Of a stretch of 64,000 nucleotides of DNA, positions 1 through 64,000 are shown in pieces (position 1 is the first letter of the stretch; each line of letters starts with the position of its first letter). Made by a program: the position numbers and the translations under genes. Source of the stretch: Narthecium ossifragum (taxonomy: Eukaryota; Streptophyta; Magnoliopsida; Dioscoreales; Nartheciaceae); assembly GCA_963920575.1 (NCBI GenBank), contig OY986964.1, positions 35,261,825 to 35,325,824 of the forward strand, given 5' to 3'. The notes beneath the pieces are model-generated. The model made no database searches. It had not been told where the DNA came from and saw only the letters and a list, made by a program, of their open reading frames with translations.

Positions 1-140
1 ACAATACTGATATCTACAAGCCAGGATCTTCGTATTAAGGACAATAAAAAGAACCTCAAAACTTGAGTACAAGGCATTTGTTTCCATTTTTTTACAGCAT
101 AGACAAGGATGATCCAGAACATATGCGTGGCTTGTATGAA
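1..140. other. 3' flank of the PP2C gene
   Basis: Sequence directly after the PP2C stop codon, presumably 3' UTR. No other feature is seen. Confidence 0.5.
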
Positions 141-3100
141 TCAGGAGTTGGATTGCTGCACTATGGAGACGATGACGGTCACATCGTCGAGCTTGCCTCC
201 AGTGAAGGTATGGTAGCCGGCAGCATGGGCTGCATCAGCAAATGGGCATCTCGCTGATGATGATCTGCCAACCTCTTGTGCCCTCTGTACCAAGAATTCT
301 GCGATTTCCTGAACAAATGAATCACTACATGTTAGATCAAATGGCTCTAGAAATGTTGCCGATTGTGTAGATAGTGTAGAGCAGAAGAGTGACCGTGGGC
401 TTCAGATTAGCTTGCAGGGATTTGTTAACAATGGCTGCCACTTCCTGATTATATAGGTTGTCGAACATCCCATCCGTTGCAGCTATGACCACATCACCCT
501 CTTCTAGAGGGATATGATAGGCCTGAGGTTAGAGCATTACAAGGATGAAGATATAAGGGATAGATCTCAAGAACTCAAAAACAATGGACATGAAAGGAGC
601 TCATCATCTATTTCAACTGTTAGTCGGACAACAAAAAGCTCACCTTAACAAGTTGTAGGACATTATCCCCACTTCCAATCTGGAGAGGAAAGTTGAATCC
701 ATGGAGCATTGGGGTGGACTTCTTGAACACCTTTCCATTCCTTATCACGAGAAATCCCGAGTCTCCAATATTAGCCACATGAAGAATCTGTTGGATCACA
801 AAAAATGTTCAGAGGGTAAAGTAAGGAAGCTTAAATGTATTATCTATGTTTCAATGCAAAACCTATATAGTAACATACTTCAAAGTTGAGTCAAGAAATC
901 ATAATTTTTTGCTCACAAAAGCAGTGAGCCAATCCTCTGCCTCACAGAATATCCCATTACGTTTTTACTGTGGAAAAAACACCTCTTTCACCCCCCTGGT
1001 CAATGTATGTAGCATATAACACCTGCTCTTAATCACAGCTCGCACCCATGTTAAAGTAATACCGCCAGTGAGTTATTTAACTCCGCCAGACCTTGATTTG
1101 TCCACCAAAATAAACTCATCTTCTCCATCACTACCACCACCACCACCACCACCTACTCCCTCCCTTCCACTATTGCTGCTATCCCCCGCTTTTCATCACG
1201 ACTACCATCATTACCGAAACCTTCACCTCCGCCACTATTGAGGTTGTCACCATCCTCCGCTGCCACATCCTCCATTACCTTCGACTTCCCGAAAATACAA
1301 GCACACTACCACTACCCTGTGAATAATCATGAGGCAGTGCTCTAGGTAAAAGACATGTCCAATAGGTAACCTGTAATTATCATGAGCAGCAGGACGCACA
1401 GATGATCATGTGTACATGACTACACTGTTCCCTAGACAGCTTCGAGTTGGGATTCTATCCGTTGTATACAATTTCAGATTCAGTGGTTCATAATTCGCAT
1501 GGTCTATCAGAAAAAAGATCGGTCAAGAACATTAAAAAGGCATTTGGTTGCCTACATCAAGGGTATATTGATCACATGCCACTTAATGTGGTCATGAAGA
1601 CAGTAAGGTATTTGAGGCAAAATGCACAAACCTGGCCATCAAAGTGAGCAACCAATACAGTTGATGAACCACGAGAACTTGCTTCTGCAGCGCTCCGAGC
1701 GAGAATCTTATCTGGTTTAGAAACTTCTTGATATTTAGATACATATCTCTCACAATTTTTCATCAGTTCCCTGGCATATAATCCAGCATTGATCCCTGAA
1801 AGGTAACAATATGATGCATCAGAACACACAGCACCAGGAGATCCAGGTAAAACAATATCTTCCAATCTCACATAAAGAGTTTATATGAAAGAATGGTATT
1901 CTGTGCATGCAACAGGAAAATGATGCATTTTGAGTGCGTAAGATAGTATTTTCTCTTAATTCAGAACTGCACAAGTTGAGAAGATATCCTGCTTCCAGTG
2001 AATAATCCTGCTTCCACCTCCCTTGGAAGAAAAACATACTCAAAAAGAGAGGTTGAAGGCTTAGCACGACATGACAGGATAGTTCCTGTTTGTGGCTTTC
2101 CACAGCTATGATCGTATGAGGGAAAAGTGTCCCTTTTCCAACTACCCAAGACAGGATTGAGAACCACACATCTTAATCCTTCTCATTAAAGAAAACTATC
2201 TACCCCCCTTTTTCAACGCTTGTTGTTAAAATGCGTAAACATTCTCTCGAGAAGAAGTATTGGAACAACAAAACTATCATCTAAACAAAGGAAAAAAATC
2301 TGACCTCAAGGAACATATCTTCCTATCATCCTATGGTGAACCATAATGGTGGTGCGCATGTCAAGAGATGAACTTGCTCGTTGGACACACAATAAAAGGA
2401 TATATGACACCTAGTGAAAGAAAACTACCTTCAAGTGACCACTGCCCAACTCCATCTGCGACGCCAAACCAGTTCTTGCCTGCTATAAAGTAAGCATCCT
2501 CCCCACCTGTCAACGCCTGGCATTATTATTCTAAAATTATTGACCTTGAATACAATTTCTATCATGACAAACATAAAAAATAATGAACAAACAACCTTAA
2601 AGAACATAAGAAAATGTGAATTTGGCTCTTCAAGCCATATGCTTCGCACAAATAATAGATAGGACAACTATGTCCTCTATGCATGAACATTAGAGTAAGC
2701 ATGTTCTCCCATATAACAAAAGTAATCATGGCACAAAGGAGAAAGTCTTATGCTGTTCTCTATAAGAGTGCAATGACTATTTGCAAATTAAAGGGCAAAC
2801 AAGGTTCCAGACAATAGCAATAACACAGCTAGCATACCTTAGAAGGATGAGGTAACATTGCAGCACCTGAGGAAAGGAATACTGTTGGCTCTGATACAGT
2901 TATCATCCTACAAGAAAATTTACGACTAATCATAAAATATAAGTACTTTTTAACTTGACAAGTAACTATATATTCTTGGATAACACAGAGGACACATTCA
3001 GCTATATTATTCGCCGGAACCTCTACCTCAAAATTCTCATTCTTTTGTTGAATAGAGAAGAAGCATACCTGTTCGGAACCTCTACTTCAGAATTTTTATT

Positions 3101-5450
3101 CTCTTGTTGAAATGGTTCCACATCCTCAACCTATAATTTATACAAAATATAGAATAAACATCATGTGAACAACCAATATGTGCAGTAGTAATATATAGCA
3201 AGTGGATCATGATGTATCGTTGTTCTGATGTTCCCATACTGTTCAAGCTTCTCTCATAGCACCATCAAGATATATCCAGCATAATTTGATTAGTAATGCA
3301 AAAAGGAATGCAATAAATTTCACCAAAAAAATCAAGATCAGTGAATAATTTTAGGACTAAGACACAAAATATGTTGACAATAAGAATACCATACCCTACT
3401 CATCCACTAAGCTAACTTTTGATAGTATCATCATGGACAGTTGCAAGATACAGAGGATGGCCTTCCCTAATTGGTGAATTAAACCATCCTAAGGCTTTGG
3501 ATATTCCATTGCCGAGTAAAAAATTTGAACCTACCGGCAGTTTTCAGGTCAATTCTTCATAAGTCTACTATAGGTCGAGTCAGATGCATGTCAACCAGGA
3601 GTTGTGTATGTATATATGACGATAACCCACACCATAATAAAGTCACGCCTAGAGTCAAGGCATCAGCAATCAGGTCAGCTAGTTGGTGGTTTATACGCTA
3701 GGCTGATCCGGCTCGAACCCAACCTGACCTATTGTACTTCAAGCATCATGACATCAACAAGCTTCCAAGGAACTGGTAGCTTATAATACGCAATAACTGC
3801 TGACATTGTTCAAAAACCATGGTTCAAAGTTTCAATTCCTACTTCAGTCCCCACCATAAAATAAGATAAAAATTCCTGGTCTACAGGCTATCGTTCAAGG
3901 TTCAATCCTTGCCAATGAGCTTTACTCCCAGGAGATTGATTGCTTCAATCGGGGTAGAAACGAGGGATAAGGGTGTTTGTAGATTGGGGAAATGACACAT
4001 GTAGCTCACTGTCTTTAGTGAAAGCAGGGAATTATGCTAAATTAGTTTCTTGACAAACATCAAAATAGAACATAATCTGCTTCTTAGATGGTGCTGATTG
4101 AAGGAAACATACAAAAACAACATTATAAAACCAATGCTCCCACCAGCTATGTCCATGGTGTGGCTGAAAAATATGGTCAATTATAGTGTTGAACCTACAA
4201 AGTGTCAAGTGTCCAATGATATACTCACAGGAGAAGTGTCTAGTTCTGTGGTAACATCAGAACTCAGTTTAACTGCATCAGATGCTTCCAAAGCTTTGGC
4301 AACCTCTGTTGATGTGCATCCACCATTCATTGGGGCCTCTGATGTCTTAGCATGACAAGTTTGAAGACTGTCATCTCCACTATGTTCTGGTGCTTCCACG
4401 GCAAAGAGGGGTGTATCGATCGGACAAGCTCTCTGTTCTATACCGACGTAACTTCCCTCTACCTGTAATGATTCGTGTGATCCATCAGACACTGCTATTG
4501 TCTCATGTTCAACAGCCAAGCACTTTGATGTGTCCAGTTCTCCTGAGCTTGAGCCTTGCTGTGTGCTGCCTAATGCGATTTCACTGGGTTCAACCGAGGT
4601 AGCATTCACTTCCTGATCCCTGACAGGAATCTGGGTTTCAAGATTAGGTATAGAACTCTTCTCTGCTGGTGAGGCTTTTCCAATTTCGTCAATGGGAGCA
4701 ATTTTCTCTGTTCCGTCTACATCTCGTGCCTGTGCACCTTCTTCTTTCTCCATAAGAGACTCTAAATCCCGTTTTTCTTGAAGAAGATCACCAGAAACAT
4801 CAGATGAGGTACCCAATTGAACATCCTCCGTATCCTGATCAGAAACATCTAACCTAGTTGTTTCCTCTACATCCAAAACAGCAACTTTCTCTTCTCTTGG
4901 CATCCCACCGGTCTCGATCCCTCCCGCCAAAGAAACAGCTTCTCCATCTCTAGAATTCTCCAACATCTTCGATCCAAGAACGGGTCTTTCCACTTCAACC
5001 GGTCCATCACGATGTCCATCAGAAGATTCCCCGGACTCCATCATCTCGTCCAGAACTCCGCCTCGAAAACCTAAATCCGACTCCATGTCTAGGGCTTCCT
5101 TCTTCTTCACGTCGGCCGCATCTGCGAAGTGGAAGATGATGCTCCCGTCCGCGCACTCTGCCAAGACCACAACGAGGAACAACAACAACAGCAACAGCCA
5201 CGCAGCCTTCAACACCACTGATCCCGAGCCAAAGAAACAAAATTGGAATCAATCAAAGACAAAGGAGGGGAGGGCGGAGGAAAGTACCAGTAACGGAGTG
5301 AGGATCGATGAGGGGAGCAGCGGCGGCGAGAGGCGGCGCTCTGACCCGATGAGGCGGGTGAGGAGGGCCGGACCGGTGGCGGGGAGGGAGGAGGGGTGGC
5401 GACGGGGGGCGGCGGAGGGGAAGAAGGCCGGCGAGAAGCGTGTCCGCCAT
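141..5450 (-). CDS. Protein phosphatase 2C (PPM family), plastid/mitochondrial-type N-terminus, nine exons
   Basis: Mg/Mn-dependent Ser/Thr phosphatase. Exons (minus strand): 5450-5288, 5217-4229, 3130-3069, 2907-2838, 2516-2429, 1795-1632, 787-644, 522-394, 308-141. All junctions are GT-AG and keep frame, giving 658 residues. The catalytic domain fills roughly residues 415-655. Visible PP2C motifs are GGEDAYF near 432, GVADGVG with the metal-binding Asp near 449, [20 protein letters not shown] near 517, AATDGMFDN near 575 and the late [10 protein letters not shown] near 642. The N-terminus is Arg/Pro/Ala-rich and reads like a transit peptide. It is followed by a Leu/Val-rich hydrophobic stretch at about 55-75 and then about 300 acidic, low-complexity residues. 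This layout resembles the long-N-terminus plant PP2Cs such as rice BIPP2C1 and the Arabidopsis PP2C62 type (family recall). Substrate is not predictable. The start was chosen because exon 1 alone gives an ATG in frame with exon 2; exon 2 has no ATG at its beginning. Confidence 0.92.
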
Positions 5451-6445
5451 GAACGAGGCGAGGGAGGGGAGGAGGATTTATGTAGGGTTTGGCATGCTAA
5501 AAGATTGAAGAGGGACAGGTGGAGGGGAGAGAGAGAGGAGAAGGAGGTGGTGGAGTTTGATTTGCAACATGGCGTGGATACAGCGGGAAGGAAGAGGAGA
5601 TGTGGATAACGATTAACGGGTGTAGCGCGTGCGGATTTGCATATTATATAAGATCCAGTGCCAGGTGGCATGGAGTCGGCCCTACATTGAACGGATAGGG
5701 AGGTCCGACTCAAATTAAAATCAAATATATCAAATGATCAAAATGAAGTCACGAAGAATGTGATGATTATCGATTGGTTAGAAAAGACGTTGATTAACGA
5801 GAGTGGTGGTTATGAGGTCCACTCTTGTTATATGTATCTTTAGTTTATTTTTGCATGTTAATCCTTATAAAAAATTCAAATTTTACACTAATCTATATTA
5901 TTTGAATTTTACTAGAGAATCCGGGAAATATTTTTGGGCATGTTATATTTCTTTTAACCTTATGAGTTATGAATCAATCAACTAATCAAACTAATGGCAC
6001 CATCGTTTCAAGGTGATGCAGCATCATATTGTATTAGAACTATTTTTAGTACTAAATGACGATGCATCGAGCTTAGTTATAGTTTCTAATCTTGTTTATT
6101 AGATGATTTTATGGTGATGAATAGAAGGATGTTTTTAAAAACATTTAAGCATACAAGGGAAAATATAATAATTACAAAGTCAAAGATGTTAATGTAATAT
6201 TGAACTCTTATATGGATTGAACAAAAAAAAGAATCTCTTATTTCAAGAGACGAGGATACGGCTACTTTCCAATACAAACCAAAAGCTCCAAGACTCAAGT
6301 CCCTGCAATTGCAACAGAAAAATCGGGCTTGATCAGTAACTAAGATCATGCTTTTGTTGGACGCTGCTGGCATTTGGGCCATTCATGATGCCAGCCCAGC
6401 CTATCTGGAACAGCCCACTCATAAGCAGTACTTCCCAAAGACTCC
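5451..6445. other. Intergenic, upstream of PP2C
   Basis: Contains the presumed PP2C promoter and 5' leader (GA-rich on the plus strand at 5451-5560), then AT-rich DNA. No gene is recognised. Confidence 0.5.
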
Positions 6446-6460
6446 ATCTTGAGTGTTTGG
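6446..6460. repeat. Left target-site duplication of the 6461-6933 LINE
   Basis: Direct repeat partner at 6934-6948 with 14 of 15 bases identical; it lies exactly at the 5' truncation point and just after the poly-A tail. Confidence 0.85.
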
Positions 6461-6899
6461 TGTATTAGGTCTTTGATTGCTGAAATTGGCGTGGCTTGCT
6501 GGGAGAACGAGGGGATTGCACCGAGCTGGGTCTTATCTGAGAACGTAATGGCCAGTGGTAGTGATGAGGCGGAGTTGTTGGTGGTCCTTCGGGCACTAAA
6601 GGAGGCAGTAGCGCGAGGGATTTATGATATAATTATTGAGTCCAACTCGAGAAACACATTAAACTCCATCAATTGTAGAGAAGTGTGGGTGACATGTATG
6701 GAATCCATTCTTAGGAGTATTTGGAGTCTGGCTGCTCTCCTAGACGGTGTTATTTTCATGTATGTATGGTGTGAGGTAAACACGATGGCGGATGATCTAG
6801 CACGCTAGGCTAGACATGTGGGGGCACTGTGTCAGTGACCACACCGTATTGATGTAACATGAAGTAAAGACCTGTATCACTCAACCTCTTGGCTCAACT

Positions 6900-6933
<34 letters not shown>
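6461..6933 (+). mobile_element. 5'-truncated LINE copy (RNase H end) with poly-A tail
   Basis: A reading frame at about 6449-6808 matches the RNase H-like C-terminal domain of plant LINE polymerases (motifs DEAELLVVLRALKEAVARG, IIIESNS and MADDLAR near the end). A stop codon and a short 3' tail follow, then about 31 A residues at 6903-6934. A 15-base target duplication, ATCTTGAGTGTTTGG at 6446-6460 and the same with one mismatch at 6934-6948, brackets the copy. Only the last half-kilobase was inserted, as usual for target-primed reverse transcription. It is not a functional gene. Confidence 0.88.
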
Positions 6934-6938
<5 letters not shown>

Positions 6939-6948
6939 GAGTGTGTGG

Positions 6949-7555
6949 TTACAAATTACACGCAAGGATCACAAAGAATAAAAATCCAAATGAGCCACCC
7001 AAGTCATCTTACTAGCCTATTCTAATGGAAGCAATCCTCCATTATTGGATCGTCACACGATCTAAAAATACTACCATCAAAGAAAAAGCCAGAAATATGC
7101 CACATAGGAAGTTTTTTTGGGTACCATGATAAACCATACAGGTACAAGATTAAGGTACAATTAAGCTTAAACATCAAGTATTTTATTGCTTCAAGCCAAA
7201 CCAATAAAATGAAAAAAGTGGGGCCAAACCTTCACCACAAGTTTAAGTATACAAGTCATGCAAGCCTGTCAACAAGTGCTGTTTTCAAAAATAATGAAGG
7301 GAATCCATGCGGTCATGTTCATTAGGTCAGCAGTCACCCTTTTTTTAGGGACTTTTTTTGTTAGCAGCTGCATGCAGCTTTCAGCACTCATTCATTCACA
7401 CATTATATGATATCTTAATGCCTCTTCAGAAAACAGAAAGGGCACACACTTCCTGCAGTCCAGGAATCAGCTTTAGTTGTATCGTTTCTTTCAGAGATTG
7501 ATGCTAACGCTCACCTACTTCACCTAATCCTCTTCAGAAATCAATGTCATAACAT
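6949..7555. other. Intergenic
   Basis: AT-rich DNA. No coding or structural signal is recognised. Confidence 0.4.
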
Positions 7556-8845
7556 GAGACCTGCTTCTCCCACCCCCCTGACACCGCCCCTCCTCTGACA
7601 CCCTCTTCCTTTCCTTTTATGCCCCGCCTTCTTCTTTTTCCTCTCATTCTCTGAGGTTTCTGTTTTCTTTTTCCTTAGTTTTATTTTTGTTTAATCAATT
7701 TTCTTTATTTATTTTTATCAATTTTATTCCTTTTTTTTTATCAGTTTTATTTTTCTTTCTAGATAAACAGTTTTTTTTATTATATGTTTGTAATCTTTTG
7801 TTTATTTTTTAGTTGTAAATTTTAAGAGTAATTATTTGTAAAAATTTAAATAAGCATAAAAATATGAATCAAAATAAAAGGTATATATATATATATATGA
7901 AAATAACAAAAATACTAACAGTTAAAAAATGCATTGTGTTTTCTGAAAAGTCTCATGGAAGAGTACATATAACAATTCACAAAAATATATAAAAAAAATA
8001 CAAATTCTAATCAATATTGCCTCTGAATTCGGCTCTCGGTGCGCTTGGTGTTGTACCTATTACTCCGTACCACAAATGATCACGTGTCGTATGACGAGCG
8101 GCCCATCCTTTATTTTTGTACGATAAATGTTATCATCACCACGTTGGAATGGGGTGCTACATGGTAATGAGGATATAAGAAAACTTACACGAAGTGATTG
8201 CCATCATGAACAATAGCTATTTATCGACGTTCTTGATTTGGAACTGGAAGAGCACTTAATGGCAAGTGACTAAAACAACTCCTAACATTCAAACCAAATG
8301 AAATTTGAAATTTGAGATTTTTTATAATTTTATGATTTAAAATTTGAAAATTTTACAATTTTAAATTTTTATGATTTAAAATTTGAAAAATTTACAATTT
8401 ACAATTTTGAAGTTTTTAAGATTTGAAATTTTTACGATTTGATGTTTTAATAAATTGAAATATGAAGAGGTGTTTTGAAAAGAGTATTTTAGACTTTTTT
8501 TCTCCAAAATGGATCAAATACCCGAAACTTCTTATGGCCGGTCTAATTGCCGGATTTGATCTAAACAAAGGACTCCCGGTCCCTTTCCCCAAGAAATAAT
8601 AAACAAAACTAATTAAAAAATAAATAAAGCTAATAACAAAAAAAAATTAAATAGAAATTAAACAAAACTGAAAAGACAAAAAAAGAAAAAAAAGAAACCC
8701 GTAAACAAGGGGAGGGAATTTAAACAAAACTGAAAAAAGAAAAGGAAAAAAAAAACAATGAACACAAACATTAGGGGTATGATAGTAAATGCTCAGGGGG
8801 ACAGCGGGAGGGGCGGTGTCAGGAGGGGTGGGAGAAGCAATTTGC
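7556..8845. mobile_element. Non-autonomous inverted-repeat element, possibly MULE- or hAT-like
   Basis: Inverted terminal segments GCTTCTCCCACCCC...CTGACACCGCCCCTCC begin near 7563 and end near 8838, followed inward by T-rich/A-rich arms that are also roughly complementary. The octamer CATAACAT lies on both sides (7548-7555 and 8846-8853) and would be the target duplication; the match extends to 11 bases with one mismatch. The interior is very AT-rich and has no convincing gene. Superfamily is uncertain because the duplication length (8 to 11) fits more than one group. Confidence 0.6.
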
Positions 8846-8853
8846 CATAACAT

Positions 8854-9513
8854 CTACCCTTTGAACATTAATGATGATCAAACCCAACTCTTGTGAAATA
8901 GACCACAATGATTCTCACAAAGAACAACAAGGTCTCTTTCTTCACTTGAATGTTCTCTTAAGAGCAGATCTATAGTGCTTAATGACATTATGAAATTAGC
9001 TAAAAGAGCAGTAATCTCCACAATGATTTCTTTTAAAGCTTATCGGCTATTCCAGTAAACAAATTAGTTTGAAAGAACTGTCAAACATGAACATGTTAAT
9101 TTAATAGCCAGTTGTACACGTGATTTAGGTGTTACGGAAATGTAATATAATCACTCTGAAACTGTTCACATCAGAAGTAAACTACGTAAAAAAAGAAAAG
9201 TAACATCCTATGCCCTGAACTCTAATCCCTAAGCATTAAATAATGCCTTTGCTATATGTCATTTATAGGCAAGAGAAAGTTGTATTAGTGATCAAATAAT
9301 GGCTGGTTTCCTGATTCTCAGAAAGAATTGATGCGTAGACCCAGCCCGCAACCTGTACTTTAATGACATTGAAAACAAAGTTCCACCAGTCATCTCACAT
9401 GCTTGCCAATTCTTACAAACATCTCACTTCATGCTCTGGTGACATATTACTCCACTAATGCCACAAACCAAGGCAACTGCCGGCTCTCCCTCCATCCACA
9501 TCAAAATCTTTCA
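8854..9513. other. Intergenic
   Basis: No coding signal, repeat or RNA gene recognised. Confidence 0.4.
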
Positions 9514-10106
9514 GGCCACATTTGATTCGCATGTGAGGAATGGAATGTGAAATGAAATGAGAAATGAAATGGGACTAAAAATACAATAGACTGAGGATTG
9601 GATTGATGATTATTATATATGGTTAAACAAGGAATAAGAATGAGAATAATGGTTTCATATGTTTGGTATGCACTAATGAACATGGAAATGGAATGGAAAT
9701 AATGTGTAACACTCTTGACATATTCAACACTTAATATATGCATATTCGGTCATATGTATCTATATAAAATATAATAGTTCATCTATTTTTCATTTTAGAC
9801 TTTAGGTCTATATTTATATACATATAAAATATATACATATAATATTGATTTGAGTGTAATCCAACGGTGGCGATTTAATTCATCCAAGGATTAAGGTGAT
9901 TTAATTCAATGGCTGAGATTGACTACATAGGGGTCAAATACATGGGTGGGAGGAATGAGGAAGAGGAATGGGTCATTCCTCATTCCTCCTCGAGGATGAA
10001 TGAGACATTTCATTTCGGACAGAATGAGAAAACCAAATGATGAAATGTCTCATTGGAATGGAAAAAGACGTTCCATTCTGGCCAGAAGGGGCGAACCAAG
10101 TGTGCC
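9514..10106. mobile_element. MITE-like element with PIF/Harbinger-style termini
   Basis: The left end GGCCACATTTGATTCGC is an imperfect inverted copy of the right end (complement reads GGCACACTTGGTTCGCC). The arms carry GGAATGGAA/TTCCATTC tracts that can pair. The TTTGRTTCG core is like other PIF/Harbinger ends in this window. No clear 3-base target duplication could be fixed. No coding capacity. Confidence 0.55.
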
Positions 10107-11031
10107 ATTAATATCCGAAGGATCCAAGGGAGCAAGAAAAAATTCAATCCCCCCATAAGCCATCCTGCCCTCTAAATCTCACAATGATAGATGATAAGAG
10201 GACAAAACCTTCTGAACATCAGGCCGGAAGCAAAATTCTTCATAATGACTAACAAAGGATCATATTTAACTGAGTGAAAAGCTACTCTCGGATTCATTGG
10301 CCCATTAAGAAAAATCATACGATGTCTGCTTATGATTTCAAAGGTTTGGACTATCCGAAAGAAAGACAGGCACTTTGGTTGGAATGTCCATTCTAATGAC
10401 CCTGATTAACTATAATGTATGATTCACTTGTACAAGAATTCGTAATAGAATCAATTACAGATACAAAAAAATTTCAACTTAAACAGACGCACTAGCACAT
10501 AGGACACATCGAACCCATTGTCAAAAGCTCACGGTTTCAAGTCCCCTCCTGGGGGGTTTTTAGTTTTGTAATCCAGATAGGAGCCTAGGACCCCAAGCAA
10601 GTTTTATAGTGGTCTCAGTCCTCACTGGTGATTGTCATCCATAAAAACTGAGAGTTTAAAGAGGAGAGACATGAAAAAGAATGTATGACTTCTGAACATA
10701 TTGGATTTACAATTCCAACCCATCAGATTCAGCATTTGTATGGAAGCTATATGAACTGAAAAGAAAGAAATACCAACTCACATGGACACAAGAGCCACAA
10801 GTAACGCAAGCTGCTGGATCTTCCATTCATTCTCATTTAACAAGAACAAAGGATATAGTATGGTGAAAATACAAGCGCCATACATCATACACATACTTTA
10901 AGAACTTACAGCAATGCTGGATATCCAAATACCCATTCTACAACCTAGACTTGCTTTACCTCATAGTCATATGCATGATATAATCATAGAATAAGGATGT
11001 TTGGTAAGGAAGAGATCGACCATCATTGAAT
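10107..11031. other. Intergenic, 3' flank of the FLZ gene
   Basis: No gene recognised. The last few hundred bases are probably FLZ 3' UTR and downstream DNA. Confidence 0.4.
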
Positions 11032-12342
11032 TCAAGCAGCTACGACTGTTTCTGTGCTAGTTGGAGCTTCGGATCCTGGAGCAACAGGGGGTGCTTCCAC
11101 CTTCATGGATGTCAGCGAGCACTTCTCCTTCCGCTCGTCGAGGTTCATCTGCTGCTGCCTGCACTCCATGCTGCAGAAAGCTATGTCGCCCCTGAGGAAA
11201 GAAAGAGACCATAATAAGGGAGTTAGTATTTTTACCATCCACAACTTATTTTCGCTGGAGATGTACTTCATTCGGAAAGTATAAACAAATTCATCGATCA
11301 CAACGAATGGTTTATAAGTGATTAAGGTACAACAACACTTCCCCATATGAAAAGGTAATAAATAAAAGATCAACCTTTGAAACCAACAAGTACCCGAAAA
11401 CCTTGGATCAGGCATTGCATGATTTTTACCAGACAAATAACAAAAAAAAACATAATCAAACATCTAGAATTTTGGGTATTTCAATACTGTAGCTAAAGAA
11501 TCAATGAAAATAATAATAGTAATATTCCATTAAGGAAAACAACAAATACCCAACGATATATCCTTATCATTCTCCCAAAACCAATATCCATCAACAAATT
11601 TTTTTTAAAAAAAAAAAGTATTCCGTGATTTCCAGTTAAAACAAAACAACAAATCAAGACAAATAATCGGGCCAAAATACGAAACACCTCACCTTAGATT
11701 TGCACTCAGACCAACAACCAGCCAAGCACCAAAATATAAAATCCATAGGGGAAAAAACGCAACAATCCACCCATTGCTGCCGCCATAATTCTCCCGAAAC
11801 TAATACCCAATCTTTAAAAAAGACAACTTCTGGATCCAAAAGGCAATCACGCTAAAAAGCAACAAAAAAAAAAAGAAATTTTAGGGAAAGCAACAATTGG
11901 GTATTCCCAGATTTCTCCCTAAGCCAATAACTGGTGACAAAAAACCAATCTTTCGATCTGAAACACCAAAACTACCAAACGGGTACGCCACATCAACCCA
12001 AATTTCGATGCTCTCGATCCAATTTCATTACCTGTACATGAAGATATCACGACCAGGACCAAGGCGGCGTTGGCAGAGGCCACAGGTTCTCAGGAAGTGG
12101 GACGTATCCACCACCACCCCGGTCAAGTCCCCAGAGCTCCTCCTCTTCCCGTGTCCCATCGTCATACCCTCCCATGCCGGAAGAGGTATGGCCCTTTGCC
12201 GTCCCCTGGGGTGGTTGTGTCCTCCTCCTAGAGCGGTGGCCGCGGTCTCTTCCGAAGGCGACAGCGCGTCGTCTGGGAAGCCGATCTCCGACATGCTCGT
12301 CGTCCTCCTCATGGGAGGCCGCGGCCTCTTCCCCAGCTGCAT
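11032..12342 (-). CDS. FLZ-type zinc finger protein (DUF581 family)
   Basis: Two exons on the minus strand, 12342-12032 and 11191-11032, joined by GT-AG sites in frame, encode 156 residues. The FLZ domain spans about residues 80-127: FLRTCGLCQRRLGPGRDIFM followed by FCSMECRQQQMNLDERKEK, i.e. CxxC plus CxxxC with the family's FCSxECR signature. The intron splits the domain at MYR/GD, the usual place in this family. FLZ proteins bind SnRK1 kinase subunits as adaptors (family knowledge). The N-terminal 80 residues are Arg/Pro-rich and low complexity, with RRTTSMSEI resembling the conserved N-terminal box. The C-tail is Ala/Pro/Thr-rich. Start is the first ATG in frame. Confidence 0.93.
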
Positions 12343-12670
12343 CTCAACACACCACCGCCCCCTCTCCCTCTCCCTCTCTAGAACGAGAGGGATGGTCGCG
12401 AGAGAGAAGGGTCGGGCCGTGGAGAAGAGGGGAGGAGAGGAGCCTCATAAAAGAAGTTGGGGAATGAATCTGGACCGTCGGTTGAGATCTCACCATCTGT
12501 GCCTCCACGTCAGCTTCTTGTCTTCTGTGACTGCGGGCGCGGTGGATCCGATAAGATATAAGATCCGGTTTGGACCCGACCCAAATTCTATATTTTGAAC
12601 CTGTATTATACGCACAAAAACCCTACCGGAGCTGGACTAAAATCGGAGTATCTGACGGATTGACATTCTT
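12343..12670. other. FLZ promoter region
   Basis: 5' flank of the minus-strand FLZ gene, GC-rich close to the ATG (GA/CT tract about 12358-12440), AT-rich further out. No definite TATA box chosen. Confidence 0.4.
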
Positions 12671-12679
12671 TATTTTCTA

Positions 12680-13635
12680 TGAATTTTTACATTACGGTAC
12701 CATGTAATTTTCCAAAAATGCACTTTGGTACCACCATTTTTGAGATTTGTAATTCGATACTATTAAGTTATAATATCATGACAAAATTGTCCAAGCCCCA
12801 AACAGCGTTATATGAGCTGACGGTAAACTGGTCACGTGAGACCCACGTGACTATCATCAACTCAAACAGCTACGTGTCATGGCATCTCCTGCTACACATG
12901 TCATGACTCTCCCCCCCCCCCCTCCTCACCGGCTCCTCACCAGAGCTCGGCATCGGTGCCAGCCTCCAAGCCGGCGCCGAGCTGACTTCCCCCTTCCCTC
13001 TCTTTCTCCACTATCTCTCCTTCGTCCCCGACTCCAACGCCACCAATGATGCCTCCGAGACCCCCCCAACGTCGACAATGATCTACTCCTCCATCCGCGA
13101 CCTCAACCATGAGCTCAGCCTCCTCCCGAGCCCCTTCGCCTCCTCCGAATCCGCCAGTGTTGATGCCCCCATCTTCCCCGACGGTGCCCATCGACACCTC
13201 AACTCTGTTGCCGCCATCCATCCCCTACGACAACTCCTACCTCGTCATGATCCCGTCACCCTCTCCCAATCGGAACCCCGGCATCGTGCCCAGCTCGCGG
13301 CCCGGGCTCCTCACGGATCAGGCGCCGCCGCTCCTTAAACCTGTCGCCTGGGACCCTCCATCTCCTTCAGATCCGCGAGTGCCGACGCCCCCATCTTCCC
13401 CGATGGTACCCATTGACACCTCAACTCTGCCGCGCGCCATCCATCCCATATGATGACTTCAACCTCATCCCAATCCCGTCACCCTCTCCCCATCGGAACC
13501 CCCGACGCCGTGCCTAGCTCGAGGCCCAAGCTCCTCGCAGATCCGACGGTGCCACTCCTTAAACCAACCGCCGGGTGTAGCTGGGCGGACCTGGCTCTCC
13601 CCTTTCTCTCTTCTCTTCCCTCCCTCCCTCCCTCC

Positions 13636-13694
<59 letters not shown>

Positions 13695-13891
13695 GGAGAA
13701 TACCACATTTGTGGTAAGAAACGGGTGCAAAACCACTAACGGTTTTTCGTCAAATTATACTAACGGAGTTTGAGATCGGAACTAAATTTTACTTAGTTTA
13801 TAACTTGATGGTATCAAATTGTAAATCTCAAACCTGATGGTATCAAAGTGTATTTTTGAAAAAGTGCATGGTAGCGGAATGTAAAAATCCC
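12680..13891. mobile_element. Mutator-like (MULE) element with long inverted repeats and GC-rich cargo
   Basis: The termini are about 100-base inverted repeats: the left end TGAATTTTTACATTACGG matches the complement of the right end, GGGATTTTTACATTCCGC. A perfect 9-base duplication TATTTTCTA flanks it (12671-12679 and 13892-13900), the standard MULE signature. The interior at about 12910-13620 is strongly GC-rich and codon-like, while the arms are AT-rich, as in Pack-MULEs. A (CT)n then (TA)n microsatellite lies at about 13617-13691. I could not identify the source gene of the cargo. No transposase is present. Confidence 0.85.
13617..13691. repeat. Compound microsatellite (CCCT)n (CT)n (TA)n
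   Basis: Uninterrupted dinucleotide runs read directly from the sequence, inside the MULE-like element. Confidence 0.95.
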
Positions 13892-13900
13892 TATTTTCTA

Positions 13901-16017
13901 ATTGCCAAAATTACATTGCAACTTGCCTTGCAACACAAAAGACAATAATACTATTTCGAATGTGTCTTAGTATGTAGCACATTGTCCTCTCCTCTCATAT
14001 ATAAAACTAGTACTCACCAGTGCCCTGGCACAATTTTTAGTTATTGTTAATATAAAATTTTAACAAACTCCCTGTAGTTTGTCTGGTTAGACGGCTGTGT
14101 TGACTCGTAGGTGGTCCAGGGTTCGAAGATTGGTCATAGCTTTTTGTTCACTACCACCATAAAACATAGCCAATAAAATATAAAATATAAAATATTATAA
14201 GTCTAACTTAGGGTATATAAAATAAATATAAGTCTTTGCATATTGCATATTGCATAAGATAATATTAATAGAACTTAGGTTGATATGAATTAATGCAGGT
14301 TTATATAAAGCAAACTTAGAGAATATATATAAAGAAACTTAGGAGATATGAATTAATGCAGGTTAACTATTATTGCTCCTTATAAGGTTGATGGACATAC
14401 CTTAATTGTAATAATCTTGAATAAACGTATGCTCAAAACAACGCCAGAAAAAAACCATATGGTTTGATACTCTTACATAATAATGATATAATAGTTTCTT
14501 GGTTGTTGATAGGTATATAAATACAACGTATATGATACTTGAGCCCACCCCCGATCTATAACCATTCAATTTGATCAATAGATTTTTCCACCGCTCGTTC
14601 ATCGAAAAAGAGAGATTTGCAATAAGATTCGTGTTCAAATTATTCACTTATATAACTCACTGACTTATGATCAGTAGGATATTGTTCACAGATTTTTCCT
14701 CTTGATTTTTTTTGTGGCATTCGTCCTAAATACCTACATATCATAGACATCTAAATTTAGTCAGGAAAATGGAAATGGAAAATTGGTGAAATCAAATCTG
14801 AAATATGAACGCCACGTGGAGTCCACTTCTCTTGGTTACCTTTTTCTCTTTTTTTCATAGGTGACTGTTTCCCCACGATGGCCTCTAAATAGATCAACGG
14901 ACGAGATATATATAAGCCGTCTGATCTCTATCTAACGGTAAGTAGTGGGGCCCCACCACAAGGGGAGCAATGATTGGACCAACCGCAATTGGTGATCCCC
15001 CATTGCATTAGGTATGGGATGCGAGTCCTTTGATGAGGGAATCAATTAAAATGTGGGCCCTCTGATGGGTTGGATTGAGGGTGACGCATGGGAGATGCCG
15101 TGGACCCCTGATTGATTGATTTCAGTTCCACATGATTCGATTTGGTGTGGTTGACTCACACTTAAACCCCCCCAAATCAATAGATTTAAGTCAAATCCCA
15201 AGACATCAGTGTGTAGACTTATTAGTAGATGAGTGTGATTTTTTATAGGTGATGCCTTTCATGAATGCAATGACAATTATTGGATGGAAACATGCGCAGC
15301 TTATGTTATATGATGGTAGCTTAGATTCACACAGATAAATAATATGGATGATGCGGCCTGCAAGATGGTAGTGGATTTTGGCATGCAAGTTACATGCCAG
15401 ATGCTGCAAATTGATGTCCTCATTAAATAACCTCACTTTTCTTATCCTCAAAATCTCTTAATTCGAAATAAACTATTCGACTTTTCACCCCCAAATGAAG
15501 GCTCAAAGTGCATGTATGCATGTATAGAGCTTCACCTCAGTACTAATGAGCCCATTTGCTCACCTGGGTTCAGTCTTACTAAAAGTGTTTACATGAATCT
15601 TGTGCTTGAAAAGAAGGTGCTACTCAGCCCCCAAGACACAGTATAGTGGAGAATATGAACATTGCCTCCCAACTAATAATATTCATAGCTTTCAATTAAA
15701 GTCATCGCCAAATGATCTCAGAGGTTGGGCATGAAATTGGAATATCCTAGCTAGCTAGATTTAGTGATCTATAATTGAAATGAACTTGATTTAATTCTTT
15801 CTTTGGAATAAGTGAGTGGATGGCATCAAAAGTGTCCACGATACAAAATAAAAATTTTGTAGATTTCTTTTACAATCTTCATATGACTTTTCCATTTGCA
15901 TTTTGTTATCGAGTGTGCTTTTGTTTGACCAGAGAAGTCAAAAGGTAGTAATATACACCACATTTACTCTCTTAAAAATGGTCAGAATAATCTGAACGAA
16001 GGCCTCCAGGTGGTTAC
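13901..16017. other. Intergenic, AT-rich
   Basis: No gene is recognised. A short tRNA-like stretch near 14075-14130 ending in GGGTTCGAA was noted but does not fold into a full tRNA. Confidence 0.4.
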
Positions 16018-17107
16018 GCCTCCGTTTGGCAACGGGGTTAATCCCTTATCCCCATTTTTACCCTCAAATGTTATTGGGTTAAGATTTTGGGGTTTAGAGG
16101 GGTTAAGCCTGACAATGGGGTTAAGCTTTTCTGTCTCATTTACATTCATCACATATATTCTAATATTATTTTGAAAATACTAATATATAAAAAATGATAA
16201 AATAATATATTTTTTACATGATGTGGACCAATCATAGTATAACATGTGGCATGTGGCACCCACATATATTAATATTTTATTATAATAATATGTTATTGAT
16301 ATTATATAATATTTTTGTGCATGTTTATCTTTCTACGTGCAAATATTTTTGTTAGTCCATAAACATTTTTGTATGTGTTTTTATGAGCGTATAAAAACTT
16401 TTGCGCACTCATAATATTTTTTTTATATGCGTACTATATTAAATAAATTATGCATGTGTTATTATAATAAAATATTAATATAAGTGGGTCTACATACCAC
16501 ATGTTATATCATAATTGGTCTGCATCATGCAAAAATTATTTTATTTTATTTTATTCTATTGTAATAATAAATATTAAAATATTATTATTATATTAATATA
16601 AGTGGGCCCGCATGGGGATGCATTAATGTATACAACCATTATTTTATATTATTTTACTAATTAATATTAAAATATTAAAATTATATTAATATAAGTGGAT
16701 CTGCATGGAGATGCACTCATGTGTACAAACATTATTTTATATTATTTTAATAAAAATATTTTAAAAATTATTATTATATTAATATAAGTGGGTCCGTATA
16801 GGGATACATTGATGTAATATTATATATTTTATAATATTATATACTTTTATACACTTTTACGTACAAATATTTTAATTAACTTAATAATTAATTTTAATAT
16901 TATAATCTTAACTCATTAGGTTACTCATTATTATAATATTATATATTTTATACACTTTATAATTTTTATCATTATTCCAAGCTTAACCCACTAATTTACC
17001 CCAGTTTTTAAGCCAAACGTCAAATGTGAATTAAGTTTACCACATTTCTTATCCTCATTTTTTTACCCCTTAACCCTATTCCTCTTTAACCCCGAACCAA
17101 ACGGGCC
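16018..17107. mobile_element. Non-autonomous PIF/Harbinger-like element with internal repeats
   Basis: The left end GCCTCCGTTTGGCAACGGGGTTAA is an inverted copy of the right end (complement GGCCCGTTTGGTTCGGGGTTAA). The arms repeat TTAACCCC/GGGGTTAA motifs. The flanking triplets TAC (left) and TAT (right) could be a decayed 3-base duplication. The AT-rich interior holds four or so tandem copies of a unit beginning TTAATATAAGTGGRYC, at about 16460-16830. No coding capacity. Confidence 0.7.
16460..16830. repeat. Diverged tandem repeats inside the 16018-17107 element
   Basis: Repeated blocks share ATTAATATAAGTGGRYCYGCATG followed by ATGCATT-like and TTATTTTATATTATTTTA segments, spaced roughly 110-130 bases. 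Confidence 0.65.
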
Positions 17108-17486
17108 TATAAGACTCGACCACTGCACCAACCATATTAGGGGTATGGTCAGCATTATTCAGACGCATTTCTAGCGCTAATATCAATCAGGAGAGGATCC
17201 TGTTGTTTGATTAGTTTGATTTGGCATTCAGAAATTATGATATCATAATAATTCTATTAGCAATGCTAAATATATGATCGTAGAGTACAGTACGAACATA
17301 TAAGCTAAGGGATCCAATCGATCGATGGGCTGGACCGGACCGAAGGGCTTTCAAATCGGGTGTAGATTCCACCAGAACTCGCCTGATTTGACCGAGCCCA
17401 TTTTACTGCTTCAGCTCGTTGGCTATGCCGATGACCGGCCCAATTTTAATGGCCCATACATACATATATATATATATATACACACA
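17108..17486. other. Intergenic
   Basis: Contains a (TA)n microsatellite at about 17465-17480. No gene recognised. Confidence 0.4.
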
Positions 17487-17747
17487 TGGGCTGGGTTGAT
17501 AGACAAAAAGCTTAACACAAATTTTGACACTAATTTCCTTGAAATCAAAGACTGAGATTAAAACACAATATCATCTCCTCTCTCACTTTTCACTTAAACT
17601 AAGTAAGTTATAGGGTTAATGGGTCGAACCCACCTAGGATCCGAAATCCAAGTTTAAACCCAAAACAAAGTCTATCCTTTCTCTCACGCCCTCTTTTCTC
17701 CGACCCAAAAACCCTAGCTTGCGCCGGCAGCGACGGTGGTGTGGAGG

Positions 17748-17877
17748 ATGAGCTCGAGTGGCAAGGTCTACCTCTGCAAGCTCCCCAACGGCCAGCACGT
17801 GGCGATCAAGTGGATCTACCGAGAGAAAAAGATTGACGAGTTCTACAAAGAAGTTGAGATCTTCGCGAAGCTCCGAC
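17748..17877 (+). pseudogene. Captured protein kinase fragment (receptor-kinase type, ATP-binding part)
   Basis: The frame reads SSSGKVYLCKLPNGQHVAIK and then REKKIDEFYKEVEIFAKLR. This is the glycine-loop, the VAIK lysine and the alphaC Glu region of a plant receptor-like kinase. Everything after alphaC is missing. It has been cut out of a larger gene and fused to the acyltransferase piece that follows in another frame. Confidence 0.75.
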
Positions 17878-17924
17878 GACAATACAGACACTCAAGGACA
17901 ACGCTCGAACCGACTGTGGCAAAG

Positions 17925-18370
17925 CTGGCGATGGCCCATGGATCACCAAGTTCAACGTGGTCACCGCCCACCTGTGGTGGTGCAAGCCCTTATCCGCCGC
18001 CACCGTCGAAAATATCAATCCATACAAGATCTCCACCATCCTCTACGTCGTCGACCTCCGCCCAAGGCTGTCACGCTCCTACGGCGACAACATTGTGCTT
18101 ACCACCTACGGTGCCGCCACGCACCGCGAGCTCTCCACCTTGTTGTTGGGGTGCATCGTGGAGCTCCTCAACGAGGGGGTGATGAGGATGAGTGACGAGT
18201 ACACGCGGTCGGTGATCGACTGGGGGGAGCATCACAAAGGGTTCTCGAGGGGGGATGCGTTCGTGTCGTCGTGGTGGAAGCTGGGGCTGATGGAGGTCGA
18301 GTTCCCTTGTGGGAGGCCCAAGTACATCGGGCCATTGATGCAGCCTGACAAGGATATCATATTGCTGGCA
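17925..18370 (+). pseudogene. Captured BAHD acyltransferase C-terminal fragment
   Basis: The frame covering 17957-18445 matches the second half of a BAHD acyltransferase: KFNVVTAHLWWCKPLS, VVDLRPRLS, YTRSVIDW, DAFVSSWWKLGLMEVEF, then PCGRPKYIGP where the family usually has the DFGWG-type loop. The HXXXD active-site half is absent, so it cannot be an enzyme. It lies out of frame with the upstream kinase piece. Confidence 0.75.
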
Positions 18371-18782
18371 TCTGATTTGAGACTTGGTTTTGGGTTTAGA
18401 TTTGGGTTTCGGATCCTGAATGAGTTCGACCCATTAACCATATAACTTACTCAGTTTAAGTGGAAGGTGAAAGATGAGATGTTATTATGTTTTAATCTCA
18501 GCTCTTGAAATCAAGGACATTTCAAGAGCTGAGATCTAGTGTCAAAACTTGTGTTAAATTTTATGTATGTAGAACTAGCCCCTATGTATATATATACATC
18601 ACTAGCAATAAACACCAAAGTAGTGCAGAATATGAGAAATATGTATATATCTCGGTTGCCAATTTCAGCTCACAAATCTTATTAGAAGAAGTCTTACACA
18701 TACACATAGATATGTTTAGGCCTTATTGTAGCCATGCGACTATTATTACGTGACATTAGTAACAGGTCCAGTACTCTCCTCT

Positions 18783-21136
18783 CTACAAGGAGATGTAGCC
18801 ATTGTTGATCATCCACTCCAAGCTCCAATGGACGGCCTGTTCATTCTTCAACGACCAATACGACCAGCCGAACGTCGATCTTCCATAGACGTCGATCTGC
18901 GCCTGCGCAAACCTCTGATAGTCCTCCTTCGACCCACCCTGCACATTCCATTCTCCAGTCCACTCTCCTACAGTAGTGTACATCAGTAGCTAGAAACATT
19001 AATTCTTAAATTTAGAGATCGATCTCACATTCATCAATTAAGTATGGAAATTAATAAGTAAATTGTTATTACCTACGAAAATGGGAGGTCCATTGGCCCG
19101 GCTGGTCAGGGTGCCCAATTGATTGGCCCTGTTGTTGTAGATATAGTCGATGTTCTGCTGCGCAGTCATGCTTTTGAACATGGAAGTATAGAGATTGTAG
19201 TAGTGCACGTCGACCACCGAGCCCTGGAATCCACTCGCGAACTGAAGGAGCTCCGTGTCGTCGGAGATGGACAGCCGGTTCGACATGATCACGTAGGCGG
19301 CCGAGGTGTGCCTGCGCACTGCAGCGTAGCCGGCCTGGTAGTACTTGGTCAGGCTGTCCAGGGTCACCCCGGGCGCCGTAGGCTCGTTGATCAGCTCCAC
19401 GGCGAGGAGGCTCGGATGGCTGCCATACCTGGCTGCAAGGAATTCGATGACCTGCACTGTTTGAGCGATGTTGTCATCAGTCTTGCCCCATTCCTGGGAG
19501 CCATCCCTGGATCCGCTGTGATCGTTGCCATTTTGGGATCCAGGTGCTGCATGGAGATCAACGATGACCTTGAGGTTGTAACTCCTGCATGTCCAGTGTG
19601 TATTGTTTAATTAGATAACATACTCTGTTTCTAGGATATATATATATGGACGCTGATTGGGCTACATGGGCAGAGCATGTACATTACACAAGCCCTTGAA
19701 TCGGTGGGGATATACCGATTGATTAGAACAATGCCGATTCAATCGGTATATATATACCGATTGATTGAGCTCGTCGATTCAATCGGTATGTATATACCGA
19801 TTGATTGATCTCGTCTATTAGTAGAACAATAACGATGAAATAGATCAATCAAGATACCTATTAGAGCTATTAGAGGGCATGTCTTTATAATATATACACT
19901 ACAAATTGAGAACATGCATACAGTAGAATTATTCTTACTGAGCCCATCTAAAGGCATTGTCCAGAGCTTGCAAGGATCCGCCGACAAAGGGCGCCGGAGG
20001 GTTGGGGTCGCTGGCGATCCACCAGCCTACCGGAATCCTCACGCCACCCAGTCCATGCTGTGAGATGAACTGGAAGTCTGCCTCTACTATCCAGGTGTTC
20101 CAGTGATTCTGTGATGCATTCAATCACATATCACATATGCAAGAGTAAGTTGATGGCTAGCATTAAAAAAATCTTCAACTCTTGACATGATCACAGACCT
20201 GCATGACAGAGGGGGCCTGTTGAGGTCCATAGCCATTGGTGACTTGGAACTCCCCCTGCATCGACCCGAATCTAGTCAGCAAGAACACAGAAGGATCGTC
20301 GTCTCCCCAGGTCGTGTCTCCGGGATGGTCCGCCGTCAACTGCGTCGCCGTCTTCACCTGACCAAATTAAAGCCCATGGCATACATACTTTAAAATCTAC
20401 AATCTGAAACAAAATTAAAGATAAAACCATAAGATTAATACTATGTCGTATACCTGCACGAAAAACCCATTTGAGGACTTTAGCCGAACTCGGGTGTTAT
20501 CATTGGGATCCAACACAATCTCAAAAGTCTCCCATGCTTGGGGATTCGCCGCCACGGCCACCAGGTTTCCCCCATTGTCATGTCCCATGAACTGCCCCCC
20601 AAACACTCGGAAGTTGAACGTCGACTCTGAGATCCTCCACAGCTATATATCCATCCATCCATGCATTATATAAACCACATTAACACCAATGAATCTAATC
20701 AAACTTCACCTATATATATGTATAATAGATGAGATGCAAAACCTTGAATGTCTCCCAACCGGAAGCATTGGGCCGGTTGGCGACGATGTTTGTCCCGCCG
20801 CCGTTCTCGGCGGAGAGATACATCCCCTGCGTCACCGACTTGAACTGGACTTGCGTGCCATCCTGTATATGTAATTAACAACATCAAACTTCTCGATCGA
20901 CAAGCTCTTGATCATAAGCTATACAAACAAATTAAACACTAATACATGAGAAAACTCACCAAGAAATCCTTGTTGGGTATGCCATCGAAGAGGGACGGCG
21001 TCATCCATCCCTCGGTGACGAGCCATCCTCCAAGGTTGACAGACTTGAGGGTTTCAGCGTTAGAGAAAGAGGTGAGACACAAGACAATGAGAAGAGATGA
21101 GAGGCATCTACTGCTGGAAAAGTACTGTAAAGCCAT
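18783..21136 (-). CDS. Glycoside hydrolase family 5 glucan 1,3-beta-glucosidase-like protein (copy 1, intact)
   Basis: Seven exons (minus): 21136-20960, 20862-20743, 20642-20454, 20357-20199, 20108-19939, 19584-19073, 18967-18783. All GT-AG and in frame; 503 residues. A signal peptide of about 27 residues (ending FSNA) predicts secretion to the wall. NLGGWLVTEGWMTPSLF opens the GH5 fold; a fascin-like beta-trefoil insert follows at about residues 60-165. The catalytic acid/base is Glu339 in AVELINEP and the nucleophile is Glu444 in IFVGEW, whose codon follows the last intron. Late motifs GWSYWSLKNE and HWSLE are present. The family hydrolyses beta-1,3-glucans or related wall glucans; the plant substrate is not established from sequence. 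A TATATAA box lies at 21204-21198. A frameshifted paralogue lies at 43405-38766. Confidence 0.93.
19695..19815. repeat. Tandem palindromes in GH5 intron 5
   Basis: Three neighbouring copies of a palindrome of form AATCGGTA(TA)nTACCGATT, followed by GATT and a short linker ending CTCGTC. They lie in the intron between exons 5 and 6 of copy 1; the matching intron of copy 2 lacks them. Confidence 0.8.
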
Positions 21137-21197
21137 TGTTTCCGACAACTTTTGTGGCCAGCTTGATGAGTGCTGTCAAGCTCTTGGATCGCTGCCA

Positions 21198-21204
21198 TTA
21201 TATA
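21198..21204 (-). promoter_or_regulatory. TATA box of GH5 copy 1
   Basis: TATATAA on the minus strand, 62 bases before the ATG. A related TATTTATA-like segment lies at the same place in the promoter scrap near 34990-35015. Confidence 0.6.
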
Positions 21205-21240
21205 GAACTAATTAAAAGTATATTTCCTAATCTACATTTA

Positions 21241-22878
21241 GGGCCTGTTTGGATTGTGCATAAGCATACATAAATCCTACTTATATAACCAAACACTTTT
21301 TTTTCAAATCTTACATAACTACCTGGATAACTTGGTCAACTCTTGCATAAGTGATACTTATGTAAGGTTTTTTATCACAACTAAGAGGCAGGATAGTGGA
21401 TAAATAGCTTGTATAAATCTAATCATTTGACCATTTTACCCCTGCATTTGGGGTTATTTACCGGCCTCTACCCTGTGATCGCCCGATACCCTCCCTCTCC
21501 CCCTTCTCCCTCTCGGATCTTCTCCGTCGTCGTCGTCGTTGTCGCCGCCGAGAAAGACCCCTCGCCGCCGCCGGAATGGATCTAGCTCCACCCTCGCCGC
21601 CGTCGGACTGGATCTAGCTCCACCTAGTTCCTCTTTCTCCTTCGCCTCCTCTGCCCCGCTCCCTCCCATTCCACTCGTTCCTCTTTCTCCTCCGCCTCCT
21701 CTGCCGTCGCTCCCTTCTCCATCCCCTTCTCCTGTGAACCCAAGATCCCGGAGGAAAAAAAAGGAGGCCGTCGGAGAAGAGATCGGAGGGTTAAGATCTG
21801 TTTGTTTACTTAGAAGAGGGGAGCGGGGAGGTTGAGATCGAAGGAGAGGGGCTTCTTCTTCTGGCCCTCGCTTCTCTCCTTCCGCGCGAACAGCGGCAGC
21901 GGCCATCATCATCATCTTCTCCTCTTCGCCTCTCACCACCACCTCCACCATCTCGAATATGTACCCGTAGTACTCCGATCCGCCGCCCGGTGACCCCAGG
22001 AACAGATCGCCCCCTTCCGGCGCAAACGCCGACCTCCACGCTGGCATGGCGCTCCACCCCCCTAGCGGCCTGCCGCCAGCTGGAGGCGCTGCCGCGGTGA
22101 CCGTCACGGCATTGTCCACGGAGGATATATCGAAGGCCTTTTCCTAACCCTCCGGTAGTGCCCCTCCTTCCCCCTCTCCCCCACCGCCGCCACCGCCGCG
22201 AACCCCTCCTTCCTCAGCCGCAGCGTCTCCACCGCCATATATAGAAAGGGCTCCTGCAACGCCGTCGCCACCTGCCATGTGGCTCGATCCATGGTCCGCC
22301 TCCCCCAAACAAGCCACCACCGCCCCGCCGCGCCAAAGCTCATGCCCTCCTCGCCGTCTATCTTCATCTCTCAAGACCCACAGCCACCGACCTCCTAAAT
22401 CCGCCTGCTACGCCACCCAACGACCAGATCCAAGCCGTTGGATCGACTTCCCAGGCCAAGGCGACCCCTCCTCCATTGGTCCCGATTTCCGGCGAGATTC
22501 TTTACCGCCGATCAAGCTCCGGCTAGCTTTCAACCGTCAGATCTCCACCCACATCCATTCCCACATTTTCTTATTAATTAAATAACTAAATTATTAAGGA
22601 TAATATATTTTAACCTATTAATCTAACTTTGATAATTAATAAAGCAATACAATATCATTGACATAAAGAATTCGTAAGCAAAGACATAAAATAAAAAAAG
22701 GGTAGTTTCGAAATTTTACATCCAAAGGTAGTTATTCGTGGGATTTATCCCATAACTTATGCATGATAATCAACCAAACACTTTTTACTTACGTAATAAT
22801 GTCATATAAAATTATCCTTGCATAAAAGTTATGTTATTCACTATGTAAGTTTATCCTATCCTCAATCCAAACGGGCCC
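21241..22878. mobile_element. PIF/Harbinger element with GC-rich captured cargo (Pack-PIF type)
   Basis: The left end GGGCCTGTTTGGATTGTG and the complement of the right end, GGGCCCGTTTGGATTGAG, form the inverted repeat. The triplet TTA flanks both sides (21238-21240, 22879-22881), the normal PIF/Harbinger target duplication. The AT-rich arms enclose GC-rich DNA at about 21440-22560 with open frames of Ala/Gly/Arg-rich composition, e.g. minus 22119-21454. No transposase and no recognisable domain, so the cargo looks like pieces of host 5' exons. It inserted just upstream of the GH5 copy 1 TATA box. Confidence 0.83.
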
Positions 22879-22881
22879 TTA

Positions 22882-23600
22882 GGAACTTAGGAAGGAGGAT
22901 GGAAGAAAGATTAGTCAACTAAAGACGGCTAAGATTCAAAGTCATAAATCTAGAGTTTGATGTTGTCGCAACTCGTTATAATTAATGCGACGCGTAAAGA
23001 GTCTCACTGTTTGAAAGTGGAGCAGTGGTTGCCAAAAAAGCTAGAGTTTGACGCGTAATGAGATGTGCCACGTGGAGGGTCTATGCGTGGTTACCAAGCA
23101 TGGAATCACGTTGTTTCCCACTGTAATATAGCGTAATTAATGTCTAGATAGTCTCGATAATCACACATAAAAATTCGTTTAATCACGTATAAAAATATGC
23201 TTAATCACATATGGAAAACACGTTGGGCACAAAGGCTTGGTAACCACGAATAGAAACTCACCTAATTACGTATAGAAATGCGCCTAACCACGCATGGTTT
23301 ACACGTTGCTTGTCACGTGTAGCAGAATTAATGTCCTCCTAACACCCGTTTTCTATTGTCGTCGCCATCGCATTAAATGTCATGCCACGTCATATGACTG
23401 TGGGGTATAACAATCATTTTATTGAATGAGGAGTATCAACCTGTAAACAAACAATGAAAGGAGATGAAAACGCAAAAAACCATCTTTGGGGAATGAAAAC
23501 GAAAAAAAATCGTGATATTTAACCAATCAAGCTAAAATCCAACCGGACATGACAGCATAGATTTGCGTGTCTAAAATTTCAATACGTTTTTATTGTTTAT
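22882..23600. other. Intergenic with short irregular repeats
   Basis: At about 23090-23310 variants of a 25-30-base unit recur (TAATCACGTATARAAATRYGCYTAA-like). No gene recognised. Confidence 0.5.
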
Positions 23601-24040
23601 TGAGATCGGTTATGACATGGGTAGGCATACATACTTAGCTAGAAATCCATAGTATTTAGTATTTCTGAATGTTCTTCTTCGAGAACTTGAAACTTAGCAT
23701 TTTTCAGTTCCGTGCTCAAAGCATCTATTACTTCAGAAGTAATATTTTTCAATTTGAATAAAGATATTTCTAGAATAGGTTTTATAGAAACATGATCTGT
23801 AATTTTTACAAATTTGTCTTTCGACAAAGAGATATTTGGTATAATTTCTTCTATTTTATTTACAAGTTTTTTAAAAGTTTGCTCTATTCGAGTTAATTGC
23901 TGACCAACAACTTGCAAATATAGATTAGAATAATTATTTTGTTTAAAAAGCTTATTAAGCTCTTTCTGAGTTATATCCTCTGTATTGTCAGCTTATTTAA
24001 AATAATCTATTGCTTCTAAATTAGAAGCAGATACTCCTTA
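23600..24040 (-). pseudogene. Endogenous pararetrovirus fragment, downstream part
   Basis: A minus-strand open stretch at 23917-23639 encodes a Lys/Glu/Ile-rich, coiled-coil-like segment. It lies on the same strand as, and downstream of, the caulimovirid movement-protein fragment at about 33150-34480. The two were separated by the Harbinger insertion. Plant genomes often hold such decayed Caulimoviridae copies. The fragment ends abruptly and no reverse transcriptase is visible in the window, so it is inert. Genus is not certain; a florendovirus or petuvirus-like origin is a guess. Confidence 0.55.
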
Positions 24041-24359
24041 TATGGCCTGTTTGGTTGCTGAGAAGTGAGCTGAAGTGAAGTGACTTCTGGGGAGTGACTT
24101 TCTGGGGAGTGACTTTCTGAGGAGTGACTTTCTGAGATTTTTTGAGTTCTGGTGTTTGGTTGCTGCTTGAAGTGGATGCTGAGAAGTGGTAAATTCTGTC
24201 ACTTTTGCTGTTTGGTTGGTGCTGAAGTGGTGCTGAAGTGGATGCTGAGTTTCGATATTTTCTGAGTTCTGGTGTTTGGTTGATGCTTGAAGTGGGGATA
24301 TGGTCACCCCAAATGCAGGTGGTGAGCATACCGCCCATATTCTTGATGTATTAGATCTA

Positions 24360-24790
24360 AATGTTGTAATCCGGGTAGATCAATCCAAACCGGTTTGGAT
24401 CGATCTAACCCAGTCTGGATCGATCCAAACTTATTCCGGATCGATCCAACCTAGTCTGGATCGATCCACACTTATTCCGGATCGATCTGGATCGATCCAC
24501 ACTTATTCCGGATCGATCCACACCAGTCAGGATCGATCCAAATGTATTCCGGGTAGATCAATCTAAACCGGTTTGGATTGATCCAAAACCTTTCCAGGGA
24601 CCAGTTTTGCAGTTTTACACATCGGATCGATCCAAACCAGTCTGGATCGATCCAAAACCCATTCCACTCTCTGTTACATATTGGATGGATCCAAACTCAT
24701 ATTGGATCGATCCAAGCCGTTAGAAACCCAAATTTTGGCATCTTGGCTCGATCCAAACCTATTTAGGATCGATCGAAGATTTTTTGAGTG
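24360..24790. repeat. Cluster of GGATCGATCC palindromes
   Basis: More than ten copies of a TCGATCC-centred word, often GGATCGATCCAAAC, within about 430 bases. Similar clusters occur in the Copia LTRs at 43.9-44.1 kb and 45.8-46.1 kb. A TATA-like CTATAAATAAGGGTTTTGG follows at about 24838-24856, comparable to GGCTATAAATAGGATGC in those LTRs. The segment about 24300-25020 may therefore be a diverged LTR inserted in the Harbinger element. Confidence 0.6.
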
Positions 24791-25789
24791 GTAAAAACGG
24801 ACAGTTCTGATCTGATCGGAGGATCCACGACTTGGGGTCTATAAATAAGGGTTTTGGCTCTTATTTTTTGGAGCTTTTTCCCTCTTATAACAATATGCTA
24901 TAATTAAGATAATCAATTATCCATGTTTTCCATTATCAGCGCGGGGACAAGGCTGTGCGAATAAGGGGAGTGCGGGGACAAATACCACAGTATCCGCCCC
25001 ATTGCCATCACAAATGGTGCTAATGTTAGGGGACATCATCTCCAAGTCATGACCCGTGAACCCGACCCGACCCGTTTAATAAACAGATTAGACAAGTCAA
25101 ATGGATTTGACCCGTTTATAAATGGATTGGATTTGAGTTTTATACATTGGACTTTATTTTTTCTAACACGACTTGTATTTTTTCTCGACATTAGAAATAA
25201 AATCATCCAATACATGTAGCAATTACTCACATTACTTACATTTTCATGCATTGGATGAAATGAAAAAATAGAGATGTAAAGGAAAAAAGTTGAAAAATAC
25301 AACTTCTATTTTTTCAAAACACAGCTGTAAACACCCACTTTAGATTACAAACTTGAAAAATACAACATATATTGTATCTAGCACAACCTGTAAATACAAA
25401 ACTAAAACACATGTTTCACAATTACAAACTCAAAAAATACAACTTAAATAACTTACAAAACCGACCAACCCTTGATATCATAATTACATGTCACAAAAAG
25501 ACTGATTCCCTGGACATACATACACACGTACAATACAGCAAATGACTGACTCTTGAATACATCTGTTTGTTGTCGATCGCAATGCTTGTCCTGTACAATC
25601 GTATATAAAAAACACAAGGGCTCAGAATTTGGATCATCATTGCCCTTCTTTAGCGGCAATTGGTTGCTTAACAGATTAAGCCATCCAAATCACCAAGCCT
25701 CTCCTCCCCCATGAGAATCATCATTTCCCCAACACCATATGACATTATAAGCAATTTTCATCATCTCCCCGTGTTCATAAACAACAATA

Positions 25790-27275
25790 AACCATAAACC
25801 AATAAATCCATCATAGAAATCAGATTGCATCGAATGGCTGCCAATCATAAAAATCAGATTGCATCTAGGCTCAGTGGCACATCCTAGGCAGCAGTAACAT
25901 AAACCAAATCCAATCAGATAAAATTCAGATTGCATCTAATAGGCTCAGTTTCACATCACAGCAGTAACATAAACCAATAATTTGAATCATAGAAATCTGA
26001 TTGCATCGAATGGCTGCCAATCATAAAAAATCAGATTGCATCTAGGCTCAGTTGCACATCCTAGGCAGCAGTAACATAAACCAAATCCAATCAGATAAAA
26101 ATCAGAGTACGGAAAATAGGCTCAATTTCACATCACAGCAGTAACATAAACCAATAATTTGAATCATAGAAATCCGATTGCATCGAATGGCATCTAATAT
26201 AAAAAATCAGATTGCATCTAGGCTCAGTTGCACATCCTAGGCAGCAGTAATATAAACCAAATCCAATCAGATAAAATTCAGATTGCATCTAATAGGCTCA
26301 GTTTCACATCACAGCAGTAACATAAACCAATAAATCCATCATAGAAATCAGATTGCATCGAATGGCTGCCAATCATAAAAATCAGATTGCATCTAGGCTC
26401 AGTTGCACATCCTAGGCAGCAGTAACATAACCAATAAATCCATCATAAAAATCAGATTGCATCTAATAAGCTCAGTTTCACATCACAGCATGTACATAAA
26501 CCAATAAATCCATCATAGAAATCAGATTGCATCTAATAGGCTCAGTTTCACATCACAGCATGTACATAAACCAATAAATCCATCATAGAAATCAGATTGC
26601 ATCTAATAGGCTCAGTTTCACATCACAGCATGTACATAAACCAATAAATCCATCATAGAAATCAGATTGCATCTAATGGCTGCCAAAGATAAAAATCAGA
26701 TTGCATCTAGGCTCAGTTGCACATCCTAGGCAGCAGTAACATAAACCAAATCCAATCAGATAAAAATCAGATTGCATCTAATAGGCTTAGTTTCACATCA
26801 CAGCAGTAACATAAACCAATAAATCCATCATAGAAATCAGATTGCATCTAATGGCTGCCAATAAAAATCAGATTGCATCTAATAGGCTTGGCTCAGTTTC
26901 ACATCATAGCATGAAGCAATAAATCCATCATAAAATCAGATTGCATCTAATGGCTGCCAATCAAAATCAGATTGCATCTAATAGGCTTGGCTCAGTTTCA
27001 CATCATAGCATGAAGCAATAAATCCATCATAAAATCAGATTGCATCTAATGGCTGCCAATCAAAATCAGATTGCATCTAATAGGCTTGGCTCAGTTTCAC
27101 ATCATAGCATGAAGCAATAAATCCATCATAAAATCAGATTGCATCTAATGGCTGCCAATCAAAATCAGATTGCATCTAATAGGCTTGGCTCAGTTTCACA
27201 TCATAGCATGAAGCAATAAATCCATCATAAAATCAGATTGCATCTAATGGCTGCCAATCAAAATCAGATTGCATC
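25790..27275. repeat. Minisatellite block 1 inside the Harbinger element
   Basis: Repeats built on AAATCAGATTGCATCTAATAG plus GGCTCAGTTTCACATCA and CATAAACCAATAAATCC, roughly 70 bases per simple unit. From about 26870 to 27270 a roughly 100-base higher-order unit is repeated about four times almost unchanged. It lies downstream of the three genes of the transposon. Confidence 0.93.
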
Positions 27276-27600
27276 CAAATCACCAAGCCTCTCCTCCCCC
27301 ATGAACACATTTGAATCATCATTTCCCCAACACCATATGACATTATAAGCAGTTTTCATCATCTCCCCATGATCAGAAACCAACAAGTCCATGACATAAA
27401 AATCAGACCACACCAAATCAAATTGCATTATAGGCTGTTTTCATCATCTCCCCATGATCATAAACAACAGAAAATCATAAAGCAACTAAATCCATCACAA
27501 AAAAAATCCATTACATTGGAAAGTGAGTGACTGCCCATCAAATAGCCATAAACACAAGGGGCTCAATTTCATAATAACCAACAAGTCCATGACATAGAAA

Positions 27601-27873
27601 TCAACTCGTGGTGAAAAACACAATAAACCCTAATGCAATACACAATCCAATAGCAGTTGCAATTCCAAATTCAAACCGACCACACCCTCTTGTACCGGAA
27701 TTAGTTGCACGGGGCAATTGAGATGCATACTCATGATATGAATTTAAAGCGTCATTTCTATTATAAAACCCCCGATAACACGCCCCACCAAACCGATGCA
27801 CTTGTTCATGGCATGCCGGCCACGAATCATATACACCGGGTCGTCTCCCTTTGTAGACGACATAGTATTTCAT
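27601..27873 (-). CDS. RNase H1 N-terminal (Cauli_VI/viroplasmin)-type small protein with hydrophobic C-terminus
   Basis: A complete 90-codon frame with its own ATG and TGA. Residues 1-47 (KYYVVYKGRRPGVYDSWPAC, then FGGACYRGFYNRNDALNSY) fit the small RNA/DNA-hybrid-binding fold at the start of RNase H1 proteins, known in databases as Cauli_VI. Residues about 69-87 are a single hydrophobic segment (IATAIGLCIALGFIVFF) close to the C-terminus, so a tail-anchored membrane protein is possible. No RNase H catalytic domain follows. It lies on the same strand as the two transposon genes and 300 bases after the Myb-like gene, inside the same terminal repeats. A role in transposition is not known; it may be a captured host gene piece kept open by chance or use. 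Confidence 0.72.
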   Translation of the reverse strand: MKYYVVYKGRRPGVYDSWPACHEQVHRFGGACYRGFYNRNDALNSYHEYASQLPRATNSGTRGCGRFEFGIATAIGLCIALGFIVFFTTS

Positions 27874-28175
27874 GATTTCAAGCTGCCAATCAATAGGAAA
27901 TCAACTCAAATTGCCAAATACATGAACTGCATAGTATACAATAAACTATAGCTGCCAATCAAAAGAAAATCAATTGATTGGCAAATACACAAGTCAATAC
28001 GTGGGTTGTATGATACAAAATCAACTATACACATGCATTTGGAAATTAGGGATTGGCTTGCATCCGTGAATCCCAAAAGCCCATGCACCCCAAAAAGAAC
28101 CCAAAAAACCACCATAAAACCCACATCAAGCAGCTACAAGTGTCATATAATGTTTACATGCGTACAATATAAAAG

Positions 28176-29259
28176 TCAATTGTGCCTATTGGGATCAAAG
28201 AAGTCTTTCAACCACATCTTCCGGTGTTTTATGCTCATCACCAAGAATCCACGTGCTTCTACCTCGTCCCGGTTGAGCACATTGAAAACACGTAGAAGAT
28301 CCTCCTCGGGGTAATCAGTTGCACATTCCATAACTGATGCATATAATTTATCGGTCGACTTGACATTGCCGGATAGAATGGCATCCCCAACCTTCTCAAT
28401 AACTCTTACAAATGTGTCATCCCTCGTCTCTCTCGACCGCTTACTAGCAAATGCCCGAGCTGGCATACGTGCAACAGTTTCGGCCATAGTCATGCGCACA
28501 GAAGTCTCACCTTCACTTGTGCCTACATTAGTGTTGTTATGCCCAGTGGGCGTGCTCCCCGTGTCCATGGCAGCCGGACTATCGGCAGCCTCATCGGTTG
28601 GGATAAAGGGGGGGCAAGACCCCGCATCCTCGAGATCTATGACAGGCTCGTTAGGATTAGCCTCGTCATGGGTGGACCGAGCAAATCTGCCCGAGGCCCT
28701 CTCCTCGCAGCAACAAGCGGTAAGCAAGTCAAAATTAGGGATTGGCTTGTTAATAAGGTTCCTAGCATTAGGGTGTGCCTACATAATAAGAGAAGTATTA
28801 GGCAATTTCAAATGCAAGACATTAATTCATGTCAAGTATTAGGCAATGCCAACGCACCGCAATGTACGCCGCGGCGACATCCACATCCATCGAGAACTTC
28901 TTGTCAAGTTCTGTCCACCCACAACCGCTAAGTTTATGCAAACATTTAATGACCTCGTACTTCCTTCGACACCATCCCATGTGATTCTGGACATGTTTGA
29001 GCTCGAAGTCCCCTTTAGGCTCAAGTTTGTCATTCACATACTTGGCCGCCGCATTAAAGTGGCTAGTTTTAAACCACCTATCCCCTTTGGGCCGGCCCTT
29101 CTTAACCTCAGCGAGGTACTCTAGGAGGTAAGCCTCCTCCGTGTCAGTCCACCTCTTATTCTGACTGCCTGTTTTGCCGGTGACCTTCGCCTTGCCCTTG
29201 GTATTAGGCCCACCAGGAGGTTGTTGCGAGTCATCTTCGCATTGAGAGGAAGAATCCAT
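28176..29259 (-). CDS. Myb/SANT-like DNA-binding protein of the PIF/Harbinger element (ORF1)
   Basis: Two exons, 29259-28858 and 28778-28176, GT-AG and in frame, give 334 residues. The Myb/SANT-like domain covers about residues 31-140: KRWTDTEEAYLLEYLAEVKK, FKTSHFNAAAKYVNDKL, VQNHMGWCRRKYEVIKCL, and after the intron KPIPNFDLLTACCCEERASG. The C-terminal half is acidic then helical and lacks known domains. In this superfamily ORF1 binds transposon ends and helps import the transposase (established for rice Ping/mPing and HARBI1/NAIF1). It follows the transposase gene on the same strand by about 160 bases. Confidence 0.88.
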
Positions 29260-29424
29260 ATTCTGTAAATAGTCGAATGCGATATAGGCATTTAAAATAT
29301 ACCGCATACGCCAGTAACATGGTGCATAGAATACTGTACGCGTTTATAAGCAAGATAATAAGAAGTTAACATCTCAAAGTAAATTTTACAAATTGTCAGC
29401 CGAATAGTTCATGTAACAAAATCC

Positions 29425-30774
29425 CTAACGATCTCGTTGGAAGTCAAGCCACATCTGTTCCGCGATTTCCTCGCGCAAATTGAGCCAAACACCTTGCTCT
29501 TGGCGTTGCTCTCTCGTCGTGCACGGTTGTGTGATTGGTGGGTCATCTTCGATGGTGTCTACCATCATTAGTGGGTCGTTTGGGGATTTGTCAAGTATGA
29601 AATTATGCAAAATACAACAAGCAAGGACAATCTCAACTTGTGTCTTGTAGGGGTAAAATGGATGTGATGCGAGGATCTTGAAGCGGTTTTTAAGCAAACC
29701 AAACGCTCGTTCAATCCTAGATCTTAGAGACGAGTGACGTAGGTTAAAGAGCTCCTTTTTGTTTTCTGGAATGCGTCCAACAAACTCGTTGAGATGGTAC
29801 CTTACACCCCGGTACGGTGCAACAAACCCAGGCATCGTTGGGTACCCGGCATCTACAAGGTAATACTTCCCTACAAGATTAGAAAGGGTTTCAAACGGCT
29901 CGTAAGCCTAATCAAGTATGAAGCTAAACGACGATTGTGTGGGGATACTTATACCTTCAATGGTTTTCAAGCCACCGGGAGGTGGTCGAGAAAGGGCGTC
30001 TTTCAAGACAGTGTAGTCATTGGCCGACCCTTCCCAACCAGCCAAGACATAGGTAAAATGAAGGTCAGGTGTAGCAGCAGCTAAGACGTTCTGTGTAAGA
30101 CCCTTACGACCTCGGAAAGGAAGTGCCATGTCGACGGGGACAGTGGCATCTACGTGAGTTCCATCTATGAGGCCGATACAATTCTACAGGGAAAAAACCG
30201 AAGCGTTCATGGTGAGTTCTGGAAACTATGAAATTGAGGGACGTCATTATGTGCAAAGAGGGTTGGATAGTACCTCAAAGTACGGAAAATATGAACGGTT
30301 GTACCGAATTTCAGGGTGTGTTGATGAGCCAGGTTGTTGCATAAATGTGTCGCGGAGGGCCAGTACCGCCTTCAAAACTATGTGGAAATATCGACTGATG
30401 GTCTCACCAGACAACATAAACTCCATGCGCATGACCCGATTTTTCGTGTTATGCCCCACAATATGCAGGAATATACATAATTGTTCTTCAACTTTGACAT
30501 GATCAGTGTCTATCAGAAGTTGGCGTGCTCTCATCACTCTTGCTAACTCATGCAGCGCGTCTGCATCCATACGGATGTAACTAATAGAGTAATCCCCCCC
30601 AGGTCTCAATATCCTATCCATATGCCCTTCCCGCAACACAAGTCGTTGCTCACGCTGTATAACACATATGTTATCACGTGAGCCAAGGTAGCGACGCACC
30701 ACCGCGACAGCGACTACATAGGCTGCAGCTAGCATCCTCATCCGCTCAAATTGCTCGTCGTCGCCATTGGCCAT
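29425..30774 (-). CDS. PIF/Harbinger DDE transposase
   Basis: Three exons, 30774-30274, 30183-29955 and 29870-29425, GT-AG and in frame, give 391 residues with no stops. The N-terminal helical part includes EQLCIFLHIVGHNTKNRVM. The DDE_4/HARBI1-type nuclease follows: first Asp in NCIGLIDGTHV, second Asp in GWEGSANDYTVL, VDAGYP, and the Glu in RSRIERAFGLLKNRFKIL, with the usual CCILHNFI after it. All three acidic residues are present, so the enzyme could be active. It cuts and pastes elements with matching ends and may also move related MITEs. Upstream about 2.3 kb to the right terminus contains GC-rich leader and minisatellite block 2. Confidence 0.92.
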
Positions 30775-31369
30775 CTAATATAAAAGTCAAACTTTAACTA
30801 AAAACCCTATAAAACACCTATATTTGTATCTATTTGCATGTAAAACAGCTATACCAACATGAGTATGTAAAGAACATGACATGAAATCATAAATTCAAAT
30901 AGGGGATCAGCTACTACCAACATGAGCATGAAGAAACCATAGAGTAGGGGATCAGATCAAGCCCAATGCATAACACATTAATGGCAGCCTCATTACTAAT
31001 AGCATAGCATATCAGATCGCATACTAGTATCATACGAATAGATCATCCCACGCAACAGCGTCATTAAAGATTGCAAGTGGATAAGACTGCATAAGGAATC
31101 AGATAGCCAAAATGCCAAGCAGATTGCATACTAATAGATCACATTGCATAATAGTAGCATGCTAATAGAAAATACAAAGCCCTAGAATCGGATTGCATAC
31201 TCATGACATAACAATAGATCAACCCACATGGCAATGGCATACTAACAGCGAATGAATCAGATTGCATAAGGGATCAGATCGCATACTAAAGCAGCAATTG
31301 CAATGGCATACAAATAGCAATACTCAAGCCAAGGGGATCAGGTATGATAAATGCGTTGAAAGAATAGAA

Positions 31370-32345
31370 GAATCGAACCACTCAGGACTTGGAGAATATA
31401 CATGAAGAATCAAGCCATAAAAGCACAGATCGGCCCAAATAAAAGCACAGAAACCAGGCAGGGGATCAGATCCAGAAAATGCACCATTTATACTTGAAGA
31501 ACCATGCCATTAAAGCACAGAAACCAGGCAAGGGGATCAGTTCCACGCAATGCACCATTTATACATGAAGAATCAAGCCATAAAAGCACAGATCGACCCA
31601 AATAAAAGCACAGAAACCAGGCAGGGGATCAGATCCAGGAATTACATGAACAATCACAAGCCATAAAAGCACAGAAAACCCAGCAAGGGGATCAGATCCA
31701 GGAAATGCACCATATATACATGAAGAATCAAGCCATAAAAGCACAGATCGGCTCAAATAAAAGCACAGAAACCAGGCAGGGGATCAGATCCAGGAAATGC
31801 ACCATTTATACTTGAAAAACCATGCCATAAAAGCACAGAAACCAGGCAAGGGGATCAGTTCCAGGCAATGCACCATTTATACATGAAGAATCAAGCCATA
31901 AAAGCACAGATCGGCCCAAATAAAAGCACAGAAACCAGGCAGGGGATCAGATCCAGCAAATACATGAACAATCACAAGCTATAAAAGCACAGAAAACCCG
32001 GCAAGGGGATCAGATCCAGGAAATGCAGCATATAACATGAAGAATCAAGCCATAAAAGCACAGATCGGCCCAAATAAAAGCACAGAAAGCAGGCAGGGGA
32101 TCAGATCCAGCAAATACATGAACAATCACAAGCCATAAAAGCACAGAAAACCCGGCAAGGGGATCAGATCCAGGAAATGCAGCATATAACATGAAGAATC
32201 AAGCCATAAAAGCATAGATAGGCCCAAATAAAAGCACAGAAACCAGACAGGGGATCAGATCCAGGAAATGCACCACTTATACTTGAAGAACCAAGCCATA
32301 AAAGCACAGATCGACCCAAATAAAATCAGATTAACCATGCCAGGG
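31370..32345. repeat. Minisatellite block 2 inside the Harbinger element
   Basis: Repeated words AAGCCATAAAAGCACAGATC, GGCCCAAATAAAAGCACAGA and GGGGATCAGATCCAGGAAAT recur in a higher-order order every roughly 150-190 bases. The block lies between the transposase gene start and the right terminus. Long frames within it are repeat artefacts. Confidence 0.93.
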
Positions 32346-32459
32346 GATCAAATTCAACAAAGAAACAAGCCTCTCGTGACATGGAGAGGAAAACCAGATA
32401 TAAAACCATAGATCTGGAAATGAAACAGGGTACGAAGGTGTAAAAACCTTGAAAAAGGT

Positions 32460-33000
32460 AGCAGGGATCAGACGCCTGGTGTCCGGAGAGGAAAGGGGGG
32501 GTTTCTCGATCGGCCGAGATCCAGATCTACCACCGGGCTAGATAGCAGCAACCTCCTTGGTTGCCGACCAGATCCAGCACCGCGTGGAGAGGGAAAAGCT
32601 CCTGGGCTCGCAGAGCTTCGGATCCACCACTAGAGAGGTAGCATTAGGGTTCCTGGCCCCGCCGCCCGTCGGATCTACCTCCGGGGAGTGAGAGCCTAAC
32701 AACGCCCGTCAGATCCACCACTAGAGAAGAGGTGGGAGGGTTCCTGGCCCCGCTGCTCCTCAGATCTACCGCCGGGGAGTGAGAGGCTGGCGTGGGTGAC
32801 GAAGAACGGAGGAGACAGAGAGGACCATGGTGGGTGGAGAGACGGCGAGCGAGTGAGATCGGGGGAGAACAGGGTGGAGAGCCGTAGCGGTAAGCTAGGG
32901 TTTCGAGGGTTTGAAGTGGTGCAAAACCCCGAGCGAAGTGAGGATATGAAGTGATCCTCACTTCGAGCGACTCCCGGCCTTTTTGGCCCGGAGTCGCGAG
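32460..33000 (-). other. GC-rich leader region near the 5' end of the Harbinger element
   Basis: CpG-rich DNA between the minisatellite and the right terminus, likely promoter and non-coding first exon of the transposase on the minus strand (inference). A frame at 32961-32644 is low complexity and not recognised. Confidence 0.4.
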
Positions 33001-33149
33001 CGTGAAGTCCAGGCCATTTTGGCCTGGACGCGAAGTGGGTCTGAACTCAGTTCAGACCCACTTCCAACGAACCAAACGTCGGAAGTGGCTGGACTCACTT
33101 TCAAAAAAGTGACTTCACAGCCACTTCCGACGAACCAAACATGCCCATA

Positions 33150-34480
33150 GTCTTAAAGGCTCAGTAGGAGGATATATTGAACTAGTTATTTTTCCAATAC
33201 TGGTTCTTCATGTTCTGGATTCTTCTAGTACTTTAATTCTCTGTTCTTGTTTTTGGATGTAATATTCCAAAAACCAAGGTAACAAAGAATCTCAATTGAC
33301 CTTGAGATTTAAGAGTCTCATAATACGCATTTTTAATTGATTGATGTTCTTTGCCAGAAAAATTTGAGAAATACTAATTTCTAAACAATTCATTATAACT
33401 ATATATTGGAATTCCTTATTAAGGAATTACCGTATATAACTTCATGGACTAAAATCTATTAATATGGAAGCTTCTTTCAGATGCAGTGGAAGATTGATTA
33501 CTCTCATTTTCATAAATTGAATGAGAAATGACAGTATATGATATTTCAACTGCCAGAATTATAAGGGAATTCTTAATTCTAGAAGGATCAATTCTAGACG
33601 AATATGATCTCCTAGAACTAGTAGCAATATCTGCTATTTTTAATACCCTATTTGGGTTAAATGAGATGGTAACTTCACCATCAGTCGTTTGTGATATTTG
33701 ATCAATATCATCATTTATTATCGGCTTTGGTGGGACTACATTTTGTGGTATCCAATTTTCAGGAAAATTTACTTCATCCCATCTAATCTGTCAATTAGTA
33801 GCAATTCGAGATGATAATAAATTACTATCAATTAATAGAGTTTTGCCCGGTGCAGTATGTTGTCTAGCTTTAGGGGCTAAAGTACTTAGTACTTTATAAT
33901 GAATACGATAGATTATTGCTATTGTTTCTGATTGTGGTAAGAATTCACATCCATGAGTCTTTATATTGAGACTGACTGCTTCTAATATATGCGGATCTGG
34001 CAATGAGAGACTTAAATTTGGGTATACATTGAAGTATACTGGATCGTGACTTAAACTTATCTTCATAACTCTCATTAGAGATTGTGTCCAATTTAAGCAT
34101 CTAGCATCCCTTAAACAGGATAGGATTGATGCATTTAATCATGGAAGTGTGAGTGGTTTATAGTCCACTTAAATTAATCCAATGTGGATATAATTATATT
34201 TATTCATATAATTTTGGACATTATCTTCTGATAGAAGATTAAGTGTATGATCTTCTTGATCGATTGATACTGTCATTTTGACATTTTTTATCGCTATTAG
34301 CGATTATAAATCCAGGAATCCGACCTGGTAAATTTCCCTATTTGGGACATCTGGAATAGACCACTTATTAAGTGACTCTAATTCCGTAGAAAATTCTATC
34401 AACTTAATATTTTTCAAAATTTTACTTATATTTCAAGTAATTTTTGAAGAAGATGCCATGCTTATAATATGCAGACTCGA
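33150..34480 (-). pseudogene. Endogenous pararetrovirus fragment with movement-protein region
   Basis: The minus strand from about 34460 downward reads, with several stops, as the 30K-type movement-protein region of a Caulimoviridae polyprotein; the longest open piece is 34075-33791. Conserved features of that protein family (the GKT-like loop, the tyrosine-rich and proline-rich stretches around it) are recognisable over about 300 residues. Stops interrupt it, so it is a relic. Its continuation is displaced 9 kb to 23600-24040 by the Harbinger insertion. No reverse transcriptase, protease or LTR is seen. Similar relics are common in angiosperm genomes. Confidence 0.68.
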
Positions 34481-34879
34481 TCATAATTGATTAATATTAT
34501 AAGAAAAAAGATCTTATATATTCCTTTTTAATTTTTACTTACCTTTTTTATTGTGATCAATGATCAGTATGTGCTTTACATCAACTTTGATCTATCTTAG
34601 ACATTGATTTTTATGCTCGTCTATCAACTTTTTACGAGATTTAAGCAAAATGTCATATTCTCGGCTCAACGGTGCTCAACGTGATTTTGGTGATGATCCA
34701 CATAATACATCAAAAATCAAAGATAGACTAAGGACTAAATGACTTCGATCATAACATCATATAAATATAGTAAATAAAATAGTAAAAAAATATAAGAAAA
34801 TACTTCAAAAAATATTAAATTATATGATTAAATCTACATATCGCTGTTCCCGCATGAACATGCTCTTCATGTGTGTGTG
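34481..34879. other. Unassigned AT-rich DNA
   Basis: Lies between the viral relic and the GH5 exon-1 relic; probably still viral or flank DNA. A (GT)n(GA)n microsatellite sits at about 34871-34893. Confidence 0.35.
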
Positions 34880-35015
34880 TGAGAGAGAGAGATAATGTGA
34901 GATATAAGGGCAATTGAGAAGAGATGAAATGAGGCATCTACTACTGGTACAGTACCGTAAAGCCATTGACGAGAGCTATCTAGTTCTTTGGATTACTGCT
35001 TTCTATTTATAACTA
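34880..35015 (-). pseudogene. GH5 glucosidase relic: first exon start and promoter only
   Basis: Minus-strand DNA from about 35010 to 34885 parallels copy 1 at 21200-21065: TATA-like segment, ATG, then codons beginning MALRYCTSSRCLISSLL, against MALQYFSSSRCLSSLL in copy 1. Similarity stops before the mature enzyme begins. It is a scrap of a former GH5 gene copy. Confidence 0.72.
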
Positions 35016-35928
35016 AGAACTAAGGTATAATCTAATACCACGTGGCATGTCAAAGATCACACTAGGCATTAAAAATATATCGACGATTCTAGAAAGCAGA
35101 CTGTTGGATGACGATCAAACATATTTCTGAATCATTGGTGGTATGATATATGAGGGAAGTCAACAGGTCAAACATTACCTCATAGTTGAAGCCCTCAAGC
35201 CAGCATATGATGTTGTTGTAGCTTATGAACTGCCACAGTTATCATCGCTCAATATCATAGTAATACCGTCAAAGTCAATCTACTTTTATATAGCATTAAT
35301 GTATTACAACATGTGTGTGTTGATTTGAGCTGTTGACCAGAACGTATGACTTTTATTAGTATGACTTCAACTTCGTAGTGATTCTTTTTGCTTATGTTTT
35401 TAAAGAAGAAAATGGGATTGATAATTTTATGCACAAGTATTTAATCAATATAAGAATCGATCAGACTAGTAAAAAAAGTATATCTGCACTAAAAAAAGGA
35501 TATTTGTATGTTATGCAGGCTGCTCTTTAGTACGTGATTGTTTGTTGGATTTTGACAGTAAAATACTAATAATAGAAGAAGATTTTCATCTCGGAGCTTC
35601 ACATAAAAAAAAATAACAAACAGTATATATAGATAACAATAGGAATAATGAAAGAATTAGAGGTGATCTGTGAGTTACTAGAAGACACCACAATTCTACG
35701 CTCTCGAACAAATGGAAAATGATTCACGTCACACCGGCCCCATGTTGGGCAAAACAGTACCACATCATATGGGCAATGACTTTGGGGTTTTGAGGACGCG
35801 GGTGTTTTGGGGTGTGGGATATGAGTGGTTCTCTGCACCCAAGTCAATCATGACCCGTCATGTGATGGGTGTGGAAAATTCACATCCACAGGACCACAGC
35901 ACAGCGCGACGCATATCATTACTCAAAA
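35016..35928. other. Intergenic
   Basis: No gene recognised. May include GH5-copy upstream DNA at its left edge. Confidence 0.4.
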
Positions 35929-36194
35929 AAGAAAATTAGGCTTAAATATACATTTTGACCTGAGATTTATGACAAATTTTTATTAAATTTCTATACTTTA
36001 AAAATTCTCGATTGAATCCCTAAGCTTTTGTGAACCGGCTTAATTTGGTCCTTCCGTCCATGTGCCGTCCATCGGACTAACGACGGCTCGGGTGAACCGG
36101 CTCAAGAACCGATCAAAATCGGATCAATTTAACCTATTTTGACTTTTCTCGCAACGTCGTCTCTTTTCTCCTCTCTGTCTCTCTGCTCTTTCTC

Positions 36195-36350
36195 GTCGAG
36201 GTTCCTGTCACGGTTCCCGGCGAGGTGCCCAGCGAGGGCGTCGTAGATGTTGGCGGAGGAGAGGTTGAGGAGCTGGAGGGAGGTGAGCGACGAGAGTTGA
36301 GTGGGGAGGGTGGTGAGGTTGAGGAGGGTGTTAGGGAGGGAGAGCGAGAT
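36195..36350 (-). pseudogene. Captured leucine-rich-repeat fragment
   Basis: The minus strand reads SLSLPNTLLNLTTLPTQLSS then LTSLQLLNLSSANIYDALAG, two clear plant LRR units as in receptor-like kinases. There is no kinase part and no start. Confidence 0.7.
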
Positions 36351-36354
36351 GACT

Positions 36355-36455
36355 CTGCCCCCTCGACGCCATCTTCCTCAGCTCCAACCTCCTCCGTGCT
36401 GACATCCCCGCCAACCTCGACGACAACCTCACCGGCTGCTTCCCTCTAGAGGTCG
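36355..36455 (+). pseudogene. Second captured leucine-rich-repeat fragment, opposite strand
   Basis: The plus strand reads LDAIFLSSNLLRADIPANLD then DNLTGCFPLEV. This is LRR-like and resembles extensin-type LRR proteins, but it is short. It runs opposite to the neighbouring LRR piece, so at least two capture events or an inversion occurred. Confidence 0.5.
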
Positions 36456-37603
36456 GCAGAGAAGGAGGAGGATATGGAGGACCATCGTCGGTGAAAGAGG
36501 TCGTCGGCGTCGGTCGCGATCTAGAGCTCAGCAGGGAAGGAGGAGGATATGGAGGCGCGGGAGTGGGCTCCGGCCTTGGCGCGATGGACCGGAACCGCGC
36601 GATGGGCGGAGAGGAGAGAGGCGGAGCTCGGAGAGGAGGGAGGCGCGATGGGCGGAGAGGATGAGGTCTGGCGGTGTTCGTCGGCTTGGGGATGAGGTCG
36701 TCAGCACTGGGGCGAGGATCAGCGGAGGCCGCCGTCGGGGAGTCATGCTCGAGGGTGGGGCGCCGACTGCGGTCGCGGCAGGGAGGTGGCGTCCGTGTCA
36801 GTGGCGGCGGCGGCGGTGGCTGGTAGGATCGCGTGCATGGTAGGGACGGGGATCGCGCAGGGCGTGACGGTCGTCGTCATTGCTAGTGGTGGTGGGGCGG
36901 CCGCGGATGCGGATCACGTCCAAGCCCGCACCGTCGTCGGAACTCATCCATCTCCTTTCTGGGCATGCCTGCGCAGGCGTAGCGGCGAATGAGAGAGATG
37001 AAGACGGAGATAGGAACGGGCTTGGATCCAGCGGAGGAGCTCGGGAGGAGATCGGAGGTTTGAGGAGGTCGGAGGGAGCGGAGGAGAACGAGACTTAGAT
37101 CCAGCGGAGGAGCTCGGGAGGAGATCGGAGGTCGGGGCGACGCCGGAGACTCGATCAACAGGGGAGAGAAGGAGAGGAGAGAGAGAGAGAGAAAATAATT
37201 AAAAAACAATTTCAGTTGGTCAAAATCAGTATAAATCGGTCAAAATCAGTCTTCTCGGCTCCGTTAGATTCGACTAATGGCATTTGGACAGAGGACTGGA
37301 TTAGTCCGGTTCAAAAAGTCAGGGGATTCAATTGAGAATTTTTAAAATACAGGAATTTAATAAAAACTTGTCATAAACCTCAGGGACGAAACGCATATTT
37401 AAGCCAAGAAAATTATATTACCCCTCCACGTGTGATGTCACGGACAATTACTAATTACTCTTAATACTAGAAGTGAAATGCCTTGACCACCTTGATCTCC
37501 GTCAGTATTGGTATTGGTCTTGGTCTAGGTCTAATATAACGGAGACATTTCAGTTTCAATTTCAATCCACACCGGTTAGGTTGGTCGAAATGGTGCAAGT
37601 CTT

Positions 37604-37951
37604 TTTTTTTTTTTTTTTGATTAGTTGAGCCCGAAGGCTAGGGGACCCTAATAAGGATCAAGTACAATCGAAAGCCTAGGAGCCGGGGGCATGCCCCTCA
37701 GCTCCCGGTTCATTACAAAATTGAAACCAAACTCTAAGTGCCTCTCGGGCCTGCCAGTCTGTGCGCAAGTTATCCTCGCGTGGGATGTAAGCAACTCGAA
37801 ATTCAGCAAGTTCCCGGGCAATCCAACAAATTTCATGCACCTCCTTTTTGAAGCTCGCTGGTAAAGGCAACCTCCCCTCTATCATACGGATGCAATGAAT
37901 CACTCTCTACCAGTACCTGTTTGAACCCGCAGTGATTTGCCTGGGTAACAG
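37604..37951 (-). mobile_element. LINE 3' end (RNase H) cut by the assembly gap
   Basis: The minus strand encodes the end of a LINE RNase H domain (EVHEICWIARELAEFRVAYI, PREDNLRTDWQAREAL). A T run at 37604-37618 is its poly-A tail in reverse. The 5' part runs into the N gap, so full length is unknown. Confidence 0.8.
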
Positions 37952-38151
37952 NNNNNNNNNNNNNNNNNNNNNNNNNNNNNNNNNNNNNNNNNNNNNNNNN
38001 NNNNNNNNNNNNNNNNNNNNNNNNNNNNNNNNNNNNNNNNNNNNNNNNNNNNNNNNNNNNNNNNNNNNNNNNNNNNNNNNNNNNNNNNNNNNNNNNNNNN
38101 NNNNNNNNNNNNNNNNNNNNNNNNNNNNNNNNNNNNNNNNNNNNNNNNNNN
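37952..38151. other. Assembly gap, 200 N
   Basis: Exactly 200 undetermined bases, probably a placeholder length. Confidence 0.99.
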
Positions 38152-38760
38152 TGGCTGTCGGGTGGTCACATCAAGGAAGGGGCTTCGAGAGGACAGAGAT
38201 ATACAGACACAAAGCACACGAGATCCAAGGTGGTCTCTCTCTCTCTCGGTTTATACAAGCAGAGGACGTACGTCTGGAAATCAGGATCAAGATAGATCCT
38301 CATTAAAACAGAGCAAAAGGGATCAGATCACGCACAGAGCTTTTCCCAGAGCTCAGTGGGATCCGTTAATCCATACTACTTGCTTAAAAGGGTCTGCTAC
38401 CACTACAGCTATTGTAATTAGGTCCACAGTTTTCCCTCATATGTAGCATCTTTGAGCCCTTTGATAAAGAGTACATGGCTGCAGCTCAATCCTACTATGT
38501 ATGATTTGTGTCACAATCATACAGCTCTTCTAAGCCGTATTGTTCTTCTTTGAAATTAAGCACTAATTAGTGAGAGGTCATGCGGCTGATCAATAATGAA
38601 CGTGAATTAGGCACCGTGAAGTTGGCGAGCAAGGACAAGTTTTGTCTACTGAGGTGGTACAATAGGACCCAATTATTGATAGGAAAAGGCTATGGAACAT
38701 CCTTGGCTCCATTGTTGCAACACCTACCACAAGACGAGACATGGTGCTGCATTTCAATGT
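38152..38760. repeat. 3' flank of GH5 copy 2, duplicated at 46930-48430
   Basis: GGGTGGTCACATCAA, TCATTAAAACAGA, CAGAGCTTTT-CCAGAGCTCAGTGGGATCC and GGACCCAATTATTGATAGGAAAA occur here and again in the same order at 47040-48160. The two segments are old copies of the same flanking DNA. Confidence 0.8.
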
Positions 38761-39719
38761 CTCCTCTACAAGGAGATGAAGCCATTGTTGATCATACGCT
38801 CCAAACTCCAATGGACGGACTCTTCATTCTTCAACGACCAATACGACCAGCCGAACGTCGATCGCCCATAGATGTCCATCTGCGCCTGTGCGAAACTCCG
38901 ATAGTCCTCTGGTGACGCTCCCTGCACTTGCCATGCTGCAACCCACTCTCCTACAATAACATCATGAGTAGAAACACTTGTATCAATTGTTGCAGTACGT
39001 TCTCAAATTATATATACTTCAACTGTTGCAATTAATGGTAATTATTATTACCTATGAAAAATGAGGGGTCCGTTGGGCCAGCTGGTCAGAGTGCCCAAAT
39101 CATTGGCCCTGCTGTTCTTGACATGGTCGACGTTCTGCTGCACGGTCATGTCGTCGAAGGCCGGAGAGAAGAGATTATAATAGTGCACGTCGATGACGGA
39201 GCCCGGCAAGCCGCTTGCGAACTCAAGAAGCTCTGTAGGGTCGGCGCCTAGCCGGTTGGCCATGATCACGTAGGCGTCGGAGGTGTGCCTGCGCACCGCG
39301 TCGTAGCCGAGCTTGTAATACTTCATCAGGCTGTGGAGCGTCGTCCCTGGAGCGAGAGGCTCGTTCATAAGCTCGACGGCGAGGAGGGCCGGATTAGGTG
39401 CATACCTGGCCGCAAGGAATTCGATAACTCGCACTGTTTCGTTGATGTTCTCATCAGTCTCACTCCATTCCAGGGAACCATCCCTGGATGAGCTGTGCTC
39501 ATGGCCATTCTGGGATCCGGGTACTGCGTGGAGGTCCACGATCACCTTGAGCTTGTATTTCCTGGAGATCCACAAAGATCCATATATCTACATTAATGCA
39601 TCGTTTTATATTATATATATACTTCAATCGAAAAAAATACAGTAATGTAGACACATCGATGTTTGTGGGTCTCCATGGAACACAAGCTTGAAGTATATAT
39701 ATCGATGTATATATATTAA

Positions 39720-41480
39720 TAGGCTAAAGTATGCGTTTGGTATCTGAGTTTTTAGGCAAATTTTTATGTGATACTCGTGTTTTCAAAAGTAAACATTGAA
39801 TACATATATTTCTCGAACCATTTTTAATTGATGCCTTCGTCCATCTGCCGTCTGTCGGTCTAACGGCGGCCCGAGTAAACCGGTCACGTGTAACCGGTCC
39901 GTAGGCACGTGACTGGACAAATAAAGCTTTTTCCCACGTGTAACCGGTCTAACCGGTCCCTCCCTGTCTCCCCCACCCTCGCCCGCTTCCTCCCATGGCC
40001 ATTGCCCTCCTTGGGACAGCGCAAGGGACCAGAGCATCCACTCCGGTGGCGGCGGCGGCAGGGTTCCCACGAAGCCAGGAGGGTAGGTCGGGGTGGGCCG
40101 CGACAGCGGCGGGGAGGGAGGCAAAGAGCTGGGCGACCGTACTGGGCCACGCCGCGACGATGCCAAGTCCCGGGGCGACGAGGTCGGGCTTCAGGATGTC
40201 GGGCGACTGAGGATTGGGTCCGCGAGCGGAGAACGCTGCGACCACCGGGGCCGGGTGGACTCCAAGACGAGTGCCGCGAAATAGGATGGTGGCAGCGGCG
40301 TTAGTGCCAGCAGAGGATATATAACGGCGAAGCTTGTTGCCGGCGGCAAAGCCTACGGCAGCTGATGGGAGAACTTGGGGGTCGGCGACGAGGCCCTCAC
40401 CGTCGAAGAGCCCTTGGCGAGGATCATACCGGCGGCGTCGGCGGCCTTCACTACCGAGCCCTTGGTGGCCCGGGAGCTCACACCACGATCACACACAACT
40501 ATCTTGCCGCGCGACGGCATTTGGATTTAAAGACCCCTCCAGGCACGGCGACGCCGAGTACCCATCGCCACCACCTCCATCACCGGCGTAGATGATTGGT
40601 AGCAAACGGTTGGTGGGGAGAGGTGGGATGTGGATGACCACCCTCACCCCGGATCTCTCCTCCTCCAACCCCATCAACCCTCCTCTGTTGCCCCTAATGT
40701 CCCAGTGTCTGTACTCCTCCTACCTCTCCGGTCTCTGCCGATCTCAAGCATCCCCGGCCTACTTCCCACAAGGCAGCCTTGGCCACCTCTCTTCCCCCTT
40801 CATCTCCTCTCACTGCTGCCGAGTTCTCTCCCTCGTCCCCACCATCGTCGTCTTCCTCGAACACTTTGGTCACCCTCCAATCCACGCCGCTGCCAAGCTC
40901 CCATCACCGGAACCCATCGTCTCCTATGGTCCAACCTCGCGTTGCATTCCGTGGTGAACCAGGCCCGCCAACCGCCTCATCTGCCTGATCTTCATCTCCA
41001 CCACCAGCCGCCATCGCCAGCCCCGCCATGCTTCGCCAACCACGAGGGTCTCCTACCATCTCGACGGTCTCCTACCATCTCGACACTAACTCTGCCTCCT
41101 ACGCCGGCTCCGACTTCTCTCATCCCTGCTATCTTCCTCGGATGCGCCGTTGACAGCGTCGGTGACGTTGTCACCCTCTCCGTCGACCCCTCCGTTGCCC
41201 CTGGCCGCGTTGGGGAAAGCGCCGGAGAGCAAGGAGACGTTGGATCCTTGTGGGGATGATGTCGGATTCACGACATAATTTGTCCGATCACGTGTCTACG
41301 AACCGGTTACACGTGATCAGTTTGCTCGGCCGCCGTTAGACCGGCAAACGACAGGTGGACGGAGGCATGAATTAAAAATGGTTCGAGAAACATAGGTATT
41401 CAATGTTTACTTTTCAAAACATAGATATCACATAAAAATTTGACTGAAAACCCAGGTACCAAACACATACTTTAGCCTAC
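39720..41480. mobile_element. Pack-MULE with subtilase fragments, inside intron 5 of GH5 copy 2
   Basis: Inverted repeats of about 200 bases begin AGGCTAAAGTATG and contain CCATTTTTAATT, GGTCTAACGGCGGCC and CACGTGTAACCGGT at both ends. The hexamer ATTAAT adjoins both ends (39715-39720, 41481-41486), perhaps part of a decayed 9-base duplication. GC-rich cargo spans about 39950-41270. No transposase. The cargo has minus-strand subtilisin-like pieces and unrecognised Ser/Pro-rich plus-strand frames. Confidence 0.83.
40124..40480 (-). pseudogene. Captured subtilisin-like protease fragment
   Basis: The minus strand reads CDRGVSSRATKGSVVKAADA (about 40480-40425), then SSAGTNAAATILFRGTRLGV and PVVAAFSARGPNPQSPDILK followed by PDLVAPGLGIVAAWP (about 40320-40130). 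These are ordered segments of a plant subtilase between the PA domain and the catalytic serine. The catalytic triad blocks themselves are missing and the pieces change frame. Broken and non-functional. Confidence 0.78.
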
Positions 41481-43405
41481 ATTAATATATCGTTTTAAAT
41501 TGAAATATAAATATTATATGAAAGATATATATATATTGAACTTACTGTGCCCAGGCAAAGGCATTGTCCAAAGCATTCAAGGATCCACCAACATAGGGCC
41601 ATGGAGGGTTGGGGCCGCTGGCTATCCACCAACCCACAGGAATTCGTACCCCGTCCAATCCATTCTGAGAGATGAAGTTGAAGTCTTCCTCCACTATGAA
41701 GGTGTTCCAGTGGTTCTGCATGTTTCATAGCTAGTCAGACAATAACTAAGAAAACTAATTTCTAAATTTCTTTGACAAATATATTCAAATTCTAGGCCTT
41801 TTGGATCTAGAGAACTCTTTAATTAGAAGGTTTAATTATCCCTTTTTTTTAATAATACGATCCTATCCATATCATGGCCCAACTAGAAAAAGGACGGTGT
41901 GGCCGGGTTCGTTTTTGCCTTATAAATAGCAAGTGGTGTATAGTTTAGTTTATCCTGCCAGTGCCAGTCGTCTTTCTTGCGATCTTACGTATCTCACTGG
42001 GTGGCTACTGTGACTCTGTGAGGGCCTTGACAAGTGGGGATAGCAAGCAAAACAAGAGCGGCACATATTATCATCAACTTGGCATGAGGAATTTTAAAGA
42101 TGATGTGTCAAGGCAAGAAGATGGTACGGAGGACCAGGCTAAGATCGAGACTTGACGCGCCATGGCATGGGTCAGCCGAGTGGCATGATGCGCTAGGCGG
42201 GTGCGCAGGCGAGATGCGTGAGTCAAGACACTACATGTCATGGTGTGGGTGATGAAGAGTTTTGGCACGGGTGAAATTCGAATTACATCATGAGTCCTAG
42301 TCGACTCGGCGCGTCATGACACGGATAAGATGACACGATTTGCCATGGGGCCGATCTGAACGTGCAAATGATTAACTTTCACTTGGCTTAGTTCTTTGAT
42401 AAGATATGGTACAGTAAAGATGGGAGACGACATAAAAGATTTCAGACTTTCCGAACGGAACCCAACACATAAAAATCGCAACAGAACCCCGGTCAGATGC
42501 TGCCACGTACGATTAAGCACTGGTTTTAACGTACCTGCATCTTCGCTGCAGCCATTTCAGGGCCATAGCCATTGCTGACTTGGTACTCTCCTCGTAGCCA
42601 GGGCTCAAGTGTTGTGATCAGGAAGACGGATGGATCATCGTCTCTCCAGGCGGTGGTGTCTCCTCCTGGATGGTCCGCCGTCACTTGCCCCGCCGCCTTC
42701 GCCTGACCGACCACCATAACCAATATCCAAAGCTTCACATCAGTAAGGTCAAGTAGAAGTAATTAATTGGCATGAAAGATAGCTCTAAAAAATTATTCTT
42801 CATTACCTGCAAGAAAGACCCATTTGGTGCCTTTATCCGAACTCGGTCGCCATCATCGGCATTTCTCATGATCTCAAAAGTCTCTGATGGGCCGGTCGTC
42901 GTCGACGATGCCATCAGTGCTCCTCCGTCGCCGACTCCTATGAATTGTCCGTTAAACACACGAAGGTTGAAGCTTGACTCTGTGATCCTCCAAAGCTACT
43001 TGTCCATAAAACCACAGAACCTTAGATCTATACATATCTCAGGAAAAATGAATCAAACTACAGGAGATAGATGCCAACCTTGAAGGTCTCCCAACCGGAA
43101 GCAGCCGGCCGGTCGGCGACGACGGCTGCCCCGCCGCCGTTCTCGGCGCAGAGATACATCCCTTGCGTCACTGACTTGAACCGGAGTTTTCTGCCATCCT
43201 ATATAACATACAACGCCTAAGTTTTTGACACACAAAAAACTAAAAAAACAACAACGATGGATCAATACTCGAAAAAGAACATCGGAATTACCAAGAAATC
43301 CTTGTTGGGTATGGCATTGAAGAGAGAGGGCGTCATCCATCCCTCGGCGACTAGCCATCCTCCAAGGTTCACAGTCTTGTAACAACTGGGAGGCTTTAGA
43401 TCCAT

Positions 43406-43785
43406 AGTTTTCAGCTCCAATTAATGGTGAGGTTGGATGAGATCTAAGCTCTTGGGTACGTTGATTTCTTTACATAACTAGAGAGGTATTCCTGCCAGAA
43501 GTCTTGTAGAAGACTTGGAATTGTGAGGGTGCAATTGCCAAGCAATTTCTTTGAAGGTGCATGATCATTTGAGATGACTTAAAACATAAGAATTCGATCT
43601 AGTATGCGTAATCAATGCTGATCATTTTGGGTTGTTGGCCTTATTTATCAAATTTTGATTCTTTTATGTCCATGATGAATTGGAGGATTAGATCGAGCAT
43701 GACTTCGGTCTTTAAAAACTCTGTATATTTGGTGGCCTTATTGTTATTATAAGTTGAGCCAGCGTATATGTTTTGTTTAATAGAG
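43406..43785. other. Upstream flank of GH5 copy 2
   Basis: No signal-peptide exon in frame with copy 2 and no clear TATA box equal to copy 1. Nothing else recognised. Confidence 0.4.
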
Positions 43786-43790
43786 AGAGA

Positions 43791-44500
43791 TGTTGACTTT
43801 TCCTCCTATGAGGATGACGCCAGCATGAGTTTGCATTGGGTCGATCCTTCTTTAAGAAAGGGATCGATCTAACCTCTCATATCCGTCTCTTGGAGAGGAA
43901 TCGATCCTACTTGGTAAACAAAAGAGACAAAGAGCATGGTTTCGTAAGGGTCGGGGTCGGATCGATCCGCAGATCGATCCTACTTCGGGATGTTGGAATT
44001 TTGAGGACGGATCGATTGCTCCTACAGAGTGGGATCGATCCGACTCGGGATTTTGGAATTCGCCGATCTCGTGCATACTCGGATCGATCCTTCCCTTGAG
44101 TGGGATCGATCTCTCTCTCCTGGACAGGCAAATCCGACGGCTCAGATTTAATCCGGATTTGTGTTTATTGGAGGCTATAAATAGGATGCTTTTAGGGTTT
44201 CTTTTGTGTGGTAGAGATGTTATTGAGAGGCTTGTGAGAGGTGTGAGAGTAGGCAACCCTAGAGAGAGATCTCTGTCTCTGCTAGGGTTTGGGCTTTGTA
44301 ATCTCTCTCTCATAGTGAAGATTTCCTCTGCTGCCCGTGGTTTTTTCCTTCCAGTTGTTACTGGTAGGTTTTTCCACGTAAATCCTTGTCTCCACTTTTT
44401 CCCTTTTCTTTGTGGTTTGGTTCTTTCTCTTCCGCTGCGACATCCCCGTATCTATCTGGCGTATCTTCGGCATCGCCGGGTCCCCTCAGATTCCCCAACA
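43791..44500 (+). repeat. 5' LTR of the Copia element
   Basis: TG...CA ends. Contains a cluster of GGATCGATCC words, a TATA box CTATAAATAGG at about 44175 and the CGTGGTTTTTTCC...TTTTTCCACGTAAAT block typical of Copia LTR 3' parts. Confidence 0.9.
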
Positions 44501-44612
44501 AGTGGTACCAGAGCCTAGGTTCCGAGATTAGGGGGATTCGAATCCCTGATCAAGATTCTAAGTCCCTAATCAAATATCTAAAGCATATGGGTTGGATTTT
44601 TGCAGAAGCGAG

Positions 44613-45380
44613 ATGGACGCCAATGTTATACGGATGAATCTACTCAACGGAAACAACTGGAGTCTATGGAAGACAAAGATGGAGGATCTGTTATTCTACA
44701 GGGATCTCTACGAGCCTCTGCATGGAATAGAAAGAAGCCTAAAAAGATGGAGGAAGGAGAATGGAACAAGCTGGACAGGAAGGCCTTGGCGATTATCCAA
44801 CAGTGTTTGGAAGATGGCGTCTACCACCACGTGTCGACGATGACGACAACCAAAGATCTGTGGGACAAGCTTCACGAGCTTCACGAGAGAAAGTATGTTG
44901 GAAACAAAACTTTCTTGATCCGACAGCTTGTGAATCTGAAGTACCAGGATGGAGGGTCGATAGCCGAGCACCTGAATGAGTTCTAGAGCATCGTCAATCA
45001 ACTTGCAACCATGAAGATGGTTTTGGATGACGACTTGAAAGCATCACTCTGCTTAGTTCTTTGCCATATTCTTGGGAGAACCTGGTAGTCTCGCTTAGCA
45101 ACTCAGCGCCTGACGGAGCAGTATCTCTGAGCCAAGTTACATGCTGTTTGCTGAACGAAGAGACTAGACAGAAGGCTGCTGGAGAAAGGCAGATAGATTC
45201 AGAGTCTATGGTGGCAGTGAACCAAGGCAGAAGAAAGAGTGTCAGTTGCTATTACTGTGACAAAGTAGGCCATGTAAAGAAGCAATGCAGGAAGTACAAG
45301 AAGGACGTCAGAGATGGCAAGGTTGATGATGGTGAAGATGGGAGCACCGCGATCGTCACGCGATGCGTGGATGTCCTGTG
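44613..45380 (+). pseudogene. Decayed Copia gag with CCHC zinc knuckle
   Basis: Begins MDANVIRMNLLNGNNWSLWK, like the N-terminus of Copia Gag. It then shifts frame (QQCLEDGVYHHVSTMTTTKD, KTFLIRQLVNLKYQDGGSIA), meets a stop near 44984 and shifts again before the zinc knuckle CYYCDKVGHVKKQC at about 45246. At least two frameshifts and one stop make it non-functional. Confidence 0.85.
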
Positions 45381-45777
45381 ACGGGGGAGCTTCTGTGCTA
45401 GGAGCACGAGGAAGTGTATCCGGTCGATCGAAGCGGCCGAGGATATCTGAGTTACAAGCCCGGGACGTACTGTGACTTGAAGGCAAGAAAGCAACCAAGA
45501 ATATCAAGACTTGACGGCGATATCCAAGACTTGGTGGACAGTTCTCGATGATGATTGTTCTGAATCCGATGGGAGATCCAGAGTTCAATGGCAGATATGA
45601 GGTTGATGGTGTTATCCAACTTCGACGGCAACATAAAAGTGGCTAGCTGGCAGCACTGGAGGTGGCATGACGGGGGCGCAGTCCAAATTCGATGGAAATC
45701 CGAGTTTGATGGAGTTTCGGTGCTTGATGGAGTATCCAGGTTCGACGGTGTACCCTCATATGTCGGACGGGGGAGTT

Positions 45778-46493
45778 TGTTGACTTTTTCTCCTATGAGG
45801 ATGACGGCATCATGGGTTTGGATTGGATCGATCCCTTCTTTAAGAGAAGGATCGATCTAACCTCTCATATTATCAGCCGATCGATCCGTCTCTCGGAGAG
45901 GGATCGATCCTACTTGGTAAACAAAAGAAACAGAGAGCATGGTTTCGTAAGGGTCGGGGTCGGATCGATCCTACTTCGGGATGTTGGAATTTTGAGGACG
46001 GATCGATCGCTCCTACAAAGTGGGATCGATTCGACTCGGGATTTTGGAATTCGCCGATCTCGTGCATACTCGGATCGATCCTTCCCTTGAGTGGGATCGA
46101 TCTCTCTCTCCTGGACGGGCAAATCTGACGGCTCAGATTTAATCCGGATTTGTGTTTATTGGAGGCTATAAATAGGATGCTTTTAGGGTTTCTTTTGTGT
46201 GGTAGAGATGTTATTGAGAGGCTTATGAGAGATGTGAGAGTAGGCAACCCTAGAGAGAGATCTCTTTGTCTCTACTAGGGTTTGAGCTTTGTAATCTCTC
46301 TCTCATATTGAAGATTTCCTTTGCTGCCCGTGGTTTTTTCCTTCCAGTTGTTGCTGGTAGGTTTTTCCACGTAAATCCTTGTCTCCACTTTTTCCCTTTT
46401 CTTTATGCTTTGGTTGTTTCTCTTCCGCTGCGACATCCCCGTATCTATCTGGCGTATCTCCGGCATCGCCGGGTCCTCTCAGATTCCCCAACA
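45778..46493 (+). repeat. 3' LTR of the Copia element
   Basis: Matches the 5' LTR throughout apart from scattered substitutions and two short indels in the GGATCGATCC-rich part. Confidence 0.9.
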
Positions 46494-46498
46494 AGAGA

Positions 46499-46660
46499 CC
46501 GTGTGTGTGTGAAGATCATAAGCCAATGTTTAGTTTATCTTCATTCCACCTATCACTATCACTCTATTTTTTCTTATCCTCATTCTTTAACCTCACTTTT
46601 TCTAACCCTATTCTCCCTTAACCCCATTTTTTCTAACCCCATACCAAACGAGTCTTAAGT
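46499..46660. mobile_element. Fragment of a PIF/Harbinger-like MITE
   Basis: TTAACCTCAC-TTTTTCTAACCCTATTC-CTTAACCCC ... CATACCAAACGAGTC resembles the right end of the 16018-17107 element. The left end is missing, possibly cut by the Copia insertion. Confidence 0.5.
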
Positions 46661-46929
46661 GTTGAAAAATTAATTTACATGCTAAATCTATGCTATTTAT
46701 ATTTTTTGCAACTTAGGATTGTTTTTTATTTTTATTACAAAATAGACGAATTTTGTCAAGAATTTTGGTACATGAATCCTTACTTAGAAGTCTGGATTTT
46801 CGGTGCATAAATAAAAAATTCATATGCAAACAGCTTGTTTTATAACAAATTATAAAACGATCCTAAATCATAAAATCGAAAACAAAATCAATTATACATA
46901 AAAAAATTTCTATTAAAGTTGTAAAAGTA

Positions 46930-48430
46930 TTCGGTTTCTTTGAGCTGAACAGTGTTTCTCTCAGTGGGTTTGGATTGGAAGAGGTTGTGTATTATATTCC
47001 TTTCGTACGTGTGCTCATTTACTCTGGAATAGTAGCAGTTTTACTGGCTATAGGGTGGTCACATCAAAGACGAGTTCATGCAGGAGAGAGAGAACCTTGG
47101 ATTCGTGTGCTCTGTCTGTCTCTCTCTCTCTCTGGGTTTATGCTATCATTAAAGCAAAGCATAGGAGGCCTGAAGATGCACTAGATTCTCATTAAAACAG
47201 ACCAAAAAGGAGACCACAGAGCTTTTACCAGAGCTCAGTGGGATCCATACTGCTAGCTTAAATGTGTTTGAAACCAGATGAGACACAACAGGTCAACATG
47301 GCCTCTCTGCTAATATCACAGCTCTTTGATTGGATCCCCATTTGTCCCTCATTGAAGAAAATGAACCATATATAAACAAAAAGGACCTTAATAATGAGCA
47401 GTGATTCGGTCCTCTAAAAAGTGAGAGGACCCGATCCTTCTTCACCCTCTCTCCCGGTCTCCCCTCTTTCTCCCGGTCTCCTCCTCTCTCTCTCTCTTTC
47501 TCTCTCCCGGTCTCCCCTCTCTCTCCCGATATCCTCCTCTCTCTCTCTCTCTATATATATATATATTTATACACCCACTTAATATATATATATATATATG
47601 TATGTATGTGTCATGTATCATACATATGATATGTATATATTATAGATATTATATATATATGTATGTTTTTTTATATGTATATATATATGTATGTGTGTCT
47701 ATATATGCATGTCATATAGTCATATATCATAGATATGATATGTATGTTTTTTTATATGTGTATAATATATATATATATGTATATATACATTATATTTGTA
47801 TTATATATATATATAATCCTCCTGAGGAGGATCGGGTCCTCCCACTTTTGGGAGGACCCGGATCATTATTCCTTAAGAGTTAATATAGGATCAGAATAGG
47901 TTAGCATCTCTGAACTGTTTTAATAAGGATTACGGGTCTGGAGCTCCACCCCCTACTGTGGTTTATGTGACAAACAGACCTAGTTGAAGGCCACTCTTCC
48001 TAGAAAGCACTAATCTCTTGTGGACATTGCATGTTGCTGATCATGAATGAATATGGAATAGAAAGGCTTTCTTGTCAGGCACTGTGGAGTTGGGCAATGC
48101 AAGACATGAGATGTGCCTGTTGGGGTTGTACCTAAGACCCAATTATTGATAGGAAAAAGGTTTGTGATGATGTCTCATCTCTTACATCGTCATCATCCAA
48201 CCATATCCCAGACTCTTCTTGTTTGTCTCTCACAAAGGTATATACATGCATGGCTTCATTGTTGGAACAGACGATGGAACAATTCCATGACATGAAGCTC
48301 TTTGCTGGTTTTTGCTTAATTTAAAGAAGACAGGGTTGAACTGTCATTTCTTAAGAGCTTTTGATACCACAAGAGGAGACAAAGTATGGTACCATATTGG
48401 ACTAAGCTGAATTTAAACATACTTGTTCAC
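46930..48430. repeat. Second copy of the GH5 3' flank, without the gene
   Basis: Carries the same ordered blocks as 38152-38760 (GGGTGGTCACATCAA at about 47055 through ACCCAATTATTGATAGGAAAA at about 48138), interrupted by a MITE at about 47400-47870. The last GH5 exon does not follow. It marks a lost or rearranged third repeat unit. Confidence 0.72.
47400..47870. mobile_element. Foldback-type MITE with microsatellite core
   Basis: Both ends carry GGTCCTC...AAAGTG.GAGGACCCGATCCT, each nearly self-complementary and inverted relative to the other. The core is (CT)n followed by (TA)n and ATATGTATG-type repeats. It interrupts the duplicated GH5 flank. Target duplication not clear. Confidence 0.65.
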
Positions 48431-49025
48431 GAGAGATTTGTAGGCTAGGAATATAGATAAGATTGATCGGCTCCATTCATGAATAAGAGTACAAAGCAAT
48501 CACATGAGCAACAGTGAGTTCTTCTTCTGTCACAGGCTCTCACAGCTCCTCTGTTCTTTACTTCATTTACAGCTAATGGTTCTTGGTCTGTCCTTCTGGC
48601 ATTGAAGATGCCTGGAATCCATCCCTTTTTCACAATCTATTGCTTGTCTCTAAGTGAGCCCCCACCAAGTTCAGATTCAATTAATGCCAACCGTTTAAAC
48701 TTGAAGCTTTTATGGCCCTCATCTTCTGTTCTTCCTTACCTTGAACAAAACAGAGGCCTCTTTCCCGGATTTCAAAATTTAAACACTACTTGCATGGTCC
48801 TCATACCGTGTTATCATTAACTTGAACAAAAACAGAGCCATTTCTTCAGTATTTCAAAACTTAAGACATTAATAACAAAAAGTGTCACTGTTTTATGTCT
48901 TTCTAAAACCAACCATTTACTTGCATTGCAATAAGGATTCCTCGCATCAGCTGCATTGATGCATGTCAAGAGACTGAACGGGCAACGAGACATCCAAGGG
49001 ATTGGAGCTAACCCGGTTTCCATCA
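48431..49025. other. Intergenic
   Basis: No gene recognised. Confidence 0.4.
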
Positions 49026-49029
49026 GTCC

Positions 49030-49470
49030 GAATTAGGTCTTCGGACAATCATGACCGTCGGATGACATAACTTTTGATCATGGTGTCCGATCGGGGCGTA
49101 TGAGGTGTCAAATCGACCGGCTCGGTGAGCTCTATAAGAGTCATTGGATCTCCTTATGATCCAAGGTGTTCCGAGCTCAAATTCCTTTTTCTGATGTCCC
49201 AAAATTCAGTTTTATTAAAACTTTTCATATTTGAAAATTTTCCATAATTAGGGTTTTTTTTTTCGGTTTTAGCAATTTGATTAATAATTTGATTGGGATT
49301 AATTACTATCCTTAAGTGGTTTGAATTCATATGTAAGGAGGTCTCACTTACTCTATAAAAAAAAGATTAGGGTTTGTAATTGAAACAGAGTTTTAATTAA
49401 TGAGATTTTGACTAATTTTGAATCCTGATTTTATCTCTCACCCTCACCCTGCGCCATGCATTAAAGTGTT
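49030..49470 (+). mobile_element. Solo-LTR-like segment, family A
   Basis: Shares with 56455-56960 the ordered blocks GTCGGA...CGTAACTTT-like, GTGTCCGATCGGGGCGTATGA, AAATTCCTTTT, a CTATAAAA TATA box, then ..CCCT[GA]CGCCA. This looks like a promoter-R-U5 layout of a retrotransposon LTR. No interior is attached. Ends are approximate. Confidence 0.6.
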
Positions 49471-50063
49471 GACACGAGAGAGATGGTGAGGACGGTACAA
49501 ACAGGATAACAGAGACCCCAAGACTAGCAACTAAATATAGAAAGAATAAAAAGAGACCTTGTAAAGTTGTTTTCTCAGATCCATAAAGCCTATGGCTGGG
49601 GACGTTTGAGCTGCATATGATCCAAAAGGCTATATAATGGATCTAAGAAAAAAGTATGCAGAAGAACCTTATCGTACGCTCTTGTATATGCACGCAGAGT
49701 ATTTATGAAATCGATCAGAGATGCCAACTGTGTAACGTTAACGTCGGCCTTGGCTCGTGCAGAGAGCTTCTACAACAATCTACATATCTCTGGAGAGAGA
49801 GAGAGAGAGAGAGAGATTTAATAAGGAGGCAAATGGTCACACGATCGCAGGGCCCTCGAACCGAGTCTCTGCTATAAAAGGGGTGGGAATGGTACGTAGA
49901 TGCATTCCCTGTTCCTCTCTCTCTCTCTGCACCACATCACTCACGCCTTCACATCAATCGCTTCTTCGCTTCTCTCTCTATTTCCCCAGTATCCATATAG
50001 GGCAAAAAAGAGGTTCTCGTTGTTCGTCTACTTGGGTTCATTGTGGTGGTGGTGGTGGTGGTG
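49471..50063 (+). promoter_or_regulatory. SOSEKI promoter and 5' leader
   Basis: TATAAAAG at 49873-49880, about 190 bases before the ATG. (GA)n at 49795-49815 upstream and (CT)n tracts at about 49915-49980 in the presumed leader, plus a (GGT)n run just before the ATG. Confidence 0.6.
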
Positions 50064-51864
50064 ATGGAGGTTAACGGTGGTGTGAGAAGGAGGGTGAGCA
50101 GAGAAGGGAGCCCAGAGAAAGGACGAAGTAGTAGTAGTAGGGTGATGAGGGCACCACCACCATTGAGCTTTAGGAGGGTGCAGGTGGTGTACTACTTGAG
50201 CAGGAATGGCCACCTTGAGCACCCCCACTTCATGGAGATCTCCCACCTCCCCAGCCACCAACTTCGCCTCAAAGGTTTCTTCTCTCTCTAGTTTGCTTAC
50301 AAAATGTAGAACAAACTGGGATTTGGGTTTAATTTTTGATTAGCTTCCCTGTTGCTCTGTTTTCGTTAACTTATATTAAGTTAGACAAAAAGTTGGTAAC
50401 TTTAGCTTCATGCCATATTACTCATCATGGGTTTCTGATTGGTTTGCATGTTGGTGATATATATAATAGATGTAATGGATCGTCTAACGGCTCTGAGGGG
50501 TAGAGGGATGCCATCTCTCTACTCATGGTCCTGCAAAAGGTGATTCCTTTCACTCAAAGATGTGATCTTTTTTTTACAGTAATGGTTAATATTACATCAT
50601 GATCTTTTTCCTTTTAACATGCATGATATATATGTTTCATCAAACATAGGTGCTACAAGAATGGCTACGTGTGGAACGACTTGTCCGAGAACGACCCCAT
50701 CTATCCGGCCAACGGCGTCGAATACGTCCTCAAAGGGTCCGAGATCATCCATGGCTCCACCTCTGATGGTCCCCATTAATATCTTTTTTTATCTTAGAAA
50801 ATAAATGGGTTCTTCTCTATTTTTGCTGAATTTAACGGGTTTCTTTTGTTTGTTTTTCCAGAAAGATTTCAGCAGCTGCAACTTAGCCATAGAATCTCGA
50901 AGCCCACCAAACACCAGCTTGGAGTTGAGGAATATGAGTACATGGAAGACGACGATGAAGAGATTGAAGAAGATGAGCGTGGTAATCTCACCGCCAGTAA
51001 CCGTACTGCTAACAACGGTGGTGGTACTCGCTACCAGCCGCCGTTCTCCCGGTGTTCCCGCGGGGTCTCCACGGAGGAGCTGATGGAGGCCCCGGCGGGC
51101 GGCGGAGGTAACCGCAGCAAGCACCACACCGAGCTCCCCCTCGACGACGCCTCCCCGCCCTCCTCCTCCTCTTCGGATAAGGCCGCTCCGTCCGGCTCGG
51201 CCCGGCCAGTCGAGGACGGGTCGGACTCGCCGGGCTCGACTCGAAACTCGGTGCTGCTCCAGCTAATCTCGTGCGGCGGGGCGGCTGCGGCGAGGGCCGG
51301 TGGCGGAGGCGGAGGCAGAGCTGGCAGTGTCCACGTTAGATGCGCCGGCATGGGGGGCGGGGGTGGTGGAGGGGGGAGGAAGAGCGGGGGGTTGCACCGG
51401 GGCGTGTTGAGTCGACTCGCCACTCGGGCGAGCGAGGTGGAGGGTGAGTTGGAGGAGGGGGAGCTGAGGTGCTTATCGGAGAACCCGAGGTTTGGGAACC
51501 CACAGGCGGAGGAGAAGGAGTACTTCAGCGGGAGCATCGTCGAGTCCATGGCCGAGTCAGGCCGAGTGGCGGCCGAGCCGACTCTCAAGAAATCGTCATC
51601 CTATAATGAAGAGAGGTACTTATTAGTACTAATGCATTAAAAATCTTAATAAACCCATATTTTAGTTACCTAACTGCCTTACTATATCATATGTTTTCTG
51701 GATGTGTTGGTGGTGGGGACAGGAGCTCAAAGGCTGGGATTGGAGAAGTGAGGCTGCTGGAGGTAGAGGTAGAGGAAGAGGAGAGAGGTGGTGGTGGTGG
51801 AGTGAAAGGCAAGTGCATCCCTGGAAGGAAGAGATCCTGCAGCAAGCAGCAGCCCAAGAAATGA
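50064..51864 (+). CDS. SOK: SOSEKI polarity protein (DUF966/UPSTREAM OF FLC family)
   Basis: Five exons, 50064-50274, 50470-50539, 50650-50768, 50862-51615, 51723-51864, GT-AG and in frame, give 431 residues. The N-terminal DIX-like domain spans about residues 35-125: RRVQVVYYLSRNGHLEHPHF, LKDVMDRLTALRGRGMPSLY, SWSCKRCYKNGYVWNDLSEN and YVLKGSEIIH, closely matching SOSEKI proteins. These polymerise at cell corners or edges to mark polarity (family knowledge). The long fourth exon is Gly/Ser/acid-rich, with the conserved block NSVLLQLISCGG near the middle. The last exon is Glu-rich and ends in a basic tail with CIPGRKRSCSKQQ. Upstream GTG triplets extend the frame but the ATG at 50064 is the first in-frame ATG after the TATA box. 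Confidence 0.93.
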
Positions 51865-52530
51865 AGCAGATCAGTTCAATCAATGCTTCTGAACACATGT
51901 GGTGATTAATTTGTTGTAGTGACTGGGCATGCAATTACTACTTCCCATCTTGTGCAGGGGGCCACTGTACTGTGCTGTAATGTTTGGATCCTGTTTTGTT
52001 TCTGTCTAGCTAGTCTATACAGTTGCGTTAGGTTATGCCTGGTTATTCTGGAATCAATGTTGGATTCTCTGATTATTTTGCAGCAGAGTAATCTAAATTA
52101 TTAAGCTTTAGATTCTCGACTACTACAATTGAAAAGTAATTATTTCAAGAGAATTATATGAACTTATGAAGCTTGCAATTATACATGTTTGGTTTGACAA
52201 TGAATAACCCTTGAGCAGCTCAGGTAGTTAGCATCCCATAAGTTTGGTAAGGCCATCCGCCTAAGTTTTCCTGTCCATTCACTTTAAAATATTCGAATAT
52301 ATATTACTCATTTATTTTATAGTTTTTCTATTTGAAGCACTATATGTCAGCTTTGTAAAGAATATTGTTAAGATTTCATATAAGTTGGTAAATTTTGTTA
52401 ATTTAATATTTAAATTAGCTAGATTGGGTATATGGTTCATACAAGATTAATTTAAACGAATTGGATCAAGTGGGATCAAATTAGTTCAAGTCACATCAAA
52501 TTTGATCAAGTTTATATCAAGAATTAATTA
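51865..52530. other. 3' flank of SOSEKI, intergenic
   Basis: AT-rich. No gene recognised. Confidence 0.45.
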
Positions 52531-52532
52531 CT

Positions 52533-53370
52533 ATTGTTGGATTGGAGGGAAGTGGAATCGGACGGCTTAGATAGATAACGTAGCTGCTACTTACATATAT
52601 TTAAAGATATGTTGCTAGGAGAGATGGTCTCTCTGGGCTGTCACGAAAAAAACAGAGTGGAGAGAGAGCCGCGGCTGACGAAGGAAAGAAGAGGAGGGGC
52701 TGCGGTGGGTTTTTGAAGAGTGAAGAGGTGGTGGTGTAGCAGATAGAGAGTAAGAAAAGGAAGAAGAGGGAGGTGGCAGCGTTGACTTTGTTGTGGAAGA
52801 ACAGAGAGATGAGAGAAGAGACAGTGCGGGAGAGAGAATAAACAGAGAGAAGACAGAGATAGGTCCGGTTGTGAGGGAGAAAAGAGAGAGAAGGAAGGGA
52901 AGCCCGGTTTAGGGAGAAAAGAGAGAGAAGAGAGAGAAGAAAGAGAAAGGTACGGCTGAGGAAAAAAAGAGAGAAGAGAGAGAAAGAGAGAGAGAGAGAG
53001 TTGGTTGTGAGGTGAGAGTGGGAGCGAATGCAGATGAAAGGTATTGGTCAGACTGAGTGAGCCGACAAGTATAACAAGGTGGAGGCGATCAATCAAGAAA
53101 AGCGGAGTTGCGGACCGTGATTCGAGGAGTCGAGCAAGCGCGAGGACGACGACGTGTATCTGAGGAGTCAGTACAGTGAGTCGTGTTAACTTGTGTAAAT
53201 GGTACTCTTGTTTTTAGTGGATTGGTTTTGCATGGTCCTGCGTTGGACCCGTGGTTTTTTCCCGTAAGGTATTTTCCACGTTAAAAATCATGTGTTTTCC
53301 TTCTTGTGCATGATTGATTTATTTCATATATCTGCTTCCGCGTATTTCTGGTAATCTGTGGGGTCTATTT
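52533..53370 (+). mobile_element. Possible solo LTR (Copia-like)
   Basis: Begins TGTTGGATTGGAGGG and holds GTGGTTTTTTCCCGTAAGG followed by TATTTTCCACGTTAAAAATC at about 53250-53290, the same block as in the Copia LTRs at 44.3 and 46.3 kb. A long GA-rich tract lies at 52640-53000. Right end and target duplication not fixed; CTATT occurs near both edges. Confidence 0.5.
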
Positions 53371-55612
53371 AATTTCAAGCTTCCATAAACCATTCCATAT
53401 ATCATTAAAATACTCATTCATCATCTTTCTTTTTATATTTTATTCTCCATTTATTATTTGAGAGTCATATAATTATAGAAATGATATTATATTATATAAT
53501 TAAACTTTGATAATATTTTATATTAAAATATAATATATACTTTTAGCTCAATAGTTAGCACATTATAAAATAATATATATTATAAAATAAATAATATACA
53601 ATATTTGAGATATATTTGACCGTCATATAGTTTTATTAATATAAATAATATACAACTTGGAGAACATGTAAGGAGAGATATGCACTTTAATGTTTTTGTT
53701 TCTCAATAAGACCCATCGTAAAAGATCCAACGACAATATTTTACATTAAGATATAATATTGGGAAGTGAACAGTGCCCCCAATACACGTGGGAGAGCACT
53801 GCTCATCTTCCTTGTTTTAGGGTGGATCCGATATGGATTTAAAGTTGATGTTTTTCTATTTTTCCTCTGCTATATAATAGAGCAGGGAGTGGTTTGATGG
53901 ATATGATGTGGGTGCCTAGAAGGCATAATTAATAAAAAAAGGTTTTAAAAAGTAGTTTTGTTGACAGTGAAAACAACAAGTTAGATGTATGAATTCAAAG
54001 TCACTCCAAAATTCGAAGACAAGCTTTCTGCAGTCTGTTTATTCGTTGCCTTGTAGAGAATTTCATGGTATAGCTCAATGATGATTAGCTAAAAGGGAAC
54101 AAGAAAGCAAAAGTTGCAGAAATATATGTAAGTATATGTGACTATGTATATATAGGAGTCCATCTTCTCGCTCTTGTGTCTCAAGACCAATGATAGAGTT
54201 ACATGATTACGCAGGAGCCAAAAAAGTTGAGAAAACAACCACCACTAGGAGGTTGAAAGTTACTCCAAGACGCAAGAAAAAGAAACCAATTCAGCCCATT
54301 TAGCCATATGGTTACACCATTTAATTTATAGTATAGCATTTTTATTACTAATACAACCAAAACTCCTAACTAATTTGTAAAAAAATTCCTATCTAACAAA
54401 GCCTAATAATAGGAGAAAATTTACTATGAAATATATTTTTTTAAACTATGAGAGTAATTCATCGAAGAATAAAGTTGGAGTTGCATCGTTGCAACACCGC
54501 GGATGGAACCCAAAGACAACAAATAATATAGAAAACCAGTTCGGAATGACCTCCGATGATAAAAATATAGAAAACACCCTAATCAAATCTTGTGCTTTAA
54601 TGACGATCGATGTAGGGCATGTGCAATTACATGTTAATGTGTTGGAGGGGATTATGAATCGTGACTTTCCCGGTTATGCGAGTGTTTGGTTAACTGACAA
54701 GAGTAACATGATATTAGAGCAGAGGTCATGGATTCGAACCTTACTTCCTCCAAAAATTGGTCCAATCGCTTCGTAAAATTCAATATTAACGAAGATCCAT
54801 GACACACATGCTCCCCTTAGTGGTTCGACTAATTAATAGGTCTAACATGTCACCTTGTTTGCCGTCATGGTTAGTGGACGAGGAAGAGCTCGGCGGAGGT
54901 ACAAGAACGCCATTAAGGTGCTTTTCGAGCTATGAGATGAGTAACTTTTGAATCTAAGGCATCAGGTCGGGGAAGTCACTCGTTTGATGCTATTAGGGTT
55001 TTTTTTTAATCTTGAACCGTTGGATTGAAATCAATCTAGGAACACTTTCAAACACTTTCTTGTGATTGATCTTCAACAACCAAATTTATCTTCGTTAAGC
55101 TTCATTTTGTAATCTCATGAGTCTAGGAGTAGCCGTGGAATGCACGACACAAGGTTTGAACTCTGGACCTTTGATATGATACCATAAAAGAACTATAATC
55201 ACTGAATTCAAAAGATAAAGTTTTAGATGAATACGAGTTTATATTAATATAGTCTAACAACCTATGTTGACATCTTTTTCCTCCTAATCAATTCTTGGTT
55301 ATTACCTTAGGATATTTGACGCTTCGATTTACTTTTACGGGAACCAACAAATAAACTCTCTCCTTCGCTTCTTCAATTGATATCAAGAGGAATCTATTTA
55401 AATGTTGGGTATTTTGCCACGACTGATCCATTTTTCTATCTCACTTGTTATTAGGTGCCTTAATTTTTCCAGCAAATGCTGCTTCTAATTAATTTTGGCT
55501 CATGAAACATATTTATAATGACTAACTTTGGATATATGCAGAATGAAGTTCGTGTCTATTTCTTTCTTTTTTTAACACCGTCGATATAGTGACCATAACT
55601 TAGATATATAAC
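53371..55612. other. Intergenic, AT-rich
   Basis: No gene or complete repeat recognised. A 116-codon frame at 54426-54776 has no recognisable domain. Confidence 0.4.
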
Positions 55613-55624
55613 TCACACCATCAT

Positions 55625-56080
55625 AACAATAGAGTGTTTGGAGAGGCAGGGAACTCCGTAGAGGTAATTGTGTCCAAAGTGAGGCGGATGGTTCGTGAGA
55701 TTTATTCTAAGGAGATTCCGAGCGTTGGAACTGGCCAACTATATACGCCAATTGGCTGCTGTACTGTTCAGACTGATGCATCGATGGATCTGGGGTTGGG
55801 GGCTGCATCGATAGGTGTGGTTGGGATGTCTAATTCCGGAGAAGCTGAGTGGGCTGGAGGGAGGCCAGTGATAGCAGGTTCGGTGCTGCATGGGGAGATG
55901 TTGGCTTTGTTGGAGGCCTTGTAATGCCTTGGATGATACGGTTGCTCAGGCTTCTCGCGGGATAGGTAACGTGTTTCCCTGGTCCAGTGGCTTGGGGGGC
56001 TGTTAGATAGTTTACCTTGATCTTTCTTTCGATTTTGTTTGCTAATTAGTTTTTGGTTTCATCTCATAAAAAAAAAAAAA
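55625..56080 (+). mobile_element. 5'-truncated LINE copy (RNase H start) with poly-A tail
   Basis: The frame 55634-55924 encodes the start of a LINE RNase H domain (CTVQTDASMDLGLGAASIGV and HGEMLALLEAL), then stops. A poly-A run ends at 56080. A 12-base duplication TCACACCATCAT at 55613-55624 and 56081-56092 brackets it. Confidence 0.85.
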
Positions 56081-56454
56081 TCACACCATCATCTTGACTT
56101 ATACTAAACTCGATGCCAGGTGGAATATCTTCAGTGGTTTTATATCTCAAGAGACATATATCATCAAGGCGGATAGCTAGAGATGTCAATTAAGTTATAT
56201 GGTCTTGGTGCAAATTAAGATCGCTTTTTTACAAACTACAGGAGACTTATTACCAAGCCTTTTCCACTTGAAAAGATACTAATTAAAGCATTGCGTCATG
56301 CGGAGGTTTGGAATGCTTGATGGTAAAGGAAAAGACAAGAACTTTATCCAACGATATAATTGTCTATTGCTTTCGTTCATCTACATTGATATCCAACTTT
56401 ATAAGTTGCTTGGGTTACGTCACATCTGACGGTCTGGATGTTTACCCATGTTGA

Positions 56455-56960
56455 TGCATGATAAAACTCGGACGACTCCGATCGTCGGACGGGCGTAACT
56501 TTCGATCCGGGTGTCCGATCGGGGCGTATGACCAGTCGAAACGACCGGGTCGACGAGCCCATCATTTATCATCGGAGATCTTCGATTTCTCCAGGACTGC
56601 TTGTCAAAACGTCAAATTCCTTTTCCTTTGGTCCGAAAAATCAGTTTAAGTGAAAACTTTTCTTTTTAGGCAGTTTTATCGGTTTTTATTTTTTGCAAAT
56701 TTCCTATTTTGAGTAGGATTTCTTTTATTATTAAATTCCGGGTTAATACTTGGATTAGGGTTTGAGTCATGTTGGAGTTGGTCAGGTCTTTCCTTAATCC
56801 TATAAAAGGAGGCCTTAGGTTTTGTAAAGATGAAGTTTTTTGGATGAATAAGAAAATAGGGTTTTTGATTTCTTCTTCTATAGAAATCTGATTTTCTCTC
56901 CCATAGAAAGTTTGGTTGTCTCTCCCATAGAGAGGTCCATCTTACACGTTTACCCTACGC
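56455..56960 (+). mobile_element. Solo-LTR-like segment, family A (second copy)
   Basis: Related to 49030-49470 in the same orientation: GTGTCCGATCGGGGCGTATGA, AAATTCCTTTTCC, TCCTATAAAAGGAGGCC as TATA region, then TTTACCCTACGCCACA. The two lie 7 kb apart with the SOSEKI gene between them, so they are not a pair around one element. Confidence 0.6.
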
Positions 56961-57890
56961 CACATGTTATTTTATATTTAACAGTGGAGAATTTTAAATC
57001 TAATGGTGGAAATCATACCTCTTTCACACCATTTATATCGTGGGGGGGATAAAGGATAAAGGTGTCATGGGCACAGGGCCCCTAGTATCATGCAATGCAT
57101 ACTCTTAGCAATTGTATGGATGCTAAGATAAATATATAGTGAAAAATAGAAAGAATGATCCTACTTACGTGAATGAGTTACATTCTAATATTATAGCGTT
57201 TCAGTGGCACTAATGTAAGGGACATGCGATTGCATATTGAAATAGGATGTTAACTCCGGGATTGGGATTGCCGTAAATTAATAAGAGATTATACCTTATA
57301 ATCTTTAGCATAGACCATAGACACACAATAATAAAAGAATAGCTTTGTTTGACGACATTACATTACGGCTAATAGACATGGTCATTATAATAAGCTGATG
57401 CTGTCCAACCCTCTCCAAATCATTTAGTTACATATATAGGACATTAATAATACCTAGTTATACCAGATTCCTATCTCTAATTGCTTTATTAAATCCCGGA
57501 CTCCGCGTTAAGTTAGCAATCCATAAATAAATCCACTAATATAGTAATTAATATCCCGATCCCGAACAAAAGAACCCGCGTCTTCCGCGGTGATCTCACC
57601 TGCCACCATCAATGGACAATGGTCCACCTCCCATCATGTGATCCCCTCACCGACGCCAGCTCATACTCTCATGCGCTCCCATCACTCTCCTTACGCTCAC
57701 CGCAGGAAGTTACGGACTAGTCGTTGATGGGTCCCGGTCTTTCCGGATGCGCACTACCGTGACTGGCGGTGACGTGACCCTAACCACGATGCTGTTATAA
57801 AACCCACTCTCCATTTGGTTGTAATAATCGATCACTTGTCTCACTCTCTCAATCGTCTCTCTCTCTCTGTCGATTTCCGATCACTAAGCC
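56961..57890. other. Upstream region of the Ole e 1-like gene
   Basis: Intergenic; contains the promoter described next. Nothing else recognised. Confidence 0.4.
57796..57802 (+). promoter_or_regulatory. TATA box of the Ole e 1-like gene
   Basis: TATAAAA, about 90 bases before the ATG at 57891. A CT-rich leader follows at about 57838-57870. Confidence 0.65.
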
Positions 57891-60800
57891 ATGGCGATCC
57901 GCCAGATCTCCGCCGCCGTGCTGCTCTTCCTCGCCGCCTGGGTGTCGCCTTTGCCGGCGAATGCTGCTCGCGCGACGGCCACCTACCCCGCGGCACGAGG
58001 GTTCGTGGTTCGGGGACGCGTGTTCTGCGACACGTGCCGCGCCGGGTTTGAGACCCCTTTCGCCACTTACCTCTCCGGTAATAACCTCTCCTCCTCTTGC
58101 TCTTAGCTTTTGCTGGTCTTAGTACATGATCCCCTAGTGGAGAGATTGGTGGCGATATTTACCGGGTCGGATCCAGCCAGATTTGGATCCGAGGCGAGGC
58201 GTATAGATAGATATAGGAGAGGATTAGATAGATAATCAGGTCCAGTCTCGGATCGGGATCTGGACTTTCTTGACTTGTTTGCATTTTGTTATGGTTTGTC
58301 CTAGTTAGATGAAAGTAATATAAAAGTCATGCCTTCACTGCGTCAACATCCATTATTGTTGTTGTTATGGATTGAATTTTCTTCATTTTATTGACTAATT
58401 AGAGTCTAGTTGTATTTTGTGGTAACAATTTAGTCCATCCGGGCTGCATTTATGGTCAGAAGAGATTAGATCTACTATTGTCATGCGTGTCACGTGAATG
58501 CTCTCAGTCACACATGGTCATGTGGGGTCGCCACAAACGAGTGCTATAGTTAGATCTTGCAATTTTTGGCAGTTTGGGATTAGGAGCGAACTGAGATAAG
58601 AACCACTAAAAGAATTTTATTTTTGGTTGAGTAATTTTTTTTAGAAACGAACAAGTTGAAGTAGAACTGGAGAGAAATTAGCCACTTGAAAGCTGTTCTT
58701 TGAGTGAGGTGATAAAGAGCAAACAATAAAATTATGGTTTTGGATGTTTTGGTTATTGACTATGAAAACAGATGCCAACATTCATCCGAGTTTGGAGGAA
58801 GTGTTGAGATTGCCTATAGGTGAGACTGATTCTTGCAAATGGGCATATGGTCATGGAGGAGTTACGATGGCCTCGGCATATCTCTTTGCTGTTAGAAGTA
58901 AGAATAAGGTTCAAAGGGAGGATGAAAAGATCTTTTGGAATAATGTGTGGAGAATGCCGATTAGTCCTAGGGCTCAACAGTTTCTTTGGCCAGCTCTGCA
59001 GGGCAGGATTCCTGTTCGAGAATTGCTGTGGCATTGTGGGGTGATTTCTGAGCGAGTATGCCCAAGATGCAGAGAGGTTCCTGAAACTATGGAACATGCT
59101 TTTTTTGAATGCCCATTCGTGAGAGAGACATTTAGGGGACGTTTGGCGGATGCGGGATCCGGCGAATCCATGGGATCGCCGGATTCCGGATCCTTGGGAT
59201 CCGGCCGTTTGGCCCTCAAGCGGATCCCGATTTCGGTGTCCGCCCGCTCAAGAAGAGCGGACACTGATTCTGAATTCGCGTCCGCGGCTCCTGTGGATCC
59301 GGACGCGGCAAATGCCCCCTTAGTGCATTGTTGGGCATGAATGAGTATGAAGTGAGAGCAGAGGGTCTAATGCAGATAATGGCTCAGTCGCAGCCAGGGA
59401 GAAGAAAGGCTTGGTTGGCTTTGGTCTCTGGGTTCTATGGAAGGATAGGAACAAAATGGTCTTTGAGGAGAAGGGGGATACAGTGGATTCTATTGTGCAT
59501 AGGGTTATTAGATTGGTGGAGGAGCACCTTAATAGGTGGCAGATGCCAGATTTCAGACATGAAGGAAATGGGCAGGGGTTTTTTGTTCAGGCTGATTGAT
59601 CCTTTGATGGATCTATGCAAAAGGCAGCTGTTGGTGTTTACTGTGGTAATGCTGCTGGAGAGGATCTGTGGGGTGTTGGGAAACCTGTGGATGCGCACAC
59701 TTCTTTGCAGACTGAGCTTTGGGCCATCTCTGTTGCTATTGAGGAGGCAATTGCTAGAGGGCTCCGTAGTTTTGTGGTGGAATCTGACTCGTTGTTGGCA
59801 GTGGATATATTGAACAATCGAAAGCTATGGCCAGTAGAGTTGGAAGGTTTGGTGAAAGGTATATATGGAGGCAGATGCTGCAAGGTAGTTCCATATTGGT
59901 AGTTTTTGTACCAAGGGATAATGTGGCTAAAGCAGATAGTATTGCACAAGCTTGTCGTGTATCTGATGTTAGCTTTACTTGGTCCCCAGTGGATGGACTG
60001 GGGAGTTTAGAGTCTGTGATGTAAGCAATTAGCACTTTTGTGCTGAACTAACAAAAAAAAAACATTCAGGTGATGTTCATTTGATGAGATAAAACTGCAT
60101 AGAAGTCCTGGATGCGCTTTCCAGCTATGATATGTGGGCCGTGGTTAGCTTAACTGCAGGGTTATGCTCTTTTATTGGTTGTGTATTTGTTAATTGTAGA
60201 AGCTTTTTCTTGTTTCACCATTCTTAATTTATAATTCATTTCTTTTTAGATAAATTGTTCGAGATGGTTAGACTGTAATCTTAGTAAAATTCTACTGCTG
60301 TTTCTGTTATACACTGGTTGATTTTTGATTGCTCGGAGTGTAAAACTAGAGCTTATGCGCAACCCAGAAAACCTAGAAATGTAGGAAAAGTTGCAAAAGA
60401 AAATTCTCAGACCTTGCGGGAAGGTTAGAAACAGAGGGTGCATTTTATGTGTTTGTGTTGCCTTCCGCCGGTGACATTTTTCCTGTTCTTTGGAATTTAC
60501 CCAGTTTAAAGTGTCTGGATTAGTATAATATGATTCACTGTTCTTGGGACAGTTTCAATAAACTTCTCTCAGTTTATGCACCTGCACTTCTAGGCACAAT
60601 CCAGATTATGCATTTCCTCACAAGTTTCCAGTTTTAGAAGTTAATCTCGGTAAAGTTTCAGGTAGTTTGCTTGTTCATGGCAATAGTTTCTTTCATTTTC
60701 CTGTTTTATGATAGGATGCTAATTGTGATCTGATATGTGCTTGGTTTTTAGGTGCCAAAGTGAAGGTTGAATGCCGATCTAGAACCACCAGCACAAAGAC

Positions 60801-61071
60801 ATTCGAGGGTTTGACCGACGAGACTGGCACATACCACATCCCTGTTGCAGACGAGCATGAGCATGAGACCTGCGAAACCGCACTCGTTAGCAGCCCACAG
60901 GGTGATTGTGCCTCCTTGGTTCCAGGTCGTGAGAGGGCTCCTGTGTTCCTTACACGCAACAACGGCATCGCCTCAGACACTAGGGTTGCCAATGCCATGG
61001 GCTTCCAGAAGACAACCGCTCTTCCTGAATGCGCTGCGCTTCTCAAGCGGTACGAGCAATATGATGTCTAG
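57891..61071 (+). CDS. Pollen Ole e 1 / extensin-domain secreted protein
   Basis: Two exons, 57891-58077 and 60752-61071, GT-AG, phase 1, give 168 residues. A signal peptide of about 25 residues (LLFLAAWVSPLPANA) is followed by GFVVRGRVFCDTCRAGFET, the Ole e 1 family hallmark, then GAKVKVECRSRTT, GTYHIPVADEHEHETCE and APVFLTRNNGIASDTRVANA. Cysteines in FCDTC, VEC, TCE, DC and PEC fit the disulphide pattern. Close to the monocot pollen C13 / Phl p 11 type. It is secreted; the role is thought to lie in pollen or wall development, and the biochemical activity is unknown. The 2.7 kb intron contains a LINE with a MITE inside it; splice sites remain intact. Confidence 0.93.
58785..60060 (+). mobile_element. 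5'-truncated LINE in the Ole e 1 gene intron, interrupted by a MITE
   Basis: Encodes the zinc-binding zf-RVT region (ISPRAQQFLWPALQGRIPVR, VCPRCREVPETMEHAFFECP) and, after frameshifts, an RNase H domain (SMQKAAVGVYCGNAAGEDLW, AIARGLRSFVVESDSLLAVD). It ends in an A run at about 60052-60062. The octamer AACATTCA at 58777-58784 and 60061-60068 may be its target duplication. The MITE at 59135-59319 splits it. It is on the same strand as the host gene. Confidence 0.78.
59135..59319. mobile_element. 185-base Tourist-like MITE inside the LINE
   Basis: The left end GGGGACGTTTGGCGGATGCGG is an inverted copy of the right end (complement GGGGGCATTTGCCGCGTCCGG). TTA flanks both sides (59132-59134, 59320-59322). 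GGATCC words recur inside. Removal restores the surrounding LINE flow. Likely mobilised by a PIF/Harbinger transposase. Confidence 0.85.
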
Positions 61072-61329
61072 GTGAAAATTCTTGTTTGGTTGCTAGGCTC
61101 CCACAAAAATTTGCTATACTCTCGCTATTGCGCATATATTCCTTGTATTCAGCATCTGGTTACCTGTTGTGACCAATGGTTCGTATGACTCATGTGGTTG
61201 ATTTAACTTCTAGATCGTTTTCAATTCAAGTCTCAGATTATGGCTCATTTTCTGGTTGATTGTTTGTTTCTGAACAGCCATGCTTGATTGGTACCCATTT
61301 AAGGGTGCAATGGCTTGATGGTCTCTAAG
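61072..61329. other. 3' flank of the Ole e 1-like gene
   Basis: Presumed 3' UTR. No exact polyadenylation signal chosen. Confidence 0.5.
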
Positions 61330-61610
61330 GCCATGTTTGGTTTGGGGATAAGATGGATTATCCCCACTTTATCCCCAAATAGAATGGGGTTAGTAAAATA
61401 AGAATAATGTGGGTTAAGAAGGGCCAGCCTATAAAAATAGAGATATCATTTGTCCTATCCATATTTAACTTCACCCTCCATTGTATTCGCATTTCTATTT
61501 TTTTAATAAAAAAAATATTTTGATCCATTTCCCGTTCATTATCTCAACTCTTCTGATCCCAAAATCTCTTAATATGGAATAACATGTCCCCTTACCAACC
61601 AGCCTCTTAA
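61330..61610. mobile_element. Possible Tourist-like MITE
   Basis: GGCCATGTTTGGTTTGGGGATAA at the left and the complement of the right, GGCTGGTTGGTAAGGGGACA, look like diverged inverted ends. Interior has TTATCCCC/GGGGATAA words. Target duplication unclear. Confidence 0.5.
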
Positions 61611-61806
61611 TGCTTACTTCACCTTTGCATAGCCTTCACAATATATATCGTGAAGTCTCCAGTATCTTTAAGACAGTGGTGCCCCTGCTGCTACATTGAG
61701 TCCTTAGAATCCATGTCCCATTCCATGGATTTACCGGAGGAGCTACTGTATGCTTGCTCTATATAAAACCTCCAAAGAGTTTAACATTAACTTGACATAC
61801 AACAGT

Positions 61807-63130
61807 ATGATGGGATCCAGGGCCGGGATGCCAAGCTAGTGTGCTTACGGAATGGTGGATGGGGGATGGCCCCCTGCTTTTATATCCTACTATGATGGCA
61901 TCGGAGTAAGCTTTACTGACCATGTCGGTGGGGGAGCTTATCACGGAAGAAGGTGCTTGGCATCGGGAGAGATTGGAGGAACTCTTTCATCCTGAGATGG
62001 TGGAGTATATAGCTAGCATGCCTTTGGCGCCACATGGAGAAACGGAGAAGCCAAGGTGGACCTGGAACTCCTCTGGGAAGGTTACCACGGCATCCTGTTA
62101 CTAGATGCTTGAACACGAAGATGGGCTCCAGTGTGATGAGGAGCAAATTAAACTGTGGAGGAGTGCTTGGTGGGCGCCGGCGGGTCCGCGGGTGCGTATG
62201 TTCTTGTGGAAGGTGCTTCATCGGAAGGTACCAACGCGACTAACTCTTTGGAACCTCTGTTTGGCGTCGGAGCGAGGGTGCCCGCGATGTCAAATGGAGG
62301 ATGAGATGCTTGACCACATCTTCTTCCAGTGTGAGTACGCTAGGAAGGTCTGGCAAGGGGTTTGGCAAGGGATCTGTAGGAACCCACCGCTCTGTTTCCT
62401 TGCGCTGGAGGATGCTTTCAAGCTGCTGATGAGGCCTACGAAAACAGAGGACGATGCTCTGCTCAAATCGCTGACTGCTTATACCATTTGGTGCTTATGG
62501 AAGGATCGTTGTAGAGTGGTGGCTAATGAGGATAGTTACGACGTCAAGGATAAAGTTAGATCCATCAGGTGGCAAGCCAAAGAATTCTTGGCTGTTGAGA
62601 AAGGAAGAAGGGGGAGAGATGCACCAATGGCATGGGATGGAACCATTATCCAAGTAGATGCGGCGGTGAATCTCGGAAGAGGCAAGGCTGGCATTGGGGC
62701 AGTTTGTGTGGATGATGCAGACGTCATTATGTGGATGGAAGGCGGACTGAGGGCGGTATCGTCAGTGATCGGAGGTGAGCTGTACGTTATTGAGCTAGCT
62801 TTGAGGGAGGCGATGAAGCGTGGATACCGTCGCATTCTTATTGAGACAGATTCTCTATATGTGGCGAAAATGATTGATGGCTCGCTCCCGGTAGCCGGCG
62901 ATTGTGTACGCACTGTTCAGGACATATGGTGGGCAAGACGTGGGTTTGTTGAAGTCATGGTGAGATACATACCTCGAGAAGATAACGCTAGGGCGGATTG
63001 GGTCGCCAAGGAAGCACTAGAGATAGATTCGTTGATTGTAGTGGATGAGGCTGTCAGGGGATTTGTCCCTAGCTGACTTACTGTGATGGTTTTCTAACCT
63101 AATGGCTCAATTTATCAAAAAAAAAAAAAA
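61807..63130 (+). mobile_element. 5'-truncated LINE with long open frame and target duplication
   Basis: A 16-base duplication CTTGACATACAACAGT at 61791-61806 and 63131-63146 flanks it; a poly-A tail ends at 63130. The frame 62105-63076 (323 codons) is open. zf-RVT motif with CPRCQMEDEMLDHIFFQCEY, then an RNase H domain (QVDAAVNLGRGKAGIGAVCV, GELYVIELALREAMKRGYRR, ILIETDS, YIPREDNARADWVAKEAL) with its acidic active-site positions D, E and D visible. The open frame suggests a fairly recent insertion. The reverse transcriptase part is missing, so it is dead. Confidence 0.9.
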
Positions 63131-63146
63131 CTTGACATACAACAGT

Positions 63147-64000
63147 CATGCATAAACCGGTAAATAAATATTGGTTAGCTTGTTGCTGCTACAATTACTT
63201 TCTCATTTTGTCCAATCCATTTTAGGATTAATCAAAAGTCATAAAAACTACTTGCATTCTAACGAGAGGGAGAAGATAAAACATGAAATACTTCAGTAAC
63301 ACTAACCCTAACCCCAAATGGAATTGTTGTCTGGCACTACTATGACATCAACTTCCTCCTCTCCGTGAAACGCTCCATAGCTGAGCTACATCTCCTCCCT
63401 CTGCCTCTCGAACGCCATGTCAATCTCTCCTCACAACCTCTCTCATATGGGCCTCTGCATCGACCCGCACTGCTATATGAACTCATTATCCTTTCAATCA
63501 ACCTCCAGTTCTCCTCCGGCAAGATACTCGCCGCTGTCGAGAAGACAAGCCTTAAATCACAATCCTCATGTCCAACAATATCAGACTCAAGTTAGGTCTC
63601 TAGCACTTTATTTTATCCAGTTGGAGAATCCAGCTGCCACTACCGGTGTCATCCTCTGTATCGTCGCACTTCCTCTTCTCATTGATTCGGCTGCTGATGC
63701 CGGAGACTCTAGCATCTCCACGAGCTTCTGCTTCCTCAGATTACGATGAAATTCTAAGTACGGTATTGGTTAGTTGAAGAAGGGCTTCTTCCTGGTTGAC
63801 AACCCTAGCCCATGTCTCTGTTGGATGGCATCGTTAACAGGCGGCTCTGATTCTTGTGAGCTATCCATCTCCTTGTAGAAGATGACCCTGGTTGCAGGTT
63901 GCAGATGCTAACCTTCTTAATTAGGATGATAAAATTTTGAGGGATTTGTCAAATGGTCCCTTGTTCGAGACCAACTTGTCAAATGGTCTTCAGTCATTTA
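63147..64000. other. Unassigned right edge
   Basis: A plus-strand coding-like stretch around 63350-63600 is not recognised, and no splice structure could be set. Could be part of a gene continuing beyond the window. Confidence 0.35.

What the first reader, a model, noticed from the sequence alone, without database searches (positions are those of the whole stretch)
27601..27873. Third gene in the Harbinger element: RNase H1 N-terminal-type domain with a membrane-like tail
PIF/Harbinger elements normally carry two genes. Here a complete 90-codon frame on the same strand encodes a hybrid-binding Cauli_VI-type domain fused to one C-terminal hydrophobic segment, with no nuclease. A membrane-tethered RNA/DNA-hybrid binder in a DNA transposon would be new to me.
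Basis: partly seen in the sequence, partly recalled or inferred. Interest (0 to 1): 0.75.

Follow-up and report, generated by a model that had tools for sequence, protein, structure and literature searches.

The report
Third gene of plant Harbinger transposons
In this plant genome a group of jumping genes carries an overlooked third gene, kept in diverged copies, for a tiny protein that joins an RNA/DNA-hybrid-binding type of domain to a membrane anchor, which hints that these transposons act on RNA at a membrane, perhaps to escape silencing.

Summary
The frame at 27601-27873 (-) is real: 90 codons, Cauli_VI/RNase H1 N-terminal domain (62 bits, cut-off 21) plus one C-terminal hydrophobic helix. 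It lies in a 9104-bp PIF/Harbinger element (24043-33146, ATA duplication) with open transposase and Myb/SANT genes. In the same 379-Mb plant genome 27 of 32 near-full-length close copies lie downstream of this transposase type, and 24 of its 26 closest transposases carry the gene. Of 150 scored Cauli_VI matches (401 candidates), 95 have a Harbinger transposase upstream on the same strand within 6 kb, 0 downstream only, 1 opposite (random mean 1.3). Transposases only 35-40% identical also carry it; one sister subfamily (80-83%) seems to lack it. The domain is under purifying selection; the tail varies in sequence, yet 23 of 25 distinct proteins end in a hydrophobic anchor. So it is a conserved, though not universal, third gene of Harbinger elements here; I found no report of it in the open-access papers searched. 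Hybrid binding, membrane insertion and function are inferred. Favoured mechanism: a membrane-anchored sink for element hybrids or dsRNA that blunts silencing (about 0.35).

The parts
24043..33146 (-). PIF/Harbinger element, 9104 bp, genes on the minus strand
   Evidence: Ends set by TIRs and by comparison with siblings L031 and L032
24040..24042 (.). target site duplication ATA, left copy
   Evidence: siblings have TAT (L031) and ATA (L032)
33147..33149 (.). target site duplication ATA, right copy
24043..24067 (+). left terminal inverted repeat (imperfect)
   Evidence: pair I24 (79% complementary, 24044-24067 with 33122-33145)
33122..33146 (-). right terminal inverted repeat (imperfect)
30274..30774 (-). 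transposase exon 1
   Evidence: GT-AG junctions by hand, open reading over three exons, 391 aa, DDE_Tnp_4 72 bits
29955..30183 (-). transposase exon 2
29425..29870 (-). transposase exon 3
28858..29259 (-). Myb/SANT gene exon 1
   Evidence: PF12776, 32.8 bits in the spliced 334-aa protein
28176..28778 (-). Myb/SANT gene exon 2
27601..27873 (-). third gene, 90 codons and stop
27745..27870 (-). Cauli_VI / RNase H1 N-terminal domain, residues 2-43
27613..27669 (-). C-terminal hydrophobic segment, residues 69-87
   Evidence: Kyte-Doolittle 2.47; helix 66-89 in the model

Best explanation
SHOWN BY SEQUENCE (about 0.95): the frame is a conserved third gene of a group of PIF/Harbinger transposons in this plant. 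It encodes a small protein made of an RNase H1 N-terminal (hybrid-binding type) domain and a C-terminal hydrophobic anchor, without nuclease, lying downstream of the transposase on the same strand. INFERRED: the tail puts the protein post-translationally into the ER or nuclear envelope, the domain facing cytosol or nucleoplasm, and the domain binds RNA/DNA hybrids or, more weakly, dsRNA. MECHANISM I COMMIT TO (about 0.35): the protein holds the element's own hybrids or dsRNA at that membrane, where part of plant siRNA production takes place, and keeps them from the silencing enzymes, so that the element stays expressed. It would be an accessory anti-silencing gene: helpful, not essential, which fits its absence from one sister subfamily.
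Against: No binding, localisation or expression datum. Human K60 position is Gly in 14 of 25 proteins, the window's among them, so binding may be weak. P6 residues tied to silencing suppression are 80-110, which need not be this domain (recalled: the domain sits further on). Among recent copies dN/dS is not decisive (WIN-L033 0.86 overall; tail ratios of 1.6-1.9 from 6-7 changes in WIN-L033, L012-L018, L012-L019, L011-L030). 54 of 150 scored matches have no listed transposase within 6 kb, and 12 transposases of 80-83% identity have no listed copy downstream, two fetched ones having none. A tail anchor to another membrane is not excluded.
Confidence: 0.36

Rival explanations
1. Same gene, nuclear role: the tail anchors in the nuclear envelope and the domain grips R-loops or nascent transcripts of the element, tethering the element or its transposition complex to the nuclear periphery.
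For: The domain class binds RNA/DNA hybrids (3bsu match); no mitochondrial dibasic signal in the tail, which leaves ER and nuclear envelope.
Against: No localisation signal or datum; tail-anchored proteins of this size would mostly sit in the whole ER (established knowledge, recalled).
Confidence: 0.25
2. Translation or RNA-handling role: the protein carries element mRNA to ER-bound ribosomes and favours translation of the element's genes, as the viral transactivator with the same domain favours viral translation.
For: P6 is a translational transactivator that binds ribosomal proteins (passages of PMC5670102); ER tail.
Against: P6 is a far larger protein whose ribosome contacts are described for its RNA-binding region; the fold matched is the hybrid-binding domain.
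Confidence: 0.2
3. Passenger: a host or viral gene piece caught once by an ancestor and carried along without benefit to the element.
For: A Cauli_VI gene was reported as captured cargo of a fungal Helitron (passages of PMC4289320); two-gene sister copies exist.
Against: Domain under purifying selection between families; anchor kept where neutral drift would lose it; same order and strand in diverged families.
Confidence: 0.1
4. Artefact: a chance open frame or a broken fragment.
For: Short frame; third-position GC of 0.28-0.38, lower than in the neighbouring genes (0.45-0.58).
Against: Pfam, fold, 32 close copies and diverged relatives.
Confidence: 0.01

Closest known systems
PIF/Harbinger DNA transposons (DDE transposase + Myb/SANT protein)
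   Same: DDE_Tnp_4 transposase, Myb/SANT protein, terminal inverted repeats, 3-bp duplication
   Different: A third gene; duplications ATA/TAT rather than TTA/TAA (the usual ones, recalled); 9.1 kb against a mean of about 4.1 kb for consensus autonomous elements (PMC4482050 passages)
Harbinger and other DNA transposons with epigenetic accessory genes (TET/JBP in rust fungi, SET in oomycetes)
   Same: An extra gene carried by a Harbinger-type element, thought to act on silencing (PMC12730594 passages)
   Different: A modifying enzyme there; a nucleic-acid-binding-type, membrane-anchored protein here; fungi and oomycetes there, plant here
RNase H1 N-terminal hybrid-binding domain (human 3bsu, yeast 1qhk)
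   Same: Fold and aromatic contact residues
   Different: No RNase H catalytic domain; C-terminal hydrophobic anchor
Caulimovirus P6 transactivator/viroplasmin
   Same: Shares the Cauli_VI domain by Pfam name; silencing suppressor
   Different: Large cytoplasmic inclusion-body protein; no short anchored form
Cauli_VI gene (capE) in Pleurotus Helitron helpo1.3
   Same: Cauli_VI gene in a DNA transposon (PMC4289320 passages)
   Different: Helitron in a fungus, described as captured cargo; no anchor mentioned in the passages seen

Membership tests
PIF/Harbinger transposon | DDE transposase of the DDE_Tnp_4/Plant_tran type | tested here: met
   72.1 bits over residues 173-333, cut-off 24.8
PIF/Harbinger transposon | Second gene with Myb/SANT domain | tested here: met
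   PF12776 32.8 bits, cut-off 23.6
PIF/Harbinger transposon | Terminal inverted repeats and a 3-bp target duplication | tested here: met
   Three insertions with ATA, TAT, ATA
PIF/Harbinger transposon | Duplication of the usual TTA/TAA type (recalled) | tested here: not met
   ATA and TAT in the three insertions examined; filed as a PIF/Harbinger-type element on transposase and gene content, its group within the PHIS superfamily left open
Cauli_VI / RNase H1 N-terminal domain | Score over the curated cut-off | tested here: met
   62 bits, cut-off 21
Cauli_VI / RNase H1 N-terminal domain | Fold of the hybrid-binding domain | tested here: met
Cauli_VI / RNase H1 N-terminal domain | Hybrid-contact residues (human W43, K59/K60) | tested here: inconclusive
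   Trp kept in 25 of 25, basic at the first Lys position in 24 of 25, second basic in 10 of 25, Gly in the window
Cauli_VI / RNase H1 N-terminal domain | Binding of RNA/DNA hybrid | not testable with these tools
   needs protein
RNase H1 enzyme | Catalytic RNase H domain | tested here: not met
   Only Cauli_VI found in the 90-aa frame
Tail-anchored membrane protein | Single hydrophobic segment at the extreme C-terminus | tested here: met
   Kyte-Doolittle 2.47, 3 residues after it; no dedicated predictor was at hand
Tail-anchored membrane protein | Post-translational membrane insertion | not testable with these tools
   needs a localisation assay
Caulimovirus P6 | Large multidomain transactivator | tested here: not met
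   90 aa, one domain

The most novel reading that the evidence does not exclude
A large group of plant PIF/Harbinger transposons has kept, since before the split of lineages whose transposases now share under 40% identity, a third protein that anchors a hybrid/dsRNA-binding domain in the ER or nuclear envelope: a transposon-encoded, membrane-based suppressor of RNA silencing.
Probability: 0.3. Interest if true: 0.88.

Novelty: new variant of a known kind. Interest (0 to 1): 0.76.

Why it matters
PIF/Harbinger elements are described as needing two proteins. A third one, conserved between diverged families and optional in one, gives a handle on how such elements stay active under RNA silencing. 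It joins a module best known from R-loop biology to a membrane anchor, an architecture I have not met in a DNA transposon (recall, not a search). It may also explain short 'viroplasmin/RNase H1 N-terminal' gene models in plants (inference; 14 such proteins were found in other, unnamed sequence sources).

Tried and rejected

Literature: eight answered searches bore on transposons with this domain or a third gene (two searches listed 20 of 848 and 10 of 150 papers); two more were on anchors and the domain. None of the listed titles reports this gene in a Harbinger element. Only open-access papers were searched, not Repbase.

Dropped or limited rows: L033 (no ATG) is not among the 25 distinct proteins but is. 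L003-L010 repeat L011-L018 and were not counted. Scored candidates were 150 of 401 (Cauli_VI), 150 of 887 (DDE_Tnp_4; 150 used) and 150 of 738 (transposase exon). One search was given 43 of the 150 transposase places (the first 38 and five more). The 14 proteins came from a query that held the window tail, so their tail rate may be biased. Random placement was uniform and took no account of clustering of transposons.

Full report
What was claimed.

The element. Imperfect inverted repeats bound a 9104-bp element at 24043-33146 with an ATA duplication. Two near-identical siblings elsewhere (L031, L032) confirm the ends and carry their own duplications, TAT and ATA. The transposase (391 aa, three exons) and the Myb/SANT protein (334 aa, two exons) are open after GT-AG splicing chosen by hand. 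Among the best rows for the transposase, Dioscorea, Asparagus and Ananas dominate; the top row is a 671-aa Phaseolus model at 46% identity.

Siblings. All six fetched siblings keep the frame; in two the protein is identical, one has lost the ATG. A DNA search of the genome lists 32 copies covering at least 264 of 270 bases at 92-100% identity. Of these, 27 lie downstream of a window-type transposase on the same strand within 7 kb; of the 26 transposases closest to the window's (88% or more over the last exon), 24 carry the gene.

Other families. A Cauli_VI search of the genome scored 150 of 401 candidates, each over the cut-off. Of the 20 best, fetched with 5 kb on each side, 18 hold a Harbinger transposase upstream on the same strand; L014 and L018 hold none. 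One of the 18, L020, also holds a second transposase downstream, apparently of a neighbouring element. Identity of the transposase to the window's runs from 35-40% (L011, L025-L030) to 88% (L019). The Myb gene lies between in 11 of the 20; in the L011/L027-type loci the third gene follows the transposase match by 73-181 bp. With two capped transposase lists merged into 268 places, 95 of the 150 Cauli_VI matches have a transposase upstream on the same strand within 6 kb, 0 have one downstream only, 1 has one on the other strand, 54 have none listed; uniform random placement gives a mean of 1.26 and a maximum of 5 in 300 runs. With the DDE_Tnp_4 list alone, 37 of 150 transposases have the gene downstream, 1 upstream, 0 opposite. 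Uniform placement ignores clustering of transposons, but the bias of strand and order is an internal control. In eight further loci of 2.2 kb from other length classes, transposase or Myb matches lie in five (L038, L039, L041, L042, L044) and not in L037, L040, L043; for L043 a listed transposase lies 2.5 kb upstream on the same strand.

A subfamily without it. Twelve transposases at 80-83% identity (ranks 27-38) have no listed copy of the gene on the same strand within 10 kb; one has a match on the other strand at nearly 10 kb. In two of them, fetched, transposase and Myb genes are there but no third-gene match (best E 0.083) in the roughly 3 kb beyond the Myb gene; in one of these another element has inserted. 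Since more distant families carry the gene, loss in this subfamily is the simplest reading (inference). The gene is thus not needed by every element.

Selection. Between families the domain changes slowly while silent sites are saturated: WIN-L012 domain dN 0.19; L027-L011 dN 0.136, dS 0.97, ratio 0.14; L011-L026 ratio 0.04. Among recent copies changes are few and do not decide (WIN-L036 0.22, WIN-L033 0.86). The tail evolves fast (L027-L011 ratio 0.74; 1.6-1.9 in four recent pairs with 6-7 changes), yet 23 of 25 distinct proteins end in a segment of mean hydropathy 2.0 or more; L026 (54 aa) and L038 (72 aa) are cut short. Neutral simulation from five tails at 0.7 changes per site leaves an open hydrophobic tail in 0.8-4.1% of runs. 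Tyr4, Trp18 and Tyr33 are invariant in 25 of 25; residue 34 is basic in 24 of 25; residue 35 is Gly in 14, basic in 10. W43A and KK59/60AA changes in the human domain compromise hybrid binding (passages of PMC10639055). Trees of domain and transposase split the loci into the same two groups except L025, a long branch that falls differently; only one inner branch of the domain tree has full support.

Elsewhere. A search seeded with two made-up domain rows found 14 proteins of 82-140 aa in unnamed sequence data, with Cauli_VI in each; 10 end in a strongly hydrophobic segment, 1 (P0128) is borderline, 3 lack it. Their genomic context could not be fetched, so linkage to transposons outside this genome is untested.

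How it may work. Nothing here measures function. One hydrophobic segment at the end of a short protein is the anatomy of a tail-anchored protein; 0 of 33 anchor-bearing proteins hold a dibasic pair in the last eight residues, the signal of many plant mitochondrial tail anchors (passages of PMC4154396; count), which favours the ER or nuclear envelope (inference). Phased siRNA production in Arabidopsis is tied to ER-bound polysomes (abstract of PMC5207768). CaMV P6 suppresses silencing, partly through residues 80-110 (passages of PMC5670102); that it holds this domain is recalled from the Pfam name. I put first a membrane-held sink for element hybrids or dsRNA (about 0.35), then a nuclear-envelope tether (0.25) and a translation role (0.2).

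Known or new. The passages I read on the superfamily speak of two genes in most elements (PMC4482050) or of orf1 and transposase (PMC2213677). Extra genes in Harbinger-type elements are known in fungi and oomycetes (TET/JBP, SET; PMC12730594 passages), and a Cauli_VI gene was reported as cargo of a fungal Helitron (PMC4289320 passages). I found no report of this gene in Harbinger elements in the searches listed under Tried and rejected; Repbase could not be consulted. Verdict: a new variant of a known kind, well supported as a conserved gene in this genome, open in function.

Noticed in passing
33791-34138 (-) and flanks of the element: Right flank encodes a viral movement protein domain (PF01107, 39 bits, cut-off 23), so the transposon seems to have landed in an endogenous pararetrovirus-like stretch. 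Described only.
   Followed up: partly
24378-24559, 25793-27275, 31396-32350: Large tandem arrays inside both subterminal regions of the element (units of about 20-41, 70-176 and 71-154 bp); they account for much of its unusual length.
   Followed up: no
own genome, transposase places ranked 27-38; L045, L046: A sister subfamily (80-83% transposase identity) with transposase and Myb genes but no detectable third gene in two fetched copies.
   Followed up: partly
L001 2750-2881, L002 2976-3107: Two viral contigs encode a 62-aa protein with the same domain and no anchor.
   Followed up: no
L020 9267-9998: A second, window-type Harbinger transposase (86% identity) a few kb downstream on the same strand, apparently a neighbouring element.
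   Followed up: no
19038-19610 (-) and 39048-39587 (-): Two related open frames that look like pieces of a glucosidase/cellulase-type gene (recalled resemblance).
   Followed up: no
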